Source: a virus
Reading direction: 5' to 3' (one strand)
IMG/VR virus record: IMGVR_UViG_3300033429_000001
Coordinates: 1 to 64,000 of that record
DNA: 64,000 nucleotides
Shown: in pieces, positions 1 through 64,000 of the stretch
Position numbering within the stretch: position 1 is the first letter of the stretch
How the letters are laid out: each line of letters begins with the position of its first letter
Position numbers and translations under genes: made by a program
Notes under the pieces: model-generated
Databases searched by the model: none
What the model was told of the DNA's origin: nothing
The model's input: only the letters and a program-made list of their open reading frames with translations

Positions 1-35
1 ACGCTGTCAATAATATAATCTTGCTTATCTAACAT
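1..35 (-). CDS. Small phage protein, N-terminal fragment (runs off left edge)
   Basis: A leftward ATG at 33-35 is preceded by an AAGGAG ribosome site and a strong promoter at 87-115. The first eleven codons are identical to those of the 57-residue protein at 16585-16758, so this is the start of a paralogue whose remainder lies outside the window. Function unknown. The identity is part of a 99-bp exact repeat, so the window edge may itself be an assembly break. Confidence 0.55.
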   Translation of the reverse strand, partial: MLDKQDYIIDS

Positions 36-99
36 TTTATTCTCCTTTTTGCTATTTCAGTGAGTTTATCTCTCTGAACTGTCTATATAATACCACATT
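1..99. repeat. 99-bp exact direct repeat, copy 1
   Basis: Bases 1-99 are identical to 16724-16822 and differ from base 100 on. The repeat covers the first codons of a small gene, its ribosome site and the -10 region of its promoter. Confidence 0.95.
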
Positions 100-115
100 A
101 TAGCTATAATGTCAA
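87..115 (-). promoter_or_regulatory. Leftward sigma70 promoter
   Basis: Read leftward: -35 TTGACA (115-110), 17-bp spacer, -10 TATTAT (92-87). It drives the small gene starting at 35. The spacer and part of the -35 are covered by an 18-bp palindrome (95-112), so a repressor bound there should block RNA polymerase. Confidence 0.85.
95..112. promoter_or_regulatory. 18-bp perfect palindrome, probable operator
   Basis: ACATTATAGCTATAATGT reads the same on both strands and lies between the -10 and -35 elements of the leftward promoter. This is a typical position for a repressor site. The paralogous promoter at 16810-16838 shares the -10 but lacks the palindrome, so the two gene copies are probably regulated differently. 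Confidence 0.65.
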
Positions 116-146
116 CCCCTTTTTCTCTACAATCTCACCAATTTTT

Positions 147-163
147 CTCTACAATTTGTAGAG
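147..163. promoter_or_regulatory. 17-bp palindrome upstream of ncRNA candidate A
   Basis: CTCTACAATTTGTAGAG is a perfect inverted repeat around a central base. A half site with the same TTTTCTCTACAAT sequence occurs at 121-133. It lies just upstream of the weak promoter for the RNA candidate at 198 and could be an operator. No regulator is identified. Confidence 0.4.
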
Positions 164-197
164 TTTTGACACATCCTGCTAATTTTAATTTTCCTGC

Positions 198-296
198 GCT
201 TCTCCCTGTCTGCAATCTTCGCGCTAGGATTGCTTTTAATTATCGCGCTGACTGGCCCAGGAGGTCACCAGTCGAGACAGGGAGGAGAGCGGGAAA
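198..296 (+). ncRNA. Structured RNA candidate A (three-way junction)
   Basis: P1 pairs 199-211 with 275-287 (13 bp, one G-U). P2 pairs 212-217 with 228-233. P3 pairs 250-255 with 268-273. The J2/3 strand 234-249 contains the conserved TCGCG. Copy B at 16458-16550 keeps the fold while changing five base pairs on both sides. A -10-like TAATTT at 186-191 stands at the same distance from P1 as the clear -10 of copy B; a TTGACA at 166-171 has only 14-bp spacing. No ORF spans it. It lies between a leftward gene start (35) and the end of a leftward operon (313). Strand is inferred from the promoters; function is unknown. Confidence 0.6.
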
Positions 297-312
297 TGCC
301 TGGGTATCTTTT

Positions 313-993
313 CTACTTCTTACTGGACTTCCTTAGCCATCTGTCCCTGGCCATTCTGCAATAGTCTGACCTGGACCAGTGAGTCACGTCACCATACAAT
401 CGTCCGCTTGTGCCCTGGCCAGGCTCACCAGACACCAGGCGAGCGTAGGACAGGATATAGAGACAGCAGTAGTACTCATCATCAAGGAAGCGAGGATTTA
501 CACGTCTTGTAAAATGAGCCTTCGACAGTACCCAGTTGATTTTTATTCTCTGGTAGCCGCCACCCGTCCAGCGCATGGAGAACTTGGTGTCATTGACAGA
601 GTTGGATTGTCTACGCCAGGCGATGCCGACGAATCTCATAAATGTGGATTCTGGTATGGCGATAGGTAGCCCCCGCCCAAAGAATTGAAATTCCTCTGGC
701 TCTGGCTCTCTCCGATCATGCCATTTAATCAGCCGGCCCCCATCATGATGTCCAGGGGCTATGCTGTTGAACGTAGAGACGGCCCGATTCCAACGGGGAG
801 TCCGTTGACCAGGCCGTCGCCAGGGCCAGCGACGGGATAGGACGGTCACAGCAGCAATACCACCGAATCCGTATAGCATCGGTGGCCACCCGTCGCCGTT
901 AGCAAGGGCCGAGAAACAGGCGATGGCGACCGTTGACAGGCCGCCATCAATCAGGAAATTTTGGGTTTCTTGGCGTAGGTTTATTTTGGTCAT
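313..993 (-). CDS. Hypothetical membrane protein, last gene of leftward operon
   Basis: 226 residues with no family recognised. Residues about 18-55 contain two hydrophobic stretches separated by a short polar turn, consistent with a small membrane anchor. The remainder is basic and rich in Arg, Trp and Tyr. It is the promoter-distal gene of the leftward operon and is followed by the RNA candidate at 198-296. The start at 993 has only a weak ribosome site. Confidence 0.55.
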   Translation of the reverse strand: MTKINLRQETQNFLIDGGLSTVAIACFSALANGDGWPPMLYGFGGIAAVTVLSRRWPWRRPGQRTPRWNRAVSTFNSIAPGHHDGGRLIKWHDRREPEPEEFQFFGRGLPIAIPESTFMRFVGIAWRRQSNSVNDTKFSMRWTGGGYQRIKINWVLSKAHFTRRVNPRFLDDEYYCCLYILSYARLVSGEPGQGTSGRLYGDVTHWSRSDYCRMARDRWLRKSSKK

Positions 994-1009
994 TATCTAT
1001 CCACATCGC

Positions 1010-2191
1010 TTAAAATGGCAAATCCTCTTCTTCGCTCGGGTCGGAATTATTTTGATTACCCAGTCTTGAGTCCGCCTCTTGGTTGGCGAAATTTGCCAAC
1101 TCGTTATAGATAAATTCCTCATTGGCTGGATCGTATCTTAAGTTCAATTCGGCCATTGCGGTTTCTATTCGAGCGCCGTTGGTAAAATACGTTATGTTGT
1201 CCAGTATTCTTTTCTCGAATTTGCCATAATCAGCCGTGCCGTCCATTTCGTCAGGATTGGAGACGGCGGAGACCTGACTATCAAAAATAGACTGCCTAAT
1301 TTGCTCCTCATTCTTTGACGAATAGGCCAATTGTGCTTCTGAGTATTGCTTCTCTAGCCATTCCAGGCCGTAGAAATAATCATCCAACGAGTTGAGGAAT
1401 TTGTGGAGCGGCACAGCTACCTCAACCATTTCGTCGTAGGCGTCTTGGGGTCTGAAATGGTCACCGGTCAAATTGGCCATGCTCAGAACATACGACATAA
1501 TTCTTGTAATGTTGACCGGGTCATAGGGAGGATTCCAGATTTTGAGTGTGTTCTTGCAGTGCGTAGCCAATTGGCTTTTAGTCATTTTTGATACGTCAAT
1601 ACTGACACTATGGGTAGTGGGCTGTATCCTGGTAACGATCATTTTCTTACCGGCCACGGTTTCAGCATTGTCAAAAACTTTGACCCGCTTCCCGATCCAT
1701 TCACCTGGGGGGCCGTATGCCTCGCAAAGGATTCGTCCATATGATAGCGGAATTCTAACCTTCAGGGGACTTTCCATAAAATGAACCAAGCAAATCGTCT
1801 CGGTGTCCTTGCTCTGGAATTTTCGGCGATCTTCGGCGGTAACGTCTTTAATAGTCATAATTTCTGCTCCGTCAGGTAGATCAATACCACCCCGCATAAT
1901 GCCGGTTTGGTTTGGGAATAATTCAGCCATTGTTTTCATGATTTCACCTCGTGTTAATTCTTTGGCTACGCCTCTATGGATAAACCCATAGTGTTGATGA
2001 TTATCAGAGCATTTAAGCCCGTGGTTTTTTATCTCTAAATCAGATAAACAATACAGGCACTTGTACACGATTTTGGCAAGATGGATATTTATTCGTTCGC
2101 CGTGTATTGTTGTCAGATCATGGCCGCCGGTCGTCATGGCGGCGCGTCGGGCGATTCTGGTCACAATTTGCCCTTTCCCCGCCCGGCTCAT
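1010..2191 (-). CDS. Zinc-finger protein with SSB-like acidic C-terminal tail
   Basis: 393 residues. Near residue 45 is a possible zinc-binding cluster (CLYC, then C and H residues about 18-25 positions on). The central part (residues about 110-200) has an OB-like mix of strands and the C-terminal half is helical. The last residues, SEEEDLPF, resemble the acidic tip by which bacterial single-strand-binding proteins recruit repair and replication partners. I infer a DNA-binding role in replication or recombination; no family is recognised. The N-terminal 20 codons contain a 40-bp repeat shared with the gene at 3343-3567. The start is uncertain (the AAGGG directly abuts ATG). Confidence 0.65.
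   Translation of the reverse strand: MSRAGKGQIVTRIARRAAMTTGGHDLTTIHGERINIHLAKIVYKCLYCLSDLEIKNHGLKCSDNHQHYGFIHRGVAKELTRGEIMKTMAELFPNQTGIMRGGIDLPDGAEIMTIKDVTAEDRRKFQSKDTETICLVHFMESPLKVRIPLSYGRILCEAYGPPGEWIGKRVKVFDNAETVAGKKMIVTRIQPTTHSVSIDVSKMTKSQLATHCKNTLKIWNPPYDPVNITRIMSYVLSMANLTGDHFRPQDAYDEMVEVAVPLHKFLNSLDDYFYGLEWLEKQYSEAQLAYSSKNEEQIRQSIFDSQVSAVSNPDEMDGTADYGKFEKRILDNITYFTNGARIETAMAELNLRYDPANEEFIYNELANFANQEADSRLGNQNNSDPSEEEDLPF
2124..2163. repeat. 40-bp palindromic repeat, copy 1
   Basis: Matches 3527-3566 with two differences. A hairpin (2123-2128 with 2038+100-2143, i.e. GCCGCC with GGCGGC at 2138-2143) encloses the conserved 9-nt loop GGTCGTCAT. In copy 2 the stem is CTCCGCC/GGCGGAG, so the flanking pairs changed together. 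Both copies fall in frame at the N-terminus of a leftward gene and encode an ARR-x-AMTTGG-type peptide. Confidence 0.6.
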
Positions 2192-2351
2192 CCCTTACCG
2201 GGCAGGTATATGGCGGGGTGATTCGAGACCACTATAACCGGCCCAAGTTTGCCGGTTGCAAGCCTCCCCAGTTGCGGCTTTGTACATGCATGCATTGGTG
2301 AGTTGGGTGGGGGAGACACGCCCTTGCGGGCATCAGGGACGCCGCCAATAA

Positions 2352-2756
2352 TTAAAGCGACTGAACTTTTTCAAGCCATGATTTTGTGGCTTGAATATAT
2401 CCTGCTGTCGTGTGCCAGCCCTGATAAAATTCCAGGATTTTGGCACTATCCAACACGCGGCCACCGTCATACTCCAGTCTAAGCACCAGACTGGCATCAC
2501 GTATCCCAAACAAGCTAATCCTGGCCCCGTTTTCCCGGATACCCAGGAGGGTCATTTTGTGATACGTTGGGGCGGCCTTGCGGTCGATGGCTAAAAATAC
2601 TTTTTCCAAAACGTCGGCATGGGTCAGGCCGACGAAAAGACTGTTTTCATTATTGGCTTCATAAGCCTCTTGGCAATCATTTGCCAATAAACACGGTGGG
2701 CAACGATGGCCAGAAGGGAGATTGAGACCGAATAATTCACAGCTGATTTGTGTCAT
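2352..2756 (-). CDS. Hypothetical phage protein
   Basis: 134 residues from the ATG at 2756, which has GCAGGA six bases upstream; a longer frame exists but overlaps the upstream gene. The N-terminal segment has four cysteines (C at about 6, 19, 22 and 28) that could bind zinc or an iron-sulfur cluster; the rest looks like a compact alpha/beta domain. No family recognised. Downstream, 2192-2351 is non-coding and holds only short inverted repeats. Confidence 0.6.
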   Translation of the reverse strand: MTQISCELFGLNLPSGHRCPPCLLANDCQEAYEANNENSLFVGLTHADVLEKVFLAIDRKAAPTYHKMTLLGIRENGARISLFGIRDASLVLRLEYDGGRVLDSAKILEFYQGWHTTAGYIQATKSWLEKVQSL

Positions 2757-2785
2757 CTTAATCCTGCTTTCTTTGTTTATTGCGC

Positions 2786-3244
2786 TTAATCCGAACAAAC
2801 AATCCGTTTGATCTCAACCGTTTTTGTGCCCACGGTCTCGACCCGGCAACTGGCGCCGTCGGCGTAGTCGGCGTCGACGACAACGAGAAGATGCGGGGGA
2901 AAATCGTACGGAGAGATTGGTTCGTCCCGGCGGAAATAATCAATAAAAATGTCCCCGTCATCATTCACAAATTGACGGGCTCGCTGCCAGCCACTGCCAA
3001 TGGCCCGCCGCATCTGTCTGAAGTTTTCCCGGCCCGGGGCGATTTTGATGGCCAGGCCTTCGGATACGTAGGCATCCCGCACTAAGCCGTCCGGCAGGTC
3101 AAGCAAGCCGTGTTTATCGGCCCACTCGATGGCCTGTTCAGTTTTTTTAATTCTCTTTCGCTCTTGGTCTATTTTGTGATTGATAATAGTATTACTCATT
3201 GTTGCACTTTTTTGCGTATTTAATGCAGTGTATCGTTTGTCCAT
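2786..3244 (-). CDS. Hypothetical phage protein
   Basis: 152 residues; the ATG at 3244 has a CGGAGG ribosome site seven bases upstream. The N-terminal 45 residues are helical and highly charged, the middle contains a VNDDGDIFIDYFRRDE segment, and the C-terminus is beta-like. No family recognised. It is the first gene after the internal promoter at 3284-3312. Confidence 0.6.
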   Translation of the reverse strand: MDKRYTALNTQKSATMSNTIINHKIDQERKRIKKTEQAIEWADKHGLLDLPDGLVRDAYVSEGLAIKIAPGRENFRQMRRAIGSGWQRARQFVNDDGDIFIDYFRRDEPISPYDFPPHLLVVVDADYADGASCRVETVGTKTVEIKRIVCSD

Positions 3245-3283
3245 TTTGTGCCTCCGGTTACTGTTTGCTTGCTTTACTCACTT

Positions 3284-3312
3284 AACTAACTACAAAAAGG
3301 GGGCAATGTCAA
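3284..3312 (-). promoter_or_regulatory. Leftward internal promoter (weak -10)
   Basis: Read leftward: TTGACA (3312-3307), 17-bp spacer, TTAGTT (3289-3284). The -35 context AGGGGTTGACATT is identical to that of the promoter at 87-115. Just upstream, 3325-3336 is an inverted repeat CAACG-TT-CGTTG that could be an operator. Confidence 0.5.
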
Positions 3313-3342
3313 CCCCTAAATACCCAACGTTCGTTGAAATTT

Positions 3343-3567
3343 TTATTTCACAAAACCCAGCCACCGCAGGACCAAAGCGACGGCCATCGCGCTGGCGTCA
3401 ATCACGCGGGCAATTTTGACGATGTTTATACCTGCAAACCACATCACCTGGATTTCCTCCTTTTTCAATTTGAGCAACTCTTGCGCCTCTTGTTGGACTC
3501 GTTCGGTCGGCCCTGGCGACATAGCTCCGCCGGTCGTCATGGCGGAGCGTCGGGCGATTCCGGTCAT
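3343..3567 (-). CDS. Small protein with hydrophobic C-terminal helix
   Basis: 74 residues; the ATG directly follows the stop codon of the upstream gene (TAA then ATG), suggesting translational coupling. Residues 22-38 form a charged helix, and the last 35 residues are rich in Ile, Val, Ala and Trp and could insert in a membrane. The first 14 codons are the palindromic repeat shared with the gene at 1010-2191. Function unknown. Confidence 0.5.
   Translation of the reverse strand: MTGIARRSAMTTGGAMSPGPTERVQQEAQELLKLKKEEIQVMWFAGINIVKIARVIDASAMAVALVLRWLGFVK
3527..3566. repeat. 40-bp palindromic repeat, copy 2
   Basis: Partner of 2124-2163. The stem pairs 3525-3531 with 3541-3547 around the loop GGTCGTCAT. 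It is in frame with the host gene as in copy 1. Confidence 0.6.
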
Positions 3568-3834
3568 TTATAGTTCCTCTTTTTTGGCAGCCTGCCATAA
3601 TTCGGCTGCATCTTTCATAGTGCCACCGCCACGAATGACGGCGCCAACGTGTGCATTGTACGCCGATTGGCCACGCCTGGTCTTCAATTCAGATAGAATC
3701 TTCTCAAGCAATTCGGCAATATAGATTAATAAAAACTGTGATAGTTGCGACTCTTGCGACCAGTAAGACTCCAGTCCTCTATTCTGAGCAAGTGCTTGTT
3801 TTGCCTTCGTTATTTTCTTTACTTTTGCCTTCAT
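3568..3834 (-). CDS. Hypothetical small basic protein
   Basis: 88 residues with a lysine-rich N-terminus (six Lys in the first thirteen residues), followed by a Gln/Ser stretch and a Leu/Ile-rich helix around residues 33-50. No family recognised. Head-to-tail with its leftward neighbours. Confidence 0.55.
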   Translation of the reverse strand: MKAKVKKITKAKQALAQNRGLESYWSQESQLSQFLLIYIAELLEKILSELKTRRGQSAYNAHVGAVIRGGGTMKDAAELWQAAKKEEL

Positions 3835-3846
3835 GATTTCCCTTTT

Positions 3847-4344
3847 CTACACCCATTCTACCGGAATAGTCCCCCGGCGCGGCTTCGGTTGCTGATTTCC
3901 AAACGCCCAACGTAGCCCCGCTTCCTTTTCAGCCTCCGTGATTGTTACGGGCTGCATCTCAACCGGGGTCTGTCCGAGCATTTTTATTATGCTCTCCCCG
4001 ATATTGGGGGCTTTGTAAACCGGACCGATGGGGTCATCGTAGCCCAGCGCGCTGGCGACGGTTTCGTCTGAGGCATTATCAGGTAATTCTACCATTTTTT
4101 CAAGCGACGGGCAGCCGCACCTACGCCAACCCTGCCTGCAGTTCTTACAGATATCTGAGCGGGCAGGGACTTGGGGGGCCGCCGTGGTATGGGTAAGTCT
4201 CGTATTTAGTAATTGCATCCCCGCTACAATAGACTTAGCCGCCGCGTCCGTTTTACCGGCCAGGATTTGAGCGGCAATAATTTGGACGGTGGTAGAGCGA
4301 CGGCGGACTAATTGACGAAGTTGATTAATATGATGTTTTTCCAT
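3847..4344 (-). CDS. Hypothetical protein with Cys-rich knuckle
   Basis: 165 residues. A C-x2-C-x6-C-x-C cluster (CKNCRQGWRRCGC) at about residues 66-78 is a likely zinc knuckle. The N-terminal 50 residues are helical and basic. Its start overlaps the stop of the upstream gene (TAATG), so the two are probably co-translated. No family recognised; a DNA-binding role is possible. Confidence 0.6.
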   Translation of the reverse strand: MEKHHINQLRQLVRRRSTTVQIIAAQILAGKTDAAAKSIVAGMQLLNTRLTHTTAAPQVPARSDICKNCRQGWRRCGCPSLEKMVELPDNASDETVASALGYDDPIGPVYKAPNIGESIIKMLGQTPVEMQPVTITEAEKEAGLRWAFGNQQPKPRRGTIPVEWV

Positions 4345-4571
4345 TACGCCACCGCCATACTGTCGCTAGGGCAGCGGAGGCTATGCAGTCTCTTTGTGGC
4401 GATGGCATCATTGTACATAAACCAGGCCGTACTTTGGTGTGTGGCATAATTAACGACCTGACCGTCAAGCCACACCTCGTATTCTTTTATTGCCGGGTTG
4501 TAGTGTAACCCGTCCGGCCTGCTTTGGGTTTGACTTTGAGTGGTATAGTGTGGTATACTTTTTTTAGACAT
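4344..4571 (-). CDS. First gene of the leftward operon, hypothetical
   Basis: 75 residues, 88 bases downstream of the leftward promoter at 4659-4687. The N-terminus is Ser/Gln/Thr-rich and the middle (YNPAIKEYEVWLDGQVVNYA) looks like a short beta domain. No family recognised. As the first gene opposite a CI-like repressor gene it occupies the position of an early regulator, but the sequence gives no direct evidence for that. Confidence 0.55.
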   Translation of the reverse strand: MSKKSIPHYTTQSQTQSRPDGLHYNPAIKEYEVWLDGQVVNYATHQSTAWFMYNDAIATKRLHSLRCPSDSMAVA

Positions 4572-4658
4572 TTATCACTCCTGTTTAGTGATTTTTGTTA
4601 GCCCTCGCTGAGCGTTAGATCCGCTCGTCGGGGGCGTTTGTTTTTTAAATGTAAGGGA

Positions 4659-4687
4659 ATTATATCAGGAATTTCTCTATGTGTCAA
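4659..4687 (-). promoter_or_regulatory. Strong leftward early promoter
   Basis: Read leftward: TTGACA (4687-4682), 17-bp spacer, TATAAT (4664-4659), a consensus sigma70 promoter. Its -35 box and that of the divergent promoter at 4703-4730 form an inverted repeat (GTGTCAA at 4681-4687, TTGACAC at 4703-4709), a natural place for a shared operator. Confidence 0.9.
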
Positions 4688-4702
4688 ATTAACTTGATAG
4701 AC

Positions 4703-4730
4703 TTGACACTATGCAAAAGCGATGTATAAT
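4703..4730 (+). promoter_or_regulatory. Rightward promoter of the repressor gene
   Basis: TTGACA (4703-4708), 16-bp spacer, TATAAT (4725-4730). Initiation is expected near 4737, only about three bases before the ATG at 4740, so the transcript should be leaderless or nearly so, as for lambda cI from PRM. The intervening ACTTGA direct repeats may be operator half sites. Confidence 0.9.
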
Positions 4731-4739
4731 ATCATCACT

Positions 4740-4961
4740 ATGGAAAATAAAATACCTGAAATTTTGAGCGATAGGGGTCTAACTATCTCCGACCTACACG
4801 CCATGATAATTCGAGGGGGTGACAGATTTAGCTATACTGGCCTGCTTGAATTAGCCAAGCCAACTGCTGGGCCATTGGCCGATGGTGTAAAGATCGGCAC
4901 ATTAAGAAAGATTGCTTTTGCATTGGGCGTAAAGGTCAGGGATTTGATCGGGGAAGAATGA
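4740..4961 (+). CDS. Cro/CI-type (XRE) repressor
   Basis: 73 residues. The helix-turn-helix covers about residues 5-70: a first helix (IPEILSDRGLTISDLHAMI), a stretch resembling the recognition-helix region, and a C-terminal helix ending in RKIAFALGVKVRDLIGEE, the pattern of the XRE family. There is no peptidase or dimerisation domain, so it is Cro-sized. An in-frame ATG at 4722 lies inside the -10 box and cannot be used by this promoter. I infer control of the divergent early promoters. Its stop overlaps the next short ORF (ATGA). Confidence 0.85.
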   Translation: MENKIPEILSDRGLTISDLHAMIIRGGDRFSYTGLLELAKPTAGPLADGVKIGTLRKIAFALGVKVRDLIGEE

Positions 4962-5035
4962 AACACGAACTAAAAACATGGTGCATCAGGGCGGGGCTTA
5001 CGAAAGGCAACCTAACACTTGAAAAAGAAATATGA
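4958..5035 (+). CDS. Possible 25-residue peptide
   Basis: ATG overlaps the repressor stop codon (ATGA), so translation could be coupled. The peptide (MKHELKTWCIRAGLTKGN...) has no recognisable family. It ends inside the next ORF in another frame. Support is positional only. Confidence 0.25.
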   Translation: MKHELKTWCIRAGLTKGNLTLEKEI

Positions 5036-5183
5036 TGTAACATACGAAATTGTTAATCTTAAAACACGCAAAACAGAAGAACGTATTTTTGTATCTGAAA
5101 TTGATTACAAATCTGCATTAGCAATTAAACGCAATCACAAAAAGATTTGCGCGATGCGCGTCAAACGTTCCGCCCAGCAATAG
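5019..5183 (+). CDS. Small basic protein, copy 1 of a duplicated gene
   Basis: 54 residues from a TTG start at 5019, with GAAAGG upstream. The sequence (KYDVTYEIVNLKTRKTEERIFV...) is almost the same as the product of 13880-14041; 157 bp (5031-5187 and 13889-14045) differ at two positions, both changing an amino acid. It is rich in Lys and Arg with a beta-strand-like first half, suggesting nucleic-acid binding. Copy 2 has an ATG start and three extra bases near the N-terminus. Function unknown. Confidence 0.5.
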   Translation: MKKKYDVTYEIVNLKTRKTEERIFVSEIDYKSALAIKRNHKKICAMRVKRSAQQ

Positions 5184-5370
5184 CAATGGTACGCAACCAG
5201 TCTTCGGGCGGGGGCTGATTCACTTCTGGCCCCGGAACAATTGAGTCTATTTTAATATGTGGTTGTGGCGCACTGGCAACGCCTGGGTCATGAGCGTGAG
5301 GAATCGAGACGACAGCGCGCATTGTCACGATTTCAAAAAAGCAGACAGCCGACCGGATGGATGCCCGGAA

Positions 5371-5395
5371 GCGGGTTCGACTCCCGCCAGCCACA
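5371..5395 (+). other. tRNA/tmRNA 3'-end-like fragment, possible attP core
   Basis: GCGGGTTCGACTCCCGC (5371-5387) is a perfect 5-bp T-arm with the canonical TTCGACT loop, followed by an acceptor-like CAGCCACA. The nearest 5' acceptor match is GTGGTTG at 5259-5265, 137 bases from the end, too far for a normal tRNA. Temperate phages carry the 3' end of a host tRNA or ssrA gene in attP, so this could be an attachment core, but no integrase is visible. The rest of 5184-5423 holds no gene I can support. Confidence 0.4.
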
Positions 5396-5423
5396 CATGC
5401 CATACAAATGAAATGGAGCGACA

Positions 5424-5531
5424 ATGAGGTCCAGCGATCTTGGCTGTGCGTTGGTTATAGTAGCGTATTTGGTCATGTTGACAATCCTAATTCTGTCTGG
5501 ACATCTCATGGGTGGGTATTCTTTTTTATAA
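5424..5531 (+). CDS. Small single-span membrane protein
   Basis: 35 residues: a short polar N-terminus, then a hydrophobic helix of about 20 residues (LVIVAYLVMLTILILSG). GGAG stands seven bases before the ATG. No family recognised; it may be a membrane effector of the phage. Confidence 0.4.
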   Translation: MRSSDLGCALVIVAYLVMLTILILSGHLMGGYSFL

Positions 5532-5602
5532 TTTTCCCCATCTTTATACTTTCAGCAATGGGAATAGATAATGAGAGATAGCAAGAGGAAGGCGGTAAAA
5601 CC

Positions 5603-6022
5603 TTGAAAGAAATACATATTCAGAAAATTTTAGAGGATCATAAGCTTTGGCTGCTAAATAAAGATGGTGAGCAGGCTGACTTGAGGTGGGCAAAACTGAG
5701 CGGGGCCAACCTGAGCGGGGCCAATCTGAGCGGGGCCAATCTGAGCGAGGCCGATCTGAGAAGGGCCGACTTGAGCGGGGCCGACTTGAGCGGGGCCAAC
5801 CTGATCGGGGCCAACTTGAGGTGGGCCAACCTGAGCGGGGCCGACTTGAGCGGGGCCAACCTGACCGGGGCCAATCTATCCAGGACAAGTTTTTGTCAGG
5901 CTACTTTGGATGGGGTAGTCTTAAGGCCAAAAGACATTGGTGGGCCAGGACATATACTATGCGCACTCACAAAACAAGAATGGGATATGATACGAGATAA
6001 TAGGGAGGATAATGGCCGATGA
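5603..6022 (+). CDS. Pentapeptide-repeat protein
   Basis: 139 residues from a TTG start with GGAAGG upstream. Residues about 24-95 are tandem A(D/N)LSG-type pentapeptides, which fold into a right-handed quadrilateral beta-helix. Some family members mimic DNA and inhibit gyrase; others have no known role. The last 45 residues are non-repetitive. The repetitive GC-rich DNA opens long frames on both strands, which are shadows. Role here unknown. Confidence 0.8.
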   Translation: MKEIHIQKILEDHKLWLLNKDGEQADLRWAKLSGANLSGANLSGANLSEADLRRADLSGADLSGANLIGANLRWANLSGADLSGANLTGANLSRTSFCQATLDGVVLRPKDIGGPGHILCALTKQEWDMIRDNREDNGR

Positions 6023-6057
6023 CAACCAAAAAAAATCCGTTTTGGTCGGGGTGTTGA

Positions 6058-6435
6058 ATGGATAAAACGGAAGCACAAAGACAGTTAGCCAAAGAATCCG
6101 ACAAAACCCTTGAGCGCAATTTTGATACTCTTTGGGCCTGGCTTAATGGTCCAGAATTACAATCTGAGTTTAAATTTCATCCCTCTCGAAAATGGAGATT
6201 TGATAGGGCCTATCCATCTCTAATGATAGGCATAGAGATCGAGGGCGGCACCTGGTCAGGCGGGCGACACAATCGTGAGCCAGGGTTTACTAATGATTGC
6301 GAGAAGTACAACTCGGCAGCCCTCATGGGCTGGAGGGTGTTTAGATTTTCTGGCCCAATGATGAACGATCCAGGCAAATACATTAAACCCATTGCCGATT
6401 TTTTAAGCGAGTGGCATGGAGGTCAGGATGGGTAA
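6058..6435 (+). CDS. VSR/PD-(D/E)XK-like endonuclease candidate
   Basis: 125 residues. The core FKFHPSRKWRFDRAYP, then IGIEIEGGTWSGG, then RHNREPGFTNDCEKYNSAALMGW, follows the pattern of small phage endonuclease-like proteins: R-x-FD-x-AY, a strand with (E/D)IEGG, and a conserved GWRVFRF strand. The D, E and K residues could form the metal-dependent active site. I infer a nuclease or junction-resolving role in replication. Family assignment is from memory of the motif. Confidence 0.65.
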   Translation: MDKTEAQRQLAKESDKTLERNFDTLWAWLNGPELQSEFKFHPSRKWRFDRAYPSLMIGIEIEGGTWSGGRHNREPGFTNDCEKYNSAALMGWRVFRFSGPMMNDPGKYIKPIADFLSEWHGGQDG

Positions 6436-6499
6436 ATACCATCTCCCAAAGATTAAGCCGGCGACAAAAAACCTCTGACCTCGTTGTCGAAAGGAACAT

Positions 6500-6982
6500 A
6501 TGAAACACATCGGAAGTTTTTCGACTGGCTTATCGTCAGCACTCACAATTGAACGGATGCTAAACCGATACGGCGAAGAAAATTGTGATATTGTCGGGAT
6601 GGATACGCTTTGCGAAGACGACGACAATTGGCGTTTCGCTTCAGAGTGTGAAGCTAGGTGGGGAAAGACAATAACCGTCCTATGTGATGGACGCGACCCG
6701 TACCAGGTGGCTGAGGAGAAAAACATCATCCCCAATCAGAAAATAGCCCCTTGTACATTTAAACTAAAAATAGAAGTTTTCCAAAAATACTTACTGAGGT
6801 TCAACGAACCACTAACCATCCATATAGGCTACGACATTTTTGAGGCTCACCGATGCGACGCCACCCGCGACAACTACGAAGCTGAGGGATACGCTGTTGA
6901 CTTCCCATTGTTCTGGAAACCGATTGAACACCGACCATACTCACAGGTAGTACGAGATGACTGCGCCCACCAGAGGCGTTAG
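6500..6982 (+). CDS. PP-loop (PAPS reductase-like) protein, probably truncated
   Basis: 160 residues; AAAGGA precedes the ATG. SFSTGLSSALTIERML at residues 6-21 matches the SxGxxS PP-loop of adenine nucleotide alpha hydrolases, and APCTFKLKI and IHIGYDIFEAHR fit the same fold. Phage members usually continue past the RPYSQVVRDD motif into a Cys-rich C-terminus; here a stop follows within six residues. A different frame opens after 6957 with weak similarity to the expected continuation, so a frameshift is possible. Such proteins are often linked to DNA sulfur or nucleoside chemistry; role here unproven. Confidence 0.6.
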   Translation: MKHIGSFSTGLSSALTIERMLNRYGEENCDIVGMDTLCEDDDNWRFASECEARWGKTITVLCDGRDPYQVAEEKNIIPNQKIAPCTFKLKIEVFQKYLLRFNEPLTIHIGYDIFEAHRCDATRDNYEAEGYAVDFPLFWKPIEHRPYSQVVRDDCAHQRR

Positions 6983-7146
6983 CACATCGAGCCTAATTGC
7001 TAAAGTTGAGTTTGGACAAGCGTTAAAATGGCACCCACCAATATCGCAATTGTCCAAGAATACACCTCTAGAGTTAGGCTCTTTTAGGCTGCACCGACAA
7101 GGACCATTATCAATAGATCGCCCGGCGATCAGAAAGGCAGGCACAA

Positions 7147-7491
7147 ATGGATGCGCATAGAGTTTTATTTCTTGATAAGCAGTACCAACTATTGGATGTG
7201 GCCAAGAAGGCAATGGCTTATCTAAAAATTCTCAATGCGGCCAAAGAGGCGCTGGGGGTATCAACTCACGAGGAGATCCCGGAGGCGATTCACCAGTTGA
7301 AAAAATGCGGACTGTTCCACGGATTGATCGGAATAATCAATGAGCAGCAGGAATTGATAAGCCTGCTGATTGACGAACGTCCGAAAACGGAAAAAACTAA
7401 AGAGATTAAGGCCGCGATGGAGAGAATTATCGGAAAAACGGAAACGGTACGCAACCAGGCCAGCTTTGCGTTAAAAAGTCTGGCTAACTAA
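7147..7491 (+). CDS. Hypothetical protein, longer member of a duplicated pair
   Basis: 114 residues. The C-terminal 63 residues (CGLFHGLIGIINEQQELISLL...) closely match the protein at 11097-11342, and the DNA is clearly duplicated (7306-7470 and 11148-11312). The N-terminal helix is unique. Helical and charged throughout. Function unknown. Confidence 0.6.
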   Translation: MDAHRVLFLDKQYQLLDVAKKAMAYLKILNAAKEALGVSTHEEIPEAIHQLKKCGLFHGLIGIINEQQELISLLIDERPKTEKTKEIKAAMERIIGKTETVRNQASFALKSLAN

Positions 7492-7512
7492 TTATTCTAA
7501 AGGAACTGATCC

Positions 7513-7788
7513 ATGACGACAAATCAAATATTTCTTCACTGGCGTGATCTGGCGCCCAGCCCGCTGAACCGGCTGGTGCGGGGCGAGATCGACGACGATG
7601 CGCCGGACATCGCCTACGACAGGGAACAAAAAACGATCAGCGAGCAACTCAAACGCCTCCGGCAGGCCCTGACCGCCCATAAAGCCCGATTTAAAGATAA
7701 TGGCCAATTCAGCCACGTGGGCGAATTGAACGAAGTCAGCCGGGAGTTAGAGAGCCTGATTGGGTTTTTGAAAAGCAGCACGCCATGA
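7513..7788 (+). CDS. Hypothetical helical protein
   Basis: 91 residues; AAAGGAAC precedes the ATG. Residues 40-88 form a long charged helix with heptad-like leucines, a possible coiled coil. The stop overlaps the ATG of the next gene (ATGA), indicating coupling. No family recognised. Confidence 0.6.
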   Translation: MTTNQIFLHWRDLAPSPLNRLVRGEIDDDAPDIAYDREQKTISEQLKRLRQALTAHKARFKDNGQFSHVGELNEVSRELESLIGFLKSSTP

Positions 7789-8930
7789 AAATACAACTCA
7801 TGCTGGCCACCAACAACCCGTGCAACGGCCTGCCGTCCGGTCAGGCCGCCAGCCTCGAGATCCCCAACCTGATCTCCCTGGAGGGCGAGCCGGTATCCTG
7901 CGATTTCGTGAGTGACCACCTGTTAGAGCTGGACGGCATCCGCTTCAGCATCTATGGCCACACGCCCTGGGCCGGTAATTGGTGCTGGACCGGCTGCCAC
8001 ATCGACGCCGGCAACCTTGTCCTGATCCTCGACCGACTGCGGGGCCAACACTGGACCTGCACCGAAGCCGAGTCGACACTATTCCGGATATATAAGACCG
8101 GCGGGTACATCGCCCCCAGGTGGCTGGAGCGGTTGTACGGCGACCGGGTCACCTGGACCGACCGGCTTTACATCCACCGGCTGGATTTGCAGGAGTGGTG
8201 GTACGAGTCGGCCAGCCGCGCCTATCTCCGCCAGGAGCGACACCGCCGCCAGGCCCGGCGCTGGCTAGAGGCCGGCGACGCCACGGGCCTGGTCTGCCGG
8301 CTGATGTTCGAGCTAAATCGTCACGCCCGTAGATACCGGTACTCCGCCCGGCGCAAAACCATCTACGAACTGAAAAACCGGCTGGTCCGCCACCTGTACG
8401 AACAAGATTATTGCCGGAGCGTCTCGTTCCAGAAGCAAGAGCTTGAATGCTGGAGTTGTCACGGCGCCGGGCAATATGATGATACGTCGACTTGCTGCTA
8501 CAAGTGCGACGGCACGGGGGTGTACCGGACGTATTGGCTCTACAGGTTCGTCTTTGCCATCGGCAGCCGGCATTACATCTGGCATCAACCCAAACCGCTG
8601 GTCGATTGGCAACTGGGAACCGTTACCGGGGATTGGCAGAGTAAGTACACAGGGCCGGTTGGCAATTCTAAAGAGCTTGACCAGGCAGCCCTCGATCTTT
8701 ACCTGGTCACGCTCTACGAGTACCTGGTGGAGTTGACCGGTGGTGACCTGCCACAGTTGGAGACATTCAAGGGAGCCATAAAGAAGGATTTTGGCCGCCG
8801 CCTCGAACTCTGGTGGTGGCGCAGGAAGCGGGATCTATCGGTGCTGAAGGATCGGGCGGACCGGGTCAGGCATTTCCTGGCCACAGGCGATTGGCCGGTC
8901 ACGGTATCGGAAGACGAGATCCCGTTTTAG
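7785..8930 (+). CDS. Zinc-ribbon protein with DnaJ-like CxxCxGxG pairs and SSB-like tail
   Basis: 381 residues. Around residues 223-247 are CWSCHGAG and CYKCDGTG, two CxxCxGxG units as in the DnaJ zinc domain. The protein is unusually rich in Trp and Arg. It ends in SEDEIPF, close to the DDIPF tip of SSB proteins, like the protein at 1010-2191. I infer a nucleic-acid-associated role in replication; no family is recognised. Confidence 0.7.
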   Translation: MKIQLMLATNNPCNGLPSGQAASLEIPNLISLEGEPVSCDFVSDHLLELDGIRFSIYGHTPWAGNWCWTGCHIDAGNLVLILDRLRGQHWTCTEAESTLFRIYKTGGYIAPRWLERLYGDRVTWTDRLYIHRLDLQEWWYESASRAYLRQERHRRQARRWLEAGDATGLVCRLMFELNRHARRYRYSARRKTIYELKNRLVRHLYEQDYCRSVSFQKQELECWSCHGAGQYDDTSTCCYKCDGTGVYRTYWLYRFVFAIGSRHYIWHQPKPLVDWQLGTVTGDWQSKYTGPVGNSKELDQAALDLYLVTLYEYLVELTGGDLPQLETFKGAIKKDFGRRLELWWWRRKRDLSVLKDRADRVRHFLATGDWPVTVSEDEIPF

Positions 8931-9091
8931 AACATCAGGCCCATAGGCGGCCACAACAGCCTATCCGCCCACCAGACGCCCCCAAGGGCACGGACGCCTC
9001 CCCCGGCGAGAAACCGGGGCCTGAATAGACAGGCACGAACCCCCACCGGCAGGCAGGGCGGCACTACGCCGCCCTGCTCAACGGCAAGATT

Positions 9092-9283
9092 TTGGTGCTT
9101 GAGCCGGATAAGCTCAGAGAGGCCATGCCGGAATTGAAACAGCGGTTCCGGGAGGTGCCGACGGCCAATAATCAGAATGAGGGTTACAGAACCTGGGGCT
9201 TGATCGTGCCGTTGCATGAGGCCGAAGAAATAGCCGCGCGGGTGATCGAGGTCTGGGCGGTGGATGAAAGGGAGTTTGCCTGA
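9092..9283 (+). CDS. Hypothetical small protein, start uncertain
   Basis: Up to 63 residues. The frame is open back to 9030 but has no ATG before 9124; possible starts are TTG 9092, GTG 9095 or ATG 9124 (with AGAGAGG just upstream). The C-terminal part (WGLIVPLHEAEEIAARVIEVWAV) looks like a folded domain. The stop overlaps the next start (TGATG). No family recognised. Confidence 0.45.
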   Translation: MVLEPDKLREAMPELKQRFREVPTANNQNEGYRTWGLIVPLHEAEEIAARVIEVWAVDEREFA

Positions 9284-9711
9284 TGGGGTCGACAGTTGAC
9301 TTGATCTATTGCGCTGATGGCAATGCCCGGTTTGCCTCAATCGCTATTGGGGCCGAATTCACATACGGAGCGCAGCTTCCCAACACTGTCTACTTTCGGC
9401 CCGATTTCGTAGATCAGGATTGGAAAAATCCAAACTTGGAGCGATACATGGTGGCATTAGCGCAACACCGTCCCCGTCTGGCCACCGTGCTGGATTTGGA
9501 GAGGTGGGAACAATTGGCGAGGGTGATTTGGTGGGCCGTGATTGCAGCGCAATATGTTACAGAAGCGATTATTATCATACCCAAAATCACTGGGGTTATT
9601 GAGCATCTGCCGACCGATATAAACAACATTCCAATACGGTTAGGATTCAGTTGGCCGACTGGACATGGAATTGAAAATGACAAAGCGTGGATATTGGCCC
9701 ACCCTGAATGA
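9283..9711 (+). CDS. DUF6610-like phage protein, short version
   Basis: 142 residues. The opening (DLIYCADGNARFASIAIGAEFTYGAQLP, with YMVALAQHRPRLATVLDLER further on) resembles a family of phage proteins I recall as DUF6610, whose members are usually longer. The IIIIPKITG segment and an RLGFSWPTG segment also fit. It ends about where the family would continue, and a different frame (9677-9847) takes over. Molecular function unknown. Confidence 0.55.
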   Translation: MGSTVDLIYCADGNARFASIAIGAEFTYGAQLPNTVYFRPDFVDQDWKNPNLERYMVALAQHRPRLATVLDLERWEQLARVIWWAVIAAQYVTEAIIIIPKITGVIEHLPTDINNIPIRLGFSWPTGHGIENDKAWILAHPE

Positions 9712-9847
9712 GAAAGACGGTCAGAAATGGGGAAATGGTGGTAAAAATGCAGACGCGCCATACGAAGCATTTCGGCGCAGTTGTAAGGCCATTGTAGATA
9801 TGTGGCAGGGATCGCTAGGCAATGATTTGCAACAAAAGCTATTCTAA
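9677..9847 (+). CDS. Hypothetical small protein overlapping the previous gene
   Basis: 56 residues (MTKRGYWPTLNEKDGQKWG...) with a helical, aromatic C-terminus (EAFRRSCKAIVDMWQ). It overlaps the end of 9283-9711 in another frame; an upstream ATG at 9665 is the alternative start. It may be independent or part of a disrupted longer gene. Confidence 0.4.
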   Translation: MTKRGYWPTLNEKDGQKWGNGGKNADAPYEAFRRSCKAIVDMWQGSLGNDLQQKLF

Positions 9848-9883
9848 CCAGACCGTTCCAGGCGATAGATTGGAATTGATCTA

Positions 9884-9991
9884 ATGGCCGGCTTATTATG
9901 GTTCGCCGGCATATGTTTCGTCCTTCTGGTGATCTATTTTTCTGGCCCTGGAACAATGTCTCAATCTCAATGGAATTTGACATCTAAGTAG
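9884..9991 (+). CDS. Small single-span membrane peptide
   Basis: 35 residues with a hydrophobic helix at 2-20 (GLLWFAGICFVLLVIYF) and a polar tail. The ribosome site is weak (GGA about ten bases upstream). No family recognised. Confidence 0.35.
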   Translation: MAGLLWFAGICFVLLVIYFSGPGTMSQSQWNLTSK

Positions 9992-10051
9992 TTTTGATTT
10001 ATAATATCTGTACTTAACAAATCGAGTTTGGCGACTCGTAACCCAGGACAG

Positions 10052-10144
10052 AAACCGCTTTTTTGGGGTTTCTATTTGTCAACCTGTTACCTGGACAGGT
10101 CGCCAACTAGAGACAAGTAGAAACCCCACAGGGGCGGTTTTTTG
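10052..10144 (+). terminator. Long nested hairpin terminator or attenuator
   Basis: AAACCGC (10052-10058) pairs with GCGGTTT (10134-10140); inside it 10065-10080 pairs with 10112-10127 over 16 bp with one G-U; CCTGT/ACAGG closes the centre; T residues follow. Upstream GGCGAC (10030-10035) can instead pair with GTCGCC (10099-10104), which would disturb the central hairpin. The architecture resembles the element at 23459-23538. The remainder of 9992-10261 has no gene; the next gene starts at 10262. Confidence 0.6.
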
Positions 10145-10261
10145 TTTCCATAAAAGTTAGAAAGGCTAAGATTTTGCCCACCTCAAAGCCTGGATTAAAG
10201 CAACGGGGACAGATTGTTATTATTGGCTAGAGAAGGCAGAGGTTAAGTCAAGGGATGAATC

Positions 10262-11074
10262 ATGAGCGGTAAAATAATGGGAATTGCCTGGGAGGGCAAA
10301 CTTCCCCAAAATGAGAAATTTGTACTTTTAGCCTATGCCGATCACGCAGATCATGAAGGCAATGGGATATTTCCCTCAATTGGGTTAATAGCCTGGAAAA
10401 CTGGTTACAGTACCAGGAATGTGACTAGAATAAAGCAGGGTTTAATCAAAAAAGGCATTCTAGTTCAGACGGGCACAAAAGACAGCGGGACGCAGATATA
10501 CAGAATAGACACAGAAAAGATTCCAAAGTTGCCTGATAGAAAACGCAATTTTTTAAGTAGTGACAATTTGTCACCCCATGACAATTTGTCACCCCCCCCT
10601 GACACCCGTGTCACCCCCCCCCTGACACCCGTGTCACCCCCCCATGACATAGCTATGTCACCCGAACCGTCATTAACCACCAAAGAAACGTCAGGGAACC
10701 AGCCCCCTAAAAATCCCTCAAAATACACCACCCAACAACTCCTTTTCGGCAAGCTGGCCCTAATTTGCAAAATCGACCTCGACCTGATGACCCCCAACCA
10801 AGAATCCGTCCTTACCAACACCTCCACCCGTCTCGACAAGGCCGGCGTTCAGCCTGACCAAATAGATTCATTTGCCACCTGGTGGGACGCCAATGACTGG
10901 CGCGGCCAAAAGGGGAGTCCGCCGACGCCGGGGCAAGTAATTGAAACCTGGGGCCAGTTCAAGGCGAGCCAGGGGCCGGGAAAGAAAAGAGGTCAACGTT
11001 CGTTCAGTAAAGAGGAGTTGGCAACCATCGAGCGGTTACGGGCGATGGATGAGAAAACAGCGTTCAGGATGTGA
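10262..11074 (+). CDS. Phage replication initiator (HTH, lambda O-like role)
   Basis: 270 residues; AAGGGA precedes the ATG. Residues 1-85 form a winged-helix DNA-binding domain of the kind found in phage replisome organisers (NEKFVLLAYADHADHEGNGIF...GYSTRNVTRIKQGLIKKG). A Pro/Ser/Thr-rich linker (residues 100-150) is encoded by five palindromic iterons (10561-10660). The C-terminal part resembles domains that contact helicase loader or helicase. Upstream of DnaB in the same direction. I infer origin recognition within its own gene, as in lambda O. Confidence 0.75.
   Translation: MSGKIMGIAWEGKLPQNEKFVLLAYADHADHEGNGIFPSIGLIAWKTGYSTRNVTRIKQGLIKKGILVQTGTKDSGTQIYRIDTEKIPKLPDRKRNFLSSDNLSPHDNLSPPPDTRVTPPLTPVSPPHDIAMSPEPSLTTKETSGNQPPKNPSKYTTQQLLFGKLALICKIDLDLMTPNQESVLTNTSTRLDKAGVQPDQIDSFATWWDANDWRGQKGSPPTPGQVIETWGQFKASQGPGKKRGQRSFSKEELATIERLRAMDEKTAFRM
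10561..10660. other. Iteron array, probable replication origin
   Basis: Five palindromes of the form TGACA...TGTCA start at 10561, 10579, 10600, 10623 and 10645: two TGACAATTTGTCA, two TGACACCCGTGTCA and one TGACATAGCTATGTCA. Their arms change together while the ends stay fixed, and they are separated by runs of C. Spacing is 18-23 bp, about two helical turns. An AT-rich stretch (10541-10557) adjoins on the left and could be the unwinding element. The location inside the initiator gene is that of lambda ori. Confidence 0.75.
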
Positions 11075-11096
11075 TTTTATCAGCGAGGAGTCAACT

Positions 11097-11342
11097 ATGG
11101 ATACTCAAGAAATGGAACAACAATATTGTGAGGACAACCACTGCAAAAAATGCGGACTGTTCCACGGATTGATCGGAATAATCAATGAGCAGCAGGAATT
11201 GATTAACCAGCTTATTGACGAACGTCCGAAAACGGAAAACACTAAAGAGATTAAGGACGCGCTAAACCGAATTATCGGAAAAACGGAAACAGTACGCAAC
11301 CAGGCAGGCTTTTTTGCGTTGGGGCCAGGGGAGCTTGATTGA
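11097..11342 (+). CDS. Hypothetical protein, shorter member of duplicated pair
   Basis: 81 residues; GAGGAG precedes the ATG at 11097. Shares its central part (KKCGLFHGLIGIINEQQELI...ERPKTE) with the protein at 7147-7491; here the N-terminus is short and has a CxxNHCxxC cluster. Overlaps the next ATG (TGATG). Function unknown. Confidence 0.65.
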   Translation: MDTQEMEQQYCEDNHCKKCGLFHGLIGIINEQQELINQLIDERPKTENTKEIKDALNRIIGKTETVRNQAGFFALGPGELD

Positions 11343-12130
11343 TGAATGAACTCGCCCTCTTCGCCGGTGCAGGCGGCGGTCTGCTGGCCACTCACCACCT
11401 GCTTGGCTGGCGCTGCGTTGGCTACGTGGAAATGGCTGAATACACTTGTAAGGTGTTGGAGGCAAGAATCAATGACGGACTATTGTCCAAAGCACCAATC
11501 TTTCAGATGCACACCAAAGACTTTATCCGACTCGGACTCGCTGAAAAATATCGAGGCGTGGCTGACGTCATTACTGCGGGATTTCCCTGTCAGCCGTTCG
11601 CAATTGGAGGCAAACGGCGAGGCGCTAACGATGACCGCAACGCCTGGCCCGATACCATTCGCATTATTAGAGAAGTCAAGCCGCAATGGGTTTTCCTGGA
11701 AAACTCTCCAAACCTCCTTTCAGTTCAGCATCAAGGGACAACTCCCCCCTACATTCAGCAGATCATTGGAGAGTTGGCCTCAAGCGGGTATGTGGGACGA
11801 TGGGGCTGCCTATCGGCTTCTACTTTGGGAGCCGACCACAAACGGAAACGGGTTTGGATTGTTGCCCACGCCATTGGCCAGGGACGGAAAATCATTCTAC
11901 GTGGTCACACGCAAAGCAGCCAAGCGACGAGTTATGCGCCAGAAGCCATTGAAACAACTCCATTGGATACACTATGGAGTCGTTTATCACGACTTGAGGA
12001 AAGGCTGGGCGAACCCTCGGTTCTCCGAGATGATGATGCTCTGGCCCATCGGGTGGACCGACTTGAAGCCGCTGGACAAGGCCAAGTTCCAGCAGTGGTT
12101 GCAGAAGCTTGGCGGTTGCTGATGGAGTAG
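11342..12130 (+). CDS. dcm: DNA (cytosine-5) methyltransferase
   Basis: 262 residues. Motif I is LALFAGAGGG (residues 4-13), motif IV is GFPCQPFAIGG with the catalytic Cys of PCQ, motif VI is ENSP, motif VIII is HKRKRVW, and motif X is GQGQVPAVVAEAWRLL near the C-terminus. It transfers a methyl group from SAM to C5 of cytosine, probably protecting phage DNA from host restriction. At 262 residues the target-recognition domain is short. A second long frame (11346-12122) runs through almost the whole gene and also looks protein-like. Confidence 0.9.
   Translation: MNELALFAGAGGGLLATHHLLGWRCVGYVEMAEYTCKVLEARINDGLLSKAPIFQMHTKDFIRLGLAEKYRGVADVITAGFPCQPFAIGGKRRGANDDRNAWPDTIRIIREVKPQWVFLENSPNLLSVQHQGTTPPYIQQIIGELASSGYVGRWGCLSASTLGADHKRKRVWIVAHAIGQGRKIILRGHTQSSQATSYAPEAIETTPLDTLWSRLSRLEERLGEPSVLRDDDALAHRVDRLEAAGQGQVPAVVAEAWRLLME
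11346..12122 (+). CDS. Overlapping frame with methyltransferase-associated motifs
   Basis: A 258-residue frame lies inside the C5 methyltransferase gene (+1 relative to it). From about residue 65 on, its translation (SWKTLQTSF..., SLESWPQAGM, GLLPTPLARDGK, NPRFSEMMMLWPIGWTDLKPL) resembles a protein family often found next to phage C5 methyltransferases. Either both frames are translated or the resemblance arises because that family overlaps the methyltransferase in other genomes too. No ribosome site of its own is clear. Confidence 0.35.
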   Translation: MNSPSSPVQAAVCWPLTTCLAGAALATWKWLNTLVRCWRQESMTDYCPKHQSFRCTPKTLSDSDSLKNIEAWLTSLLRDFPVSRSQLEANGEALTMTATPGPIPFALLEKSSRNGFSWKTLQTSFQFSIKGQLPPTFSRSLESWPQAGMWDDGAAYRLLLWEPTTNGNGFGLLPTPLARDGKSFYVVTRKAAKRRVMRQKPLKQLHWIHYGVVYHDLRKGWANPRFSEMMMLWPIGWTDLKPLDKAKFQQWLQKLGGC

Positions 12131-12275
12131 CAGCGCCCGCCCCTATTCTCGGGGTCGGGTCGCCTAGAGAGGGCCGAGCGCAGCAGGGCGGGAGGCGGGG
12201 TTTGACGGGGAATTTTTTCTAACACGATTGCTGAAACCACTAGAATACGCCATAGCGCAAAAGGAGATCAAAATA

Positions 12276-13745
12276 ATGACAACCAAAAACCAAAAACAAT
12301 TACCCGCTGTAGTTCCTGACAAGCTACAGCCCCACAACGTGGAGGCTGAGGAGGCGGTGATCGGCTCGCTACTCATCGACCCGGACGCCATTATCCGGGT
12401 GGCTACGTTCCTGAACGGCCCGGATTTCTTCATTGAGCGACACGGCATGGTCTTTGACGCGATTCAGGCGTTGAGCGCCCGCAATCAGCCCGCTGACCTG
12501 GTTACTCTGGCCGATGAGTTAGAGCGCCGGGGGGAGCTGCGGGAGGTTGGAGGGGGGGCTTATTTGACGAGCCTTATCAATCAAACTCCAACCTCGATTC
12601 ACGTGGAATATTACGGGCGTATTGTTGAGCGCTGCGCTGTCCTGCGGCGGCTGATAAATGCGGCAGGCCAGATTTCCAGATTGGCCTACCGGGATCAGGA
12701 GGCTGACGCTATGGAGGTGGTTAATCGGGCCGAGGAGATCATTTTTAATGTGTCGCCTGGCGGGGACAAACATGGGTTACAGCATGTAAGTGTAGCGGTG
12801 CAGGAGCTACTAGATCAAGTAAATTATTTACAAAATCATAAGGGCCAGGTTGTGGGGCTACCCACCGGCCTTACTGACCTGGACAAGCTGATAGGCGGCT
12901 TGCAGCGTTCAGATATGGTCGTGGTGGCAGGTAGACCGGGGATGGGAAAATCGAGTCTTTCCCTGAATGTAGCCCACCATGCGACCCGGAAATTAAACAA
13001 GCGAGTAGCTATTTTTAGCCTGGAAATGTCAAAAGTTCAGTTAGTGCAGCGGCTAGTCAGCGCAGAGACGGGTATTGATAGTTTTCGTATTCGCGTGGGT
13101 GACATCCGAGGGAATGAATGGCCGACATTTATAGCAGCGTCTAAGATAATCCACGACGCGCCTATTTTCATTGACGACACCCCGGCTATCTCGGCGATGG
13201 AGCTTAGGGCCAAAGCTCGCCGTTTGCATGCCGAGTATGGCCTTGATTTGCTCATTGTGGACTACCTACAACTGATGACTGGCGACCGCAAAAGCGAGAA
13301 TCGGCAACAGGAGATTAGCTATATCTCACGCTCGATCAAGGCCCTGGCCAGAGAGTTGAATATCCCGATTCTTGCTTTGAGTCAATTGTCAAGGGAGTGT
13401 GAGAAGCGGCATGACAAGCGGCCACACTTGAGCGATTTGAGAGACTCCGGAAGCATCGAGCAGGATAGCGACGTGGTTATCTTTATCTATCGTGATGACG
13501 TTTACAATCCTGATACTGAATTTCCAGACCTGGCCGAGCTTATAGTGGGGAAACATCGAGGCGGGCCGACAGGTATGTTCTCTGTGTATTTCCGTAAGCC
13601 GCTTTGCCAGTTTGTTGATCTGGAAATCCATCACCAACAACTTGAACCCGCCCCCGGCACGCCGGCAGCCAACGGCAACGGGCGCGGGCCTGCGGGGCCT
13701 GCGGTGACTGGGAACGGGACGATTGTCAGGGAAAAGAGGTTGTAA
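12276..13745 (+). CDS. dnaB: Replicative DNA helicase, DnaB-type
   Basis: 489 residues from the ATG at 12276, which has AAGGAG eight bases upstream. The N-terminal DnaB domain (residues 15-120, with QPHNVEAEEAVIGSLL) is followed by the RecA-like core: Walker A GRPGMGKSS near residue 220, Walker B LLIVDYLQLM, ALSQLSRECEKR and the DLRDSGSIEQDSDVV motif. The hexamer unwinds DNA at the fork. A Pro/Gly-rich tail ends the protein. No helicase loader gene is recognised; the initiator at 10262 may act as one. Upstream, 12131-12275 holds GC-rich inverted repeats only. Confidence 0.95.
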   Translation: MTTKNQKQLPAVVPDKLQPHNVEAEEAVIGSLLIDPDAIIRVATFLNGPDFFIERHGMVFDAIQALSARNQPADLVTLADELERRGELREVGGGAYLTSLINQTPTSIHVEYYGRIVERCAVLRRLINAAGQISRLAYRDQEADAMEVVNRAEEIIFNVSPGGDKHGLQHVSVAVQELLDQVNYLQNHKGQVVGLPTGLTDLDKLIGGLQRSDMVVVAGRPGMGKSSLSLNVAHHATRKLNKRVAIFSLEMSKVQLVQRLVSAETGIDSFRIRVGDIRGNEWPTFIAASKIIHDAPIFIDDTPAISAMELRAKARRLHAEYGLDLLIVDYLQLMTGDRKSENRQQEISYISRSIKALARELNIPILALSQLSRECEKRHDKRPHLSDLRDSGSIEQDSDVVIFIYRDDVYNPDTEFPDLAELIVGKHRGGPTGMFSVYFRKPLCQFVDLEIHHQQLEPAPGTPAANGNGRGPAGPAVTGNGTIVREKRL

Positions 13746-13883
13746 ATGGTGCGACCCAGGCAACTATCGTTTTTTGACAATGAACGTTTGGGAATTGATA
13801 GCTCAATTGAGTTGAGCTTGTCCAGTCTCAGAGAATACGGCCATGCCTCACCGCGGTGCGGAGAAAGTAGGCAAGACAAATGA
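13746..13883 (+). CDS. Hypothetical small protein after DnaB
   Basis: 45 residues (MVRPRQLSFFDNERLG...), starting at the base after the DnaB stop codon and overlapping the next gene's ATG (ATGA). The tight spacing supports translation. No family recognised. Confidence 0.45.
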   Translation: MVRPRQLSFFDNERLGIDSSIELSLSSLREYGHASPRCGESRQDK

Positions 13884-14041
13884 AATATTATGATGTAACA
13901 TACGAAATTGTTAATCTTAAAACACGCAAAACAGAAAAACGTATTTTTGTATCTGGAATTGATTACAAATCTGCATTAGCAATTAAACGCAATCACAAAA
14001 AGATTTGCGCGATGCGCGTCAAACGTTCCGCCCAGCAATAG
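13880..14041 (+). CDS. Small basic protein, copy 2 of a duplicated gene
   Basis: 53 residues (MKYYDVTYEIVNLKTRKTEKR...). Nearly identical to 5019-5183 over 157 bp. The ATG overlaps the preceding stop. Lys/Arg-rich; function unknown. The two copies are 8.9 kb apart in the same orientation, so recombination between them could delete much of the early region. Confidence 0.55.
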   Translation: MKYYDVTYEIVNLKTRKTEKRIFVSGIDYKSALAIKRNHKKICAMRVKRSAQQ

Positions 14042-14141
14042 CAATTAACCCGACCATCTTCCCGACTTAACCAGTATTCGCACAGACGAACGTTAAAAAT
14101 AAATTCGTCCAGATAGCTATCGTATCCCGCAGCGAGGAACA

Positions 14142-14483
14142 ATGACCGTCAAATGGGACGCAGAAAACGAAAACGGGACAACTATTTACAGACTGCGACC
14201 TGAATTTTGCCACCAGGAGGTAGAGGTTACGATTCGTCCGGTGTTTACTCACTGGACGTTTGTCCTGAGAAATCGCCGCAACTGTCCAATGAGCAACGAT
14301 GAGATTTCGCGCGAGGCCGGGGAGTATGAGCCGGGCACGTTGTACGGTGGGCGGCCTGACACCTGGAAAAATTTGCAGACGGCCAAGGCCAAAGCGCAGG
14401 GAGCGGCCGGGGATCGGTTGTATCTATCACGCTGTGGGATAACGTTCAAAAATGGGAAGTGTGAAAATGGAAACGGCAGGTAG
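14142..14483 (+). CDS. Hypothetical protein
   Basis: 113 residues; GCGAGGAACA precedes the ATG. The N-terminal half looks like a beta domain (KWDAENENGTTIYRLR..VEVTIRPVFTHWTFV); the C-terminal half is basic and helical. Overlaps the upstream part of the adenine methyltransferase frame. No family recognised. Confidence 0.55.
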   Translation: MTVKWDAENENGTTIYRLRPEFCHQEVEVTIRPVFTHWTFVLRNRRNCPMSNDEISREAGEYEPGTLYGGRPDTWKNLQTAKAKAQGAAGDRLYLSRCGITFKNGKCENGNGR

Positions 14484-14493
14484 GGAGAGCAAA

Positions 14494-15201
14494 ATGAACG
14501 AGTTTCAAATCATCGTCGCCGATCCTCCGTGGCGCTTTAAAAATTGGTCAATGTCTCAATTAACCCAACGCGGGGAGAAATGGGCCAGGCGCAATGGTCG
14601 CAGCCCTTACCCGGTGATGACGACAGAGGATATTTGTAAAATTCCTGTTTGGGAAATTGCCGCAAAGGATTCATTGTTGTATCTGTGGGCTACGTGGCCT
14701 AAAATGATGGATGCTTTACAGGTGATGGACTCTTGGGGATTCGAGTACATCACCCAGGCATTCACCTGGATAAAACAGAATCCTTCCGGTTGCGGTTGGC
14801 ATTTCGGCCTGGGTTATTACACGCACGGGAATAGCGAAGTGGTTTTAATTGGGAAAAGGGGAAAAGGGGTCAAAAGAGTCGACAAAGGGGTTTCAAGCCT
14901 AGTGATCTACCCCAGAGGGCAGCACTCAGCCAAGCCGCCGACAGTCGCCAGTAGAATTGAGCGACTACACGGTGATGGTGTGCCGAGGGTTGAGTTATTC
15001 GCCCGCCGTCCTGTGACGGGGTGGTCAACTTGGGGGAATGAGGTAGAGCTATCCCCAGGAACGGAACCCCTTTGGGATTATGTTGCTCCCCCATACGAGG
15101 CCATTGTAGATGAAGATGAGTATAACGGCCTCCCTCCAGAACAGGAAGCAAATATGCCAAATGGGGCATATGAGCCGGGGGAGCAAATGTTGTTGGTTTG
15201 A
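14494..15201 (+). CDS. MT-A70 family adenine-N6 DNA methyltransferase
   Basis: 235 residues from the ATG at 14494 (GGGAGAGC upstream); a longer frame from 14452 is possible. The catalytic DPPW motif is at residues 10-13, followed by the MT-A70 pattern: EDICKIPVW, LYLWATWPKMMDALQVMDSWGFEY and a terminal HSAKPP motif with RIERLHGD. Phage members methylate adenine in DNA, usually as an anti-restriction or regulatory mark. It is downstream of the replication genes. Confidence 0.9.
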   Translation: MNEFQIIVADPPWRFKNWSMSQLTQRGEKWARRNGRSPYPVMTTEDICKIPVWEIAAKDSLLYLWATWPKMMDALQVMDSWGFEYITQAFTWIKQNPSGCGWHFGLGYYTHGNSEVVLIGKRGKGVKRVDKGVSSLVIYPRGQHSAKPPTVASRIERLHGDGVPRVELFARRPVTGWSTWGNEVELSPGTEPLWDYVAPPYEAIVDEDEYNGLPPEQEANMPNGAYEPGEQMLLV

Positions 15202-15238
15202 GAGATGTGTCACTAATGATAGTCAGAAAGCCTGATTG

Positions 15239-15452
15239 ATGATAACCTTTTATTGCGGTATCAATGAAACAGCTTGGAATCACCACCGGACAGCCCCAGA
15301 GGCAAATTTGCCTGTATAGCCCCCGTATATGGCTCGTCTGAGGTGACGAGGGCCGAGGTAAGGTGCAGATGAGCCGCGAGGTCGCCACCGAGTTTGTTGA
15401 GTTACTAAATTTATCGAGGCCAATGTTCGATCATTGGATTGAGAAAATATAG
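15239..15452 (+). pseudogene. Frame-disrupted gene remains
   Basis: An ATG at 15239 opens MITFYCGINETAWNHHRTAPEA and stops at 15317-15319. A one-base shift continues protein-like as CIAPVYGSSEVTRAEVRC, and a further shift gives MSREVATEFVELLNLSRPMFDHWIEKI (15369-15452). Three short consecutive frames that read well together suggest a decayed gene; the 27-residue piece from 15369 could instead be an independent small gene. Family unknown. Confidence 0.35.
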
Positions 15453-15466
15453 GAGGATTAAATGAG

Positions 15467-15613
15467 ATGGCGAAGCAAGACGAAGGGCTGCCGAGACAGA
15501 AAGGTAAAATGGTGGCGTTTATGGCTGGAATTGTGGGTGAAATAATTTCATATACCACCTATTCAATATCTGCACCTTCTCGCTCATCCCAAAACGATAT
15601 TAATATTTATTGA
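15467..15613 (+). CDS. Possible small membrane peptide
   Basis: 48 residues with a strong AGGAGG site upstream; a second frame from the ATG at 15462 gives a 27-residue basic peptide. The chosen frame contains a hydrophobic segment (MVAFMAGIVGEII). Its end overlaps the convergent gene at 15584. Translation is likely from the ribosome site, but which ATG is used is unclear. Confidence 0.35.
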   Translation: MAKQDEGLPRQKGKMVAFMAGIVGEIISYTTYSISAPSRSSQNDINIY

Positions 15614-15775
15614 CAAAAACACCATCTGCAACAGTAACAAGCTCCACGTCTTGCGCTTACTGAAATAGACTATCAGCAATAGATTTGAGATTATGTAACA
15701 CCCCGCACCTACTTGGGGGTTGTTAACTATTGTCGCGTTACCTACTACGGCCAAGATTGCTGCTATCCAGTCCAT
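15584..15775 (-). CDS. Small two-span membrane protein
   Basis: 63 residues; AGGAG precedes the ATG. Two or three hydrophobic segments (residues 2-14, 26-37, 43-60) with KRK between the last two. It looks like a small phage inner-membrane protein; a PnuC-like resemblance is too weak to claim. Confidence 0.6.
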   Translation of the reverse strand: MDWIAAILAVVGNATIVNNPQVGAGCYIISNLLLIVYFSKRKTWSLLLLQMVFLSININIVLG

Positions 15776-15817
15776 TGCACACTCCTATTTTGAATTTAGG
15801 AGTGATTTAGTTGTGTC

Positions 15818-16021
15818 TTATTTGGTTCTTGGCCCCGGCTTGGGCCTGCCTGGTAAAGTCTTCAACTGGCCCACCTCAATGTGATGCGTGCCACCAAAAT
15901 AGGTTGACTTTAGCCACCCCTTGTCAATCCATTGCTGGACGGTACGTCGCGTGACGATGAATTTTTTGGCCACCTCTGCTACAGTCATGTAATGGCCTTC
16001 TGTAAAAAATGTAGGCATCAT
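15818..16021 (-). CDS. Excisionase-like MerR-type HTH protein
   Basis: 67 residues. MTVAEVAKKFIVTRRTVQQWIDKGWLK (residues 12-38) is the winged HTH pattern of excisionases and of the HTH_17 family, followed by a strand and a Pro/Lys-rich tail. It could act in excision or as a small transcription factor. No integrase is present in the window. Confidence 0.75.
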   Translation of the reverse strand: MMPTFFTEGHYMTVAEVAKKFIVTRRTVQQWIDKGWLKSTYFGGTHHIEVGQLKTLPGRPKPGPRTK

Positions 16022-16045
16022 AGCACCTCAATCAATGTCATAATT

Positions 16046-16279
16046 TCAGTGAGTGCGGAGAAACTTGCAGCCATCTTTGACCAGGCCGTAAGCGATTCCG
16101 GTAAAAAACCGGTCTCCCTTAAAGGCCGGGTAAGCCTGGCCCCCGGTCAGGGTAATGCCCTTTTGGGCTAGTTGTCGGACGATTCGGCCTTCCCGGTTTG
16201 CCGGGTGACAAGTTAGGCTGAATGCCTGATCATTGCTTGTTATTAAGGCGTGGTTGAAATAAAGACACTCTTTTGGCAT
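16046..16279 (-). CDS. Hypothetical small protein
   Basis: 77 residues from ATG 16279 (CAGGG just upstream; an in-frame ATG at 16309 lies deeper in the neighbour). CHPANREGRIVRQLAQKGITLTG and the following GDRFFTGIAYGLVKDG read like a folded domain. It overlaps the 3' end of the gene at 16230-16430 by 50 bases. Function unknown. Confidence 0.45.
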   Translation of the reverse strand: MPKECLYFNHALITSNDQAFSLTCHPANREGRIVRQLAQKGITLTGGQAYPAFKGDRFFTGIAYGLVKDGCKFLRTH

Positions 16280-16430
16280 CCCTGTAATCAATCCAGCCAC
16301 GTTGACCATTTTCCCAATCTACAAAGAAACCGTTTGATCCGATTTCTAAAACCATACCAAGGTCGTCGGGATTATTATCCCACATCACCGCTGTCATCTT
16401 CAGTAATCGCTTCGCTTCGTTTGTTGACAT
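16230..16430 (-). CDS. Small SH3-like hypothetical protein
   Basis: 66 residues with AGGAGAATAAA before the ATG. The pattern DDLGMVLEIGSNGFFVDWENGQRGWIDYRDAKRV suggests a small beta-barrel. The start codon overlaps the rightward promoter of RNA candidate B (16424-16451), so the two transcripts would interfere. Confidence 0.6.
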   Translation of the reverse strand: MSTNEAKRLLKMTAVMWDNNPDDLGMVLEIGSNGFFVDWENGQRGWIDYRDAKRVSLFQPRLNNKQ

Positions 16431-16451
16431 TTTATTCTCCTTACTTAAAAT
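16424..16451 (+). promoter_or_regulatory. Rightward promoter of RNA candidate B
   Basis: TTGACA (16424-16429), 16-bp spacer, TAAAAT (16446-16451). Predicted initiation near 16458 coincides with the first base of stem P1 of the RNA candidate (16459). Confidence 0.7.
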
Positions 16452-16457
16452 TTACGC

Positions 16458-16550
16458 CCTTCTCCTCGCCTGCAAGTTTCCGCCGACTTGCTTTGATTGT
16501 CGCGTGACTGGCCGAAAGTAACCAATCGAGGCGAGGAGGAGAGCGGGAAG
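16458..16550 (+). ncRNA. Structured RNA candidate B (three-way junction)
   Basis: P1 pairs 16459-16471 with 16529-16541 (13 bp, same G-U position as copy A). P2 pairs 16472-16477 with 16486-16491. P3 pairs 16506-16511 with 16522-16527 (one mismatch). J2/3 (16492-16505) and the 3' tail GGAGAGCGGGAA match copy A at 198-296. Three P1 pairs and two P2 pairs differ from copy A with both sides changed. A hairpin CCCCAC/GTGGGG at 16561-16575 follows. It lies antisense between two leftward genes. Function unknown. Confidence 0.65.
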
Positions 16551-16584
16551 CTCTCGTTACCCCCACAATGTGGGGAATTGATTG

Positions 16585-16758
16585 TTAGTTGACTTCATCA
16601 TAGATGTTTTTGGCCAGATCATCGTTGTTGTCGCTGGTGAACATTAAGTTGAGCGCATCTTTGACTTGCTGTAATGTTTTTCCGGCAAATTCACTAACTA
16701 CCTGTTGCCAATTCTCGGCTCCTACGCTGTCAATAATATAATCTTGCTTATCTAACAT
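16585..16758 (-). CDS. Small acidic hypothetical protein
   Basis: 57 residues (MLDKQDYIIDSVGAENWQQV...), helical and acidic, with AAGGAGAATA upstream. A second copy begins at the left edge (1-35). No family recognised. Transcribed from 16810-16838. Confidence 0.6.
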   Translation of the reverse strand: MLDKQDYIIDSVGAENWQQVVSEFAGKTLQQVKDALNLMFTSDNNDDLAKNIYDEVN

Positions 16759-16822
16759 TTTATTCTCCTTTTTGCTATTTCAGTGAGTTTATCTCTCTGA
16801 ACTGTCTATATAATACCACATT
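16724..16822. repeat. 99-bp exact direct repeat, copy 2
   Basis: Identical to 1-99; sequence diverges immediately on the right side (16823 against 100). Confidence 0.95.
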
Positions 16823-16838
16823 TGGTACTAATTGTCCA
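16810..16838 (-). promoter_or_regulatory. Leftward promoter
   Basis: Read leftward: TGGACA (16838-16833), 17-bp spacer, TATTAT (16815-16810). A conserved regulatory element lies directly upstream (16845-16894). Confidence 0.8.
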
Positions 16839-16844
16839 CCCAAA

Positions 16845-16894
16845 GTTTCGCTGAGTGAAACAAAAACAGACGAATTTCGATAACTTTAAGGTTA
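16845..16894 (-). promoter_or_regulatory. Conserved upstream element E1
   Basis: GTTTC-N7-GAAAC inverted repeat (16845-16861), an A-rich linker, and the box TAACTTTAAGGTTA (16881-16894). The box starts 43 bases beyond the -35 of the leftward promoter, the same distance as in E2 and E3. Confidence 0.75.
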
Positions 16895-16923
16895 GCCCCT
16901 AAACGCGCCTTAATGAAATAATT

Positions 16924-16952
16924 TTGACTTGCATAGTCGTTTGTGATAATAT
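16924..16952 (+). promoter_or_regulatory. Rightward promoter of the lysis/late block
   Basis: TTGACT (16924-16929), 17-bp spacer, TAATAT (16947-16952), 40 bases before the AGGAGG and ATG of the gene at 16992. Confidence 0.85.
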
Positions 16953-16991
16953 TATTATAACATCATAATTCCACAAATTTAGGAGGTAAAA

Positions 16992-17498
16992 ATGAAGTTA
17001 AGTTTGATTTTGGTGAGTATCTTTGTTCTCATGTTTATGGTCAACCCATTCTTTATGCCGGTGATGGCTCAGGAGCAACCGGTGAGCCAATTCGAGTCAC
17101 CGGTTCCGCCCGTTGAAGAGCCAGAACCAGTTGCTCCTGGGATTGACTGGAAACAAATTCTCGATGACCTATTTGCTGGTGAGTCTATGGTTGAAGCGGT
17201 AGAACTGGCAATTGCGGCCTTACTGGGGCTGTTCGGCCTGGGTAATCTAACTCAGGTTATTGTCAATGCCCTCAAAAAGATAAACTGGGGCCTTTTGACG
17301 CTTGGGCAAAAGGAGAAGCTGGGTGGCGAGGTGGCCGAAGTTGTCGCTTATTTGGTGGCCGTCCTGCTGACATATGTCTCTACCAATTTTTTGCTGCCAT
17401 TGGCGGACAAGATAGACACGCTCGGCATCTTCGCAATTGGGGTGACAGTGTGGGCCTTTGCAAGGCAGATATACTTTAACAGAAAACGAAACGCCTAG
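16992..17498 (+). CDS. Exported multi-span membrane protein, holin candidate
   Basis: 168 residues; AGGAGG precedes the ATG. A signal peptide or first membrane segment (residues 3-26, ending VMAQEQP) is followed by a Pro/Glu-rich linker, an amphipathic helix, a hydrophobic helix (LAIAALLGLFGLGNLTQVIV) and two more spans (VVAYLVAVLLTYVSTNFLL; LGIFAIGVTVWAF), then a basic tail. The topology and the position before LysM and coiled-coil membrane genes fit a holin or lysis regulator. Confidence 0.6.
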   Translation: MKLSLILVSIFVLMFMVNPFFMPVMAQEQPVSQFESPVPPVEEPEPVAPGIDWKQILDDLFAGESMVEAVELAIAALLGLFGLGNLTQVIVNALKKINWGLLTLGQKEKLGGEVAEVVAYLVAVLLTYVSTNFLLPLADKIDTLGIFAIGVTVWAFARQIYFNRKRNA

Positions 17499-17530
17499 CC
17501 TCATATCCAGGAGGCGCAATAAACAATATT

Positions 17531-17570
17531 CTGCCTCTCTGTTAAATTCAGGGAGGCAGTTTGTTTTTTA
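17531..17570 (+). terminator. Rho-independent terminator
   Basis: A 10-bp stem, CTGCCTCTCT (17531-17540) with AGGGAGGCAG (17550-17559, one G-U), is followed by TTTGTTTTTT. It separates the gene at 16992 from 17583. Confidence 0.85.
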
Positions 17571-17582
17571 GGCCGAGAAATT

Positions 17583-17900
17583 ATGAACAGGTGGAAACGC
17601 AGAGCCAGGGCGCTGGCCCGACTTGCCGAAGATCAATGCGGCAAACCAGAGGGTGACGCTGCCAGAGCAAAACTGCTTGAGATGGTTAATAAATATCCTC
17701 AAGCCAGAGATTATGAGGCTGTTCAAGAATTGGCTCAACGTGACTTTTCAATGGCAGATTTTGGCAATATGAAACGACAGGGTATCTCAACAAGCGGCAG
17801 TTGGACGGGAACAAATTTGGCAAATGCACTCAAGATAATGGTAGAGGATTACCGGCAAAGGCGGGCAAACCACAAGCCACGACTACCGGAGGGCCGATGA
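17583..17900 (+). CDS. Hypothetical basic helical protein
   Basis: 105 residues with an Arg-rich N-terminus (NRWKRRARALARLAEDQ). Stop and next start overlap (ATGA). No family recognised. Confidence 0.55.
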   Translation: MNRWKRRARALARLAEDQCGKPEGDAARAKLLEMVNKYPQARDYEAVQELAQRDFSMADFGNMKRQGISTSGSWTGTNLANALKIMVEDYRQRRANHKPRLPEGR

Positions 17901-18121
17901 AAGCTCTTTTCGCTTTAGCCATAACCGCATCACTAATCGTACCATTCCCCCCGCGTTTCTTCTATTATGTCGTTGAGCCGGGCGATACCCTTTGGGACAT
18001 CTCCTCCCGTTACCTTGGGGCCGGCTGGCGTTACCCAGAGATAGTAAAACTCAATAGTCGTCAGATTTTGGATCCAGATTTGATATATCCAGACCAGGTG
18101 TTTATCATACCAGACGAGTGA
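17897..18121 (+). CDS. Exported LysM-domain protein
   Basis: 74 residues from ATG 17897 (GAGGG upstream). A short hydrophobic signal (LFALAITASLIVPFP) precedes one LysM domain: YYVVEPGDTLWDISSRYLGAGWRYPEIVKLN, ending with IYPDQVFIIP. LysM binds N-acetylglucosamine in peptidoglycan. There is no catalytic domain, so it is probably a cell-wall-binding partner for lysis or an anchor, not an endolysin by itself. Confidence 0.85.
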   Translation: MKALFALAITASLIVPFPPRFFYYVVEPGDTLWDISSRYLGAGWRYPEIVKLNSRQILDPDLIYPDQVFIIPDE

Positions 18122-18126
18122 GGGAA

Positions 18127-18444
18127 ATGAATATTTCAAATCCTGAAATAATTATAGTGGCATTGATAACAGCTACAGCTTCAGCCATAACCGGCGCTTT
18201 GACTTGGCTATTTGGTCGTCGCAAAAGCGACGCAGAGATAGCAGAAATTTCCGCCAGAGTTTACAATACTCTGGTCGAAGACTTGGAAGGTCGAGTCGAG
18301 AAACAAGGCGAGACCATCAAAGACCAGGGCAAGATGTTGGAAAAAATGCGTATTTACGTTGAAAAATTGGAGCAACTGCTTTTGACGAACAACATAATCA
18401 AACGTCACGAACTGGAAGAAATTAAGGGAACCATAGGGTTATGA
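18127..18444 (+). CDS. N-anchored coiled-coil membrane protein
   Basis: 105 residues from ATG 18127 with GAGGGAA upstream. A single membrane helix (IIIVALITATASAITGALTWLFG) is followed by a basic stop (RRK) and a long charged coiled coil of about 70 residues. This architecture occurs in holin- and spanin-like lysis accessories; the role is inferred from position. Confidence 0.6.
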   Translation: MNISNPEIIIVALITATASAITGALTWLFGRRKSDAEIAEISARVYNTLVEDLEGRVEKQGETIKDQGKMLEKMRIYVEKLEQLLLTNNIIKRHELEEIKGTIGL

Positions 18445-18782
18445 AGATAGTTCTTGTATGCCTGATACTCGCGGTCTTATCAGCATTACAGTATCGTGTG
18501 ATTTTGCGCGGTCGATGGTATGTCGAGAAGCCCATAAAAATACCCAACCATTGGGCCGGCCATGCAGTGATTGGGATTGTTGTCGTGGTAAGCCTAAATC
18601 GTATGTTTCTTGATATGCCACTCGAGATCTACCGATCCCTATTTGTTACGTTTTTATCTCCTTTTATGTTTATTTATATGGCAAGCCTTAAATCGTGGCG
18701 AATTTATACAGATATTGCCCCGGCGATTTTGGGAGTGCTGACAAAGCTTAATGAGTTGAAACCTGGCAATCCTGGGGTGTAG
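18441..18782 (+). CDS. Multi-span membrane protein
   Basis: 113 residues with three likely spans (residues 2-17, 42-58, 66-82). The ATG overlaps the preceding stop. Together with the two preceding genes it forms a probable lysis or envelope cluster. No family recognised. Confidence 0.55.
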   Translation: MKIVLVCLILAVLSALQYRVILRGRWYVEKPIKIPNHWAGHAVIGIVVVVSLNRMFLDMPLEIYRSLFVTFLSPFMFIYMASLKSWRIYTDIAPAILGVLTKLNELKPGNPGV

Positions 18783-18790
18783 GTAAAAAA

Positions 18791-19441
18791 ATGACCAAGC
18801 CAAAAATCACAATCATCAAGATGGCGGATTTAAAGCCAGACGGTGCCAATGCGAATGAGGGTACTGAACGCGGTCGGGAAGTGCTTAGAGATAGCGTCAG
18901 GGAATTTGGAGTAGCCGAGGCTGGAACACTGGACAAAAACGATAGAATCGTCGGTGGAAATAAGAGATTTGAAGCCTACGGCGAGGCTGGCATGGATGAT
19001 GAGGTTATTGTCATAGAGGTTGATGGCAAGCAGCCAGTCTACATCAAGCGAAATAACATTGACCTGAAGACCCCGGAGGGCAGACGCCTGGCGCATATGC
19101 TGAACCGGTCACATGAGCTTAGTTATACTCTGGACGTAGATCAATTATTTGTAGACATAGATGGCGTTGAGTTGAAAGATTTATGGGGCGAGGATGAGTT
19201 GGCGGGGCTGTTTGGGGCGATTTTGCAAGATGCTGAACCCTCTAAGGGCGGCAGATCGTTGGGTGATAAAAAAAAACAAATAAAGCCCGTCTTGTACGTG
19301 GACGAGGTAAAGATATTCGAGTTGGCAATCAGGGCTACCGGTGAAAAGAACCGGGGGCAGGCACTAATCAAAATATGCGAGGCATATCTTGGGACAGAGG
19401 GACAATTCGACATTGGCCTTGAAAATATCCTTGAGACGTAA
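18791..19441 (+). CDS. ParB/Srx-fold protein
   Basis: 216 residues. The N-terminal 90 residues follow the ParB/sulfiredoxin domain: IKMADLKPDGANAN, VLRDSVREFG, IVGGNKRFEAYGEAG. Phage members of this type are often paired with DNA-modifying enzymes or act as nucleases or CTPases; there is no HTH like that of the second ParB-like protein at 21712. It overlaps the downstream methyltransferase by about 50 bases, so the two probably work together. Confidence 0.75.
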   Translation: MTKPKITIIKMADLKPDGANANEGTERGREVLRDSVREFGVAEAGTLDKNDRIVGGNKRFEAYGEAGMDDEVIVIEVDGKQPVYIKRNNIDLKTPEGRRLAHMLNRSHELSYTLDVDQLFVDIDGVELKDLWGEDELAGLFGAILQDAEPSKGGRSLGDKKKQIKPVLYVDEVKIFELAIRATGEKNRGQALIKICEAYLGTEGQFDIGLENILET

Positions 19442-19985
19442 TTTACTCAAGGAAATAGAATCCCCTGTGGTCATGGAGACGCACGGCGGTAACGGTGTTT
19501 TGTGGCGTCGCTGTTATGATAGCGTACCCGATGGTGTTGTTTTTGAGAAGGACGCCAAAAAAGCGGATATACTAGGTAAGCAGCGTCCGTGCTGGGCAGT
19601 GTATGAGGCTGACTGTATAAGTGCAATTTCCGATGGAGTAGGAGGGCACCTGGACATCAACTTTGTGGATTTTGATCCATACGGCGAACCCTGGCCAGCG
19701 ATTGACGCATTTTTTGAGAGTGAACGCCCACGGCCTGATAGGTTGGCGGTGGTGGTGAATGACGGGTTAAGAGGAACATTAAAAATCGGGGCATGGAGTG
19801 TAAAATCTATGACCGAAGCCGTTGAAAGATACGGCAATAGCATCTACCATGACTATCTCAAAATCTGCCAAGAATTACTACAACAAAAAGCGGCCCAACG
19901 AGGCTACAAGTTAACTCGTTGGGCCGGGTACTATTGCGGCCACGCCAAAGAAATAACTCATTATGGCGCGGTGTTTGTTCTTTAG
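19389..19985 (+). CDS. Class I SAM methyltransferase (Trm1-like core)
   Basis: 198 residues from a TTG start at 19389 with GAGG upstream; TTG 19431 is the alternative. Motif I-like METHGGNG is near residue 29, and DFDPYGEPWPAIDAF resembles the DxDPxGxP motif IV of N2-methylating enzymes such as Trm1. The substrate is unknown. Convergent with, and overlapping by four bases, the radical SAM gene. Confidence 0.65.
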   Translation: MGQRDNSTLALKISLRRNLLKEIESPVVMETHGGNGVLWRRCYDSVPDGVVFEKDAKKADILGKQRPCWAVYEADCISAISDGVGGHLDINFVDFDPYGEPWPAIDAFFESERPRPDRLAVVVNDGLRGTLKIGAWSVKSMTEAVERYGNSIYHDYLKICQELLQQKAAQRGYKLTRWAGYYCGHAKEITHYGAVFVL

Positions 19986-20833
19986 TTGTGTTGAGGGACG
20001 CGCCTGGGGTTGTGATAGCCTTCGGGCAAGTACTTCTGCAAGTCTCTTTTAACATAGTGTGTTGCATTGAGACTATTTAACAATTCAATAACCTCACCCG
20101 TGAAACGCTTCCAGTCTGTGGTTTTGGTTAACTTATGATAGTTGACCCGTCCGACTTTATAGAGACTTACAAAACCGTGAGTTTGCCTGATTATTTCCAG
20201 GGTGGTTTCGGTGTCGATGACCGGTTCAAGGGAGACCCAGGTAAAGATACCGGCGTCGTGAAATTCCTTTAGGGTATCGATTCTGTCTTGAGGTAGGGCA
20301 GCGGCTGGCTCCCACTCTTTGGATACATCTGGGTCAAGACTGGTCAGGGTGCTGGCGAAGGCATCGCGGTTTGGACGGAAAAGGTCAAGATCGCGGAGGG
20401 CACGAGAGCCACCTTTTGTCAATGTGCATACTGCAAGCCCGAAGGCTTGTAGGTTTATGATTGTGGTGCGGGTCAGGCTGTTTGTGATGGGGTTGTAGGG
20501 GTCTGTGGTAAAGCTGAGTAAGACCTGCTCAGTGATCCCGGCGGCCTCGTACTTGGCAGCATCCTTTTGAAGCTTTTGGATGAAGCCTGACCTGGGGGCG
20601 GCCGTGGAGTCGAATTCCTGGCGAGACATTCGGAGGACGGCGGGAACGTAGCAATACACGCACTTGTGACCGCATCCCCGGTAAGGGTTGCAGGCCAGCT
20701 TGGCATACTCGCCGGCCTGCCCTGCCGGGGCGTAGATGTGTGAGCAGCCCTTAATAGAGTGACCGTCGGGGTTGAGTGTAAATTTTGGTTTGATTACCTG
20801 GGTTGGTTCAGATAGTAAAGATAGCTGAGTCAT
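19982..20833 (-). CDS. Radical SAM protein, SPL-like
   Basis: 283 residues. CGHKCVYC (CxxxCxxC) at about residues 54-61 binds the 4Fe-4S cluster; NPYRGCGHKCVYCY and FTTDPYNP match the spore photoproduct lyase-like / SplB family. Family members use a deoxyadenosyl radical, some to repair thymine photoproducts. In phages the substrate is generally unknown. Cotranscribed with the RHH protein at 20833. Confidence 0.85.
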   Translation of the reverse strand: MTQLSLLSEPTQVIKPKFTLNPDGHSIKGCSHIYAPAGQAGEYAKLACNPYRGCGHKCVYCYVPAVLRMSRQEFDSTAAPRSGFIQKLQKDAAKYEAAGITEQVLLSFTTDPYNPITNSLTRTTIINLQAFGLAVCTLTKGGSRALRDLDLFRPNRDAFASTLTSLDPDVSKEWEPAAALPQDRIDTLKEFHDAGIFTWVSLEPVIDTETTLEIIRQTHGFVSLYKVGRVNYHKLTKTTDWKRFTGEVIELLNSLNATHYVKRDLQKYLPEGYHNPRRVPQHN

Positions 20834-21018
20834 TATGATTTCTCCTTGTTTGGTTCGGTAAGTTTGATTTTTCCGTCTGCAATGGCTCGAACAAGTTGAC
20901 TAATTGAGCCAACCTTACCAGCACCGGTACCGCGAGTTTGCAAAAATCCAAGCTCGCGGGCCTTTGCCTCAAGGCTATTGGATTGCTCGTCTGAAAAATA
21001 TACTGACGATCTTTTCAT
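20833..21018 (-). CDS. Small ribbon-helix-helix-like regulator
   Basis: 61 residues from ATG 21018 with AAGGAG upstream. MKRSSVYFSDEQSNSLEAKARELGF... begins with a beta strand followed by two helices (ISQLVRAIADGK), as in Arc/CopG repressors. Probably a DNA-binding regulator. 21019-21191 holds a hairpin (GCCGGGT/ACCCGGC, 21157-21180) and no gene. Confidence 0.6.
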   Translation of the reverse strand: MKRSSVYFSDEQSNSLEAKARELGFLQTRGTGAGKVGSISQLVRAIADGKIKLTEPNKEKS

Positions 21019-21191
21019 TTTCTGATACTCCTTTCGGCCTCTTCTTTTGTAGAGTGGGGGCCTGATATTATTTCGTAAAATTTGGCGATAATGCCAGGGA
21101 TAGGTTGGCGACTTACCCATTCGTAAGTGTACCAGCCTGGGCAGTTTTTACTCTGCCGGGTTTAACCACCCACCCGGCGAAGGATTAAGAA

Positions 21192-21590
21192 TTATGATCT
21201 ACATTGTTTACTGACGATGTGGTCGGCCAGGTAATCTCTGGCGGTGTCAATCAACTTGAAGAGGTCAGAGTTTGGCACATCGCCTTCTGAGCATTGGTAC
21301 ATCCATTCTTTGATCTCTTGGTAAGTTTTGATCTGCACAGGAGGCATAACAAATTGGTAATGAAAGTTCAGCGGACGAAATTCTTCGGCTGCCCCTTTAC
21401 CGTATCGCTCGTTAACTGCCATTACGTTCAGTTGGAACATGTCATTTGCTAATCTGGAACAATCTTCATTACGATTCAGATTATATCCTGCGTCCTCTAT
21501 TTCTCTGACAATGTGGGTCAGGTGTTTGGTAGCCTTGAAAAAACTTACAATTCTGTTAATAGTATCGTCATTTACTACATATGAACTCAT
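21192..21590 (-). CDS. Hypothetical protein
   Basis: 132 residues, alpha-helical with aromatic motifs (EEFRPLNFHYQFV, EIKEWMYQCSEGDVP). From memory, similar small proteins occur in other phages, without known function. Transcribed from 21630-21658. Confidence 0.65.
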   Translation of the reverse strand: MSSYVVNDDTINRIVSFFKATKHLTHIVREIEDAGYNLNRNEDCSRLANDMFQLNVMAVNERYGKGAAEEFRPLNFHYQFVMPPVQIKTYQEIKEWMYQCSEGDVPNSDLFKLIDTARDYLADHIVSKQCRS

Positions 21591-21629
21591 CTTTTGTTTC
21601 TCCTTAAAAAGTAATATCTAACTGTAAAT

Positions 21630-21658
21630 ATTATAACATACTTATGCCGTAAACACAA
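21630..21658 (-). promoter_or_regulatory. Leftward promoter with extended -10
   Basis: Read leftward: TTGTGT (21658-21653), 17-bp spacer, TATAAT (21635-21630) preceded by TG. Conserved with 22821-22849, including a CATA-CT-TATG inverted repeat in the spacer. Confidence 0.8.
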
Positions 21659-21664
21659 GTGGAA

Positions 21665-21714
21665 GTTTCGCTGAATGAAACAAAAACAAACAAAATTTGA
21701 TAATTTTAAGGTTA
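21665..21714 (-). promoter_or_regulatory. Conserved upstream element E2
   Basis: GTTTC-N7-GAAAC, an A-rich linker and the box TAATTTTAAGGTTA (21701-21714), 43 bases from the -35. It overlaps the stop codon of the ParB gene. Confidence 0.75.
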
Positions 21715-22587
21715 AACGATGTAGGCAAGAGCAGACTTGAGGGCCAGGGCTGCGGCGGTACACTGGTCGCGCTTGAAGTTCTTTCCCAGTGCATTCCAGG
21801 CTTCGGCGGCCTGTTGCCAAAAATTGATTTGATTATTAAGTACTTCGTGAGGCTTATTACCGCTTGTTGGCGGGATAGTTGTTGATGGTAGAGGCGGGTC
21901 TGCTGGAACTTCTGTTGGTTGGTCGTTGACGCTAATTTGACCGCCAAACAACGGGGCGTCAAACAAGGTGGCCTGGGCCTGCTGCTGGAACAATTCGCCG
22001 CAGACTCTACGGAACCATGCCGGGGTAGGGCTGGTGTTGTCTCGAAGCTTGCGGATGGCTAACATTTGGAAGTTGGAGTCAAGGTCGGCTTGGGAAATGA
22101 TTTGAGCGTAGCCTAGACCAATGTCGCCGGTTCTAACTAAGTCTTGAAGGTCATCACGAAGCTTCAGAAGCTTGAGACGAAATTCAACTCTTACGGAACT
22201 GACACCGGCTTGCTTGGAACACTTTTTAGCGTCCCACCCGTAAAGGCTAATCCGGCTGGCGTAAGCGTTGGCCTCGTCGATGGGGTCGAGGTCGTCGCGG
22301 CTGACATTTTCGGTGAGCATAACGGCGCTGGCTTCTTCATCGTTGAGGCTAACGACGATACACGGAACCTCTGACCAGTTCAGGAGTTCAATGGCTCGTG
22401 TACGACGCTCGCCGGCAACTATCTGGTACATTTCCGTGCTGTCTATATGGCGCACGGTAATCGGCTGAATTAGGCCATTCTCGCTGATACTGTTAGCCAG
22501 TTCTTGCAGGGCCTTTGGGTCAAAGCGAGTGCGGTCATTGTTGCCGGGTACTATGAGGGTTGTGTCAATCATTTTGATGTTGGACAT
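21712..22587 (-). CDS. parB: ParB-family DNA-binding protein
   Basis: 291 residues. The N-terminal ParB nuclease-like/CTPase domain has ALQELANSISENGLIQPITV and the signature AGERRTRA (residues about 59-66). A KorB/ParB-type HTH follows (ASRISLYGWDAKKCSKQAGVSSVRVEFRLKLLKL). The C-terminal 90 residues are unrelated. No ParA is visible, so it may be a transcription factor instead of a partition protein. Confidence 0.85.
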   Translation of the reverse strand: MSNIKMIDTTLIVPGNNDRTRFDPKALQELANSISENGLIQPITVRHIDSTEMYQIVAGERRTRAIELLNWSEVPCIVVSLNDEEASAVMLTENVSRDDLDPIDEANAYASRISLYGWDAKKCSKQAGVSSVRVEFRLKLLKLRDDLQDLVRTGDIGLGYAQIISQADLDSNFQMLAIRKLRDNTSPTPAWFRRVCGELFQQQAQATLFDAPLFGGQISVNDQPTEVPADPPLPSTTIPPTSGNKPHEVLNNQINFWQQAAEAWNALGKNFKRDQCTAAALALKSALAYIV

Positions 22588-22781
22588 TATAATTGCTCAC
22601 TTTTGCCGTTTGACCAGATGGCTTCTTCTCTCTGAAAAACATCGACTGCAAACCAGAAGTTATCTTCTTCTGCTACGTGGTATTCTATGTGACCTTCTTT
22701 GTCGTCACTATAAACGATGAAGTTATCATCTGATTTTAATGATTTTTCTTTTGCTAATTTACTTGCTTTTCCGTAGGTCAT
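22587..22781 (-). CDS. Small hypothetical protein upstream of parB
   Basis: 64 residues; basic N-terminus, acidic middle. Its stop overlaps the parB start. Preceded by the promoter at 22821-22849 and AAGGAG. No family recognised. Confidence 0.6.
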   Translation of the reverse strand: MTYGKASKLAKEKSLKSDDNFIVYSDDKEGHIEYHVAEEDNFWFAVDVFQREEAIWSNGKSEQL

Positions 22782-22820
22782 AATTTTTGTCTCCTTAAAA
22801 AGTAATATCTAACTATGAAT

Positions 22821-22849
22821 AGTATAGCATACTTATGCTGTAAACACAA
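22821..22849 (-). promoter_or_regulatory. Leftward promoter with extended -10
   Basis: Read leftward: TTGTGT (22849-22844), 17-bp spacer, TATACT (22826-22821) preceded by TGC. The spacer carries GCATA-CT-TATGC. Confidence 0.75.
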
Positions 22850-22855
22850 GTGGAA

Positions 22856-22905
22856 GTTTCAGTAGGTGAAACAAAAACAAACAAAAATTGATAATTTTAA
22901 GGTAA
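22856..22905 (-). promoter_or_regulatory. Conserved upstream element E3
   Basis: GTTTC-N7-GAAAC then TAATTTTAAGGTAA (22892-22905), 43 bases from the -35. About 110 bp including the promoter are conserved with 21601-21714. Confidence 0.75.
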
Positions 22906-22928
22906 AATACTAAACACAGGAACTGAAC

Positions 22929-23438
22929 ATGGCCAGTAAAGAGGCTCTAATGGAACTGAGGCGGTCTCTGATCGCTGCCCTTCTATCTGCTGACCCGAGA
23001 ATTACGCAACGGCAGATATTGACCGCATTGGAGAGAAAGGGACTATTTAACCCAGATTCGGGGAATCCCTATTCTGTGGGCACCATCAACACGGACATCA
23101 AGGTCATAAAAGTGCAATGGCGCGAGCGGGCAGGGATAGATGCAGAGGGCTGGTTGAGCGAGGTTTTGGCCAAACTTGACGAATTGGAAAAAAAGGGCTG
23201 GACTACGGGAAAGCCTGATTTGGTACTGAAGTGTATTCAGGAGCGCAATAAATTACTGGGATTGTACTCCCCCTCCAGGCAAGAAATCACCGGTGCCGGT
23301 GGCGGCCCGATAAAGACAGAGGATGCAACCCTTACCGACGAAGAGCGAATTAATAGAATTGCAGCCATATTTGACCGGGCAAGAGCTAAACGAGACAGGC
23401 AAGCTGACACACAACAAGAAAAGTTGCCAGGCGAATAA
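22929..23438 (+). CDS. terS: Terminase small subunit
   Basis: 169 residues; CAGGAAC precedes the ATG. An N-terminal HTH (ITQRQILTALERKG...YSVGTINTDIKVIK) is followed by a coiled region (LSEVLAKLDELEKKGW) and the LGLYSPSRQEITGAGGGPI motif common in small terminases. It recognises phage DNA and hands it to TerL. The large subunit lies 2.1 kb downstream. Confidence 0.8.
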   Translation: MASKEALMELRRSLIAALLSADPRITQRQILTALERKGLFNPDSGNPYSVGTINTDIKVIKVQWRERAGIDAEGWLSEVLAKLDELEKKGWTTGKPDLVLKCIQERNKLLGLYSPSRQEITGAGGGPIKTEDATLTDEERINRIAAIFDRARAKRDRQADTQQEKLPGE

Positions 23439-23458
23439 TTGCATGGTATACTCTCAAT

Positions 23459-23538
23459 GTTCGTGAGTGGTATCAAAATTGTAAAAAACCGTTTTGGGGA
23501 GTGCAGGCCACTCGCGAACACCCAAGGCGGTTTTTTTT
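23459..23538 (+). terminator. Terminator with competing upstream arm (attenuator candidate)
   Basis: Nested terminator: AAAAAACCG (23483-23491) with CGGTTTTTT (23528-23536), GGG with CCC inside, GAGTG/CACTC at the centre, then further T residues. The upstream arm GTTCGTGAGTGG (23459-23470) is complementary over 11 of 12 bases, plus one G-U, to CCACTCGCGAAC (23508-23519), which would break the central hairpin. It lies between terS and 23568, so terminase expression may be attenuated. Confidence 0.65.
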
Positions 23539-23567
23539 ATTGCGTTGTAGGCGAGGCAGGCGAAGAT

Positions 23568-24191
23568 ATGGAAACAAAAGAAGATATGGCAAAGCAGAGC
23601 AAAATGACGAAGGGAAAAATTACCATTGACGTGCGTGACTGGCAAAAAGAATTTGCCGAGATAGAGCCGGATTTAACCGGCGATGACCCGATAATTGACC
23701 TTGCCCTGACAGGATTAAAACCACAGCAAGCGGGCAGGATGATAACCATCGCCGGAGAGCGTGGTGATTTAAAAGACTTTCCGGGTTCAAAGCTTTTGCT
23801 GATGGTCGGGGGAGCTAATTTCTTTAGTAGTCACGTGGCGCGGGCCAAGCGAGAAATTACGCTGAAGAACGGCAAGACCTTTAGCGGTCGGGCCTACATC
23901 GCCCCGGCTCGTGAGGTGGCGGGAGAGGATGAGGAGGATCAGTCTGATAATGATACCCATCTACAACATGCTGCCTCATCCCTTCCTGCCTCAAATTGGC
24001 TTGATGAGAAAGTAGTCAGCACAATCGACCCGGCTACTTTTGACCGGGCCGTCAGGTATCTTTTCAACCAAGTGACGGGTAATATCTGGAAGCGTTTTTT
24101 ACACATTGCCGAACACAAGCCGGGTGAAGTGGAACGGATAGCCGGCGAGTTGAAAGATAGGATAGATGAGATGGTAGAGCGGTTGAGTTAG
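23568..24191 (+). CDS. Hypothetical protein between terminase genes
   Basis: 207 residues from ATG 23568 (AGGCGAAG upstream; ATG 23586 is the alternative). The frame is open through the terminator, but the start must lie after it. The middle contains SKLLLMVGGANFFSSHVARAKREITLKNGKTF and the C-terminus is helical. No family recognised. Its last codons overlap the first hairpin of the array. Confidence 0.65.
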   Translation: METKEDMAKQSKMTKGKITIDVRDWQKEFAEIEPDLTGDDPIIDLALTGLKPQQAGRMITIAGERGDLKDFPGSKLLLMVGGANFFSSHVARAKREITLKNGKTFSGRAYIAPAREVAGEDEEDQSDNDTHLQHAASSLPASNWLDEKVVSTIDPATFDRAVRYLFNQVTGNIWKRFLHIAEHKPGEVERIAGELKDRIDEMVERLS

Positions 24192-24700
24192 CCAGCCGGC
24201 GCGTAATACCCAAGCATCTTGTGCTACCAATCGCAACCGGTGGGGCGGCCACATGCCGCGTGATACCCAAACTTCATGTGCCGCCCCACCTTAAAAGCTT
24301 ACTGAGGGCCAAATCCTAAGTGATGCCCAGTCCAACGGTGCCCTTGACAAAATCCGAGGTTGAGCCAGGTTGAACGTGATACCCACGATAATTGTGTTCA
24401 ACCCCGGCTTTTGGAGAGAAGCCAGTAGCATAGTGATACCCATGAAACGTGTGCTTCTCTCCCAAATCAAGGCAATTGGTCTTGACCAGATTAGCGGTGA
24501 TACCCACCTAGACAGTGAAAGGACAAAAATAATGAACCAAAGTGAATGTGATACCCAGAATCAATGTGTTCAAATTGAAGGCAACAACGGAGAGGGCCAG
24601 GAATCCTGTGATACCCAGTTAATGGACGTCCCCTCCGACGATAACGGGACGGGCGTCCATAAAAGTCATGATACCCACTCCCCATGTGACACCCGTCCCG
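24181..24700. repeat. Tandem array of nine hairpins with a conserved 30-nt loop
   Basis: Conserved (G/A)TGATACCC cores start at 24203 (GTAATACCC), 24260, 24320 (GTGATGCCC), 24376, 24433, 24497, 24548, 24608 and 24668. Each lies in a loop of exactly 30 nt: C-A-R/N-N7, then GTGATACCCA, then N8-GT (GAC at unit 8), closed by C-G. The stems differ completely but pair: 11/11 bp in unit 2, 10/10 in unit 5, 9/10 in unit 8, 12/13 in unit 9, 8 in unit 4, 5-7 in units 1, 3 and 7; unit 6 is imperfect. Units 7-9 lie inside the next gene. It is not a CRISPR array: here the loop is constant and the stems vary. Confidence 0.85.
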
Positions 24701-25461
24701 ACCCAAAGCCCCGCAAGCATCCCCACCTATGGCAAGCCTATCTATGGTGGTACGAGTTGATGGAAATGCGCAAGCGTCACAACTCGCGTATTTCCTCAAT
24801 CGAAAATGGCAAGAGCAATCTTGACGCGGGATTTGAACGGGAAATGATAGCGATGCTTCAGCTTGACATCCTGGTTGACCCGAAGAATAAGACCCAGCGA
24901 GCTATGTCTGCCAAGCAGATAATGGTGAATTATGGCGAGGCTGTTGGGCCAATATGGGACTGGTGTTTGGCCCATAAGGGAATGGGGGAAAGCCTGACTG
25001 CCCAACTATTGGCCCAGATAGACGACATCAACAATTCCCCATCGGTGTCCAGTCTGTGGAGGTTTGCCGGGTTCAGTATTGACGGGGGGAAGGCAGAGAA
25101 AAATCATAAAGGGGTCAAGTCGCCCTTTAACCACAAACTCAAGGGTATCTGTTTCAATATTGCCGATCAATTCATCCGGCAGCAAACGCCGTACTATGTC
25201 GATATTTATTATGCCGAGAAACAACGCCAGCGAGAATTATATCCCGAACCAGTTTGTCGGGGCTGTGGAGAGTTGGCAGTACAGAAACGGAAAAAGGTTA
25301 GAGGCAAAATGGTGATGACCTGGGGCTGTCCCGAGAATGGCAAGCACGTTGTAAATTATACCGATGCCCACCTGCATATTAGAGGGTGGCGTAAGATGAT
25401 AAAGGAATTTCTTAAGGACTTGTGGGTAGCGTGGCGCAGGATTGAGGGTCAGATAGAATGA
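24532..25461 (+). CDS. HhH protein resembling the C-terminal domain of IS110 transposases
   Basis: 309 residues from ATG 24532 (AAAGGA upstream); an open frame back to 24370 lies within the hairpin array. The first 60 residues are low-complexity because hairpins 7-9 are in frame (recurring CDTQ/HDTH). GPIWDWCLAHKGMGESLTAQLLAQIDDINNSPSVSSLWRFAGF is a helix-hairpin-helix as in the Transposase_20 domain, followed by SPFNHKLKG, PYYVDIY and AHLHIRGWRKMIKEFLKDLW. A zinc-binding CRGCG...WGC pair interrupts it. The RuvC-like DEDD half of IS110 enzymes is absent. The position between TerS and TerL suggests a packaging or DNA-recognition role. Confidence 0.65.
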   Translation: MNQSECDTQNQCVQIEGNNGEGQESCDTQLMDVPSDDNGTGVHKSHDTHSPCDTRPDPKPRKHPHLWQAYLWWYELMEMRKRHNSRISSIENGKSNLDAGFEREMIAMLQLDILVDPKNKTQRAMSAKQIMVNYGEAVGPIWDWCLAHKGMGESLTAQLLAQIDDINNSPSVSSLWRFAGFSIDGGKAEKNHKGVKSPFNHKLKGICFNIADQFIRQQTPYYVDIYYAEKQRQRELYPEPVCRGCGELAVQKRKKVRGKMVMTWGCPENGKHVVNYTDAHLHIRGWRKMIKEFLKDLWVAWRRIEGQIE

Positions 25462-25484
25462 GATAAACACAGCAACGCAAACCC

Positions 25485-25519
25485 AAGAGGGCCAGAGTTA
25501 TCTGACCCTCTTTTATTTT
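25485..25519 (+). terminator. Rho-independent terminator before terL
   Basis: AAGAGGGCCAGA (25485-25496) pairs with TCTGACCCTCTT (25501-25512), one mismatch, loop GTTA, followed by TTATTTT. Confidence 0.75.
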
Positions 25520-25555
25520 GACGCCAGCCAATCAATATGATAAAGTATCATTAGC

Positions 25556-27103
25556 ATGCAAATACCGACGAAGAGCGAATTGATAGAGTTGCAGCCGTAT
25601 CTGACGAAATCGCAACTGGAAGAAATAGACAAACTGGCGAATGAGATCGAGATACCGCTTTGGTATCCCAATCCTGACCACGAAGACGGCTCCCCGAATC
25701 CTCAGCGATTGGCCTATGAGAGCGAGGCTGACATCTTGGGGTATGGCGGTTCGGCGGGATCGGGCAAAACGGACCTACTCCTCGGCGTCGCTGCCACCCA
25801 GCAAACCAACTCCGTAATCTTCCGCCGCGTCTTTCCCAATCATCGAGGAAACATTGAGCGCAGCCGAGAGATATTTAACCCCACCGGTGTCCCTCATGGC
25901 AAAAACAGCTTCAATGAACAGTTTCACCGTTGGAAATTAGCAAGCGGTAAACAAGTAGAATTCGAAGCCTGCCAACACGAAAAGGACAAAAACAACCAAC
26001 GCGGACGCCCCCGAGATTTCTATGGCTTTGATGAGGCCACCGAATTCACCCGCTCTCAATTTGATTTTATCATCGGCTGGAATCGCTCGACAGACCCCAA
26101 CCAACGATGTCGAATCATTCTTACTTTTAATCCCCCCACCGACGAGGTCGGCTCCTGGGTGGTGGATTTCTTTTTACCCTGGATTTCCTACCTTTTCCCC
26201 AAAGACTTTGAGCATCCCCGCCCGGCCAGGCCGGGGGAGTTGCGATGGTATGCCACCGTCGAGGGACAAGAGACCGAATGCACAGACGGAACCCCATTTG
26301 AGCGTGATGGGCTTCTCGTCAAGCCCCTTAGCCGGACTTTCATCCCAGGCAAACTCAAAGACAATCCACATTTGATAAATACCAATTATGAGGCTATCCT
26401 TCAGTCACTGCCCGAGCCGCTACGTAGCCAGGTGCTACACGGCGATTTTGCGGCAGCCAAAGAGCGCGACCCCTGGCAGGTGATTCCCGTCGAATGGGTC
26501 AAGCTGGCTCAAAAGCGGTGGCTGGAAATGGAGAGGCCGGCGGTGCCTATTTCCGGTACGGGGGTTGATGTGGCCCGAGGAGGCCAGGACAAGACAACAA
26601 AATGCGATAGGTACGACAATTATTTTGATGAGGTCAAGGTATGGCCTGGGGTGGCCACCCCAGACGGTCCGACGGTGGCCGCGTTGGTCGAGGGCGAATT
26701 GGAGGGCGAACCTGCCTACATCAACATTGATGTAATCGGCGTTGGGTCGTCTGCCTATGACAGCTTGAAGCCAATGTATAAGCGGGTCAACCCGATCAAT
26801 GCCGGGGAGAGGTCAGACTACCGGGACCGCTCTGGCAAATACAAAATGAGGAATGTTCGGGCGGAATATTACTGGCGGATGCGGGAGGCGTTGGACCCGG
26901 ATCACGGGGAAGACCCGGCGCTGCCACCGGGTAACGAGGTGGTAGCAGATTTGTGTTCGGCTCGGTATAAGGTGACGACAGCGGGGATACAGATTGAGAG
27001 CAAGGAGGAGATTAAGGAGCGGATAGGCCGGAGTCCTGATGTTGGGGAGGCTATTTTGCTGGCGAATTATCCGGGGGAGCCGCAGGGGATATTCTTTGGA
27101 TAA
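25556..27103 (+). CDS. terL: Terminase large subunit
   Basis: 515 residues. Walker A GYGGSAGSGKT near residue 62; Walker B FYGFDEATEF near 155; coupling-region motif RIILTFNPP; C-terminal RNase H-like nuclease starting at VDVARGGQDKT with further acidic positions in NIDVIGVGSSAYDSL and SPDVGEAILLA. It translocates DNA into the prohead and cuts it. No clear ribosome site; the start is the first ATG of the frame. Confidence 0.95.
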   Translation: MQIPTKSELIELQPYLTKSQLEEIDKLANEIEIPLWYPNPDHEDGSPNPQRLAYESEADILGYGGSAGSGKTDLLLGVAATQQTNSVIFRRVFPNHRGNIERSREIFNPTGVPHGKNSFNEQFHRWKLASGKQVEFEACQHEKDKNNQRGRPRDFYGFDEATEFTRSQFDFIIGWNRSTDPNQRCRIILTFNPPTDEVGSWVVDFFLPWISYLFPKDFEHPRPARPGELRWYATVEGQETECTDGTPFERDGLLVKPLSRTFIPGKLKDNPHLINTNYEAILQSLPEPLRSQVLHGDFAAAKERDPWQVIPVEWVKLAQKRWLEMERPAVPISGTGVDVARGGQDKTTKCDRYDNYFDEVKVWPGVATPDGPTVAALVEGELEGEPAYINIDVIGVGSSAYDSLKPMYKRVNPINAGERSDYRDRSGKYKMRNVRAEYYWRMREALDPDHGEDPALPPGNEVVADLCSARYKVTTAGIQIESKEEIKERIGRSPDVGEAILLANYPGEPQGIFFG

Positions 27104-27125
27104 TTAGAGATTTGGTAAATTTAAC

Positions 27126-27187
27126 AAAATAGCGACCAGAATCAAAAAGATTGCTTTTTCACTTGGCGTTCCATCTGGGGTCATTGT
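27126..27187 (+). pseudogene. Remnant of a Cro/CI-type HTH gene
   Basis: KIATRIKKIAFSLGVPSGVIV encoded here matches the last helices of the repressor at 4740-4961 (KIGTLRKIAFALGVKVRDLI), but there is no start or N-terminal half. Likely leftover of a regulator displaced by recombination. Confidence 0.45.
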
Positions 27188-27214
27188 AATGTTTGATAAC
27201 TGCAAGAAACATTT

Positions 27215-27688
27215 TTACCTTCTTTCTGGTAGGCTATTTAGAAGCCAAAGGACATACTCAGGCTTATCTTTCTTCCTATAAATTAAGCCCTTCTTTTCCA
27301 ATTCCAGGCAGCCAGAGTGTATAATTTTGTTGTTTTCATCACCATTGGGATAGGTATAGATGCCGGGGCCAAGATAGGGAATTGTTTCACCGCTTATGAA
27401 TTTATATAATTTCGCCAAGTCTTCCTCAATGGGAGTTGGCCATACAAGGCGACCCGTTTCATCAACTATTTTCAGTAGGTCAATTCGCCTGGTGGTATCG
27501 TCTTTTGGTCGATTACAAGGCAATTCTTTGTCTTCGTCATCCCATAAGACTAAAGACCGGTTGCAATCACATGCATATTTACCCTCAAGCCATTGGAATC
27601 TTATATGCTCATCGGAGTAATTATGGGGTTGGGTATATTCTTTTTGGTCGCCTGTAACTCGGTCTCTTAGTGTTACTGTGTATTTCAT
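27215..27688 (-). CDS. Hypothetical protein, end of leftward cluster
   Basis: 157 residues. CDCNRSLVLWDDED near residue 40 may bind metal; the C-terminal part (HSGCLELEKKGLIYRKKDKPEYVLW) looks like a winged helix. Overlaps the upstream stop by four bases. No family recognised. Confidence 0.6.
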   Translation of the reverse strand: MKYTVTLRDRVTGDQKEYTQPHNYSDEHIRFQWLEGKYACDCNRSLVLWDDEDKELPCNRPKDDTTRRIDLLKIVDETGRLVWPTPIEEDLAKLYKFISGETIPYLGPGIYTYPNGDENNKIIHSGCLELEKKGLIYRKKDKPEYVLWLLNSLPERR

Positions 27689-27867
27689 CTAAGCTCCTCA
27701 ACAATCTCCCATTGTGGCCCGCACTCATTGCACGCAGGCCGAAGTGGTACTGATGAATCAATTTGTAGATCATCATCAAGCCTGGCCTCTCCGGTCGTTT
27801 CTTTACCGCAATTAAAGCACTGCTTAATACTGGTTAGTCTGGCGATTTCGTTGTCTTTATTTGACAT
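27685..27867 (-). CDS. Small zinc-ribbon protein
   Basis: 60 residues with CFNCGKE and CNECGPQ, two CxxC knuckles 30 residues apart, typical of a zinc ribbon. Probably nucleic-acid or protein binding. Confidence 0.65.
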   Translation of the reverse strand: MSNKDNEIARLTSIKQCFNCGKETTGEARLDDDLQIDSSVPLRPACNECGPQWEIVEELR

Positions 27868-27985
27868 AGGTTACTCCTCTGGTTTTTCTGAACACCAACT
27901 TCCCACAAACCGGACACCTGACCGCTTGATTGCGAGCCACTTTTTTGACAGAATGGCCGAAGATTAGGCAGAATAGTTTTAGCAT
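27857..27985 (-). CDS. Small CxxC protein
   Basis: 42 residues from ATG 27985 (MLKLFCLIFGHSVKKVARNQAV) with a CPVCGK zinc knuckle; the first residues are hydrophobic. Overlaps both neighbours by a few bases, as usual in this cluster. Confidence 0.5.
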   Translation of the reverse strand: MLKLFCLIFGHSVKKVARNQAVRCPVCGKLVFRKTRGVTYVK

Positions 27986-28131
27986 TTTATTTGTTTCCAA
28001 ACATCGGAGCCACAAATGTATCCAACAGTCCATCCTATCATAAAATTCCAAGTTGGCAGCGTGCCATAATAATAAAGTACAATCAAACAAGCTATTATCC
28101 AGACCAACAATGTGACGAATATTTTTAGCAT
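27979..28131 (-). CDS. Small membrane protein
   Basis: 50 residues starting at 28131 with GGGGAG upstream. One clear span (IFVTLLVWIIACLIVLYYYG) and a second, weaker one (WNFMIGWTVGYICG). Start overlaps the preceding stop (TAATG) and its end overlaps the next ATG. Function unknown. Confidence 0.55.
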   Translation of the reverse strand: MLKIFVTLLVWIIACLIVLYYYGTLPTWNFMIGWTVGYICGSDVWKQIKC

Positions 28132-28418
28132 TATTCTCCCCTATCCTTGAGACTAATTTGTTCAAAGGCTTCTGAGAAGTCTGGCATTCTTGGCGGCGTG
28201 ATTATGCTTGTAACAGTATCATAGGGCCATCCCAGCCCAGCCAATTCAAATTTTCTGCACACTTCCAAGATTTCATTATGGGTATCAACTGTAATGTTGA
28301 GGCGTTGGCATTCCGTTTGTTGCCATAACTCAAACCTATTGAGAAGGGCTTCGGCGGACTGGCTGATACGAGCAAAGTCTGGCGTAAACTCAATTAACCG
28401 ATCTTTGAGGTTTTTCAT
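28131..28418 (-). CDS. Hypothetical helical protein
   Basis: 95 residues, with heptad-like LLNRFELWQQTECQRL and a C-terminal acidic stretch. No family recognised; coupled to both neighbours. Confidence 0.6.
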   Translation of the reverse strand: MKNLKDRLIEFTPDFARISQSAEALLNRFELWQQTECQRLNITVDTHNEILEVCRKFELAGLGWPYDTVTSIITPPRMPDFSEAFEQISLKDRGE

Positions 28419-28420
28419 AT

Positions 28421-28597
28421 TTATACCACGCCAAAGAATCGCAAGAGCATAATTACGATCCAGATAACAAAACCGACCAAGCCTAGGCCGATAACCAAGC
28501 TACCGAAGATAAGGGCGCTGATTGTCCTTTTTGTACGTGCGAAATCACGATCAAATTCTTTGCTCTGCTTCTTAAATCGTTTGTCAAAGTCATTCAT
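28421..28597 (-). CDS. Small C-anchored membrane protein
   Basis: 58 residues from ATG 28597 with AAGGGAGAAACC upstream; an upstream ATG at 28642 is less likely. A highly charged N-terminus (NDFDKRFKKQSKEFDRDFARTKR) precedes a 28-residue hydrophobic segment. Confidence 0.6.
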   Translation of the reverse strand: MNDFDKRFKKQSKEFDRDFARTKRTISALIFGSLVIGLGLVGFVIWIVIMLLRFFGVV

Positions 28598-28652
28598 AGT
28601 TGGTTTCTCCCTTGATAGTCTCTGCGTCTGGCCAAACCTCACGTCTGTACAT
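28590..28652 (-). CDS. Possible 20-residue leader peptide
   Basis: ATG 28652 with AGGAG upstream; the peptide ends eight bases into the next gene. It may couple translation. Support is only the ribosome site and position. Confidence 0.3.
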   Translation of the reverse strand: MYRREVWPDAETIKGETNYE

Positions 28653-28673
28653 GGTTAACTCCTCAATTTAATT

Positions 28674-28835
28674 TTAATCCTTAATCCTTATCCCCCGCCG
28701 CTTTGCTTCCTCTACTACCAAGCGGTGGAGCAACGCAACGATGGACTCGTCAAGACGCGCTGACAGTATCTTGGCAAAGCGGCGGGTGGAAGCCCAGATT
28801 TTAATGGTCTTGAATTGGTTTGTATCTTGTGCCAT
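28674..28835 (-). CDS. RHH/antitoxin-like small protein, first gene of leftward cluster
   Basis: 53 residues (FKTIKIWASTRRFAKILSARLDESIVALLHRLVVEE...). A strand followed by two helices with the DESIVALLHRLVVEE pattern is typical of ribbon-helix-helix regulators and antitoxins. It is the first gene behind the promoter at 28927-28955. No toxin is recognised next to it. Confidence 0.6.
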   Translation of the reverse strand: MAQDTNQFKTIKIWASTRRFAKILSARLDESIVALLHRLVVEEAKRRGIRIKD

Positions 28836-28926
28836 CTGTATGAAATCCCAGTATCATCGTTATATTTCTGAAACTCATCTTCGGTTTTTCTCTATACTAA
28901 ATCCCTAAGAAAATTTAGATGTTGTA

Positions 28927-28955
28927 ATTTTACTACATCTCCCCCAAATCAGCAA
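28927..28955 (-). promoter_or_regulatory. Leftward promoter
   Basis: Read leftward: TTGCTG (28955-28950), 17-bp spacer, TAAAAT (28932-28927). Divergent from 28976-29004. Confidence 0.65.
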
Positions 28956-28975
28956 ATATCCCCCAGTTTTTCCTT

Positions 28976-29004
28976 TTGACTTGCCGGGGTAAACGTGATA
29001 AAAT
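28976..29004 (+). promoter_or_regulatory. Rightward promoter
   Basis: TTGACT (28976-28981), 17-bp spacer, TAAAAT (28999-29004). Expected start near 29011, at the ATG 29012, so the transcript would again be leaderless. Confidence 0.8.
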
Positions 29005-29011
29005 ATAGTGA

Positions 29012-29218
29012 ATGAAGTCAGCGAAGGATGCCCGAAGGCAGCAAATAGCCCATCAACTTAGCCGTCAGCTATGTTCAATGAGTTACCTGATTGCCGAGAT
29101 CAAGCTAGGATACAAGCCCAATGAGTGCGGCGTTTTTGCCCGCGCCAAAGATGGCGCATGGGTCAACCTGGCTAATGAAAAAGAGGTTGGGATAGATGAA
29201 GAAAATAAACAGGCGTGA
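29012..29218 (+). CDS. Small hypothetical protein, probably leaderless mRNA
   Basis: 68 residues, N-terminal half helical and basic (KSAKDARRQQIAHQLSRQL). No ribosome site; the promoter places the transcript start at the ATG. No family recognised. Confidence 0.55.
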   Translation: MKSAKDARRQQIAHQLSRQLCSMSYLIAEIKLGYKPNECGVFARAKDGAWVNLANEKEVGIDEENKQA

Positions 29219-29405
29219 TTTTTTTGGGTTACTTGGTAAGGGAGCCGCTGCTGCTATTGGTGCTACAGTTTGCCTGTACACTAGGCTAACAAGTTCGACT
29301 CCTGTATCAGGGGTAAGTGGAACTGATAAAGTTGCAGGTTGTTTCAAGGGAGAGTTTACCCCCTGGGCGACTATCTGCTACCCCATCACATCGCGGAAAC
29401 AATGA
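29196..29405 (+). CDS. Small Tat-signal-bearing protein
   Basis: 69 residues: NRRDFFGLLGKGAAAAIGATVCLY at the N-terminus is a twin-arginine export signal (RRxFF followed by a weakly hydrophobic helix). The mature part is about 40 residues with no known domain. Tat signals are rare in phage proteins and usually mark folded cargo, yet nothing large follows. Confidence 0.5.
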   Translation: MKKINRRDFFGLLGKGAAAAIGATVCLYTRLTSSTPVSGVSGTDKVAGCFKGEFTPWATICYPITSRKQ

Positions 29406-29464
29406 AAGAAATGGCAACAGAAGAGGACGAAAAATACTGTAGAGGGGTAAGCCCTCTTAGTTGA
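29402..29464 (+). CDS. Possible 20-residue peptide
   Basis: ATG overlaps the preceding stop (ATGA); acidic MKEMATEEDEKYCRGV... Very short; support is coupling only. Confidence 0.2.
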   Translation: MKEMATEEDEKYCRGVSPLS

Positions 29465-29482
29465 TTAGTGTTCCGGTTGATG

Positions 29483-29520
29483 GATGCCTTGTATTAAGTC
29501 AATGAGGCATCAACATCTTT
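29483..29520 (+). terminator. Terminator candidate
   Basis: GATGCCT (29483-29489) with AGGCATC (29505-29511), then AACATCTTTTTC. Confidence 0.55.
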
Positions 29521-29531
29521 TTCTCCTGTTA

Positions 29532-29560
29532 GGGGGTTGGTGCTGACGACACCAACCCCC
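29532..29560 (+). other. Perfect 11-bp hairpin
   Basis: GGGGGTTGGTG (29532-29542) and CACCAACCCCC (29550-29560), loop CTGACGA. No T run follows, so it may be a transcript-stability or processing element. Confidence 0.6.
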
Positions 29561-29575
29561 AACGGAGGTCTTTAT

Positions 29576-29649
29576 AACCAAATAACCCGGCCCCCAGGTC
29601 AATCGACCCAACAGCCAGTCAGTGCTTAACAGCACGGCTGGCTTTTTTT
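29576..29649 (+). terminator. Duplicated terminator element, copy A
   Basis: A small hairpin GGTC/GACC is followed by an 11-bp two-part stem (29614-29625 with 29632-29642, loop TTAACA) and T7. It matches 52363-52438 closely, with two stem pairs altered on both sides. It ends 15 bases before the portal ATG. Confidence 0.8.
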
Positions 29650-29663
29650 ATTTAGGGAACTGG

Positions 29664-31871
29664 ATGACACAGAAACCAAGCACACTACAACGAGCCAAAA
29701 TAGCATACGAAGTCTTCAGGAACGGATTTCCAAGAACGGCAATTCAGTCCAATCAGCAACAAAAGCAGGCCCCGTTTATGTGGCCCGCCTACCGGGAAGG
29801 TCAGCCGGTCTGGAAAATAGTTGACATTGAATCCTATATCAATGAGGGATTCAATCTCAACACCTTGATCTATTCGGCGGTGATGTACAAGGCTCGAGCC
29901 TCGGCCACGGCCCCCCTCAAGGCGTTTCGGGGGACACCAGAGCGGTCAATCCCTCTTGAACCCGAACACCCCCTGTCCCAATTGGTAGCCCGACCAAATT
30001 TGCATCAGAGTTGGGTAGAATTCCAGATGCAAAATATCGTTTATGAGAACATTGCAGGGAATGTCTTCATCTTTCTTGACCGGCCCAAGGGTGGCGGGCT
30101 ACCCGAAGCAATGTACAGCCTGAGACCTGATCGGGTATTTGTCATTCCTGGTCGAACTAACGGGCAGACCGGCATCAAGGGCTACGCCTACTTTCCAGAA
30201 GGCGTGAGCCATGCCGGTGCCAACCGGGACGCAGTGGGAATCTTGCCGGAAGATATGATACACATCAAGCTGCCAAACCCGGGCGACCCCATGGAGGGAA
30301 TGGGAGAGGGTCTTTCGCCTCTCTCGCCCGTTGCCAGAAGTGCCGATGTAGACAATTCGATTACAAAGTTCCTGAAAATGTTTTTTGATACCGGGGCGAT
30401 GGTAACAGGAGCTTTATCGTTTGATGTTCCCATTGATGACGAAATCCTGGCCAGGGTAAAAGAACGCTGGCGCGAAATATATGGCGGATTTGAAAACTGG
30501 GATATTGGAGTATTTGACCGAGGGGCTACCTACCAGCGAGTTGGCCTCACCTTCGAGGAGATGGGATTCGAAGGCCAGGACGAACGAAACGAAACCAGAA
30601 TCCTGGGGCCGTTTGGGGTTCCGCCCATTTTGATTGGTTCGCGCATTGGTCTGATGCGCTCGACTTATGCGAATTATAAAGAGGCCAGGACAGCATTCTG
30701 GGAAGATACCTTTGTTCCTGAAATGTCGCTATTTGAAGTTGACTTTCAATATTTCTTGCAGACCCCAGACGGGGGCTTTGTAAAATTCGATTATAAGAAC
30801 GTCCCCGCTCTACAGCAAGACATCCCGGCCATCGTAACGGCCTGGGGAGAATTGGTTGACCGGGGAATTTCCAGAGAGGACGCGGCGACGACGGTAGGTT
30901 TATCCTTACAAAAAGCCGCACCGCTGGAGATGGAAGAGCCAGAACTTATTGAGACTGAGCCGGAGCCAGATGCCAACGTTGGGGCAATAGAGGCCGAGAC
31001 GGATGAGCGCAGAGAAAGTGACACTGATAAACAACTAAAATTACTCACAGAAGAAAAGCAACGTCTGGCCAAGCAGGTTGATGACACTGCCGTTGAGTTT
31101 GAACCGCAATATGAGAAAGTAACAGAGCAGGCGTTTGAAAATGACCGGCGTGAGATTTTGGCCATTGTCAATGAAGCCAAAAAGAAATCGTTGGCCCGGA
31201 AAGCAACGCCTGACTGGGATGCGGCAATGGTGGCAATTAACGCCTACCTTGCTGACTCAGAAAACTGGCAGATAGAATTTACGCCAGTAACAGAGGCCGT
31301 CTTTGTGGCTCAGGCCGAGATGTGGCAGGCTATTATTGAACCGCCCGGTGTTGACCTGACCCCGGAATATTTCAATAATCAATTCAGCCAGGAATGGTTT
31401 GACGAGTACAAACTTGTTTTTGCTCAACCCATCAACGATACGACGAGCAAAGAAATTAGCCAAGTGCTGGCCCAAGCCCAGGCTGAGGGGTGGTCAGTTG
31501 ATAAGGCAGAAAATAGACTCGGCCAATTATTTGACCAGTGGATTGACGGGGACTTGACAGCGGAGGACTTCGAATGGCTTGACGCCCGGACGCCTCCATA
31601 CCGTCGAGAGATGATTGTCAGGACTGAATCTATTCGGGCGGCGAACGCCTCGTCTGATAAGCTCTTTAATGACTGGGGTGTCGAGAAAAAAGAATGGCTG
31701 ACCGCCAGGGATGAGCGGGTCAGAGATGCCCACAAACGGGCTGACGGCCAGGTGGTGGCGGCTGACGAATCATTCAGGGTTGGTGGAGAAGCGTTAAGAT
31801 TTCCGGGTGATCCAAGAGGAGCGCCAGAGAATACAATCAATTGTCGATGCGTGGCATTGCCGGTGGTGTGA
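29664..31871 (+). CDS. Portal protein fused to MuF-like minor head protein
   Basis: 735 residues from ATG 29664 (AGGGAACTGG upstream). Residues about 15-430 form an HK97-type portal (GNVFIFLDRPKGGGLPEAMYSLRPDRV; FGVPPILIGSRIGLMRSTYANYKEARTAFWEDTF). Residues about 640-735 carry the MuF head morphogenesis motif (TESIRAANASSDKLF...DERVRDAHKRADGQVV...ENTINCRCVALPV). The portal dodecamer is the DNA gateway. Usually these are two genes; here they are one chain. Confidence 0.9.
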   Translation: MTQKPSTLQRAKIAYEVFRNGFPRTAIQSNQQQKQAPFMWPAYREGQPVWKIVDIESYINEGFNLNTLIYSAVMYKARASATAPLKAFRGTPERSIPLEPEHPLSQLVARPNLHQSWVEFQMQNIVYENIAGNVFIFLDRPKGGGLPEAMYSLRPDRVFVIPGRTNGQTGIKGYAYFPEGVSHAGANRDAVGILPEDMIHIKLPNPGDPMEGMGEGLSPLSPVARSADVDNSITKFLKMFFDTGAMVTGALSFDVPIDDEILARVKERWREIYGGFENWDIGVFDRGATYQRVGLTFEEMGFEGQDERNETRILGPFGVPPILIGSRIGLMRSTYANYKEARTAFWEDTFVPEMSLFEVDFQYFLQTPDGGFVKFDYKNVPALQQDIPAIVTAWGELVDRGISREDAATTVGLSLQKAAPLEMEEPELIETEPEPDANVGAIEAETDERRESDTDKQLKLLTEEKQRLAKQVDDTAVEFEPQYEKVTEQAFENDRREILAIVNEAKKKSLARKATPDWDAAMVAINAYLADSENWQIEFTPVTEAVFVAQAEMWQAIIEPPGVDLTPEYFNNQFSQEWFDEYKLVFAQPINDTTSKEISQVLAQAQAEGWSVDKAENRLGQLFDQWIDGDLTAEDFEWLDARTPPYRREMIVRTESIRAANASSDKLFNDWGVEKKEWLTARDERVRDAHKRADGQVVAADESFRVGGEALRFPGDPRGAPENTINCRCVALPVV

Positions 31872-31878
31872 AAAAATT

Positions 31879-32250
31879 ATGTCAATGATAGATGAGTTGC
31901 TAGAAATCAAAAATCAGATTGATGCGTCAAAACCAAAAGATTATGTTGATATAATTTTAAGTACCAGATGCCCCATTAAAAATAATGACGGCGTCATGGT
32001 CAAGTGTGAAGGCAAAATGTATTTAATTTTGCCTTGGGTGATTATAGAAAAGATAAAATTACAATGCCCGCTAATTAGCTATATAGCACCATCCGTGTAC
32101 GGTATTCCAGTCGTGGAAAACGAAAAGTTAGTAAAAGACCTGCTTTCTCATATCCATCTTGAACCAGACAATGATTTTGAATTATCTGAGGAGGCTTTCG
32201 AGTGGGTTTTTAGGGTTAGTCTTGGTCAAATCCTTACACTTAGGCGTTAG
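31879..32250 (+). CDS. Hypothetical protein
   Basis: 123 residues from ATG 31879 (weak ribosome site; ATG 31885 possible). N-terminal helix, then a beta-rich part and an acidic C-terminal helix (EPDNDFELSEEAFEWVF). AT-richer than its neighbours, so possibly a recent insertion between portal and protease. No family recognised. Confidence 0.5.
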   Translation: MSMIDELLEIKNQIDASKPKDYVDIILSTRCPIKNNDGVMVKCEGKMYLILPWVIIEKIKLQCPLISYIAPSVYGIPVVENEKLVKDLLSHIHLEPDNDFELSEEAFEWVFRVSLGQILTLRR

Positions 32251-32255
32251 TAAAA

Positions 32256-32459
32256 ATGGCCAAAGATAATCGACTTGACTATAAACTTTCTGATCTGCAA
32301 ACGCAGGTCAATAGCATAAACGAAAGACTTTACCAAATTGAAAGACGTTTGGACGCTCTTGAAGTCAGGCAGTCGGTGAGCGTACCGTGGAGCGAGCAGA
32401 AGGCTGCCCAAGAGGAGGTCAATCATGGAAAGAAAGTCTATCCCGTTTGTAGCGACTAA
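32256..32459 (+). CDS. Small coiled-coil protein
   Basis: 67 residues; LSDLQTQVNSINERLYQIERRLDALEV is a coiled coil. Its end overlaps the protease start. Possibly a head assembly accessory. Confidence 0.55.
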   Translation: MAKDNRLDYKLSDLQTQVNSINERLYQIERRLDALEVRQSVSVPWSEQKAAQEEVNHGKKVYPVCSD

Positions 32460-33879
32460 GATCGATGAGGAACAGGGTATTGTTGAGCATATCGTGGCCG
32501 TTATGGGCAATGTGGATTTGGGGAAAGATGTCATCCACCCCGGCGCATTTACGAAGACCATTAGCGAGCGCGGGCTACAAGTGCGCGTTCTTGACCAACA
32601 CCAGGCCGATTCGGTCATGCGTGCCCTGGGTAAACCCATAGAATTACGGGAAATTAGCCGAGAAGAATTACCTCAAAAACTTCTCGCAGAATGCCCAGAG
32701 GCAACAGGGGCATTATTGGCCAAGACCCAATTTTTGATGGACACCCCAGAAGGAGAGGGGGCGTTTAAGCGGTTAAAACAGGGAGCAATCGGCGAATGGT
32801 CATTTGGCTACGATGTGATTCAGAGCGACTTCAGCAAAAAAAAGGATGGTGATAAAGCCATCACCGTGAGAAACTTGAGGGAACTCAAGCTTTATGAGTA
32901 TTCCCCGGTTTTATTTGGAATGAATCCAGCTACGACAACACTTGACGCCAAGGCCAAAGCTGTCAGTGGCAAAACAAGCCTCGGTATTGCCCCCCGTGAC
33001 CGCGAATGGGATGCCGCTGCTGCTGACCGCCGGGTTCGTGAATGGGCTGGCGCCGAAGATGAGCCAAACGCTAAATACCGTCAAGCCTTTTTCTACTACG
33101 ACGAGGAAGCCCCCGAGAATTTCGGGTCATACAAGTTGGGCTTTGCTGATGTCGTTGACGGAGAACTGCAAGCCGTACCACGCGGCATCTTTGCGGTGGC
33201 CGGCGGGCGCGGTGTTGATGCCGCTGACATCCCAGAGGATGACAAGGAGGCCATCAAGACCAAAGTCAATCACTACTATGAGCGGATGAGCGACGAGTTT
33301 GGCGATGACAGTCTGGTATCGCCATTCGAGAAATCAGACAATGGGACAGCCGAGCAAAAGGACATGTTTAAGCCATTGGGCAGCAGCTTGCAGGGGGCCG
33401 TTTATAATGCGGCGGCCAACAAGCTTGGTTATTGGCTGGCTTGTGGCCAGATTGACGTTAGTGAGTTGGCAGCACTAACTACAAATATCAATAACGCCGT
33501 TATCGCTTTGACGGCTGGATTGCCTGAAGACCTAGTTATGCGTGAGACGGAAGGCTATGGCTACTATGGATATATGAGTGCCGACCTGGAAGCCGATGTC
33601 AAAGCGGGCCGCACTATTTCAAAGCGAAACGAGGGCAGACTCCGGTCTGCCCTAACTGAGTTGATGAGCATCTTTAGCGAGGCCGGAATCGTCCTGGATG
33701 AACCAGAACCATTAGAGGACGCAAGCTCTCACCTTGTTGATGATGAAGAAGAGCAACACCCAAAACCAAAAAATGCACCTGACAAACAGGCCGCTACTGA
33801 GGCCGGGCCGGACGTTGTACCACCCACCTTCAACCTAATTGAGGAGCATGAATTATTCAAACTGCAAATGGAGGTATAA
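32425..33879 (+). CDS. HK97-type prohead protease with C-terminal extension
   Basis: 484 residues; GAGGAGG precedes the ATG. Residues 1-175 match the U35 prohead protease (VDLGKDVIHPGAFTKTISERG; the His of DQHQAD; GAIGEWSFGYDV; LYEYSPVLFGMNP). Residues 200-310 form a second domain (DREWDAAAADRRVREWAG; FADVVDGELQAVPRGIFAVAG) seen attached to phage proteases. The acidic tail may act as scaffold. Confidence 0.9.
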   Translation: MERKSIPFVATKIDEEQGIVEHIVAVMGNVDLGKDVIHPGAFTKTISERGLQVRVLDQHQADSVMRALGKPIELREISREELPQKLLAECPEATGALLAKTQFLMDTPEGEGAFKRLKQGAIGEWSFGYDVIQSDFSKKKDGDKAITVRNLRELKLYEYSPVLFGMNPATTTLDAKAKAVSGKTSLGIAPRDREWDAAAADRRVREWAGAEDEPNAKYRQAFFYYDEEAPENFGSYKLGFADVVDGELQAVPRGIFAVAGGRGVDAADIPEDDKEAIKTKVNHYYERMSDEFGDDSLVSPFEKSDNGTAEQKDMFKPLGSSLQGAVYNAAANKLGYWLACGQIDVSELAALTTNINNAVIALTAGLPEDLVMRETEGYGYYGYMSADLEADVKAGRTISKRNEGRLRSALTELMSIFSEAGIVLDEPEPLEDASSHLVDDEEEQHPKPKNAPDKQAATEAGPDVVPPTFNLIEEHELFKLQMEV

Positions 33880-33883
33880 CAAA

Positions 33884-35200
33884 ATGAAATGGCAAGAAAA
33901 ACTGGCTGAGGCAAATACTCTCTTCGAGAAGATTAAGAAAATCGAAACCGAAGGGTCTGACGAGGAGAAGGCTAACCTGGCAGAAATGGTAGAAGCGTAT
34001 CAGGAGTTGAAGGCCGAGGCTCTTGATATGAAGGGGCTGGAAGAAGTAAAGGAAAGACGAAAAGCCGAAATCAAGGCCGAAGCTGCTGAACTGGCTTCTC
34101 TTGATCGTGAGGCCAAAGCCCGCGAAATGGGCGCCCAGGATCAGGAAGAGGACAAGTTGCCCGAGTTCAAGACCTGGGGTGAATACTTGCAGGCGGTTCA
34201 TTATATGAGCCACAACCGACAGTTTGACCCCCGTCTTGCACGGTTCGACGATCAGGCCGTAAAAGGGGAGAAGCAAATGGTAGAGGGCGTAGGTGCCTCT
34301 GGTGGCTTCCTGGTTCCCGCTGAGTTTCTGGCCCAGATGAAGGCCGTTATGCAAGAGCAGGCAATGGTACGGCCCCGGGCCACCATTATCCCGATGCGCC
34401 GGCGCGAGTTGCAAATTCCGGTGCTTGACCAAACCGGGACCACCGCCGGCATCCCTCATTGGTTCGGGGGCATGCAATTCTATTGGGAGGAGGAGGCTGC
34501 TGAGAAGACCTTAACAGAAGCCTCTTTTCGCCAGATCAAGTTAGTGGCTCACAAATTGATTGGCTACACTCGCGCGTCTGATGAGTTGCTTGATGATAGT
34601 GCTATCAGCCTGGAGGCATTCCTGGCCGGCCCGATGGGCATGGGCGGTGGTATTTCCTGGATGGAGGATTATGCCTTTATCAACGGTACCGGCGCAGGTC
34701 AACCGTTAGGCGTCATCACTGCTGGGGCAACCATCACTGTGGCACGGGCCGCGACCGGTGCGATTGGGTATCCTGACCTGGCGAACATGCTTGAGAATTT
34801 CCTGCCTTCGGGGCGGGGCGTTTGGTTCATCACCCAAAGCGCAATGGCCGATTTGGTTCAGCTTAATGGGCCGGCGGGCAATCCGTCCTATATCTGGGGT
34901 GACGCGGTACAGGGTGTGCCTGGAACCCTGCTTGGTTATCCTGTAGTCTGGACTGAGAAAGTCCCCCGAATCGGCACGGCTGGTGATGTTGTCTTGGCCG
35001 ACTGGAACTACTACCTGGTTGGAGACCGGCAGGCAACGACCGTCGAGAGTACCAAGTTTGACTACTGGCGGTATGACCAGACTAGCTGGCGGGCGGTGCA
35101 TCGAGGGGACGGGCAGCCTTGGCTGAGTGCGCCACTGACGTATCAAGACGGCACAACTCAAACAAGCCCCTTTGTCATATTAGGTGACAAGGATACCTAA
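33884..35200 (+). CDS. Major capsid protein, HK97 gp5-like
   Basis: 438 residues from ATG 33884 with GGAGG upstream. Residues 1-110 are a coiled-coil delta domain (MKWQEKLAEANTLFEKIKK...), normally removed by the protease. The HK97 fold follows: VEGVGASGGFLVPAEFLAQM, IPHWFGGMQFYWEEEA, HKLIGYTRASDELLDDSAI, EDYAFINGTGAGQPLG and the C-terminal LGDKD. Confidence 0.95.
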   Translation: MKWQEKLAEANTLFEKIKKIETEGSDEEKANLAEMVEAYQELKAEALDMKGLEEVKERRKAEIKAEAAELASLDREAKAREMGAQDQEEDKLPEFKTWGEYLQAVHYMSHNRQFDPRLARFDDQAVKGEKQMVEGVGASGGFLVPAEFLAQMKAVMQEQAMVRPRATIIPMRRRELQIPVLDQTGTTAGIPHWFGGMQFYWEEEAAEKTLTEASFRQIKLVAHKLIGYTRASDELLDDSAISLEAFLAGPMGMGGGISWMEDYAFINGTGAGQPLGVITAGATITVARAATGAIGYPDLANMLENFLPSGRGVWFITQSAMADLVQLNGPAGNPSYIWGDAVQGVPGTLLGYPVVWTEKVPRIGTAGDVVLADWNYYLVGDRQATTVESTKFDYWRYDQTSWRAVHRGDGQPWLSAPLTYQDGTTQTSPFVILGDKDT

Positions 35201-35265
35201 ACCGTTCTTGTGGTTTAACGGAAACTACGATTAAAATTTAGTCAAAGTCCATAGGAGGTAAACAA

Positions 35266-35712
35266 ATGGCAAATTATACGGAACGTTTCAGCGAGGGGCA
35301 CTATCCCCTTGTATCCTACAACGCCGACAGCCAGGCCATCGCAACCGTCAATAGTGCCTGGGTCTCTCTGGCGACTTACCACCGAGCCGTGCTGATACTT
35401 AACGTTGGTGACATGGCCCAGGGCGCGACTCTTGACCTGTCTATCCGGCAAGCGTCGGACGGCACCGGCACCGGCACCAAAGCAATTACCGGCAAAGCCA
35501 TCACCCAGCTGACTCAGGCTGGCGCAGACGGCAATCAGATGCTTGTAATTGAGTTGCAAGCCGAAGAACTTGATGTTGATGGCAACTTTGAAAATATCGG
35601 CATCAGGCACATCGTGGCAGGTGGAGCGGTGGAGATGGCCTGGACTCTGTTCGGCATCCAGCCTCGTTTTGCTCCAACCCCGACTACTAATTGGGCCGAA
35701 ATCGTTGGTTAA
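35266..35712 (+). CDS. Probable capsid decoration or structural protein
   Basis: 148 residues; AGGAGGTAAACAA precedes the ATG. Beta-rich with Gly/Thr-rich turns, no helices. It is directly downstream of the capsid gene with a strong ribosome site and a strong terminator, as expected for a high-copy head protein. Confidence 0.65.
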   Translation: MANYTERFSEGHYPLVSYNADSQAIATVNSAWVSLATYHRAVLILNVGDMAQGATLDLSIRQASDGTGTGTKAITGKAITQLTQAGADGNQMLVIELQAEELDVDGNFENIGIRHIVAGGAVEMAWTLFGIQPRFAPTPTTNWAEIVG

Positions 35713-35742
35713 TTTCTCTACCCGGAGATTTAGTTTTAGTAT

Positions 35743-35776
35743 GCGGGGAGGCGATTTCCGCGCCTCCCCGCTTTTT
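35743..35776 (+). terminator. Strong rho-independent terminator
   Basis: Perfect 11-bp GC-rich stem (35743-35753 with 35761-35771) followed by TTTTT; ends the head operon. Confidence 0.95.
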
Positions 35777-35789
35777 GAAAGTCATCAAC

Positions 35790-36419
35790 ATGTGGGTACA
35801 ATTAGCTTGTATACAGTACATCGAGAGATACGGACGCCAGATCACCTACTTCCCTGGCGACTGGGTTGATGTAGGCAAGCAACAGGCCCTACGCTGGATT
35901 GCCAACGGGGATGCACATGCCCTTGACCCGTCCGTCAAAAATGAGGCAATAGATTACAGCGCCGGAATTGTGGCTACGACGACTCCGCCAGACGATGCGA
36001 TAGCCAAGCTAAAGGAGATTCCGCAACTACAGTTACAAGTCGGGACGCCAGAGTTGGCTTTTAGTGAGACAATGCTCTGGAACCCATCAGTGCCGCTTAA
36101 ATTCGAGATGATGCCAGTCGGTTTTAAGCTATTGGAGAAATGGCAGATGGCCGTCCCGCTTTTGAACTATGAGACACTGGCCTGTCACATTGGTAGCGAG
36201 GCCGACAGAGAGCGGGCTAAGGGTATCATCAGGGACTTACGCATACCAGTGAGGGACACCCGCCTAATTTTTCTCAGGCGCTGCGAGGCCACCAGGAATC
36301 TGATTACGTTCTGGCAAAAGGAGGTGGCCGGGGGGACAAATGATTATCTAGCTTTTTTGATGGCTATCTACAAGGTAAAGCCGGTGGTATGTGACCTGCC
36401 AACGACATGGACGGTGTAG
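35790..36419 (+). CDS. Hypothetical protein at start of the glycan cargo
   Basis: 209 residues from ATG 35790. N-terminal segment (YIERYGRQITYFPGDWVDVGKQQALRWIANGDA) looks like a small beta domain; the rest is alpha/beta (TRLIFLRRCEATRNLITFWQKE). Its stop overlaps the next glycosyltransferase start. Possibly a glycan enzyme partner. Confidence 0.55.
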   Translation: MWVQLACIQYIERYGRQITYFPGDWVDVGKQQALRWIANGDAHALDPSVKNEAIDYSAGIVATTTPPDDAIAKLKEIPQLQLQVGTPELAFSETMLWNPSVPLKFEMMPVGFKLLEKWQMAVPLLNYETLACHIGSEADRERAKGIIRDLRIPVRDTRLIFLRRCEATRNLITFWQKEVAGGTNDYLAFLMAIYKVKPVVCDLPTTWTV

Positions 36420-37012
36420 CATTCGTAGCCTACGGCGACAAGGCAAAAAGCGAATTAGAGCAGAGCATCAAGGAATTAAGAAAACATTGCAATCATCCTT
36501 TTATCGTTATTTCTGATAGAAAGATCAAGCCTTATCGTACCGTCGTTTTTGATGCTCTTTACAAGCCGATCCGTTGGCCAAAGCTGTGTATCAATCTGTT
36601 GACACCGTTCAAAAGGACGCTTTACCTTGATGTTGATACCCGAGTACGCCAACCCATAGAGGCAGGCTTTCAGATGCTGACTGATGGGTGGGACATCGTT
36701 ATTGCCCCCAGCGGCCAGCAGGATGAAGAATCAATGTGGCACGTAGAGAAAGACGAGAGAGAATTGACACTCAATGCTCTGGGATTTAATCAAGTTCTAC
36801 AGCTACAGGCCGGGGTGTTTTGGTTCAAGAAGTCCGAACGGGTAGATGAGTTTTTTTTCAACTGGCGGATGGAATGGACTAAGAAGTTTAAGGGTCAGGA
36901 TCAGGCCGCGATGTTGAGAGCGTTGTATCAGACGCCGGTGAAGGTTTGGTTATTGGGCCGGTGCTGGAATGGCGGAGCGGTTATCAATCATTTATTTGGC
37001 AGATTACGATGA
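36407..37012 (+). CDS. GT-A glycosyltransferase (GT8-like)
   Basis: 201 residues. Starts GVAFVAYGDKAKSELEQSI; the metal-binding DxD is in RTLYLDVDTRV; QLQAGVFWFKKSERVDEFFFNW and KGQDQAAMLRAL are typical of this fold. Related to the C-terminal half of 37183-38811. Confidence 0.8.
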   Translation: MDGVAFVAYGDKAKSELEQSIKELRKHCNHPFIVISDRKIKPYRTVVFDALYKPIRWPKLCINLLTPFKRTLYLDVDTRVRQPIEAGFQMLTDGWDIVIAPSGQQDEESMWHVEKDERELTLNALGFNQVLQLQAGVFWFKKSERVDEFFFNWRMEWTKKFKGQDQAAMLRALYQTPVKVWLLGRCWNGGAVINHLFGRLR

Positions 37013-37122
37013 TTTACACCATTGGCCATGAGCAGAATTATCTCAAAGCAATAAGGGCGTCTATCTTGCCCCGACTGGCAGCCATGAAACGAATCCATTT
37101 GACGAAAAGGGAAAAGAAATGA
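37009..37122 (+). CDS. Small hypothetical protein or gene fragment
   Basis: 37 residues (MIYTIGHEQNYLKAIRASIL...), overlapping the previous stop. It looks like the beginning of a longer alpha/beta protein. A 19-residue ORF (37119-37178) follows in tandem. Confidence 0.35.
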   Translation: MIYTIGHEQNYLKAIRASILPRLAAMKRIHLTKREKK

Positions 37123-37182
37123 GCAAGCTAGACAAAATCGAAAAACAAGGTGGTAGTACAACAGTTTTCATAGAGTAAATAA

Positions 37183-38811
37183 ATGCACATACACATAATC
37201 AGCCGTGACTACAAATCAGATAGAATCCTCTCCCGACTGGCTCAAATCCTGGCAGCCCAGCGCGGCTTTACTATTGCCGATGTACCCAACGCCGAAGCCG
37301 ACATCAATTACTTTTTTCCCTATCTCGAATATGACAAAAGTCGTGATTTCAATGCCACCAAGACCGCCGGTTGGTTCACGCACAAGGATACCAACCGCAA
37401 AGAGAAAGTGCCGATGTGGGAAATGGCGGCCAAGGCTGTTGACTTACGGTTGACCAGTGCGGCGATGTACCAAGAACAATTGGAGAAGTTTGGCCCGACC
37501 TCGTTGGTGACAGTACCCCTGGATCGGGAAAAGTTTAGCCCGACTAAAAAGGAGCCGCGCAAGAGGCTTGTCGTCGGCACCAGCGGTTACGTCTATCCCG
37601 AAGGCCGCAAGGGTGAGCAATTGATTACGCGACTCTTCCATGACCATGACCTTGACCTTGACCTGGTGGCCTCTGGTCGAGGCTGGCCAATCCCAACCAA
37701 TGAGTTTACCTGGGACAATATCCAAGAATTTTACCAGGGCCTTGACATCTATCTGTGTACGTCTTTAGTCGAGGGTATCGGGTATGGCCCAATTGAAGCT
37801 ATGGCCTGCGGGGTCCCGGTGGTGATTCCAACAGGGGTAGGCATCTTCGATGAGTTGCCAAACCTGGAAAATTTACACAGGTATGAGGCCGGCAACTATC
37901 AAGATATGAAGCGGGCCATCAAAGAGGCGTGGGACAGACTGAAGCAAGGGGCCTATAACCCCGAAAGCTTGCGCGGTGGTACCCTGAAATTTACAAATGA
38001 AGCCTGGATAAGCATACACCTGATGGCTTTTGAGGAAATGCTCTATGGAATACCGGAGGCAGGTGAATGTCCGAAGTGGAAGAAATCAGCGGGGGTCTAC
38101 TACGTGGCCTATGGTGATCCCTCGCGTGATTGTGCCCGACGAGCTATAAAAAGTTTCAAACAGCACATGCCTGACATCCCGGTGGCCCTGGCCAGTGACA
38201 ATCCGCTCAATGTTGGTGAGGACATTTTCATTGACAACATAGATGAGGATATTGGAGGCCGGTCAGTCAAAACCAAGATTTACGACCTGACCCCAAAAGA
38301 TTGGAATTATGTTTTGTACCTGGATGCCGACACTGAGATTACCGCAGACATCAGCTTTTTATTTCAGGCCCTTGAAGACGGTTGGGAGGCGGTATGGTGT
38401 ACCAACCCAGGCAAATATTCCATTCTCAGTTATGCCAAGCGTCCTGACTGCGAAGAAGAATTTAAGCTAACGCTTGATAAGGTTTCAGCGGCCAATGGCT
38501 CTGAAATTTTACAACTCAATGGCGGCGTCTTTGCTTTCCGGCGCAGCGAACGAACAGCCGCATTTTTCAGAGCATGGCATAATGAGTGGCAGCGGTATGG
38601 GGCCAGGGATCAAATGGCCCTTCATCGGGTACTGTACGACAACCCCATCAGACTGCTTGTGCTGGGGGTCGAGTGGAACACCTCGACCCGGTATATCGAG
38701 GCTGAAAGAACAGCGGGTATTTTGCATTACCAGATGTCAGCCAGGCGGTGGCGGGGGCCGATCAATGGGCGGCTAGATAGTCAGGAAGCTTGGTCTAAGG
38801 TAGAGGTGTAA
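37183..38811 (+). CDS. Two-domain glycosyltransferase (GT-B plus GT-A)
   Basis: 542 residues. Residues 1-290 are a GT4-like GT-B domain (LVVGTSGYVYPEGRKGEQL; IYLCTSLVEGIGYGPIEAMACGVPVVIP). Residues 305-540 are a GT-A domain like 36407-37012, with DxD in VLYLDADTEI, LQLNGGVFAFRRSERTAAFF and RDQMALHRVLYD. The fusion should add two sugars in sequence. Confidence 0.85.
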   Translation: MHIHIISRDYKSDRILSRLAQILAAQRGFTIADVPNAEADINYFFPYLEYDKSRDFNATKTAGWFTHKDTNRKEKVPMWEMAAKAVDLRLTSAAMYQEQLEKFGPTSLVTVPLDREKFSPTKKEPRKRLVVGTSGYVYPEGRKGEQLITRLFHDHDLDLDLVASGRGWPIPTNEFTWDNIQEFYQGLDIYLCTSLVEGIGYGPIEAMACGVPVVIPTGVGIFDELPNLENLHRYEAGNYQDMKRAIKEAWDRLKQGAYNPESLRGGTLKFTNEAWISIHLMAFEEMLYGIPEAGECPKWKKSAGVYYVAYGDPSRDCARRAIKSFKQHMPDIPVALASDNPLNVGEDIFIDNIDEDIGGRSVKTKIYDLTPKDWNYVLYLDADTEITADISFLFQALEDGWEAVWCTNPGKYSILSYAKRPDCEEEFKLTLDKVSAANGSEILQLNGGVFAFRRSERTAAFFRAWHNEWQRYGARDQMALHRVLYDNPIRLLVLGVEWNTSTRYIEAERTAGILHYQMSARRWRGPINGRLDSQEAWSKVEV

Positions 38812-38921
38812 TGGTCGCTATTCCAGAATGCTCAGCACATGGTAACCAATGTGTACCACATGCATTAGAGTGGATTGCAGAGCAAGCAAAAGTTAGCGAG
38901 AAAGAGATGGCCAGACCGTGA
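38811..38921 (+). CDS. Small possible zinc-binding protein
   Basis: 36 residues with CSAHGNQCVPH (C-x2-H-x3-C-x2-H), then a helix. The ATG overlaps the previous stop and its end overlaps the next start. Confidence 0.4.
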   Translation: MVAIPECSAHGNQCVPHALEWIAEQAKVSEKEMARP

Positions 38922-39754
38922 AAATTGCCATAGTAGTCCCCATCGGCCCGCTTGACAGATTTGGCTATCAGCACATCTATAGAGAGTGCATTGAGAGCAT
39001 GGCCAATTTTGCTGATCAAGTATTTTTAGTTTCTACGACCAGAGAAGTTAAGCGAGCCGATAACTTTAATTGGCCTCAAGATAAAGGCATTGATTTAGAG
39101 AACCTTAATATAATCTCAGACTCCCGCACCTGGTTTGCTCGCACCCCCGAAGGCGACGAATGGTTCGACGCCTACAAAGTTCTTGAAAATGTCAATGTCG
39201 GAGTTTACGCAGCCAGAAGCGAAGGCGTTGACGTAGTTATGTGCCTTTTCTGTAATAACTACATCCCGGAAATGGCCTATGAGGGCCTGCGGGCGCGGTG
39301 TGAAAAAGTGGCGACCGGTGAACAAGCAACGGCATCGTACTATCGCAAGGATCAGTTGTACAACCAAATGTTTTCAGCCAGCGTGTCAATGCCGTTCATC
39401 ATCAACTCAAGAGACACTTACCGTTTTGCAGCCGACGCAATCACCAACGAACGAGAGGTGGCCTGGATGCAACGGGGAGACTTTTCAGAGTTTGATGGGG
39501 AGGCCGTGGTTGACGTTCAACTCGAAGTGACGACTAGAGACTTGCGCGAAAAAATGAATTTTATGAGATGCTACTCTGATTTGGTTCCGAAGCGCAAGCC
39601 AGAATTTGATGAAGGGTACTGGCTTGATTATTACGTCAAAAAGTTTCAGCAAAAAAAGATGTTGCTAGATAGCAATCTGGACAAAACCGGGCAGGCGATT
39701 GCCAGATTGAGTCAACCGGACTTTGCGAGCCGGTATGTGTTGGAGCAGATATGA
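38918..39754 (+). CDS. GT-A-like glycosyltransferase
   Basis: 278 residues. IAIVVPIGPLDRFGYQHIYRECIESM opens a GT2-like Rossmann domain; GVDVVMCLFCNN replaces the usual DxD. The C-terminal helices are basic. Probably acts on the same glycan as its neighbours. Confidence 0.6.
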   Translation: MKIAIVVPIGPLDRFGYQHIYRECIESMANFADQVFLVSTTREVKRADNFNWPQDKGIDLENLNIISDSRTWFARTPEGDEWFDAYKVLENVNVGVYAARSEGVDVVMCLFCNNYIPEMAYEGLRARCEKVATGEQATASYYRKDQLYNQMFSASVSMPFIINSRDTYRFAADAITNEREVAWMQRGDFSEFDGEAVVDVQLEVTTRDLREKMNFMRCYSDLVPKRKPEFDEGYWLDYYVKKFQQKKMLLDSNLDKTGQAIARLSQPDFASRYVLEQI

Positions 39755-40008
39755 GTCCCATCAGCCTGGATGACGTAAACAAAAAAGTTTACCCTGATTA
39801 TTTCCAGCCCCGGCAATGGGATGCCTTGCAACTAAAATTATTGGGCTACACAATTGATGGAATGGCAATCGAATTGGGAGTAGCGTATCATACCGCCTCT
39901 GACCTGTGGGCAGAGGTCAGGGAAATACTGGGCATAAGTGGTAGCAATGGCCAGAGGAAGTTAATGAGATGGGCATTAAAGAATGGTTTAATAAGCAAAA
40001 ATTTCTAA
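39751..40008 (+). CDS. LuxR/GerE-type HTH protein
   Basis: 85 residues. LKLLGYTIDGMAIELGVAYHTASDLWAEVREILGISGSNGQRKLMRWALKNGLI follows the GerE helix-turn-helix pattern. A regulator inside a structural/glycan operon is unusual. Confidence 0.65.
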   Translation: MSPISLDDVNKKVYPDYFQPRQWDALQLKLLGYTIDGMAIELGVAYHTASDLWAEVREILGISGSNGQRKLMRWALKNGLISKNF

Positions 40009-40595
40009 TTCTGGTAATACTAATCATTGTTTTTATTATTATGATCGGAGTAGGATTCTTTGAGTCTGCAATTATTCCTCAAGCCTCATCGCTAAAGAGT
40101 CAAGTTGTTAATGAAGAGTTTGACAATCTGGACGGTGAGGGAGAAATAAAATGGTATGATGGTTTTTTTACCTGGAACCCTACCGCGCAGGTCACAGGCT
40201 ATCCGTTCATTACCGGGTCAGTTACCATTCGTTGGGATGACTTTGACACCGGCTTAATGGCAGTATCCGTACCATACACGACCACCAAACTGGTAGTAGA
40301 ATTAGAGTTGCGAGGCACTAAAACATACACTCAAATATTGACTAGCGATTTGCCTGGTGCATCTCAACCGCAAACAGGAATTTTCGATAAGTTGATTTGG
40401 GTATGGATAGATGTTGAGCCAGGTGACTACGATGAGCACATTAAAGGATATTGGTCAGTCAAGGAAGAGAGAATACCTTTACAATTTGTCAGAAACGGCG
40501 AGATTGTACAGCCAGTGACAAACTTCGTTCTTTATCGAGGTGGCCTGACCATTCCTCAATTGCTGTACTTGCCGGTAGTGATGAAGGCTAATTGA
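39969..40595 (+). CDS. N-anchored exported protein
   Basis: 208 residues. A basic start (MGIKEWFNKQKF) is followed by a 21-residue membrane helix and a beta-rich extracytoplasmic domain. It ends in IPQLLYLPVVMKAN, an LPxVxK-type tail I associate from memory with Chloroflexota exported proteins. Possibly a phage-encoded envelope protein. Confidence 0.6.
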   Translation: MGIKEWFNKQKFLILVILIIVFIIMIGVGFFESAIIPQASSLKSQVVNEEFDNLDGEGEIKWYDGFFTWNPTAQVTGYPFITGSVTIRWDDFDTGLMAVSVPYTTTKLVVELELRGTKTYTQILTSDLPGASQPQTGIFDKLIWVWIDVEPGDYDEHIKGYWSVKEERIPLQFVRNGEIVQPVTNFVLYRGGLTIPQLLYLPVVMKAN

Positions 40596-40620
40596 TTTGA
40601 CAGAGCAAGATGAACTATTA

Positions 40621-40692
40621 ATGAAACCCTTAAAAATCGCCCTCTTCCATTTAGACGGCGGTCTAGGCTGCCGCATTTTCTACAAGGTTTAG
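40621..40692 (+). pseudogene. Duplicated 5' end of the glycosyltransferase at 42485
   Basis: MKPLKIALFH is encoded here and at 42485; 31 bp (40620-40650 and 42484-42514) are identical, then the frame ends after 13 unrelated residues. It marks one edge of a probable inserted cassette. Confidence 0.7.
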
Positions 40693-41114
40693 TCATGATG
40701 TTTACCAGAAATCTTTTCTCTAATTGCTTCAACAATGAAACCGTTACGGTTGGTGGTATTTTCTGCTAACCACTTGATAAGGTCAGGAGGCAACTTGAGC
40801 GGAACTTGTTGGTACTTTTCAGTTTTAGGTTTTGGTGGGCGACCCCCGGGTGGGTTGCGAAGGCCGCCGCGTTTGGATCTAGCTTTCATATATTCCCTAC
40901 CTTCATCTACGCTCACTCGGTTGCCACAAATTGAGCAAAAATATGAGCTAAATACAATGCCCTCTGTTACACTTGGGTGGTCTGGATGAATCTGGTAAAC
41001 GGTTTCTGGATGTGCAATCTTAGAAAATCCTTCAACTCTATAATCGTGAGAACAAGCCGAGGCCTTTTTATCCATTGCCTCAGCTTGTTCCCTTAGTTCA
41101 TTGTAGGTTATCAT
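40689..41114 (-). CDS. Zinc-finger/RHH regulator
   Basis: 141 residues. CSHDY...FCSICGNRV may bind zinc; RGGLRNPPGGRPPKPK is a basic linker; the C-terminal PLKLPPDLIKWLAENTTNRNGFIVEAIREKI is a ribbon-helix-helix. Start overlaps the upstream stop. Confidence 0.65.
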   Translation of the reverse strand: MITYNELREQAEAMDKKASACSHDYRVEGFSKIAHPETVYQIHPDHPSVTEGIVFSSYFCSICGNRVSVDEGREYMKARSKRGGLRNPPGGRPPKPKTEKYQQVPLKLPPDLIKWLAENTTNRNGFIVEAIREKISGKHHD

Positions 41115-41299
41115 TAGATTACACTATCTGTAATCATATCGTAAGCAACACTATTTAGGGCTTTTTCTTCTGCCTGATGTCGGCTGGTTCGTTGATAATT
41201 TGCGGCTTCATAGAGATACATTTGGATATAATCTACAAATACTGACATCCAAAAATTGTCATTTTTTAGAATTTGTTGGGCCTTTTGTCCGTTAGTCAT
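41114..41299 (-). CDS. Small hypothetical protein
   Basis: 61 residues, aromatic and helical (NDNFWMSVFVDYIQMYLYEAANYQ). First gene from the leftward promoter at 41341-41369. No family recognised. Confidence 0.55.
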   Translation of the reverse strand: MTNGQKAQQILKNDNFWMSVFVDYIQMYLYEAANYQRTSRHQAEEKALNSVAYDMITDSVI

Positions 41300-41340
41300 T
41301 TTTGTTATCTCCTGTTGATTAGTGTTTACTCTATGGTTAC

Positions 41341-41369
41341 AGTATATACTAAAATCAAAGAAATGTCAA
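41341..41369 (-). promoter_or_regulatory. Leftward promoter
   Basis: Read leftward: TTGACA (41369-41364), 17-bp spacer, TATACT (41346-41341). Confidence 0.85.
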
Positions 41370-41402
41370 TAGGTTTCTTTACATAATTACAATGAGTTTT
41401 AC

Positions 41403-41416
41403 TAATTTTAAGGTTA
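41403..41416 (-). promoter_or_regulatory. Conserved box of element E4
   Basis: TAATTTTAAGGTTA, identical to the E2 box, 34 bases upstream of the -35. GTTTC is present at 41373, but the GAAAC partner is not at the usual position. Confidence 0.65.
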
Positions 41417-41458
41417 GAAAATGAAACCCGCGAAATGAAATGAAAAACGAGGACCAAA

Positions 41459-41773
41459 ATGGATTTTTCAGACTTCAAGGTTTATCGGTGGTGGATAGGT
41501 GGGAAATGGTATTTCTATAAATTAGGTATAGATACACCAAATATCTGTCTATTCACAGCTTGGTTGCAAGTTCCGCCAAACCGTATAGACGAAAATTTTT
41601 GTACGTTATTAGACACTGAAGATTATTGCCTAAAAAGCGGATCGTATGAAACGCCGTCTATGCTGGGGAGACAGCCGGTTGCCGAAGGAAAAGAGCGTAA
41701 GGGCGGCCTAAATCAACCGCCCAATTTTCCGAAACCAAACATAAAGCCTCCGGCGCAACATCGAGAAATATGA
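41459..41773 (+). CDS. Hypothetical protein of the inserted cassette
   Basis: 104 residues; GAGGAC precedes the ATG. Aromatic beta-like N-terminus (DFSDFKVYRWWIGGKWYFYKL), Pro/Asn-rich tail. No family recognised. Confidence 0.5.
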   Translation: MDFSDFKVYRWWIGGKWYFYKLGIDTPNICLFTAWLQVPPNRIDENFCTLLDTEDYCLKSGSYETPSMLGRQPVAEGKERKGGLNQPPNFPKPNIKPPAQHREI

Positions 41774-41789
41774 TAGCAGAGGTAAAAAA

Positions 41790-42488
41790 ATGCACGATCC
41801 AAAAACAGTAGCACATGAAATTAAAATAAAAAATTGGTGTCTTCTTACTATTTGGCACGTTGACCCAGAAAGCGACGGGACAGATGACAGTTGCGGGTGG
41901 GGACGCCCAAGACTGACAGAGAAGGAAAACAAAATTATCAATGATGTGATAGAGTGGGAAAAATCATTCCCGTATTACTCTTCTCCCTCTCTCCCTGTGG
42001 TGCAAGTTAACCCGGAATACGATTTTAATCAAATGTTGGCCGGCGATTGCTTGGCGCATGTTGCTGGCGCTTGGCAGCATATTGCTTTGACACGTGATCG
42101 ACGAAAAAAAATGACGAATGCCGAGTGGTGGGAAATAGTTGGGTTGGCAACGAATCCTGATGATAATTTACGGGCTACTCTGGCAGACATGGAGGAAAAG
42201 CCAAGGGAAAGAATTTGGCGCTTCTTCTCTTGTGTGATGCGGGCATATTTACGTTTCCATCGTCATTGGTGGCGCCATCCACGTTGGCATATTCATCATT
42301 GGGAATTCCAAGTGCATCCAATTCAGCGATTAAAGCGTTGGTTATTTAGCAGATGTGCTTACTGTGGAGAGCATTTTAAGTATGGTTATGCGCCAACGTC
42401 AACGTATGGAGGCGGGGGGCCTCGTTGGTTTAAAAGCGAGAAGCAGGTCTATCATCATAATTGCTATTCTATAGCAAGGAGAAAATGA
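41790..42488 (+). CDS. Hypothetical zinc-binding protein of the inserted cassette
   Basis: 232 residues. N-terminal acidic part, a His/Trp-rich middle (RFHRHWWRHPRWHIHHWEF) and a C-terminal CAYCGEHF...HHNC zinc site. Overlaps the next ATG by four bases. No family recognised. Confidence 0.6.
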   Translation: MHDPKTVAHEIKIKNWCLLTIWHVDPESDGTDDSCGWGRPRLTEKENKIINDVIEWEKSFPYYSSPSLPVVQVNPEYDFNQMLAGDCLAHVAGAWQHIALTRDRRKKMTNAEWWEIVGLATNPDDNLRATLADMEEKPRERIWRFFSCVMRAYLRFHRHWWRHPRWHIHHWEFQVHPIQRLKRWLFSRCAYCGEHFKYGYAPTSTYGGGGPRWFKSEKQVYHHNCYSIARRK

Positions 42489-43444
42489 AACCCTTAAAAA
42501 TCGCCCTCTTCCATCGAGATAACTGGTACCGCCACAAGCGCATTGACGGACAATTTGCCTACGCTGTACCAGAGTTTACTTTTGAACACTACATTGTTCC
42601 GAAAGCGTTTCAATTTGACTTAGACATATTGCCAAGTGATGTAGATATCGCCTGGCTTGATGAGGGCAAATACCGGGGCAACCGGCTCTTTCTCCCGTTG
42701 CGAGACTCACGCAGCATTCCGGTAGTCTGCCATTTTATCTACACGACTTTACAACAGCACATCTACTGGAGCCGGGTGGAGCGGGCCAAGAAAAATGCTG
42801 ACATGGTATTATTGGACTATGACCAGTTAGATAGATTCCAATCGTACCTTGAGATGCCGGTCAGACGCCTGGCCTATGCGGTCAATGAGAAGTACTATTT
42901 TGATCGGGGTTACAGGCGAATTTATGACGTAGGCTTTTTTAGCATCTGGAAGTACAACCCGGAACGTCCAAAACTTGACATGTGGCTGGAATGGTTTTGC
43001 AAACGAAAAGGTTACGCCTACTGCACAAACCGGGGCCGTGATATGAGAGAAAAGTACGCTGACTTTTTGGCCCAATGCAAGGTAGTGATTCATCTCAATC
43101 GAAATGAGGCCACCAGACCGGCGCGTATCTTTGATGTGGCAGCCAGCCGAACGGCAATGTTAAGCAATCCCATGCCAGAGGTGAGCGGAGAGGAATTCGT
43201 ACCATACCAGCATTACGTTCCGTTTCGCTATCCTACCTCAGATTACACCGAGGAAAAGAGGCGGGTAGCAACATACACGGATAATGATTGTCGGGAGATT
43301 GCCAATGGCCTTGAGTACTTGCTGGACGATGGCCATTGGGAAGATATAGCTCAACAGTCATATGATTACGTGCTGACCAATCATACTTGGGCAACCAGAG
43401 CAACGCAATTGAGACAGACATTTGATGAGGCGTTGGGACTATGA
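42485..43444 (+). CDS. CgeB-like GT-B glycosyltransferase
   Basis: 319 residues from ATG 42485 with AAGGAG upstream. C-terminal nucleotide-sugar domain: CKVVIHLNRNEATRPARIFDVAASRTAMLSNPMPE, then DDGHWEDIAQQSYDYVLTNHTWATRATQL, typical of CgeB-like proteins. Confidence 0.8.
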   Translation: MKPLKIALFHRDNWYRHKRIDGQFAYAVPEFTFEHYIVPKAFQFDLDILPSDVDIAWLDEGKYRGNRLFLPLRDSRSIPVVCHFIYTTLQQHIYWSRVERAKKNADMVLLDYDQLDRFQSYLEMPVRRLAYAVNEKYYFDRGYRRIYDVGFFSIWKYNPERPKLDMWLEWFCKRKGYAYCTNRGRDMREKYADFLAQCKVVIHLNRNEATRPARIFDVAASRTAMLSNPMPEVSGEEFVPYQHYVPFRYPTSDYTEEKRRVATYTDNDCREIANGLEYLLDDGHWEDIAQQSYDYVLTNHTWATRATQLRQTFDEALGL

Positions 43445-43512
43445 CTCAAATAGATTCAGATAAAGCCATGCCGGTTGATATGAACAATGCCTATATTTGG
43501 GCAGGTGGTTGA
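43441..43512 (+). CDS. Possible 23-residue peptide
   Basis: ATG overlaps the preceding stop (ATGA). No other support. The stretch 43513-43589 shows nothing else. Confidence 0.2.
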   Translation: MTQIDSDKAMPVDMNNAYIWAGG

Positions 43513-43589
43513 TAATGACGCCATCAGAATTAGGTCATGAAACTGGTGGAAGCAATTGAAATCTTTCTAAAAGAGATAACAGATTAACT

Positions 43590-44732
43590 ATGACCATTCA
43601 AGTATTCAAACCTAACTTTGATAAGGTAGAAGTCGAAGCGGTAAGAGAAGTACTGCTTTCCGGTTGGGTCGGTCTGGGTCCAAAAACCGATTTATTCGAG
43701 CGAGAGTTTGCCAACTATGTGGGCGCATCGTATGCGATAGGGGTCAATAGCGGCACATCTGCCCTCCACCTATCTCTAGCCGCGCTAGGCATTGGCCCCG
43801 GCGATGAGGTTTTAGTACCAACCATCACCTTTGCATCGACAGCGCATGCGGTGAGCTATTGCGGAGCCACGCCGGTTTTTGTGGACATTGAGGCCGATAC
43901 GCTCAATGTAGATGTTGATAAGCTTAAGCAATACGTCACACAAAATACCAAAGCGATTATTCCGGTTCATTTTGGTGGCCATTGCTGCAACATGGAATCC
44001 ATCTGGAGATTCGCCACGGCACATGATCTATTTGTAATTGAGGATGCGGCACATGCCTGTGGCAGCAAGCACGATACAAGGATGGTCGGCTCTCTGCCCA
44101 GCGAAACCACCTGCTTTAGTTTTCACGCCGTCAAGAATCTGGCCTGTGGCGACGGTGGGATGATTACCACCAGTCGGCTAGACATCGCTCAGGCGTTGCG
44201 AAAACTTAGATGGTGCGGCATTGACAAATCGACCTGGGACCGGGTTGGTGAGTACCGGGCAGCGATCAATACACAGTATGCAAAATATAGCTGGTATTAT
44301 GAAATCCATCAGCTTGGCTTCAAGGCTCACATGAATGACATCACCGCTGCCATCGGGTTGGTGCAACTTGGCAAGCTAGACGGGGCCAACGAGCGGCGGC
44401 GGAAAATTGCCAGGCGTTACACAGATGAGTTGTCTAGCCTGGATTGGCTGACCTGTCCCGGTGTGTTAGATGTAGATTACGGCAAAAGCGCATGGCACAA
44501 TTATGTAATCAAAACCGACAGGCGCGATGAGTTAAACACTTATCTCAAGGAATTCGACATTATGACCGGCGTTCATTACATGCCGTTGCACTTGCAGCCG
44601 TACTATCGGACAACCTCCGCTTTGCCGGTTGCCGAGAGAGTATGGCCCAAACTATTGACCTTGCCTCTTTATCCGTCACTGACTGATGATGAGGTAGGGC
44701 AGGTTATTCGTAGGATTAAGGCGTTTCAATGA
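43590..44732 (+). CDS. DegT/DnrJ/EryC1 sugar aminotransferase
   Basis: 380 residues. PLP enzyme that aminates keto-deoxy sugars: NSGTSALHLSLAALGIGPGDEVLVP, VIEDAAHACGSK, and SFHAVKNLACGDGG with the Schiff-base lysine. Stop overlaps the formyltransferase start. Makes a nucleotide amino-sugar for the glycan module. Confidence 0.95.
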   Translation: MTIQVFKPNFDKVEVEAVREVLLSGWVGLGPKTDLFEREFANYVGASYAIGVNSGTSALHLSLAALGIGPGDEVLVPTITFASTAHAVSYCGATPVFVDIEADTLNVDVDKLKQYVTQNTKAIIPVHFGGHCCNMESIWRFATAHDLFVIEDAAHACGSKHDTRMVGSLPSETTCFSFHAVKNLACGDGGMITTSRLDIAQALRKLRWCGIDKSTWDRVGEYRAAINTQYAKYSWYYEIHQLGFKAHMNDITAAIGLVQLGKLDGANERRRKIARRYTDELSSLDWLTCPGVLDVDYGKSAWHNYVIKTDRRDELNTYLKEFDIMTGVHYMPLHLQPYYRTTSALPVAERVWPKLLTLPLYPSLTDDEVGQVIRRIKAFQ

Positions 44733-45493
44733 CACGAGTGCTTTTTTTAGGTGGCAAGTCAATCGGGTGTTTATGTTTTGATTACTTGCTATCAATTGAG
44801 GATATAGAAATAGTTGGAGCATTCGTCAATCCAGGTGATGACGACCCGGATAGGCGTTATCCCTCTTTGGGAGAGTTGGCCCGGGGGGCGGGTGTACCGG
44901 TGTATACCACCAATATCAACCAGGAGGTAGCCGCACTTATCGGAGATATACAACCGGCCTTGATTGTGGCCGTGTACTATGACCGCATCCTCAAACGGGA
45001 AGTTATTGACATCCCGCCAATGGGCTGTGTCAATCTACACTTTGCTTTGGCTGAAGAGTATCGGGGTTGTTACCCGACGACTTGGGCAATTACAGACGGC
45101 AAAGATCATGCCGGGGTGACCATCCATTACATTGACGAGGGTGTCGATAGCGGGGACATTATCAGTGAGAAGCGCATAGATATTATGCCGACAGATACGG
45201 GCCGGAGTCTGTATGAAAAATGTACCGTTGAGGGAGCCGCATTGTTTAGAGAGACGTTACCGAAAATTTTGGACGGCACAGCGGTTCGGCGACCGCAGGA
45301 ATACACCCACCACACCCGCAGTCATTCCAGAAAATTCCCATCTCAACGGGTTTTGATTTCGCAGCAAACAGCAAATAAAATAAGGGCGCTCTATTTCCCG
45401 CCATTCCCACTCCCATATGTACTGATTGGCGGCAAAAAATTTGTCGTTGTGGAGGAAGAGTATGTCTCAATTCCAGAGACAACGAGTTTTTAG
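44729..45493 (+). CDS. Sugar N-formyltransferase (Fmt-like)
   Basis: 254 residues. Formyltransferase fold: VLFLGGKSIGCLCFDYLL, catalytic NLHFALAEEYRG (usual NxHxSxLPxxRG) and GVTIHYIDEGVDSGDII with the conserved Asp. Following an aminotransferase it should N-formylate the amino-sugar using formyl-tetrahydrofolate. Confidence 0.9.
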   Translation: MTRVLFLGGKSIGCLCFDYLLSIEDIEIVGAFVNPGDDDPDRRYPSLGELARGAGVPVYTTNINQEVAALIGDIQPALIVAVYYDRILKREVIDIPPMGCVNLHFALAEEYRGCYPTTWAITDGKDHAGVTIHYIDEGVDSGDIISEKRIDIMPTDTGRSLYEKCTVEGAALFRETLPKILDGTAVRRPQEYTHHTRSHSRKFPSQRVLISQQTANKIRALYFPPFPLPYVLIGGKKFVVVEEEYVSIPETTSF

Positions 45494-46577
45494 GAATATC
45501 GAAACCGAAGAAACGTCAACTAAACTTATCAACATCTTGCCAAAGTCGCTGACAGTTGATGCTGATTATCTCATCCAGACGCATGAGTCCAAGTTTACGT
45601 CTCTGTTCAAGGAGGTCGAGATCGTCAGGCCGCTTGATACTTTGGGTGATGCACAAAAGAAATTGATTAAGATGTCACCAGGTACGAGTAAGATGGGTCA
45701 GCCAAAGGAAACGGCTGGAATAATAAAAGCCATTGAGAAGTACATCGAGTCCAGTTGGCATCCTGACAAGTTTCATCTCATCTATCATTCGTCCGGACTC
45801 GATAGCCGGATTATGTCGGGCCTCATCAAGCAAATTTTTAAGCGCAATGGGCATGAGTGGCTGGGCAATATTCTCTTTGTATGCTTTGGGCCGGAAAGCT
45901 TACAATTTGAACACATTATGGAGTACCAGGGATGGGGAAAAAATCAATACTGCACTGCCAAAAACTTGGTCGAATACCTTCGGCTGAATGTCGGAGATTT
46001 CAAGACGGCGGCTCGATGGCTGAATGGGCCAACGCGGGGTTGCCATAATCTCAATTATACCCTGACTGAATTATTGCAAGAGCAAGGGTTGATACCGGAT
46101 AACGATAACGAAATTCAAATTTTCAACGGCTATGGTTCAGATTATGAATTCAGGGGGGCCAATGACCCCAATGGTAACCGATTAGAACTCGAATTTGAGA
46201 AGGGCTACAAAGCCATTACCTCAACATCGTTCTTCAAAGTTGATGACGTGGTTTACCCATTCCTGGCTTACAGCGTTTTGGGGAGATTGATTAAGGCCCG
46301 TTTTCGGTATGGGTACGGTATCAGGGGAATGTTACTTGAAAAAATAGATCCGACTTTGGCGGTATTTGGTAGAGTTTCCAGGCAGATAGTCAAGCCGTTG
46401 CCGGGTGCGCTATTCAATAATTTGGTACTGAATTATAAGCGGTCATGGTACGGCCAAGTTGTCAGGCCCAACGCCATCCCGGTCAATAAATTTGAGGCGT
46501 CAGACTGGTGGGCTAACTGGACGGCGGCGGCTTACTGTGAGTATTTGATTGATAGGGGGTATATGGTGGATGTCTAA
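45462..46577 (+). CDS. Asparagine synthetase-like PP-loop protein
   Basis: 371 residues from ATG 45462 with GGAGG upstream. FHLIYHSSGLDSRIMSGLIKQ (about residue 105) is the SGGLDSR-type PP-loop of the asparagine synthase C-domain; no glutaminase domain. Possibly an amidotransferase acting on a uronic-acid sugar. Confidence 0.7.
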   Translation: MSQFQRQRVFRNIETEETSTKLINILPKSLTVDADYLIQTHESKFTSLFKEVEIVRPLDTLGDAQKKLIKMSPGTSKMGQPKETAGIIKAIEKYIESSWHPDKFHLIYHSSGLDSRIMSGLIKQIFKRNGHEWLGNILFVCFGPESLQFEHIMEYQGWGKNQYCTAKNLVEYLRLNVGDFKTAARWLNGPTRGCHNLNYTLTELLQEQGLIPDNDNEIQIFNGYGSDYEFRGANDPNGNRLELEFEKGYKAITSTSFFKVDDVVYPFLAYSVLGRLIKARFRYGYGIRGMLLEKIDPTLAVFGRVSRQIVKPLPGALFNNLVLNYKRSWYGQVVRPNAIPVNKFEASDWWANWTAAAYCEYLIDRGYMVDV

Positions 46578-46590
46578 ACTAGAGGAAATT

Positions 46591-46803
46591 ATGAAAATAT
46601 TTGAGTGGACCCGCCACAATCTTAATGGAGAACTTAATCATAGAACCGGCTATGGCGTTGGCTATGAAATAGATTTCTTTAGCTGCGTTTTTGGCATTTC
46701 TTGGTCAAGTTTCTTAATGAGATTTACAGTTCATATATTGTTTTTGATAATATGGGCAAACTTTCCGAGGAATTTACCACAAGCTGGAGATAAACATGCC
46801 TGA
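46591..46803 (+). CDS. Small membrane-associated protein
   Basis: 70 residues from ATG 46591 with AGAGGAAA upstream; ATG 46570 possible. Hydrophobic segment MRFTVHILFLIIWANF. Overlaps the next gene by eight bases. Confidence 0.5.
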   Translation: MKIFEWTRHNLNGELNHRTGYGVGYEIDFFSCVFGISWSSFLMRFTVHILFLIIWANFPRNLPQAGDKHA

Positions 46804-47464
46804 CATAAAGGCCACACGTAAAGCTGGCTGGCAAAAAATATGGACAGCCGATCACATCAAGTCCGTATGGGATGAGAAGATAGCGCAAGCAGCTTGGCTC
46901 AGTACGCCGGCTTACAAAATGATTACGGACGCCTGCGAAGATTACGAATCCGTTCTTGATGTGGGCTGTGGCGGTGGTATTCAATATGCTGCGTTTCGGG
47001 AGTATGCACCAGAGATCAAGTACACCGGCATCGACATTCATCCGGGCATGGTGAAGTATGCCCGGCAAGCCTTCCCAGAAGTGACCTTTGATGAGGGGGA
47101 CGCCACCGAATTGCCTTATGCAGACAATGAGTTTGACGCGGCAATGCTGCGGCTGGTGATCGTTCACTACAAACCTGATTTTGTTGAGCAGATTTTGGCC
47201 GAAGCAATCAGGGTGTCTAGTAAGGCCCTCATTATTTTATTCGGGGCACCGCCGGTCGACATGGTTGACGCGGTTCGTTTGGGGAGGGAAGGCAATGCAG
47301 ATTTTAACATCTACGGGCGGGAGTGGTTGAAGTCGAAAATTGGGCGGTATTCATCTCAGTGGAAGTTTACAAAATTCACGTTAGAAGAGACGTACATCTA
47401 CAAAAAAGCCGTCTCAACCGCTGAGGGCAATCAAGAATTATGGGTAGTGAGGTACGATGTCTGA
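46796..47464 (+). CDS. Class I SAM methyltransferase
   Basis: 222 residues. Motif I SVLDVGCGGGIQY; YTGIDIHPGMVKYARQAFPEVTFDEGDATELPYADNEFDAAML is the Methyltransf_11 signature. Probably methylates a sugar. Confidence 0.85.
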   Translation: MPDIKATRKAGWQKIWTADHIKSVWDEKIAQAAWLSTPAYKMITDACEDYESVLDVGCGGGIQYAAFREYAPEIKYTGIDIHPGMVKYARQAFPEVTFDEGDATELPYADNEFDAAMLRLVIVHYKPDFVEQILAEAIRVSSKALIILFGAPPVDMVDAVRLGREGNADFNIYGREWLKSKIGRYSSQWKFTKFTLEETYIYKKAVSTAEGNQELWVVRYDV

Positions 47465-48014
47465 TTGGAAAACAATGCTAAAAGACAGGTCGCGCTTCTC
47501 AAGGGAATGGTACGAGGAGCATCCCGTCACTAAGGAGCTATTGGCTCAGGAAAAGGTATTCGCCGGCGGCCGAGTGCTAGACATTGGTTGCGGAATTGGT
47601 ACCAGAGCATGCATCGCTGCTGATTTTTATGACGGTGTACAAATCACCGGTATTGACAAGTCTGCCTATGCCATCAGCCAGGCTCGCGGTCTCTTTCAGC
47701 CAAATTTGAACTTCGAGGTCGGTGACATTATGACCGACCTGGATTATGACAACGAACATTTTGACGGGGCTTACATGCTGGCAGTTATTGAGCATATCAA
47801 AGATACCGCCCGGCTACTGGCCAAGATTAAGAGACTATTGAAAACAAATGGTTACCTGTTCATTTCCGTAACCGAAAACAACTACCACGGTGACCCAGAT
47901 CACGTCCATAGTTTCAGCCAGGAAAGTCTTGCCCAGGCCCTGACCGGCTTTTTTGCCGTCAGAGACATCTATGTAAAAGAGCATATTATTTTCGCTTTGG
48001 TGAAAAACGTATGA
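47457..48014 (+). CDS. Class I SAM methyltransferase
   Basis: 185 residues. GRVLDIGCGIGTRACIAADF (motif I), ITGIDKSAYAISQAR, GAYMLAVIEHIKDTARLL, then YLFISVTENNY. Overlaps both neighbours. Confidence 0.85.
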   Translation: MSDWKTMLKDRSRFSREWYEEHPVTKELLAQEKVFAGGRVLDIGCGIGTRACIAADFYDGVQITGIDKSAYAISQARGLFQPNLNFEVGDIMTDLDYDNEHFDGAYMLAVIEHIKDTARLLAKIKRLLKTNGYLFISVTENNYHGDPDHVHSFSQESLAQALTGFFAVRDIYVKEHIIFALVKNV

Positions 48015-48601
48015 CCGTCACAATAGTAATGCCTACCCTGGATTTTGAATCGGCGGCCAAAATGCTGACACAGGCAGAAAAGACCGCTGGCATGCCGTGT
48101 GCTACCGTTCTGGTGAAGGATTATGACAGGCGCGGTTCTACAATCTGCGGTAACGCTGCGCTCAAGGGGGGCATTGAGCTACGGACTCCGTTTGTGGCAT
48201 ATATCAACGACGATACTTTGATCACTCAAGAAAATTGGCTAAAGAGAATGATTGAAGCTCTGGGAACAAATCCAACTTATGGGGTGGCGGTACCCGGCGG
48301 CGGTTGCCGCACATCGCCTCAGAATACTGGTGAGCCAGGAATGCCAAGAGGCATAGAGGAAATAGAGGAAGCGGCCTTTATTTGTGCCGTGTTCCGACGC
48401 GATGTGCTGACCAGTATCGGGATTTTCGATTACAACTTTACGCATTACGGCAACGACAGCGATTTATTCCGCCGGATGCGGCGGGCAGGGTGGCGCGGCA
48501 TCTGGGTCAAGGATGTTTTTGTTGAGCATACGACAAGGCAGATAGCCAAGAGATGGCAAGCGAAAGACAAGAAAGTATTCAAAGAAAAATGGTCAAACTA
48601 A
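48011..48601 (+). CDS. GT2-family glycosyltransferase
   Basis: 196 residues. VTIVMPTLDFESAAKML; TPFVAYINDDTLITQENWLKRM with the DDT of the GT2 DxD; FRRDVLTSIGIFDYNFTHYGNDSDLFRRMRRAGWRGIWV with the catalytic D-x-D(L)F pattern. Confidence 0.85.
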   Translation: MTVTIVMPTLDFESAAKMLTQAEKTAGMPCATVLVKDYDRRGSTICGNAALKGGIELRTPFVAYINDDTLITQENWLKRMIEALGTNPTYGVAVPGGGCRTSPQNTGEPGMPRGIEEIEEAAFICAVFRRDVLTSIGIFDYNFTHYGNDSDLFRRMRRAGWRGIWVKDVFVEHTTRQIAKRWQAKDKKVFKEKWSN

Positions 48602-49095
48602 ACATAGGTTGCGGTAAGCAGCGCTTAGATGGGTATACCAACATTGACAAATATCCCACTGATGCGGCTGATATTATCAGCCCGGCTCATGAGTTGAAGT
48701 ATGCTGATGATTCAGTGGATGAAATTCTATCATCGCATATGATTGAGCATCTCATCCAGACGGAGCTTGATCTTGCTTTGGCCGAATGGTTCAGAGTATT
48801 AAAAAGCGGTGGCAAACTGGTTATTCGTTGCCCCAACTTTGAGCTTTACGTCAAGGAATACCTTGAGGGTAACGAGGAGTACAAAGCCGGGTGGGGGCTT
48901 ATCAACATCTTTGGCTGGCAAGATCGTGGTGAGGGGATGCTGCACAGGACTGGGTTTACTGTCAGTAGACTGGCGAAGTTAGTCGGTCATTATGGCTTTA
49001 CCGTCCAACGATGTGAGACGACCCAAACCCGTCAAAAACGCGGCCCAGAATTCAGAGAAAATGGAGATATAATCTGTGAAGCCATTAAGCCCTGA
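48589..49095 (+). CDS. Class I SAM methyltransferase
   Basis: 168 residues from ATG 48589, overlapping the previous gene. KLNIGCGKQRLDGYTNIDKYPTDAADII and VDEILSSHMIEHL...EWFRVLKSGGKLVIRCPNFE are typical of predicted sugar or lipid methyltransferases. Confidence 0.85.
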   Translation: MVKLNIGCGKQRLDGYTNIDKYPTDAADIISPAHELKYADDSVDEILSSHMIEHLIQTELDLALAEWFRVLKSGGKLVIRCPNFELYVKEYLEGNEEYKAGWGLINIFGWQDRGEGMLHRTGFTVSRLAKLVGHYGFTVQRCETTQTRQKRGPEFRENGDIICEAIKP

Positions 49096-50065
49096 AAAAA
49101 TCCTATACACAGACGCCCTCAGCGATACCCAGGCCCAGGCCAATATTAGGGGGATTCGCAAGGCTTATGAGAAAATAGGCGAGGTCATCGCGTTTGATTA
49201 CCGGATGGCCACCAGGTCGGTTGGTATGATTGATGCCAATGACCAACTGGTAAGGCTTGCCGTAGAAAACGGGATAGACTTTATTCATTTGGGTAAGGGC
49301 GAAAGCATCTTGGGAGAAACTATCAAGAGAATCAAGACGGTGTTTCCGGCGATAAAAATAATCCATTTCTATGGCGACTATCGGCCAAGCCCCCCGGCCT
49401 GGGTCACTGATTTGGGACGATATGTTGATGTGACTTTCATTCAGGGCAGAGACGAGGGCCTGCGAGAAAAATATCAACAAGCCGGCTGTCGTCGGGTAGA
49501 GTTTCTTAATTGCGGCACCGACCCAGATATTTTTTATCCGCAATCGGTAGACAAAGAATACGACATCGTTTTTATGGCCAACTACTCAAAGCCTGACAAG
49601 TTCGAGTGGATGAAAGGTCGGTTGGAATTAGTCAAGGCAATAGCGTCCAATGGATTCGGTATTCATATTTTCGGTACCGGGTGGGGGAAATTGGGGGAGA
49701 CTAAAAATATAACCCTTCATCCGTTTGTAGCCGGCGAGGCTTTCGCCCGAGAATGCTCGAAGGCAAAGCTGGCCTTGGCCTACGGCACAAACAAGGTACG
49801 AGGTTATACCTCTTGGCCCAGATTGCTCAACTCTATGTCGAGCGGGACAATGGTACTGACCAAATATTTCCCAGGCCTCGAGGACGTTTTTGAAAACGCC
49901 TACGACTTGCAATGGTTCACCAGAGAGAAAGATTTAATCAACCTAGTCCGCTACTATTTGGACAATGACGAGGAGCGAAAAAAAATAGCCGAATCTGGGC
50001 GGAACCAAGTACTAGAAAATCATACCTGGAATCACCGCATAGAAACGATTTTATCTTATGTCTAA
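49076..50065 (+). CDS. CgeB-like GT-B glycosyltransferase
   Basis: 329 residues from a GTG start overlapping the previous gene. EYDIVFMANYSKPDKFEWMKGRLELVKAI and GYTSWPRLLNSMSSGTMVLTKYFPGLEDVF match the second domain of CgeB-like enzymes; a terminal NHTWNHRIETI is shared with 42485-43444. Confidence 0.8.
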   Translation: MKPLSPEKILYTDALSDTQAQANIRGIRKAYEKIGEVIAFDYRMATRSVGMIDANDQLVRLAVENGIDFIHLGKGESILGETIKRIKTVFPAIKIIHFYGDYRPSPPAWVTDLGRYVDVTFIQGRDEGLREKYQQAGCRRVEFLNCGTDPDIFYPQSVDKEYDIVFMANYSKPDKFEWMKGRLELVKAIASNGFGIHIFGTGWGKLGETKNITLHPFVAGEAFARECSKAKLALAYGTNKVRGYTSWPRLLNSMSSGTMVLTKYFPGLEDVFENAYDLQWFTREKDLINLVRYYLDNDEERKKIAESGRNQVLENHTWNHRIETILSYV

Positions 50066-50723
50066 CATAATTGTCTACACAGCAATCATGGGGAATTATG
50101 ACACTCTGCGCGAACCGAAAGAAAAAGGATCGGCCAAATTCGTTGCATTTTTAACCCATCAGTTCAAGAGTCGCGGATGGGAAACTCATTTAATTGTCCC
50201 GATGCAGGACTTGGTGAGAACGGCGAGAAATTACAAGATTATGTCTCACATCCATTTCCCTGAAGCCGAGTACACAATTTGGGTAGATGGAAATATAATT
50301 CCCAGGATTGCCCCTGATGTTTTGGTGGAGGAGTGCCTAAGTGACGGTATCGACATTGCCGCTTTCCGGCATCCTTCACGGGATTGCGCCTATCAGGAGG
50401 CAGCCAGGTGCATTGTCAAAGGTAAGGACAAGTCGGAAAAATTAACAGGCCAGGCGAACATCTATAGTACAGAAGGATTTCCAAGAAATTATGGTTTGGT
50501 AGAGACTGGATTTGTCATTCGACGCAATACACCACAGGTGACTTTGCTCAACGAAAAGTGGTGGGAGCAAGCAGAAAAACACTCAAACCGGGATCAGGTT
50601 GGTTTACCATATGCCCTATGGAAAACTGGTACAGAAATCAACCGACTAGAGGGGTCGCTTATCAAACATAATTGGTTTGAGCATAAAGCGCATAGCAGTA
50701 AGGAGGTCTTGCATGGTAGCTAA
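50058..50723 (+). CDS. DUF616-like glycosyltransferase
   Basis: 221 residues. IIVYTAIMGNYDTLREP, then KIMSHIHFPEAEYTIWVDGNI, AFRHPSRDCAYQEA and NRDQVGLPYALWK follow the DUF616 (TOD1/MUCI70-like) pattern; VDGN replaces DxD. Last enzyme of this block before head-tail genes. Confidence 0.75.
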   Translation: MSNIIVYTAIMGNYDTLREPKEKGSAKFVAFLTHQFKSRGWETHLIVPMQDLVRTARNYKIMSHIHFPEAEYTIWVDGNIIPRIAPDVLVEECLSDGIDIAAFRHPSRDCAYQEAARCIVKGKDKSEKLTGQANIYSTEGFPRNYGLVETGFVIRRNTPQVTLLNEKWWEQAEKHSNRDQVGLPYALWKTGTEINRLEGSLIKHNWFEHKAHSSKEVLHGS

Positions 50724-51060
50724 TTTGTACGCCTTGAAAAAATATAAGCACAGTACCACCAGTACATTTGTCCTGGTAGTTGAGCCGGGGAACGATGCCA
50801 GGCTCATTAGCGTAACGGCAAAATTTGATGTAGCCCCAACCACCAGCGAAGATTTTACAATTGTACAGCGATTTGCCGATGGTGGAGAGTACAATACTCA
50901 GCTTTTAGTCACTGACCCGTCGGCAGCCAGTACAACGGACATTTTCTGGCAACCAGATTCAGAGTACCTCATCGAGAAGGACGATTCGATTCGAATCGCG
51001 TATACCAATACCGATGCCCGGAAATTGTCAGTTATGGTAACAATGGAGGTCGAGCAATGA
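50713..51060 (+). CDS. Small beta-rich structural protein
   Basis: 115 residues from ATG 50713 with AAGGAGG upstream. All-beta pattern; probably a head or neck decoration protein. Overlaps the preceding stop and the following start. Confidence 0.55.
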   Translation: MVANLYALKKYKHSTTSTFVLVVEPGNDARLISVTAKFDVAPTTSEDFTIVQRFADGGEYNTQLLVTDPSAASTTDIFWQPDSEYLIEKDDSIRIAYTNTDARKLSVMVTMEVEQ

Positions 51061-51617
51061 CACTGATTTTGAATGGAGCAAGCACTGTTGCCCAACAGTC
51101 AACCCTTGAGGAGATAGAAGAAGAGGTCGAAGAAATCGACCAGCACAGCCACAACGTAGAAAGGTGGTGGGGGGCGGTAGCTGTCCCGGATGAAACAAAC
51201 GCAATTGACGCCACCGTAACTGTACCATTTGTGGCAGCCAGTGGCAATGATGACTGGGGTACAGCTATTCCGATTTGCGGTACGGCAGATGTGCCCGTAT
51301 TGGCCAATCAAACTACATTTGATCCTCATCGGGTTTTGGTAACTGCCCTGGACGATCAGACGGATCCCTGGCGTCTACGAATCATTTGGGGCACCGGTAC
51401 CTCAGCGGATGCAATCAGTGCCGGGCAATGGTCAGAGGTGATGGCAATAGCCAATGCAGTACCGGGCAACAGGGCGGGCGGAGCGCCGGTAGATATTAGA
51501 ATGCCACCGATAGCAGTAGGCACAAAAATGTGGGCGCAAGTCTGGAATGATACCAACCTGGAAGAATTAGAGTTTTTCTGGGGTGCCCACGGCTATCCCT
51601 ACCCACCACCAGCATAG
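51057..51617 (+). CDS. Beta-rich structural protein
   Basis: 186 residues. An acidic coiled helix (STLEEIEEEVEEIDQHSHNVERWW) precedes a beta sandwich. Probably a virion protein; the N-terminal helix may trimerise. Confidence 0.6.
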   Translation: MTLILNGASTVAQQSTLEEIEEEVEEIDQHSHNVERWWGAVAVPDETNAIDATVTVPFVAASGNDDWGTAIPICGTADVPVLANQTTFDPHRVLVTALDDQTDPWRLRIIWGTGTSADAISAGQWSEVMAIANAVPGNRAGGAPVDIRMPPIAVGTKMWAQVWNDTNLEELEFFWGAHGYPYPPPA

Positions 51618-51625
51618 GAGGAATC

Positions 51626-52294
51626 ATGGCTTATTGCACAGCCGCCGAAGTGAGAGCGCAGATAGATAAAGATAGCAACGCAGATGACGCGACGATTACA
51701 GCCATGATTGCTGCGGCTGAGGAAGCCATCAACAATTTTTGTAATCGGCCCGATGGGTTCGAGGCTGGGGTGGCTGCCGCTCGTACCTTTGGAGGTAGCG
51801 GCAAGGCGTGGCAGTGGATAGATGAGACCGAATCCATTACAACGGTAGAGGTTAAGGACAGTCCGACGGATACGGGCTATACCACGTGGGCGGCAGATGA
51901 CTGGGTAGCCTTTAGCGGATCGGCCAAGCATCCGAATTATAATTTGACACCCTATCAGGCGTTGATGGTTACGGCAAGTGGAGACTACGCCACCTTTACG
52001 AGTGGTAAATTCTCAGGGCGGCGTGGATTCAGGCCAGACCGGGAACAGCCGTTTGTCGTCGAAACGGTGCGGGTAACGGCTCGGTGGGGGTATTCAGTGA
52101 CGGTGCCGGATGCGATTAAGCAGGCTTGCATTACGCAAACGGCGATTTGGTATAAAAGAGGTCAAGGTGGCTGGAGTAAAATTTTGGCATCAAATGAGTT
52201 TGGCGCGCTTGAATTTGATGAGGAGCTTGATCCAGCAGTCAGGTTACTACTTTGGTCAGGTAGATTCATCAAGCCAGCAACCGGCAACAGGTAA
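51626..52294 (+). CDS. Head-tail connector (HK97 gp6-like)
   Basis: 222 residues; AGGAGG precedes the ATG. MAYCTAAEVRAQIDKDSNADDATITAMIAAAEEAINNFCNRP is the connector_1 N-terminal helix set; the C-terminal VPDAIKQACITQTAIWYKRGQGGWS fits the same family. Forms a ring under the portal. Confidence 0.8.
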   Translation: MAYCTAAEVRAQIDKDSNADDATITAMIAAAEEAINNFCNRPDGFEAGVAAARTFGGSGKAWQWIDETESITTVEVKDSPTDTGYTTWAADDWVAFSGSAKHPNYNLTPYQALMVTASGDYATFTSGKFSGRRGFRPDREQPFVVETVRVTARWGYSVTVPDAIKQACITQTAIWYKRGQGGWSKILASNEFGALEFDEELDPAVRLLLWSGRFIKPATGNR

Positions 52295-52327
52295 TTAGAA
52301 TTAAAAACATGTACACCGTGTGCATAT

Positions 52328-52356
52328 GTGACAAAGACACTGCGTCACGGTATAAT
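52328..52356 (+). promoter_or_regulatory. Internal rightward promoter
   Basis: GTGACA (52328-52333), 17-bp spacer, TATAAT (52351-52356). GTGAC and GTCAC form an inverted repeat across the spacer. Expected start near 52363, at the first base of the duplicated terminator element. Confidence 0.8.
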
Positions 52357-52362
52357 AAATAA

Positions 52363-52438
52363 TCAAATAACCCGGCCCCCAGGTCAAACAGACCCAACAG
52401 CCAACCAGTGCTTAACCGCACGGTTGGCTTTTTTTTAT
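52363..52438 (+). ncRNA. Duplicated terminator element, copy B (short RNA)
   Basis: Matches 29576-29649. GCCAACC (52400-52406) pairs with GGTTGGC (52422-52428) and GTGC with GCAC inside; T8 follows. With the promoter just upstream this would give a discrete RNA of about 75 nt. Relative to copy A, one stem pair is changed on both sides and one G-U became a C-G. Confidence 0.6.
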
Positions 52439-52464
52439 GGCATTGAGAAATCAAGAGGGAAGCA

Positions 52465-52941
52465 ATGGCAGTCGAAGTTGTAGGAGCTAAAGAGCTTGTA
52501 GCCAAGCTTTGTCAAATTAGCGAAGACCTGACAGGCCCTCCAATGATAGACGCAATGAGGAAGTCTACATTACTGGTCACGCGCACCGCTCGCCAACGGG
52601 CACCCATTGACCGGGGTGGCCTGCGGGCAAGCATCATGCCAGAGGTAGTGATAGAAACGAAAAAAGTTATCGGCATCGTTGGTAGTAATAAAATTCATGC
52701 CCCGGCTCAGGAACTTGGCACCAAGCCATATTGGGCACCCCTTCAGCCGCTTATTAACTGGGTACGCCGAAAAGGGATGGCAACCGGTAACGCTATTTAC
52801 GCGGTGGCCAAGGGGGTCCAACGAGCCATTGCCCGGCGAGGCATAATACCAAAGGAATTCCTCAAAAAAGGACTTGAGGAGAATACAGAGAGAATTATCA
52901 ACATTTTAGATCAAGCAGTAACCAGGATTATAAAAAAATGA
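52465..52941 (+). CDS. HK97 gp10-like tail-head completion protein
   Basis: 158 residues; AGGGAAGCA precedes the ATG. STLLVTRTARQRAPIDRGGLRASI and the IHAPAQELGTKPYWAPLQPL pattern are typical of the gp10 family, which seals the tail terminus. Confidence 0.8.
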   Translation: MAVEVVGAKELVAKLCQISEDLTGPPMIDAMRKSTLLVTRTARQRAPIDRGGLRASIMPEVVIETKKVIGIVGSNKIHAPAQELGTKPYWAPLQPLINWVRRKGMATGNAIYAVAKGVQRAIARRGIIPKEFLKKGLEENTERIINILDQAVTRIIKK

Positions 52942-53186
52942 CCGAGGTCAGGGCGAGAGATTTACCAAGTGGCATCGTGGATCATACAAAGATCATGTAT
53001 GGTGACATTGATATATCAAGTATCTGCGTTGCTGCCGATCAACGGGCAGGATGGGCGGACGTGATAATCCATACCCAAGAAAATGAAGTACTCAGGGATT
53101 TCAGGGAGAATAGCCTACAACCACTCATAGTAAGAGTAACTGGCCCAATACGGGTAATCTATTATGGCAACAATAACCACCGCTGA
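52938..53186 (+). CDS. Hypothetical small protein of the neck region
   Basis: 82 residues, beta-rich (DHTKIMYGDIDISSICVAA). Overlaps both neighbours. No family recognised. Confidence 0.5.
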   Translation: MTEVRARDLPSGIVDHTKIMYGDIDISSICVAADQRAGWADVIIHTQENEVLRDFRENSLQPLIVRVTGPIRVIYYGNNNHR

Positions 53187-53613
53187 AATAAATACCGCCA
53201 TTGCCACCACCCTGGGGGCAGCGGCTTCACTGGTCAGAACTCAGGACTACGACGAATTGACCGAAGGAATGGCCGATACTCCTACCCTGCAAGTGTATTG
53301 GGAGGAGGAATTAAGCGACCCCAGCGGCACGGCTGACCGGACGGCCTTTAGGGGTGGCATACGCCAAACAGATATAACATTTCATGCGGATATTTACGTC
53401 AATCAACGGGCCAACATCGGCGAAGACATGGGTAGGTTGTACACCGCAAAAGATGAGATTGACGACATATTGCAGGCCCAAGATACCAAGCCATACTTTG
53501 GCCTGACCGGGATAAAAGCCTTAATGCAGTGGAGCGCAACCAGAGTAATCTTCTCGTATGGCGGGGCTGATTACATCGGAATAAGGTACTTTATTCCCAT
53601 AAAAATATTTTAA
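53164..53613 (+). CDS. Probable tail terminator protein
   Basis: 149 residues with a two-helix start (TAEINTAIATTLGAAASLV), an acidic middle and beta strands (ITFHADIYVNQRANIGEDMG). Position between gp10-like and tail tube proteins fits a tail terminator. Confidence 0.55.
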   Translation: MATITTAEINTAIATTLGAAASLVRTQDYDELTEGMADTPTLQVYWEEELSDPSGTADRTAFRGGIRQTDITFHADIYVNQRANIGEDMGRLYTAKDEIDDILQAQDTKPYFGLTGIKALMQWSATRVIFSYGGADYIGIRYFIPIKIF

Positions 53614-53625
53614 GGAGGTGATGCT

Positions 53626-53958
53626 ATGGCTTTGTACAGAATTCATAAGCCGATGGACAAGCCAGGGCTGGCAGTAGGTGGTATAGATTCATTGGCCTGG
53701 CTCAGGCCGGAGCAGATAGCCATCTTGGTGGATCGAGAGATTATATCAAGGGTGGCCGCATTGCCTTTGTCAGAAATTCCGGGCTGGAAGACCAGGGCTA
53801 ACAAGTTGGCGACCGCCAATATTGACAATGCCGAACAATTTATTGAGGCCGATATTGGCCTGATTAAAAAGGTGTTACGGGCCAAACCTGAAACGATTCA
53901 GAAATGGAAAAGAGAGCTACTCAATCAGTGGATTGTCATCAGTAAAAAACGCAAATGA
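53626..53958 (+). CDS. Small HhH-like protein
   Basis: 110 residues; AAGGAGGTGATGCT precedes the ATG. IPGWKTRANKLATANIDNAEQFIEADIGLIKKVLRAKPETIQKWKRE resembles a helix-hairpin-helix domain of the radA/DUF4332 type. Such a protein is unusual among tail genes. Confidence 0.55.
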   Translation: MALYRIHKPMDKPGLAVGGIDSLAWLRPEQIAILVDREIISRVAALPLSEIPGWKTRANKLATANIDNAEQFIEADIGLIKKVLRAKPETIQKWKRELLNQWIVISKKRK

Positions 53959-53997
53959 TGTACAAAAATAGTTTAGTTAAACGAAAGGAGTTTTATC

Positions 53998-54444
53998 ATG
54001 GCACAAACCACGACAGCCATTAACGCATGTGACGCAGTTGTACAACTTACCAATAGCGCCGGCCTGTGGATTGATATTTCCGGCAGTTCCAACGAGGTAT
54101 CAATCGACATCGCCAACGATGTTGGAGATGTGACGGTTTTTGGGGGGCAGTGGAAGAATACGCTGAGCTGTAAGTCAGCGGCCACCTTTGCCCTTAACGC
54201 CGTTTACACCACGGCAGCATCAGAAGCCAAGGACTTGCTGATTGATTGGCAATTCACCAACACCGGAATCCGCATTTTGCAAGTCAACATTCCGGATAAC
54301 TCAATTGGCAGCGACCGGTATCAGAGCAATGTGGTTCTGGAGAGTCTTGGCATTCCAGCAACGTCCGGTGATGCGGCCCCAATCATTATTGCGGCCTCGA
54401 TGCGTAATGATGGCGAAGTGACAGCAGCTACTGTGGCAACCTAA
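53998..54444 (+). CDS. Major tail tube protein
   Basis: 148 residues; AAGGAG precedes the ATG. All-beta pattern with NSAGLWIDISGSSNEVSIDIANDVGDVTVFGGQWKN, as in siphovirus tube proteins, and position immediately before the tail chaperones. Confidence 0.75.
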   Translation: MAQTTTAINACDAVVQLTNSAGLWIDISGSSNEVSIDIANDVGDVTVFGGQWKNTLSCKSAATFALNAVYTTAASEAKDLLIDWQFTNTGIRILQVNIPDNSIGSDRYQSNVVLESLGIPATSGDAAPIIIAASMRNDGEVTAATVAT

Positions 54445-54452
54445 ATTTCAAT

Positions 54453-54480
54453 TGTGCCTGGGGCAATAGCCCCAGGCACA
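54453..54480 (+). terminator. Perfect 12-bp hairpin after the tail tube gene
   Basis: TGTGCCTGGGGC (54453-54464) and GCCCCAGGCACA (54469-54480), loop AATA. No T run; it may be a weak terminator or a stabiliser for the abundant tube transcript. Confidence 0.7.
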
Positions 54481-54497
54481 TATACTATGAGGACGAA

Positions 54498-54818
54498 ATG
54501 GCAAAACGTAAAACATCAATGCGGGAATACAAAACGCCGGCCTTGCAAGGGGCGGGTTCGTATGTAATATTTAAGGCTTTGACAGTTGGCGAGATCAAAG
54601 AAATCAGAGAAACCAGAACCGAGGTAGATGACGGCGATGCGTTCGAGGTTGGCCTTGACACTATCGCCAAGCATCTGATTGGATGGAACTGGGTAGATGA
54701 TGACGGGGACGCTCTCCCGCTTCCCTCAGAGGACCCGGAAGTCATTAACCTTCTGACTGATGACGAATGTACATTTCTTGCCGAGAAACTAATCGGCAAG
54801 GCTGACTCAAAAAACTAG
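54498..54818 (+). CDS. Tail assembly chaperone (gpG-like)
   Basis: 106 residues, acidic, with GEIKEIRETRTEVDDGDAFEVGLDTIAKHL. The last sense codons are TCA AAA AAC followed by TAG, a canonical A-AAA-AAC slippery site. With the frame at 54842 it forms the G/GT pair of siphoviruses. Confidence 0.8.
   Translation: MAKRKTSMREYKTPALQGAGSYVIFKALTVGEIKEIRETRTEVDDGDAFEVGLDTIAKHLIGWNWVDDDGDALPLPSEDPEVINLLTDDECTFLAEKLIGKADSKN
54809..54815 (+). promoter_or_regulatory. -1 ribosomal frameshift site AAAAAAC
   Basis: The heptamer is in the X-XXY-YYZ phase of the 54498 frame and directly precedes its stop codon. After slipping back one base, translation continues through 54842 to 55018. Confidence 0.85.
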
Positions 54819-54841
54819 CCGAGCGCCTCAGAATTCACTTA

Positions 54842-55018
54842 ATGATGCCTAATCACGCGAAATTTGAAGCGCCTTGGGAGTATGTCGAACTCTTGCTATG
54901 TCGAGATGTTTATCATTGCCTGCCGTCCCAGTTGCAGGATGAGGACTGGGTAGACATCCAGAACACCATAACAATGATAAACACCGAGGCAGAGGTCAGG
55001 AAACTTAAAGGAAAATAA
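54842..55018 (+). CDS. Tail chaperone extension (gpT-like part of the frameshift product)
   Basis: 58 residues if started at its ATG, but without ribosome site and in the -1 frame relative to the chaperone. Expected to be made as a fusion reading ADSKKLAERLRIHL then MMPNHAKFEAP. The T part would bind the tape measure protein, which starts at the overlapping ATG (TAATG). Confidence 0.75.
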   Translation: MMPNHAKFEAPWEYVELLLCRDVYHCLPSQLQDEDWVDIQNTITMINTEAEVRKLKGK

Positions 55019-57852
55019 TGCCAACAACTTCCAGAACCATAGAGGTCAGAATAACCGGTGAAGATGCCGGGGCGTCCAAGACTCTTGATAAAGTCGGGGG
55101 CGCGGTCACTTCTTTGGGAAACGTGGCTCTGGGGGTGGCTGCCGGAGGATTGGCCGCATTGGGGGCTGGACTGCTTGGGATAGGGGCAATTGCCTTTGAT
55201 GCTGCCCTTGACTTTGATAATGCCTCAAAAAAGATTCAGGCTTCAATGGGGCTATTGCCAGAGGAGGCCGAAAAATTCGACAAGATTATCACACAGGTTT
55301 ATCGTGATAACTTTGGTGACTCTATGGCCGATGTCGGGCAGGCGGTTACGGATGTCGGACTGAAGCTCAAAACGCTTGGCATTGAATCTGAGGGGGCAAT
55401 CACAAGTGCCACCGAGGATGCCTTATCTTTGCGCGACGCCTTCGACGTAGATGTAAATGAAAGCATCGAGGCGGCGGCTGAATTAGTAAGAACTGGACTG
55501 GCCCCTAATTTTGATTCTGCCTTTGACCTCATTACCACTGGCTTCCAGCGAGGCTTGAATTCAAGCGGAGATTTCTTAGATTCTATCTCAGAATACTCAA
55601 CCCAATTCGCTGAACTTGATGCAACCGGCGGCGAGTTTTTCTCAGCACTTGAAACCGGGCTGGCAGGCGGGGTACTTGGAACTGATAAAATTGGTGATGC
55701 CTTTAAGGAATTCAGATTGAGAATTTTAGACGGTTCTGACGCAACATCGGAGGCAGTCACGGCCCTGGAGGGTATTCTTGGGGTTCCAGCAGAGGACTTC
55801 CTGGATGGCATCGCAAGCGGCCAAATACGCGGAGTGGATGCTGCACAGCAATTAGTTGACGCTTTATCCAAGGTAGAGGACAAAGAGGAAGGGCTGGCAA
55901 TTGGGGCGGCTCTATTCGGCACTCAATTCGAGGATTTGGGAGACACAACCCTGGCGGCAGTCAATATAATGGAAACCGGTATGGACGACTTGGCCGGGGC
56001 CACTGACAGTTTAGGTGTACAGTATGACACCCTGGGGTCGGCAATGGAGGGCCTGAAGCGGATAGGGATATTGGCCTTAAAGCCTATTGGGGATATTTTG
56101 CTTGATTTGGCAAAAAAGGCACTACCTGCTTTGGAAAGCGGAATGGAGGCTCTTGAACCAATCATAGCAAACGCGGTCAGCGCCTTTGAGAGTATCATAC
56201 TTACAATTGAGGCCTTCATTGGTGGTGCCTCTGGCGATTTTCCATGGGAGGATATTTTTCCTCCCTGGTTGGCAGACTTGATGTATGAAGTTAGTCTTGC
56301 TTTTGAGCCAATTAGAGATGCAATAAAAGAACTGACAAAGACAATTTTTGGAGACTTATCAAAAGGCACATCTTCGGCGAAAGATTCGTTAAAAAATATT
56401 CTGGGCGGGGCACTTAAATTTTTGGCAGATACGGTATTTCCTGCCTTGACTAAAGTCATAGGCTTCGTCAACGACCACTGGGACGAATTCAAGGGGGCCA
56501 TCCTTGGCGTCGGTGCGGCACTGACCGGAGCCGGAATCGTGGCTATCATTGCTACTATCGGCAGCGTAATCGCCTCTCTTGCTTCTCCAATCTTGGCGAT
56601 TATTGCTCTGGCGGCCCTCTTGGGGGCGGCATGGGCTGGTGACTGGGGCGGAATTCGCACCATAATCACCGAAGCCTGGGAGGGCACTATCAAGCCGGTT
56701 CTGATGGAGCTATGGGAATGGTTATCAATCAATGTCCCCGCAGCCATCGCAACATTAACGGCATTTTTCAATGATACTTTACTTCCTATTTTCAATTCAG
56801 TATTTGGCTCAATTCAGGAGACCGGAACCGGTGCCCTGAGTGCCCTGACCGAGTTCTGGGCAGAGCATGGCGAAAGTGTGATGCTGATTGTAGCAACTTT
56901 CCTGAATTTCATATGGGGCAACATCCAGAGCGTTTTAACCAGCATCCAGAATTTCTGGGACAAATGGGGTGATGAAATCATCGCTATTGTCCTAATTATG
57001 TGGAGGGTCATGCAAGCTCAATTCAAGACGGCCCTAAAAATCATCGGCGGAATAATTGAAGCTTTCGCCGCACTGATAAAAGGAGACTGGAGCGCGTTCG
57101 GCGAGGCCCTAAAAAGCATCTGGACAGCATTATGGGAATTTCACCAGACAATCATGCAGGCAGCTTTCGACATAATTTTGGTGCTTATTGATGAGGTGAT
57201 TGTATCTATAAATGAATCGTGGGCCGCATTCATACAAAATATACAGGATTTATGGGAGGCCGGCTGGCATGCTGTGGCTCAAGCTGTCACAGATGCCAAG
57301 CAAGCTATCATTGACGCGGTGAATAAAATTATCGATGCGATCAAGGCCCTATTCACCACCGATAAATTCAAGGAAATGGGCGAAAAGATCATAGACGGCA
57401 TAAAGGACGGGATCGAGGATGCAAAATCCGAGGTAACGTCGAAAATAAACAGTATTATTTCGGACATCAAGGCCCTATTCTCGGCAAGTGCTTTCAAAGC
57501 GTTGGGAACTAATATTGCCGATGGATTACAGCAGGGCCTCGCGGACAGCAAGCAAGCCCTGATAGATTTCATCAAAGGAATCGCGGGGGATATGATTCAG
57601 GCCGTAAAAGACATGTTCGGAATCGAGTCTCCATCGAAGGTGTTTGTCGGTATCGGAGAAAATATCAACCAGGGGTTGGCAATGGGCATTGCGTCCAGTG
57701 CCGACTTGCCGGCCCAGGCCATCCAGAACAGCGCATCAAGCGTAGTAAATAATACCACAAACATTTTTAATCAAACCATTAACGGCGGCGTACCGTCTGC
57801 CGGTAGAGAATTTGAGATGATGAGATCGGAGGCGGCAGCCTTTGGGAGCTAA
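55018..57852 (+). CDS. Tail tape measure protein
   Basis: 944 residues. Gly/Ala-rich N-terminus, TP901-type core (FDNASKKIQASMGLLPEEAEKFDKI; ETGMDDLAGATDSLGVQYDTLGSAMEGLK), hydrophobic helices around residues 495-540, long amphipathic helices, and the C-terminal FGIESPSKVFVGIGENINQGLAMGI typical of the family. By the usual 1.5 angstrom per residue rule the tail would be about 140 nm (inference). Confidence 0.95.
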   Translation: MPTTSRTIEVRITGEDAGASKTLDKVGGAVTSLGNVALGVAAGGLAALGAGLLGIGAIAFDAALDFDNASKKIQASMGLLPEEAEKFDKIITQVYRDNFGDSMADVGQAVTDVGLKLKTLGIESEGAITSATEDALSLRDAFDVDVNESIEAAAELVRTGLAPNFDSAFDLITTGFQRGLNSSGDFLDSISEYSTQFAELDATGGEFFSALETGLAGGVLGTDKIGDAFKEFRLRILDGSDATSEAVTALEGILGVPAEDFLDGIASGQIRGVDAAQQLVDALSKVEDKEEGLAIGAALFGTQFEDLGDTTLAAVNIMETGMDDLAGATDSLGVQYDTLGSAMEGLKRIGILALKPIGDILLDLAKKALPALESGMEALEPIIANAVSAFESIILTIEAFIGGASGDFPWEDIFPPWLADLMYEVSLAFEPIRDAIKELTKTIFGDLSKGTSSAKDSLKNILGGALKFLADTVFPALTKVIGFVNDHWDEFKGAILGVGAALTGAGIVAIIATIGSVIASLASPILAIIALAALLGAAWAGDWGGIRTIITEAWEGTIKPVLMELWEWLSINVPAAIATLTAFFNDTLLPIFNSVFGSIQETGTGALSALTEFWAEHGESVMLIVATFLNFIWGNIQSVLTSIQNFWDKWGDEIIAIVLIMWRVMQAQFKTALKIIGGIIEAFAALIKGDWSAFGEALKSIWTALWEFHQTIMQAAFDIILVLIDEVIVSINESWAAFIQNIQDLWEAGWHAVAQAVTDAKQAIIDAVNKIIDAIKALFTTDKFKEMGEKIIDGIKDGIEDAKSEVTSKINSIISDIKALFSASAFKALGTNIADGLQQGLADSKQALIDFIKGIAGDMIQAVKDMFGIESPSKVFVGIGENINQGLAMGIASSADLPAQAIQNSASSVVNNTTNIFNQTINGGVPSAGREFEMMRSEAAAFGS

Positions 57853-57854
57853 GA

Positions 57855-60800
57855 ATGAAACGACTATTTTGGATACTATGTATCCTGACAATAATTTTTT
57901 ATCTGGGAGTGATACCGGCAGAGGCCCAGGAGCCAACGGGCCAACGATGCGGAAAACCATCACAGACGTTACCGGGCAAAATCCATCTACCAGTAATCGT
58001 AAAAGAGGTAAATACTATGGCAGTTAACACAGATTTATGGTGGGTGGTTATTCCAGAATCAACGACAAATTTGGTATTAAACCCATCAGCAGAAAAAGAT
58101 TTAACTGGCTACGCCATCATTGACACTCTGGGAGGCGGGAGTATCGCCCGCTCAACAGTTCACCAACGCAGGGGGGTATATTCAATTAAGGTATCTCCAT
58201 CGGCAGGTGTAACTGACGGGATAAAATATTCAATCAGTCTATCCACTGTCACGTGGTACACGTTCAGCGTAGATGTGCGGGGAGAGGACGGCGAGGGTTA
58301 TGTTGTTGATATTTATGACAGCGCGACATCCACCGTTTTGGAATCAATTTCGTTTATAGCTGACGGGGCTTGGGCCAGATATGCAGTCAGGGCCAAGACC
58401 GGGACAAATACGACGATTGATGTCAGGGTCTACAAAAATAACGATGCCAACACATTTGGCTATTATGTTGATGGCTTCCAGGTAGAGCAGAAATTGTATG
58501 CTACCGACTACTGTGACGGTGATCAGGACGGATGTCGGTGGGCAGCCGGGGCACATCAATCGACCAGTAGCAGACAGGAGCAATTTAGTGGAGCCGGCAG
58601 GCCGGTCAGTTTGTTTGATTATGATTTCAATGTGGGGGGGCCAACTATTGGGGCAGGAATGACATCTGTGCAAATTACGGCGGATCGTCCAGCCCTGGGA
58701 GAGGGAACGGTATTCAGACGGCAATCGCTTTTAGAGAGGATAACGAGCATCCCAGGTTTTCTTAAAGAGGATGATTTACAAGCCCTCCATGCTACCCGGA
58801 GTCAGTTGCTACAGATTTTTAATCCGAATAGATTCGCAACTCTGCAACCGATTCACTTGCGCTACATCGGCAGCGGCAAGACGCTTGACTGCGCGTTTTA
58901 TTATCAAGATGGTCTGGGTGGAAAAATAGACGGTTGCGAAAGTGAGTTTATTGAAAGTTTGAGACTTTACGCAGCTGACCCGTTTTGGCTTGAGAGTGAT
59001 CGCATTTTTAACGCGGTAGATATTTCCGAGGGTATCGGTACCGGGGACAGTGCCAGCACGGGAGCCGCGAGCAATAATGGTGGTGGAGGAAATGATGTGG
59101 CATTCGCGGCGACAACTCAGGAAGACATTGTTAACGTGAATTACATTATCCAGAAGGATAGCCTGGGGGATTATAGTAGAATGGGAACGGGGTTGGCGTT
59201 GGCGGCTCCAGGAATTCTTAGTAGTGCTGTAAATTCAATAGCCATTGCCCCAGATGGCACATTATATGTAGGTGGGGTATTTACAACAGTAGGGGGAGCT
59301 ACGGTCAATCGTATCGCCAGATGGGACGGCGCAAACTGGACGGCTCTGAATAACGGAATGAATGGTATCGTCTATTCAGTAGCCGTAGCCCCGGATGGTA
59401 CATTATACGCGGGTGGATTGTTTACATTAGCTGACGGCGTTGCTAACACAGCATATATAGCCAAATGGGACGGCGCAAACTGGACGGCCCTCGGTACTGG
59501 AATGAACAATTGGGTAAAGACCGTAGCCGTAGCCCCGGATGGTACAGTTTACGCGGGGGGCGCGTTTACACTGGCAGGCGGTGTTGCTAACACGGCATAT
59601 ATAGCCAAATGGGACGGCGCAGTCTGGACACCTCTTACCACCGGGATGAATGCCGCCGTAAATTCAATAGATATTGCCTCGGATGGGACAACATTGTATG
59701 TAGGTGGCACTTTCACAACATCTGGCGGAGTAACCACCAATCGTATCGCCAAGTGGGACGGTGTAGCTTGGACGGCTCTTGGTACTGGAATGAATAATAT
59801 TGTTTGGGGTGTAGCCGTTGCCTCAGATGGTACAGTATATGCGGGCGGAACTTTCACAACATCTGGCGGAGTAACCACCAATCGTATCGCCAAGTGGGAC
59901 GGTGTAGCTTGGACGGCTCTTGGTACTGGAATGAATGTTTACGTGAATGCAATTGCCGTAGCCCCAGATGGTACATTTTACGCGGGGGGAAATTTCACAA
60001 CATCCGGTGGGGTAACTACAAACTATATAGCCAAGTGGGAGGGCGCAGCCTGGACGGCTCTTGGTACTGGAATGAATAATGAAGTCAGGGCAATAGTCAT
60101 TTCCCCAGATGAAACATTATTTGTAGGTGGGCTTTTTACAGTATCCGGTGGGGTAACTACAAACTATATAGCCAAGTGGAGTGGTGTATCATGGCGCACA
60201 ATAGCCGAAGCCGCAAAACAAATTTTACAAGCAATGGACGGTAAAATTTATGTGGGGGGCGGATACACTAACGCGGGCGGGGTAGCAAATGCAGATTATA
60301 TAGCGTACTGGGATACAATCGGGGGGGACTGGAACGCTCTATCTACCGGCACAAATGGTATTGTACAAGCCATTGCCGAAGCCCCAAACGGAGACATCTA
60401 TATCGGCGGTTCGTTCCCTCTGGCCGGCGGCGTAGGTAATACCGTAAACATTGCCTACTGGGATATAAGCGCGTCCGTTTGGCTTCCATTGTCCACTGGG
60501 GTTAATGGTACTGTTTCATCTCTGGCGATTGCGCCCAACGGAGACTTATACATAGGAGGGCTATTCCTTGATGCTGGCGGCGTAGCCGATACTAAAAATC
60601 TGGCAATGTGGGACGGGGCTGCATTCAACGCACTATCAGCAGAACCAAATAGCGCAGTTAATGACCTAAGATTCAATTCTGCCGGACAACTCTACATCGG
60701 CGGCGCATTCACCGACATAGGCGGTACGACCTATGATTACGTGGCCCTCTACACTCCTTCAACCGATACCTTCTCAGCCCTTGAGAATGGCTCAAACGGT

Positions 60801-61178
60801 TTTGTCAATTCCATCGACATTGGCCCAGACGGGTCGGTTTATCTCGGCGGAACTTTCACGCAGGCCGGCTCAGTGGCAGCCAACTATGTGGTTTGCTGGA
60901 ATGGCACGGCATTTTCACCGCTTGGGGATGGCCTCAATAATGTGGCCTATGTTGTCAGGACTGACCCGACCGGATTGGTACATGTCGGGGGAGCGTTTAC
61001 AGAGGCCGGCGGCATCTCTCTGCCCGACAAAATAGCCGTTTGGAATGGCAGCAACTGGGTACCGCTTGATGTTGATCTGCCCGGCACCGCCGCCGTGGAA
61101 GCTATCCTATTCGCCCAGACAATCACCGTCTTTGGATTTGATACCAGCGGCACAGCCGTCGCAGCAAAGGTAAACTAG
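57855..61178 (+). CDS. Tail protein with beta-propeller repeats and optional signal peptide
   Basis: 1107 residues from ATG 57855, or 1053 from ATG 58017 (AGAGGT upstream). The longer form begins with a signal peptide (LFWILCILTIIFYLGVIPAEAQ) and KIHLPVIVKE. Residues about 70-220 resemble a carbohydrate-binding jelly roll, followed by a tail-like domain. From about residue 440 come more than ten 45-48-residue repeats (GTGMN, VYAGGTFTTSGG, IAKWDG, WTAL) that form a beta-propeller. Probably a receptor-contacting protein. Confidence 0.8.
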   Translation: MKRLFWILCILTIIFYLGVIPAEAQEPTGQRCGKPSQTLPGKIHLPVIVKEVNTMAVNTDLWWVVIPESTTNLVLNPSAEKDLTGYAIIDTLGGGSIARSTVHQRRGVYSIKVSPSAGVTDGIKYSISLSTVTWYTFSVDVRGEDGEGYVVDIYDSATSTVLESISFIADGAWARYAVRAKTGTNTTIDVRVYKNNDANTFGYYVDGFQVEQKLYATDYCDGDQDGCRWAAGAHQSTSSRQEQFSGAGRPVSLFDYDFNVGGPTIGAGMTSVQITADRPALGEGTVFRRQSLLERITSIPGFLKEDDLQALHATRSQLLQIFNPNRFATLQPIHLRYIGSGKTLDCAFYYQDGLGGKIDGCESEFIESLRLYAADPFWLESDRIFNAVDISEGIGTGDSASTGAASNNGGGGNDVAFAATTQEDIVNVNYIIQKDSLGDYSRMGTGLALAAPGILSSAVNSIAIAPDGTLYVGGVFTTVGGATVNRIARWDGANWTALNNGMNGIVYSVAVAPDGTLYAGGLFTLADGVANTAYIAKWDGANWTALGTGMNNWVKTVAVAPDGTVYAGGAFTLAGGVANTAYIAKWDGAVWTPLTTGMNAAVNSIDIASDGTTLYVGGTFTTSGGVTTNRIAKWDGVAWTALGTGMNNIVWGVAVASDGTVYAGGTFTTSGGVTTNRIAKWDGVAWTALGTGMNVYVNAIAVAPDGTFYAGGNFTTSGGVTTNYIAKWEGAAWTALGTGMNNEVRAIVISPDETLFVGGLFTVSGGVTTNYIAKWSGVSWRTIAEAAKQILQAMDGKIYVGGGYTNAGGVANADYIAYWDTIGGDWNALSTGTNGIVQAIAEAPNGDIYIGGSFPLAGGVGNTVNIAYWDISASVWLPLSTGVNGTVSSLAIAPNGDLYIGGLFLDAGGVADTKNLAMWDGAAFNALSAEPNSAVNDLRFNSAGQLYIGGAFTDIGGTTYDYVALYTPSTDTFSALENGSNGFVNSIDIGPDGSVYLGGTFTQAGSVAANYVVCWNGTAFSPLGDGLNNVAYVVRTDPTGLVHVGGAFTEAGGISLPDKIAVWNGSNWVPLDVDLPGTAAVEAILFAQTITVFGFDTSGTAVAAKVN
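59711..59936 (+). repeat. Near-identical 141-bp repeat units
   Basis: About 85 bases at 59711-59795 recur without visible change at 59852-59936, 141 bp (47 codons) later; other units of the array are more diverged. This indicates recent unit duplication within the propeller. Confidence 0.8.
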
Positions 61179-61532
61179 ATGACCGTCACAAACAATGGCA
61201 CCGCTGAAGCTTATCCGATAGTTGTGTTTACCTGTACCGGTAGCGACGGCGTTTTGTATCATCTAAAAAACACCTCGACCGATGATGAGATATATTTCAA
61301 CTACACCATGCAAAACGGGGAGACGGCTACACTAGATTTGAGGAGAGGTAAGAAGACTTTTACCTCGACATTCTTGGGTAATCTATTGAGCCAGGGGGCA
61401 ATCATCGAGGGTAGCGACGTAACAACGCTGCGGTTGCTATCTGGCTCATTAAATAATATTAGCATTTTTACCGGGGCAGATGTGTCTGCCTCGTTGAAGT
61501 GGGATACGACATATTTGAGCTTTGACGGGTAG
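61179..61532 (+). CDS. Distal tail protein C-terminal-like domain
   Basis: 117 residues starting right after the previous stop. VTNNGTAEAYPIVVFTCTG, IYFNYTMQNGETATLDLRRGKKTFTSTFLGN and a terminal DTTYLSFDG match the last domain of phage distal tail proteins; here it is a separate gene. Confidence 0.7.
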   Translation: MTVTNNGTAEAYPIVVFTCTGSDGVLYHLKNTSTDDEIYFNYTMQNGETATLDLRRGKKTFTSTFLGNLLSQGAIIEGSDVTTLRLLSGSLNNISIFTGADVSASLKWDTTYLSFDG

Positions 61533-61586
61533 GGATTTGTAGCCTTATCCTTAGTTGCTCAACACAAATGGAGTTTACGTAAAACG

Positions 61587-62813
61587 ATGAAAAAAGTTGC
61601 AATCTTCACAGATTTTATCAATTTCGATGAGGCATACTCCCTATGTCGAGTGGTAAAGAATCAAGTAAAGATGCTCGTCGAGAATGGATACAAGCCAATG
61701 TTGCTTGTCAGGAAAGGCTTTAATCATAGTCAATTTTTCCCAGGTGCTGACATAAAAATCCTGGACCACGGAGAGACCGGCAGCAACACTGTCAAAATTA
61801 CTGGCCAATCTGAGGGTGACATACAGGGGTTGGTTGAGCAAATAGAGAAGTGTCTATCTGATGTAGACGTGATCTTGACGCATGACTTAATCTACCAGGC
61901 TAACATGTGGAAGGCCCAAGTAGCAGCGCGTAGATTCGCAAGTAAAAATCCTGACAAAAAGTGGTTGCATTGGGTACATTCTGCTACTGGTCATAACGTG
62001 GCCAGGCAGGTTGGGAAATTCAGAAACGAATTAAAGGGTAAGTTTCCTAACTCATTGCTTGTGGCAATGCACCCCGAGGAGATCAATCGCAAGGGAGGAA
62101 TGTACGGCTATGAACAGGATGAGATTGTCATCATTCCCAACTCGCTTGATTTGACAGAATATTACCACCCTATGGCGGCAAAGATAATCGAAAAGGCCGA
62201 CCTGGTCAACCAGGATATTATTGCCGTCTACCCGGCCCGACTGGATCGTGGCAAGCAGCCCCACATCATCTGCGAGATATTCAAAGAATTGGCTGGAATG
62301 GGTTATCGGGCCAAGGTGATTATTGTAGACTTCCATTCTGTAAGCGGTGATAAGGAAAAATATCGCAAAGAGATCAAAAAAGAATTTGGCGATGTTGTTT
62401 TCTTTTCCTCAGACATCGAGAAATATTGCATTCCCCACCAGGCAGTGATGAATCTATTTGAGTATGCTGACATCCTGATACACCCTTCCAGAAGCGAAAG
62501 CGATCCCCTCATTTTACCTGAAGCGGCGTGGCAGCGGTGCGGGCTGGTATTGAACTTCGACTTGCCATTATTTCGACAATATGACGGTCAGGCCCTACTC
62601 TATAAATTTTCCTCGAATATTGACACCGTGACCGGGCAGTCAGGCGAGACGAACACAGAGTACGCTGATAGGGCAGACTACATGCGGCACGTGGCCGCAG
62701 GGGTGGCCTATCAGATGGAAAACAACGCCCAACTAAAAAACCATGCCAGGATGAGACACGAGCGAAGCCTTGAGGCGGTGTGGAAAAAATTATGGGGAGC
62801 GATTGAGCGATGA
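61587..62813 (+). CDS. GT4-family glycosyltransferase
   Basis: 408 residues. IIAVYPARLDRGKQPHIICEIFKEL and LIHPSRSESDPLILPEAAWQRCGLVLNFDLPLF are the GT4 donor-binding domain. Overlaps the following methyltransferase. Start of a second glycan block behind the tail genes. Confidence 0.9.
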   Translation: MKKVAIFTDFINFDEAYSLCRVVKNQVKMLVENGYKPMLLVRKGFNHSQFFPGADIKILDHGETGSNTVKITGQSEGDIQGLVEQIEKCLSDVDVILTHDLIYQANMWKAQVAARRFASKNPDKKWLHWVHSATGHNVARQVGKFRNELKGKFPNSLLVAMHPEEINRKGGMYGYEQDEIVIIPNSLDLTEYYHPMAAKIIEKADLVNQDIIAVYPARLDRGKQPHIICEIFKELAGMGYRAKVIIVDFHSVSGDKEKYRKEIKKEFGDVVFFSSDIEKYCIPHQAVMNLFEYADILIHPSRSESDPLILPEAAWQRCGLVLNFDLPLFRQYDGQALLYKFSSNIDTVTGQSGETNTEYADRADYMRHVAAGVAYQMENNAQLKNHARMRHERSLEAVWKKLWGAIER

Positions 62814-63361
62814 CTATTCCAGTTTACCCGTGGCAGGAACTTGGGGTGTGGGCTGAACCAGACCCCTGCACCATACATCTGCACTGGGTTTTTTACAGTC
62901 TCCTAAAATTTAGGAACGCTCGGCACCCTCAACAGACCGTAGAAATCGGTATAGGGCGCGGGTACGGAACATATCTTTTTGGAATGTTTGCCAAGGAGGA
63001 AGGCGGTCACCACGCGGCCATTGACGTAGCCTCTGCCCCTATACAGAGAGCGGTGAAAATAAGAGACAAATTTGACTTGCCGGTCGAGGTAATCCAGGCC
63101 GATAGTAAAGAGGTGGATTGGACAGGCAAGCCCATTGACTTAATTTTTATTGACGGCAATCATACCTATGACGGCGTCATCGGCGACATTGATAATTTTG
63201 TTCATCTGGTACGGCGAAATGGATTAGTATTTTTTCACGATTACCACAATCAGAGGTGGGAGGTAAAAAGGGCGGTAGATGAACGGTTCGACCAACAAAA
63301 ACACGAAATGCTTGAATTGCCGTATACCTCGATTGGATGTGCCGTATGGCGTGTGAAGTAA
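62810..63361 (+). CDS. CmcI/Methyltransf_24-like methyltransferase
   Basis: 183 residues. VEIGIGRGYGTYLFGMFA (motif I), HAAIDVASAPIQRAVKI, and DLIFIDGNHTYDGVIGDIDNFVHLVRRNGLVFFHDYH, the HTY motif of the family. Probably modifies a sugar. Confidence 0.85.
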   Translation: MTIPVYPWQELGVWAEPDPCTIHLHWVFYSLLKFRNARHPQQTVEIGIGRGYGTYLFGMFAKEEGGHHAAIDVASAPIQRAVKIRDKFDLPVEVIQADSKEVDWTGKPIDLIFIDGNHTYDGVIGDIDNFVHLVRRNGLVFFHDYHNQRWEVKRAVDERFDQQKHEMLELPYTSIGCAVWRVK

Positions 63362-64000
63362 GTATCATAATCCCAAGCAGAAACGAATTCAAAAATCTCA
63401 TTTGGACCTTGCAGGGGTTGCAACTTGAATTACAAGACGTAGACTATGAAATAATTGTGGTCTTGAACCAATGCGAAGAAAAAGAGCAGGAGAGGCTGTT
63501 AAAGTACTGGCCGGTGAGTACGGGCCGATTGAAGGTGCTGGCATATGACGAAAAGCCCTCCTGCTGGCAGGCGCGAAACTTTGGCGCAAGTCAGGCTCGG
63601 GGTGATTATCTGCTGTTTTGCGATAGTCACGTTTTGCTTACGCCTGGCAGTTTAAGAGGTGCCCTGAAGTACCATCGAGAGTTCAAGGGTATTTTACACT
63701 TTGGTATCAACTATTGGCTAGACCATCCTGAAAGAACACTCTTCCAGTACAAGTGGCAACCTCAAAAATTCTGGGGGGCCTGGACAAGAATAAAACCAGA
63801 GCCACCAGATTACCGAATTTTAATGAGCGGCCTGGCCGGGACGATGATTGACCGGTCAATTTTTCAAGAGCTTGGTGGCTTTCACCCGGCTCTCGGTATT
63901 TACGGTGGAGGCGAGCCGTATCTTGACTTAAAAACTCAGATGCATGGTTACCAGGTGCGCTGTCATCCTGACTATCAATTGTACCATCTGGCTGAGAGGC
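63346..64000 (+). CDS. GT2-family glycosyltransferase, C-terminus beyond window
   Basis: Starts at ATG 63346 inside the end of the previous gene; 218 residues visible. VSIIIPSRNEFKNLIWTLQGLQLE; ARNFGASQARGDYLLFCDSHVLLTPGSL with CDSH at the DxD position; GFHPALGIYGGGEPYLDLKTQMHGYQVRC. Runs off the right edge. Confidence 0.9.
   Translation, partial: MACEVSIIIPSRNEFKNLIWTLQGLQLELQDVDYEIIVVLNQCEEKEQERLLKYWPVSTGRLKVLAYDEKPSCWQARNFGASQARGDYLLFCDSHVLLTPGSLRGALKYHREFKGILHFGINYWLDHPERTLFQYKWQPQKFWGAWTRIKPEPPDYRILMSGLAGTMIDRSIFQELGGFHPALGIYGGGEPYLDLKTQMHGYQVRCHPDYQLYHLAER

Follow-up and report, generated by a model that had tools for sequence, protein, structure and literature searches.

Duplicated three-way-junction elements after stop codons in an uncultivated phage genome, a probable RNA signal on phage messages

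Results

Genomic surroundings

The stretch of DNA analysed here (the window) comprises bases 1-64000 of the 72,741-base IMG/VR virus record IMGVR_UViG_3300033429_000001, and codes for proteins of a tailed phage, namely a terminase, a portal protein, a head protease, a major head protein and a DnaB-like helicase. Two related segments with the same predicted fold, copies A and B, are found in it, and a third, copy C, lies beyond the window near the end of the record, in locus L004. The copies and the features around them are as follows.

199..287, strand undecided, minus favoured: copy A; P1 199-211/275-287, P2 212-217/228-233, J2/3 234-249, P3 250-255/268-273, single G at 274
288..295: invariant flank outside P1, AGCGGGAA, common to A, B and C
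16459..16541: copy B; P1 16459-16471/16529-16541, P2 16472-16477/16486-16491, J2/3 16492-16505, P3 16506-16511/16522-16527, single G at 16528
72519-72629 of the record (outside the window): copy C
313..993, minus: 226-aa gene, whose stop codon stands just before A in the minus sense; no PHROG or Pfam match
87..115, minus: promoter-like TTGACA-17-TATTAT with TG (11/12), downstream of A and in front of a 57-aa gene
16585..16758, minus: 57-aa acidic ORF (MLDKQDY...), ending upstream of B
16810..16838, minus: promoter-like TGGACA-17-TATTAT with TG (10/12), in front of the 57-aa ORF near B
16230..16430, minus: 66-aa gene directly downstream of B, with its own ribosome-binding site AAGGAG
16424..16451, plus: promoter-like TTGACA-16-TAAAAT (11/12), whose end is 7 bases short of P1 of B and whose first hexamer shares bases with the start codon of the 66-aa gene
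4687-4659 leftward and 4703-4730 rightward: divergent promoter-like sites, both 12/12, beside a Cro/C1-type HTH gene

In the minus-strand sense all three copies stand shortly past a stop codon, A after the 226-aa gene and B and C after the 57-aa ORF, and a strong minus-strand promoter-like site then follows A (11/12) and C (12/12, L004 8449-8421), which places these copies where one likely transcription unit meets the next. Genes read leftward extend from 4571 to 313 and are succeeded by A, the 11/12 promoter-like site, a second copy of the 57-aa ORF and C; past C come the 12/12 promoter-like site, more genes in the leftward direction and, at L004 4631-4604, a canonical terminator. The second copy of the 57-aa ORF, between A and C, is split over window positions 1-46 and the record end. 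The record end equals window positions 16550-16661 (112/112) and the window start resembles positions 16724-16841 (108/118), with 62 bases unseen; from this likeness of both to stretches near B we infer that the end of the record joins up with the start of the window. The genes neighbouring the element have no known function, with the exception of a weak HTH match at 15818-16021; the 57-aa ORF has no match in GenBank phages, and no relatives of two neighbour proteins were found in IMG/VR.

Several other repeats and inverted repeats were seen in this genome. By eye, an inverted repeat (GTTTC...TGAAAC) is common to 16843-16894, 21663-21714 and the vicinity of 22850, beside promoter-like sites, and a distinct one, CTCTACAATTTGTAGAG, occurs near 147-163 and at copy C; these are perhaps two operator types. 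An element of 76 bases is duplicated at 29574-29649 and 52359-52435 (91% identical) and includes a canonical terminator, with stem changes that look paired by eye. Further long direct repeats of 89-99% identity (5031-5187/13889-14045, 7300-7467/11145-11312 and 21592-21716/22784-22907) indicate that this phage often duplicates short segments. At 28694-28786 a perfect 13-bp stem surrounds 67 bases in which three small hairpins occur (plus-strand z -4.14), within a stretch (28643-29011) without ORFs longer than 60 aa; it and copy A both contain GTCAGCGCG on the minus strand, perhaps by chance. At 10052-10140, between genes, two arms of 29 bases each, with 83% complementarity and a 31-base gap, are accompanied by a T-run at the plus-strand end.

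Anatomy of the three copies

Copy A occupies about 90 bases between genes, and A and B have the same architecture: a 13-bp P1, a 6-bp P2 that follows with no base between, a conserved junction strand J2/3, and a 6-bp P3. The two are 74% alike over 123 columns by BLAST, and a covariance model of A (and of C, which has the same sequence over model positions 1-98) scores B at 64.5 bits (E 1e-15) across the full 98 model positions; the same model finds no copies besides B and C in the rest of the 72,741-base record. The limits of the repeated unit are those of the structure, as A and B are similar over the junction and the flank and dissimilar outside.

Together with the promoter, A and C are 99% identical over 214 columns. 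Immediately past the invariant flank, A departs from both B and C, and C there continues as the B side does (112/112 identical); C is thus a mosaic, A-like before the flank, which indicates past use of the element as a patch for recombination. Since C lies within a stretch that repeats other stretches, an assembly error may be present there.

The differences between A and B are distributed unevenly. They amount to 3/13 per arm in P1, 2/6 per arm in P2 and 1/12 in P3, and to 5/10 in the P2 loop (L2), 5/12 in the P3 loop (L3) and 4/16 in J2/3, of which 12/16 columns are kept; the seven flank columns outside P1 show no differences. There is a hint, from two distinct sequences, that P1 and P2, which change freely provided that pairing is kept, are a scaffold, and that J2/3, P3 and the flank are the part recognised.

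Paired changes and chance controls

Between A and B, 19 of the 25 pairs are invariant and five (three in P1, two in P2) are changed on both sides, all of them Watson-Crick; the remaining pair, in P3 (column 56/75), is C-G in copy A but C.A in copy B, and this C.A becomes G.U on the minus strand. The indels (L2 and L3, 2 nt each; J2/3, 1+1 nt) exclude a shared reading frame and hence conserved coding. An earlier note on this DNA, made from the letters and their open reading frames, had described both segments as three-way junctions, neither of them coding, with five compensatory pairs (three in P1 and two in P2) and one plus-strand mismatch in P3 of B; its coordinates and anatomy agree with the sequence of both loci, the pair count bears out the five pairs and the mismatch, and the indels leave the segments without a common frame, as it had held.

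When 11 substitutions were placed at random on paired columns, with the observed share of transitions, at least five two-sided Watson-Crick pairs arose in 20 of 3,000,000 trials; by a weaker count, in which G-U was accepted and 24 or more of the 25 pairs had to survive, the figure was 15,472 of 2,000,000. Column shuffling of the alignment gave 16/500, a figure limited by the two distinct rows. A structural descriptor for a closed junction of the size of this element picked out A and B alone in the window, and C in L004, against a background of 0.05 matches per shuffled 64 kb (20 shuffles) and 2 matches in 60 first-order Markov sequences of 64 kb. Two matches appeared in about 295 kb of related phage DNA, one of them inside a 525-aa ORF; folds of this kind are therefore seen outside this phage too, but the pair A/B belongs to it alone. 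The second of these matches is intercistronic (record G019, L177 9918-10003), an inverted repeat past a stop codon with a three-way-junction fold (z -4.16 and -3.11), and has no sequence likeness to A or B.

Two DNA alignments (A1 and A2) are out of register in P2, and a third (A5) was fitted to the covariance model and consequently leans towards structure. A minus-strand RNAalifold result in which P2 is swapped for a short pairing between J2/3 and the 3' arm of P2 came from an alignment out of register in P2 and was not used.

Strand

We lean towards the minus strand as somewhat the more probable of the two. On that strand the minimum-energy fold of A and that of B are the same three-way junction, P3 has pair probabilities of 0.97-1.0 in both copies (0.97-0.99 in B) as against 0.01-0.02 for B on the plus strand, the sole uncompensated change in P3 becomes a G.U pair, and the orientation agrees with that of all flanking genes. 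Other measures point to the plus strand: P2 of A has pair probabilities of 0.77-0.78 there and 0.29-0.31 on the minus strand, one P1 pair is kept there as U.G but reads C.A on the minus strand, P1 of A extends on the plus strand to 22 bp with 86% complementarity, and an 11/12 promoter-like site adjoins B. Fold z-scores are -5.96 (plus) and -3.92 (minus) for A, and -3.96 (plus) and -5.29 (minus) for B. The promoter scan gave no plus-strand promoter-like site at copy A of the 11/12 quality seen before copy B.

Searches for homologues and known families

Rfam 15 gave no matches to the whole window at gathering scores; relaxed to E 10, it returned miRNA precursor families alone, far under their cut-offs (the best, MIR6426, at 20.6 bits against 96). 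One pattern scan of IMG/VR kept the anatomy, among the matches listed (122 loci), in A and C only, the other long arms among them being out of register by eye; a further scan returned 12 stretches with the P1 arm in 0/12, another returned 0 matches, and a fourth returned one match inside a 73-aa ORF whose fold does not match. The fold was present in 0 of 13 stretches from a pattern scan of GTDB contigs. GenBank phages gave nothing for A or B by blastn, and PLSDB plasmids gave nothing for A and a 21-base chance match for B. Phages related by terminase and capsid showed no DNA match in 19 records, and a covariance search of 28 loci of related phages gave no match. Among 400 genomes from the phylum of a Chloroflexi MAG, picked without knowledge of the host, there were three matches of 19.7-21.9 bits, none of them counted as a homologue (two lie within reading frames, and the third, L191, was judged from its alignment). 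The searched collections possibly omit records very near this genome. All covariation accordingly rests on two distinct sequences from one genome, and a literature search by title found no paper on this element.

Some candidate identities were set aside. The hammerhead, twister-sister, HDV-like and integron attC structures were dropped on their consensus features only. A conserved pseudoknot between J2/3 and the P2 loop was dropped too; four pairs are possible in A and three in B, by eye. So was a plus-strand peptide from A (22 codons after GGAGGAG), which is absent at B and C.

Riboswitches consist of a ligand-binding domain upstream of a gene of the matching pathway, plus an expression platform; here no family matched, the neighbouring genes have no known function, and only B is close to a ribosome-binding site.

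The remark of the earlier note that the fold suits no recognised riboswitch or ribozyme is in keeping with the Rfam result at gathering scores, and the covariance search of related phages and Rfam that it proposed yielded no further homologue and hence no added covariation. What survives of its description of a duplicated three-way-junction RNA is the duplicated, structure-constrained junction; the identity as RNA and the strand do not follow from these data.

Discussion

A message-end element

The repeated stretch is probably an RNA signal acting on phage messages. Our preferred account, held tentatively and at less than even chances, is a cis-acting intercistronic element of minus-strand mRNA that follows stop codons and marks or processes message ends. 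The element would be carried in leftward operon messages at gene-gene junctions; once RNA polymerase had passed the stop codon, the transcript would fold into the three-way junction, in which P1 and P2 would form the scaffold and the conserved J2/3 with P3 would be recognised. The most likely effect would be on where the message ends: a nuclease specific for double strands, such as RNase III, might cut the long P1 with the hairpin stacked on it, or this P1 might block exonucleases, and the message of the upstream gene would be separated and stabilised ahead of the next promoter or ribosome-binding site. P1 and P2, abutting as they do, can be set beside the requirement of an RNase III site for about two stacked helix turns. 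No U-tract follows P1 on either strand, so the element is not an ordinary terminator; and as canonical U-tract terminators are present elsewhere (for instance at L004 4631-4604 and 29574-29649), an element without one presumably does something else.

Alternative explanations

It is unlikely, though second in our ordering of these functional accounts, that the element is the start of a small, free-standing plus-strand RNA (at B and C some 130 nt long), beginning at the foot of P1 and acting in trans or antisense to the 3' end of the 57-aa ORF message. In its favour are the TTGACA-16-TAAAAT site (11/12) ending 7 bases ahead of P1 of B, a hairpin of six pairs, CCCCACAATGTGGGG, with AATTGATTGT after it, which B and C both have downstream, and the greater length of P1 of A on the plus strand (z -5.96). 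However, A and C lack an equal promoter (they have TTGACA, a 14-base spacer and TAATTT), the downstream hairpin is missing at A, P3 of B is unfolded on that strand (0.01-0.02), and the first promoter hexamer at B overlaps a start codon.

Antitermination of the put or nut kind, in which nascent minus-strand RNA would bind the elongating polymerase directly or via a phage protein and cause read-through of downstream terminators, appears distinctly improbable. In its favour, repeated, related copies with kept structure resemble putL and putR of HK022 (about 70 nt each, alike in sequence) as described in PMC9378689, and the promoter-like site of B stands about 260 bases upstream of it, close to the spacing of about 270 nt from the start given there for putR. 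Yet put, by the same source, is two stem-loops in series and not a closed three-way junction, and some 4.4 kb separate A from the 12/12 leftward site at 4687-4659, just after which no copy is found.

Much the same low probability attaches to a DNA element, in which the inverted repeats would be read as a protein site, a cruciform, or a replication or recombination site and the symmetry of the DNA would keep the pairing. The tied strand evidence for an RNA and the mosaic copy C, in which the element was once a recombination patch, suit this; but the arms are 63 and 57 bases apart around an asymmetric junction, the conserved J2/3 is unpaired, as expected for RNA, and no integrase or transposase was identified among the 10 proteins scanned.

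Least probable is an origin without selection on structure, by template switching, in which one arm of a quasi-palindrome is copied over its partner. Each of the five two-sided changes is an exact complement, as templated correction gives, and two sequences cannot separate the two causes, but P1 and P2 require an event each, P1 (columns 2/92 and 5/89) and P3 (column 56/75) still have uncorrected mismatches or wobbles, and the 12/16 columns kept in the unpaired J2/3 are not explained by templating.

Returning to the message-end account, we can extend it to a proposal that we regard as doubtful, namely a new class of phage RNA in which a three-way junction with an invariant junction strand would mark the ends of operon messages, the whole being a processing or nuclease-blocking module that is duplicated together with operator-controlled promoters and insulates neighbouring transcription units. 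Phage RNA signals such as put, nut and the RNase III sites have taught how messages end, get cut and get read through, and a junction RNA repeated within one phage, preserved through exact paired changes and outside every Rfam family, would add one more kind of signal to them. Its limit is rarity, as it is known from one uncultivated genome; the position of the copies at likely transcription-unit boundaries makes it testable by simple reporters.

Comparison with known systems

An intrinsic terminator consists of a G+C-rich stem with a U-tract directly after it. The element is alike in having a G+C-rich stem past a stop codon, and unlike in that P1 lacks the U-tract and the stem, at its base, closes around a junction; the terminator scan at A and B gave no site covering P1 on either strand, and only the P2 hairpin (plus strand) inside the element. 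The phage nut site is a boxA followed by a boxB hairpin that is bound by N, and CGCTCTCC on the minus strand may resemble boxA. The flaviviral xrRNAs are three-way junctions in 3' untranslated regions that need a ring-forming pseudoknot; a conserved pseudoknot was not seen by eye in A and B.

The RNase III sites of T7 are repeated, intercistronic folded sites in early messages, and R1.1 among them is a single hairpin. Our element differs in having three helices and a conserved junction strand of 14-16 nt; by analogy, R1.1 may be considered its nearest processing analogue. In PMC4858673, R1.1 RNA is a 60-nt substrate of RNase III in which one bond is cut to give 47 and 13 nt.

The put RNAs of HK022, as described in PMC9378689, are two stem-loops lying just after the early promoters or about 270 nt downstream, and suppress termination without protein factors through the zinc-binding domain of the RNA polymerase beta' subunit. 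With putL and putR (about 70 nt, same source) our element shares the presence of two related, structured and putatively cis-acting copies in operons of one phage, a likeness by description only; it differs from them in that its predicted fold is not two stem-loops in series but a closed three-way junction, placed after stop codons.

Follow-up and report, generated by a model that had tools for sequence, protein, structure and literature searches.

What function do five closely spaced palindromes serve inside the coding sequence of a phage gene? The window considered here, 64,000 nt in length, is part of a virus record of 72,741 bases, and the terminase, portal, capsid and tape-measure genes present in this record (PHROG matches) identify the virus as a tailed phage. 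The palindromes, of the form TGACA-N(3,3,4,4,6)-TGTCA, occupy positions 10561-10660, over codons for the disordered linker of a predicted replication initiator. With a probability that we put at roughly 0.86, they belong to a theta-type replication origin embedded in the phage's own initiator gene, in which the initiator, the array and a second repeat, hereafter element B, would act together. The first-pass annotation had predicted an origin in this gene, and this is still the best explanation of the locus, given the O-like and HTH_36 homology of the protein, the arrays found across its family, the covariation of the recognition helix with the repeat and the precedent of the pPR9 mini-replicon.

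The gene (10262-11074, + strand) encodes a protein of 270 aa that matches phrog_391 ('replication initiation O-like', 3e-13) and the Pfam HTH_36 domain (PF13730, 2e-9; 37.5 bits for a gathering cut-off of 25), so that the palindromes do lie within an HTH replication gene, as had been claimed. According to AlphaFold, a winged-HTH DNA-binding domain spans codons 1-88 (10262-10525, + strand; block means of at least 92 across residues 1-90), with a recognition helix at residues 51-63 that includes Arg56 (10427-10429, + strand), whose identity varies in step with the triplet of the iterons (see below). It is followed by the disordered linker (codons 90-150, 10529-10711, + strand; block means 49-59), whose DNA carries the candidate origin, and by a helical C-terminal domain (codons 154-236, 10721-10969, + strand). 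A single-protein scan of viral contigs returned no close relatives of the whole protein, and a PDB sequence search gave 0 matches; the best PDB fold matches are weak (E 3e-3) and bear the titles 'N-Terminal domain of DNA binding protein', 'Structure of initiator' and 'Structure of Rep-DNA complex'. We take them to be RepA_N structures. The same phage encodes a DnaB-type replicative helicase (12228-13745, + strand; Pfam match 3e-101), and a P-like helicase loader was not identified in the window.

Iteron 1 is GTGACAATTTGTCAC (10560-10574, i.e., 15 bp with its flanks, the core being 10561-10573) and iteron 2 is TGACAATTTGTCA (10579-10591), both with a 3-nt spacer. Iterons 3 (10600-10613) and 4 (10623-10636) both read TGACACCCGTGTCA, with a 4-nt spacer, while iteron 5, TGACATAGCTATGTCA (10645-10660), has a 6-nt spacer with an AGCT centre and is of the terminal type described below. 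The core lengths are 13, 13, 14, 14 and 16 bp and the centres lie 18, 21.5, 23 and 23 bp apart, in agreement with the position, the lengths and the recurrence every 18-23 bp that had been reported. No other TGACA-N2-8-TGTCA occurs in the 64 kb, and arrays of at least three such palindromes were found in 0 of 60 Markov-shuffled windows; single-strand folding of the region is also far from chance (z -9.7 as DNA and -7.7 as RNA). Over 23 bp iteron 4 repeats iteron 3 exactly, but the two are read in different frames, with PPDTRVTPP (iteron 3) and PLTPVSPP (iteron 4) as their translations, which argues that the repeat is kept as DNA and not as peptide. The centres had also been described as co-varying; this is true within the window, but across the family complementary spacer pairs are roughly as frequent as expected from base composition, with the exception of the 6-nt class, which is mostly xAGCTx.

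Each of the palindromes ends in TGTCACCC, which gives five direct TGTCACCC(C) units on the + strand (GGGTGACA on the - strand) between 10569 and 10664, starting at 10569, 10587, 10609, 10632 and 10656, the last of which reads TGTCACCCG. The repeat unit of the window, GGGTG followed by ACA, corresponds to TGTCACCC on the + strand and includes the C runs; these runs are thus present as first described, but they belong to the repeat (TGTCACCC being GGGTGACA on the other strand) and are not mere separators. In many homologues GGGTGACA is the best-repeated 8-mer, in others this is GGGTGCCA, GGGTGTAA, GGGGTGAA or reverse complements of GGGTGCA(A/G), and some subfamilies display core variants, e.g., GGGGCGAC or AAAGGGCG. 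C-run length varies in the family, where the minimal shared unit is GGGTG. As 46 of the 82 GGGTGACA sites in a set of 55 homologous genes chosen by protein only have no palindromic partner, the palindrome is optional and the direct repeat is the rule. Partnered sites of this set have a spacer of 3, 4 or 6 nt, never 5 (a 5-nt spacer occurs once among the 210 listed in a larger pattern-based set), and GGGTGACA units on the same strand lie 17-18 or 21-25 bp apart, distances of 19-20 bp being absent. Of note, two exact isolated TGTCACCCC sites are present outside the array, on the - strand (4816-4824 and 17439-17447), possibly by chance.

The end of the array has features of its own. Among arrays in which a 6-nt spacer occurs, the final palindrome has a spacer of this size in 17/17 cases, which are not independent since some of the loci are close relatives. 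Most of the 6-nt spacers read xAGCTx, as does that of iteron 5. AGCT-centred terminal iterons are found with TGCAA and with TGTCA half-sites, and GACATAGCTATGTC recurs in locus L132 with a different outer half-site and in a different frame.

Nearly every homologue of the initiator carries a repeat array at the corresponding position, and these arrays are lineage-specific. When the 55 non-redundant genes, picked by protein alone, were compared with synonymous-codon shuffles, an array (at least three copies of an 8-mer) was significant at nt 240-480, directly past the HTH, in 48 of them, and the same test gave 1/55 at nt 0-240 and 2/55 at nt 480-720 in the neighbouring segments. When 2.9 million viral contigs were scanned at the DNA level for the iteron pattern, 85 of 119 loci, among the matches listed, lay inside HTH-initiator ORFs, which account for about 7% of the bases retrieved for these matches; the C-run strand is sense to the gene in 53 of the 85 listed loci and antisense in 32. 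This count was made with an HTH profile limited to residues 1-75, because the first HTH profile, which had given 88, held linker residues encoded by the array and hence a possible circularity; the figures were nearly unchanged. Fractions from the pattern scans, here and below, describe the matches listed, in which redundancy was reduced and some remains.

Protein and repeat are linked by covariation. For each gene, the commonest triplet after GGGTG (at least three copies) was set against the HTH alignment, for 116 proteins after an 80% identity filter. Across these homologues the unit is GGGTG+NNN, and a single column stands out, that of the window's Arg56 in the recognition helix: in identity-matched pairs, sharing of the triplet raises identity at column 56 by 0.77, compared with 0.24 for the next column and a column mean of about 0. 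The pairs of triplet and residue are ACA-Arg (60/60), TCA-Arg (5/5), AAC-Lys (5/5) and CAA-Tyr (9/9), and Arg accompanies a middle C of the triplet in 70/74 cases and a middle A in 1/36. On the best HTH tree, counting all branches, both traits change about 22 times; this tree is poorly supported, and independent pairs on its well-supported branches number only three, concordant in nearly all pairings. The association of residue 56 with the triplet is, in our view, strong; how many independent events underlie it is uncertain, as the domain is short and only three pairs are supported. Since residue 56 tracks the triplet, the 10262 protein very probably binds the array, and the obvious reading of the pattern is that the arginine would face the guanine opposite the triplet's middle C.

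Directly 3' of the array lies element B, whose most strongly conserved copies in the family read AACCATCA and are 10-13 bp (typically about 11 bp) apart. In the window it spans 10665-10693 (+ strand) and is made of the degenerate copies AACCGTCA (10665), AACCACCA (10675) and AAACGTCA (10686), i.e., one AACC[AG]TCA and two imperfect copies. The 55 genes contain 53 copies of AACC[AG]TCA for 9.4 expected from synonymous shuffling (maximum 17), with 0 on the reverse strand, and these are read in all three frames. Three copies of AACCATCA were found at no fewer than 120 viral loci (at least 120), of which 79-80 among the matches listed are in HTH-initiator ORFs, all sense and every one with copies in mixed frames; three copies of a scrambled control octamer were found at 12 loci in the whole collection, 0 of them in HTH-initiator ORFs. 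In bacterial genomes, 100 of the 117 matches listed for three AACCATCA copies are simple tandem repeats, and the remaining 17 lie in initiator ORFs, all sense and mixed-frame.

The register between the two elements is also conserved. The junction CACCC-G-AACC of the last iteron with element B is intact in the window (10659-10668, + strand), and CACCC-N-AACC is present in 13/55 genes for a null mean of 1.6 (maximum 4); when this junction was used for scanning, 64-65 of 118 loci among the matches listed were in HTH-initiator ORFs, all sense. As many as 15 different half-site triplets occur over the 66 distinct junctions listed, indicating that half-sites change during divergence and that the junction and element B are retained. 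In addition, loci L218, L242, L318 and L319 carry 3-4 copies of AACCATCA over the linker of initiator-like genes that do not match HTH_36; L218 and L318 match DnaD-like or replication-initiation PHROGs, and L242 does so weakly. Element B is thus not tied to one initiator family. Nothing relevant on AACCATCA at phage origins, or on GGGTGACA in phage papers, was found in the open-licence literature.

An AT-rich tract adjoining the array had been noted as well. It does exist (10546-10559), but on the 5' side, where it is not conserved in the family, whereas AT content rises on the 3' side in 35 relatives: it peaks over the 40 bp that start with element B (0.54-0.59 versus 0.46 overall, a modest rise) and G is depleted to 0.07 in the first 20 bp, a profile due in part to the alignment of the sequences on this very motif. 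The 3' side of the array in the window is only about 50% AT. Element B, and not the 5' tract, would be the candidate for a family-wide unwinding or helicase-loading site. The GC-skew check that had been suggested gave no turning point at 10.6 kb, with the minimum near 4.1 kb.

Several features of the surrounding DNA were recorded in passing. Upstream of the initiator gene, a long near-perfect inverted repeat bounded by T runs (10045-10150; RNA fold of -52.4 kcal/mol, z -6.5) may act as a bidirectional terminator or encode a regulatory RNA; at gathering thresholds it matches no known RNA family in Rfam. The translation of the ORF next to the initiator (11339-12130) is similar to cytosine-5 DNA methyltransferases, judging by eye from a GFPCQPF-like motif, a methyltransferase of the MT-A70 type is found at 14452-15201, and glycosyltransferase-like and aminotransferase genes (37183-38811 and 43590-44732) lie among the phage structural genes.

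In the mechanism that we propose, the winged HTH at the N-terminus of the 10262 product would bind the GGGTGACA half-sites in the five iterons, Arg56 reading, to judge from the covariation, the guanine that pairs with the central C of ACA. The direct GGGTGACA units would serve as loading sites for initiators, to which the second half-site probably offers an extra contact of flexible spacing, and the bound initiators would assemble over 10560-10664. DNA opening or helicase loading would then take place 3' of the array, at the G-poor, strand-specific repeats from 10665, and the C-terminal domain may subsequently recruit the phage's DnaB helicase. The placement of the origin in codons for a disordered linker would make use of a segment that tolerates changes of sequence and frame.

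An array bound by the product of its own gene could also be an autoregulatory operator, through which the HTH protein blocks transcription of this gene, with no role in initiation. The covariation evidence for binding fits this equally well, as does the nature of the 10262 product; nevertheless, the array lies about 300 bp into the gene, a conserved strand-specific repeat adjoins it at a fixed junction, and both the PHROG annotation and the pPR9 mini-replicon favour replication, all of which makes an operator without a replication role unlikely, while the two roles could coexist. We regard it as less likely still that the palindromes function by forming hairpins in single-stranded DNA or in RNA, be it through mRNA structure, cruciforms or single-strand initiation: the unpartnered half-sites in relatives and the lack of covariation between spacer pairs speak against it, and palindrome excess is significant in just 12/55 genes versus 48/55 for direct repeats, even though the hairpins are very stable in the window and a variable loop length fits them. 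Separately from these readings of the array, the regularly spaced, C-rich AACCATCA repeats might have a role in Rho utilisation or another role at the RNA level.

That the repeats were selected for the peptide they encode, a Pro-rich PPxDxxxTP linker of which the DNA repeat would be a by-product, seems very improbable. The linker is indeed proline-rich and of low complexity, but identical DNA repeats are found in different frames, element B is read in all three of them, and synonymous shuffles abolish the repeats; a repeat at the peptide level was ruled out on account of the frame shifts and these shuffles. The variable run length around a minimal shared GGGTG and the covariation with Arg56 leave hardly any room for tandem-duplication debris or G-quadruplex-prone C/G runs of no specific function, which the recurrence of C8-C9 runs and the exact copying between iterons 3 and 4 might otherwise have suggested.

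The origin reading may extend beyond this phage. It is conceivable, at somewhat less than even odds, that the locus represents a very common modular class of origin, in which GGGTG and its triplet are read mainly by residue 56 and a fixed-register AACCATCA repeat is perhaps read by a common host or replisome factor, as the presence of AACCATCA in genes of other initiator types would suggest. If true, sequence alone would suffice to locate the origin in every phage, prophage or plasmid whose initiator is of the HTH_36 type, and to deduce its specificity (compatibility group) from GGGTG with its triplet and from residue 56. The AACCATCA repeat would then be a concrete candidate for strand opening or helicase loading, and since it occurs beside different iterons and in a few other initiator types, one may ask which factor recognises it. 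An origin inside the gene would also account for the transfer of DNA-binding domain and origin as one cassette, as reported for pPR9 (PMC5703833).

Among known systems, the lambda-like plan that had been proposed, with multiple direct iterons in the initiator gene, 3' of the DNA-binding domain, stands. The lambda ori in gene O follows the same plan, with the direct repeats ITN1-4, which are also palindromic; its AT-rich opening region lies on the 3' side, where opening is predicted in the window. A contrast had been drawn on the ground that the iterons of the window are palindromes, and this difference fails, since lambda iterons are palindromes themselves (TCCCTC...GAGGGA). The window differs from lambda by another repeat, by AACCATCA-type repeats instead of the lambda A-rich tract, and by variable half-site spacing, which is its unusual feature. 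In addition, lambda O is a PF04492 (Phage_rep_O) protein, whereas the window protein matches PF13730 only and not PF04492. The sequence AAAATCCCTCAAAAT (10710-10724), beside the array, shares TCCCTCAAAA with a lambda iteron, which we take as a coincidence.

The nearest experimental precedent is the staphylococcal plasmid pPR9, whose Rep has the same Pfam domain as the window protein, HTH_36 (pfam13730), at its N-terminus, and whose rep region replicates autonomously as a mini-replicon; a block of about 500 bp comprising the DNA-binding domain and the origin is exchanged as a module (PMC5703833). It differs in being a plasmid and in its pSK41-type C-terminal domain. The RepA_N initiator of staphylococcal pSK41 has, like the window protein, a winged-HTH N-terminus and a separate helical C-terminal domain, with an ori located centrally in rep, in linker-coding DNA; however, the window protein has no RepA_N Pfam match and its fold similarity is weak (E 3e-3). 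The oriL of phage SPP1, which lies inside gene 38 and combines direct repeats with an AT-rich unwinding element (PMC6316719), resembles the window by its direct repeats within the initiator gene, SPP1 having a second origin, oriR. From these comparisons, the predicted origin would work like the lambda type, and its protein belongs to the HTH_36 initiators, being by Pfam neither Phage_rep_O nor RepA_N. The locus is very probably an origin, whose lambda-like layout is known; what the hundreds of relatives bring out is a likely mode of recognition and a second conserved repeat.

What the first reader, a model, noticed from the sequence alone, without database searches (positions are those of the whole stretch)
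24181..24700. Tandem array of nine hairpins with a constant 30-nt loop and freely covarying stems
Nine units spaced 51-64 bp share a loop of exactly 30 nt: C-A-R(mostly)-N7, GTGATACCCA (minor variants), N8, GT. The loops are closed by stems whose sequences are unrelated between units yet complementary (up to 11/11, 10/10 and 12/13 bp). Selection therefore acts on pairing and on the loop, the opposite of a CRISPR array. The array sits between the terminase genes and runs in frame into a coding region (the intervals inside the gene are 51, 60 and 60 bp, multiples of three; those outside are not). I know of no family with this design. Possibilities: a packaging (pac/cos) recognition array, a single-strand DNA hairpin array, or a multivalent RNA bound by the neighbouring HhH protein.
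Basis: seen in the sequence. Interest (0 to 1): 0.95.

Follow-up and report, generated by a model that had tools for sequence, protein, structure and literature searches.

The report
Phage TIGR-Tas guide RNA array
The nine hairpins are a stem-loop array of dual-spacer guide RNAs for the neighbouring Nop-domain protein TasA, that is, a phage TIGR-Tas system of a kind first described in 2025, with the unusual feature that the last guides lie inside the reading frame of the TasA gene itself.

Summary
Nine units with a constant 30-nt loop have stems that pair within their own unit far better than by chance and covary. A model built from them finds independent arrays in other phages. It is not an unknown design: it matches the 'stem-loop array' class of TIGR-Tas (Faure et al. 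2025, PMC12045711). The loop reads CCA (box C), 9-nt spacer A, UG (box D), AUAC, CCA, 9-nt spacer B, UG, closed by a variable stem. The adjacent ORF is a nuclease-less Tas protein (TasA); its best solved relatives by sequence and fold are TasR and TasH. The pac/cos and ssDNA readings are not supported; 'RNA bound by the neighbouring protein' was right.

Three points go beyond the published main text. (1) The last guides are translated as an N-terminal extension of TasA, as in several unrelated phages. (2) A conserved gene of unknown function precedes TasA. (3) In 13 near-identical cultured mycobacteriophages stems and boxes hardly change (8%) while spacers are replaced (60%), which makes spacer turnover and targets testable in the laboratory. 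No target was found.

The parts
24185..24230 (+). Unit 1 (loop 24193-24222; loop core TAATACCCA); 5' arm overlaps the stop of the upstream gene
24242..24287 (+). Unit 2 (loop 24250-24279), 11/11 bp stem
24302..24347 (+). Unit 3 (loop 24310-24339), 7/7 bp stem
24358..24403 (+). Unit 4 (loop 24366-24395), 14/16 bp stem
24415..24460 (+). Unit 5 (loop 24423-24452), 13/14 bp stem
24479..24524 (+). Unit 6 (loop 24487-24516), weak stem; its 3' arm holds the AGGA that precedes the tasA start
24530..24575 (+). Unit 7 (loop 24538-24567), inside the tasA reading frame
24590..24635 (+). Unit 8 (loop 24598-24627), inside the tasA reading frame
24650..24695 (+). Unit 9 (loop 24658-24687), inside the tasA reading frame; 12/13 bp stem
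23932..23976 (+). Probable degenerate tenth unit inside the upstream gene (low confidence)
   Evidence: E 0.57; unit in the homologous gene of L014
24532..25461 (+). tasA: nuclease-less Nop-domain Tas protein, 309 aa; residues 1-54 encoded by units 7-9, conserved part from RPDPKPRK (24694)
23568..24191 (+). Conserved upstream gene of the cassette, 207 aa, function unknown; relative in L014
23424..23452 (+). Promoter-like site (TTGCCA-17-TATACT with TG) before the cassette; consensus match only
23459..23538 (+). Inverted repeat 23459-23470/23508-23519 followed by T8: possible attenuator in the cassette leader
25556..27103 (+). Large terminase gene (neighbour, not part of the system)

Best explanation
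A phage-borne TIGR-Tas system of the stem-loop, TasA type. SHOWN here: tandem hairpins with box C (CCA) and box D (UG) anchors and two 9-nt variable spacers per unit, next to a Nop-domain protein whose best solved relatives are Tas proteins. INFERRED from published relatives: upstream gene, array and tasA are transcribed together; a symmetric TasA dimer holds each hairpin loop (loop boxes on one protomer, stem-closing boxes on the other) and the transcript is cut between hairpins by a host RNase; spacers A and B pair with opposite strands of an ~18-bp DNA target, expected to read spacer A followed by the reverse complement of spacer B. Having no nuclease, TasA probably occupies and bends the target (blocking transcription or replication of a competing element, or regulating a gene) rather than cutting it. 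Because units 7-9 lie in the tasA reading frame and the likely ribosome-binding site of tasA lies in unit 6, cutting guides out of the transcript should destroy or silence the tasA message, which would be negative feedback (inference, untested). The confidence given is for the identity; for the blocking role about 0.5, for the feedback about 0.25.
For: Protein: phmmer E 1.9e-23 to 9mty (331 aa, the length the paper gives for TasR) and 1e-4 to TasH; all 11 Foldseek hits with E<=0.001 are TasR/TasH, IS110-family recombinases come next. Array: the defining statements of Faure et al. fit one by one; the closing pair is C-G in 9/9 units here and 43/44 units of five phages, as expected if the box C/box D pair of the TasR structure is kept. 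The same arrays sit beside tasA relatives in unrelated phages. Spacers hypervariable and scaffold constant in 13 related phages, the signature of guides. In-frame embedding: chance of an open frame through the array 0.001 (window), 0.0115, 0.0085 and <0.0005 in three other loci, weaker in four more; intervals are multiples of 3 in 25/38 inside genes against 7/28 outside (Fisher p 0.001).
Against: No target found: own genome no better than mismatched spacer pairs, and 12 mycobacteriophage spacer pairs give no convincing target in 50,697 phage records. Transcription, processing and binding cannot be tested here. The structure model is of modest confidence (pLDDT 64, pTM 0.53, five sequences). 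In-frame spacing is not universal (L125 8/16, LonelyBoi 3/5) and in the A1 mycobacteriophages the array lies outside the gene. The interval counts were assembled by hand, and the units of one locus are not independent.
Confidence: 0.93

Rival explanations
1. Packaging (pac/cos) recognition array between the terminase genes, read as DNA by the terminase.
For: Position upstream of the large terminase gene here; tasA also lies upstream of a large-terminase gene in L124 (ORF read by eye) and in Microcystis phage Mvi-JY20 (as annotated).
Against: The array goes with tasA, not with the terminase: in L014, Gordonia and Mycobacterium phages it lies among replication, recombination or immunity genes. 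Boxes, spacer length and protein fit TIGR-Tas exactly. Stem covariation between units argues for pairing of a single strand.
Confidence: 0.03
2. Relic of an IS110-type transposon with bridge-RNA-like loops.
For: Weak Transposase_20 similarity (13.9 bits, below the cut-off); PHROG family called transposase; IS110-family recombinases are the next structural matches.
Against: No DEDD catalytic domain detected, many tandem units instead of one two-loop RNA, and Tas proteins match far better. A 43-nt direct repeat flanks the cassette but lies in two genes and is unlike known IS110 ends.
Confidence: 0.03
3. TIGR-TasA identity is right, but the guides regulate the phage's or host's own genes rather than act against competing elements.
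For: TasA has no nuclease; in temperate actinophages the cassette lies near repressor, immunity or excise genes; TasA-bound DNA bending was proposed to aid integrases (PMC12045711).
Against: No match of the spacer pairs to the phage's own genome beyond re-paired controls; spacers differ between near-identical A1 phages, which is unexpected for guides to conserved own sites.
Confidence: 0.3
4. The array is only 5' leader sequence and its open reading frame is accidental; TasA starts further downstream.
For: In A1 mycobacteriophages the array is entirely outside the gene; the extension is predicted to be disordered and is not conserved in sequence.
Against: No in-frame start codon between 24622 and 24694, and the sequence from 24694 on (RPDPKPRK..PHLWQ.YLWWYELMEMRKRH) is conserved with L014; open frames through the array in eight loci.
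Confidence: 0.1

Closest known systems
TIGR-TasA stem-loop array of the Peromyscus leucopus gut contig (Faure et al. 2025, PMC12045711)
   Same: Nuclease-less Nop-domain protein; tandem hairpins with variable palindromic stems; [quoted passage not shown]
   Different: There 13 units in three subarrays separated by ~450-nt intergenic stretches; here a constant 9-nt loop repeat and 30-nt loop, with units inside the tasA reading frame and probably one inside the upstream gene
Dual-repeat TIGR arrays (TasR, TasH, FpTasA; PMC12045711)
   Same: Split 9-nt spacers; loop repeat starting UG and ending CCA; homologous protein
   Different: Dual-repeat arrays have constant edge repeats and give 36-nt tigRNAs; here unit-specific stems replace the edge repeats
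IS110 transposases with bridge RNA
   Same: Nop-like RNA-binding domain; split guides in RNA loops
   Different: No DEDD catalytic domain detected here; many units in tandem; no transposon ends seen
Archaeal box C/D sRNP (Nop5)
   Same: Nop domain and guides anchored by box C/D (as compared in PMC12045711)
   Different: No k-turn or fibrillarin partner reported for TIGR; presumed DNA target instead of RNA

Membership tests
TIGR-Tas, stem-loop array class with TasA | Tas protein with a Nop domain | tested here: met
   phmmer to TasR 1.9e-23; Foldseek to 9mty 2e-9, prob 1.00
TIGR-Tas, stem-loop array class with TasA | No fused HNH or RuvC nuclease (TasA) | tested here: met
   No such domain in Pfam or PHROGs scans; residues 1-61 of the model are unstructured
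TIGR-Tas, stem-loop array class with TasA | Array of tandem units next to the tas gene | tested here: met
   Nine units directly upstream of and overlapping tasA
TIGR-Tas, stem-loop array class with TasA | Two spacers of 8-12 nt per unit between box C (CCA) and box D (UG) | tested here: met
   9-nt spacers; CCA 9/9 at both places; UG 8/9 in the loop and 8/9 at the 3' edge
TIGR-Tas, stem-loop array class with TasA | Variable but palindromic sequences in place of edge repeats | tested here: met
   Permutation 0/100,000; covariation score 0.778 vs 0.236 shuffled, 0.910 vs 0.217 in 44 units of five phages
TIGR-Tas, stem-loop array class with TasA | Units transcribed and processed into separate guide RNAs bound by Tas | not testable with these tools
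   Needs small-RNA sequencing of a pull-down
TIGR-Tas, stem-loop array class with TasA | Spacers direct binding to both strands of a DNA target (shown for TasR and TasH only) | tested here: inconclusive
   No target in own genome; no convincing target for 12 related-phage spacer pairs in 50,697 phage records
IS110 transposon | DEDD catalytic domain plus Transposase_20 domain above Pfam cut-off | tested here: not met
   Transposase_20 13.9 bits against cut-off 21.3; no DEDD domain
CRISPR array | Near-identical 25-36 nt direct repeats separated by unique spacers | tested here: not met
   Only a 9-10 nt core is constant between units; longer repeat families are partial unit matches at 60-80% identity
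Any Rfam 15 family | Match at or above the gathering score | tested here: not met
   None in the window; only a chance-level manA match on the other strand

The most novel reading that the evidence does not exclude
In this branch of TIGR-Tas the guide array is part of the effector's own coding sequence, so that each transcript is either translated into TasA or cut into guides; the spacers are rewritten in place within a constant hairpin scaffold by an unknown process; and a conserved upstream gene is a second component.
Probability: 0.3. Interest if true: 0.8.

Novelty: new variant of a known kind. Interest (0 to 1): 0.6.

Why it matters
TIGR-Tas is a recently found class of RNA-guided DNA-targeting systems whose natural targets, spacer origin and biological role are unknown; the describing paper says genuine targets are hard to find because most loci come from metagenomes. 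This locus and its relatives tie the stem-loop class to cultured, genetically tractable mycobacteriophages and Gordonia phages, in which near-identical genomes carry different spacers in the same scaffold. Spacer turnover and target choice can therefore be studied in the laboratory. The in-frame overlap of guides and effector, if it has a function, would be a compact way to couple guide and effector dosage.

Tried and rejected
Rfam: no family. Pattern scans of IMG/VR for two exact copies of the core gave mostly chance hits; only L010 and L021 (= L124) were real arrays. Self-targets in the 72.7-kb genome: best matches 13-15 of 18, the same as for mismatched spacer pairs in the published geometry; the opposite orientation summed to 141 against 137-139 in controls, too small a difference to build on. 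Targets of mycobacteriophage spacers among 50,697 phages: none in actinophages for 12 pairs in the published geometry or 3 pairs in the opposite one; the hits are chance-level matches to Vibrio and Salmonella phages. Such a BLAST search sees only near-exact, ungapped 18-nt targets. Relatives of this TasA in plasmids or in GTDB genomes: none found (the genome scans reach close relatives only). Homology of the upstream gene across all lineages: convincing only within lineages; between two of them E 0.005 at best with low probability. Large terminase of the window in the L014 record: no match, which the tool itself calls inconclusive. Supplementary tables of the TIGR paper could not be read, so it is not known whether these phages, or arrays inside genes, are listed there.

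Full report
THE OBSERVATION. The window is part of a 72,741-base IMG/VR virus record. Between 24185 and 24695 it carries nine units with a loop of exactly 30 nt and unit-specific stems. Re-pairing the 5' and 3' arms of different units shows that the complementarity belongs to each unit: summed score 69.0 against a mean of 27.4, 0 of 100,000 permutations reach it. Pair counts on the gap-free alignment give 84.7% paired cells and a covariation score of 0.778 against 0.236 in shuffles, and no slid register comes near. A covariance model of the nine units finds nothing else in the genome but a weak unit at 23932-23976 inside the upstream gene; L014, a relative, has a unit in the homologous gene too.

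WHAT IT IS. The ORF into which the array runs (24532-25461) matches by sequence the TIGR effector TasR (PDB 9mty, E 1.9e-23) and TasH (1e-4). A predicted structure (pLDDT 64) has as its 11 significant Foldseek hits only TasR and TasH complexes, followed by IS110-family recombinases. The paper that describes TIGR-Tas (PMC12045711) reports, besides dual-repeat arrays, 'tandem stem-loop arrays' with two 8-12 nt spacers flanked by box C (CCA) and box D (UG), variable palindromes in place of edge repeats, and sometimes an intervening sequence of conserved length and sequence. Each of these sequence features is met here: stem ending in C, then CA, 9-nt spacer A, UG-AUAC-CCA, 9-nt spacer B, U, then a stem beginning with G. 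The closing C-G pair, present in 9/9 units here and 43/44 units of five phages, fits the box C/box D pair of the TasR structure. No nuclease domain was detected, so the protein is a TasA.

RELATIVES. The model from the nine window units finds arrays next to tasA relatives in IMG/VR contigs L010, L014, L124 and L125, in Gordonia phages Morrissey and LonelyBoi and in Mycobacterium phage Rich, and reports nothing at E<=0.1 in six contigs that merely hold two chance copies of the core. tblastn finds tasA in 79-85 cultured phages, nearly all mycobacteriophages, annotated as hypothetical protein or transposase. In actinophages box D reads mostly CG, in the loop and at the stem edge alike, so the two change together, as the paper expects for a symmetric dimer.

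BEYOND THE PUBLISHED MAIN TEXT, 1: GUIDES INSIDE THE GENE. The TasA sequence conserved with L014 begins at RPDPKPRK (24694), where unit 9 ends; there is no in-frame start codon between 24622 and 24694, so at least unit 9 must be translated. The likely start (ATG 24532, AGGA upstream) includes units 7, 8 and 9. The frame is open through the array in eight loci; the chance of this in dinucleotide shuffles is 0.001 here, 0.0115 in L010, 0.0085 in L014, below 0.0005 in L125 (353 codons, 17 units), and weaker in four others. Loci in which the array lies outside the gene (A1 mycobacteriophages, prophiFSAT01-1, Peregrin) were not part of that test, so the embedding is recurrent, not universal. Intervals between units inside the gene are multiples of three in 25 of 38 cases, outside in 7 of 28 (Fisher p 0.001); L010 is the cleanest case (7 of 7 inside, 1 of 14 outside). 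Public annotation already includes such units in the coding regions of LonelyBoi gp46 and Rich gp50. The extension is predicted to be disordered. The main text of the TIGR paper places arrays upstream or downstream of the gene; its supplements could not be read. Whether the overlap has a function (competition between translation and guide maturation) is inference.

BEYOND, 2: A SECOND GENE. A gene of roughly 150-270 aa precedes array and tasA in the loci examined; in the cyanophage no relative was recognised. It is homologous within lineages (window/L014, E about 1e-26; actinophages, all phrog_4604; L124/L125, 5e-14) but only weakly or not at all between them. In the 12.7 kb held around L014, the window proteins with relatives are this one and TasA (plus an antisense reading of tasA), so the pair and the array behave as a cassette.

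BEYOND, 3: SPACERS REPLACED IN A FIXED SCAFFOLD. In 13 near-identical A1 mycobacteriophages aligned over the array upstream of tasA, stems and boxes differ by 8% pairwise while spacers differ by 60%. Units carry 9-11 different spacer pairs among the 13 phages; some pairs are shared and some are recombined (one spacer shared, the other not). This is what guides against changing targets would look like. How spacers are replaced is unknown.

FUNCTION. The best-supported mechanism is RNA-guided, cleavage-free binding of TasA to DNA sites specified by two half-guides. From the published 8-nt 3' overhangs I derive that a target should read spacer A followed by the reverse complement of spacer B. No such target was found in the phage's own genome or, for 12 spacer pairs of mycobacteriophages, in 50,697 phage records. 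The purpose (competition between mobile elements, superinfection control or own regulation) stays open.

VERDICT. Real and well supported: a somewhat different member of a class first described in 2025. The interest lies in the embedding of guides in the effector gene and in laboratory-tractable relatives with hypervariable spacers.

Noticed in passing
L017, L128-L131, L134-L141 (array upstream of tasA in 13 A1 mycobacteriophages): Spacers of stem-loop TIGR units differ 60% pairwise between near-identical phages while stems and boxes differ 8%; alleles are partly shared and recombined.
   Followed up: partly
L133 (Mycobacterium phage Cueylyss), 2501-2572: A close relative in which tasA is gone except for 72 bases matching the 3' end of the gene: a natural deletion for comparison.
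   Followed up: no
window 23333-23375 and 25563-25605: A 43-nt, 91% identical direct repeat flanks the whole cassette, one copy in the 3' part of the putative small terminase gene, the other at the 5' end of the large terminase gene: possible insertion footprint or packaging-related site.
   Followed up: no
window 23459-23538: 12-bp inverted repeat followed by T8 in the leader of the cassette, just after a promoter-like site; AAAAAACCG in its loop can pair with the CGGTTTTTT after it, so an attenuator is possible.
   Followed up: partly
window 21712-22587 (-): Looks by eye like a ParB-type protein (not searched); the TIGR paper reports ParB-like genes in operon with some tasA genes, but here it is on the opposite strand.
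   Followed up: no
L124 2400-3683; L016 5882-6316: tasA also lies a short way upstream of a large terminase gene in L124 (ORF read by eye) and in Microcystis phage Mvi-JY20 (as annotated).
   Followed up: partly
L132 1398-1548 and 2145-2481 (Gordonia phage LonelyBoi): tasA and its arrays sit next to the immunity repressor, Cro and excise genes, with six units in the N-terminal part of the annotated CDS gp46 and one more further inside it.
   Followed up: partly
L019 4539-4584 (Mycobacterium phage Rich): A further unit lies in the 3' end of the annotated tasA CDS gp50, so embedding is not limited to the 5' part.
   Followed up: no
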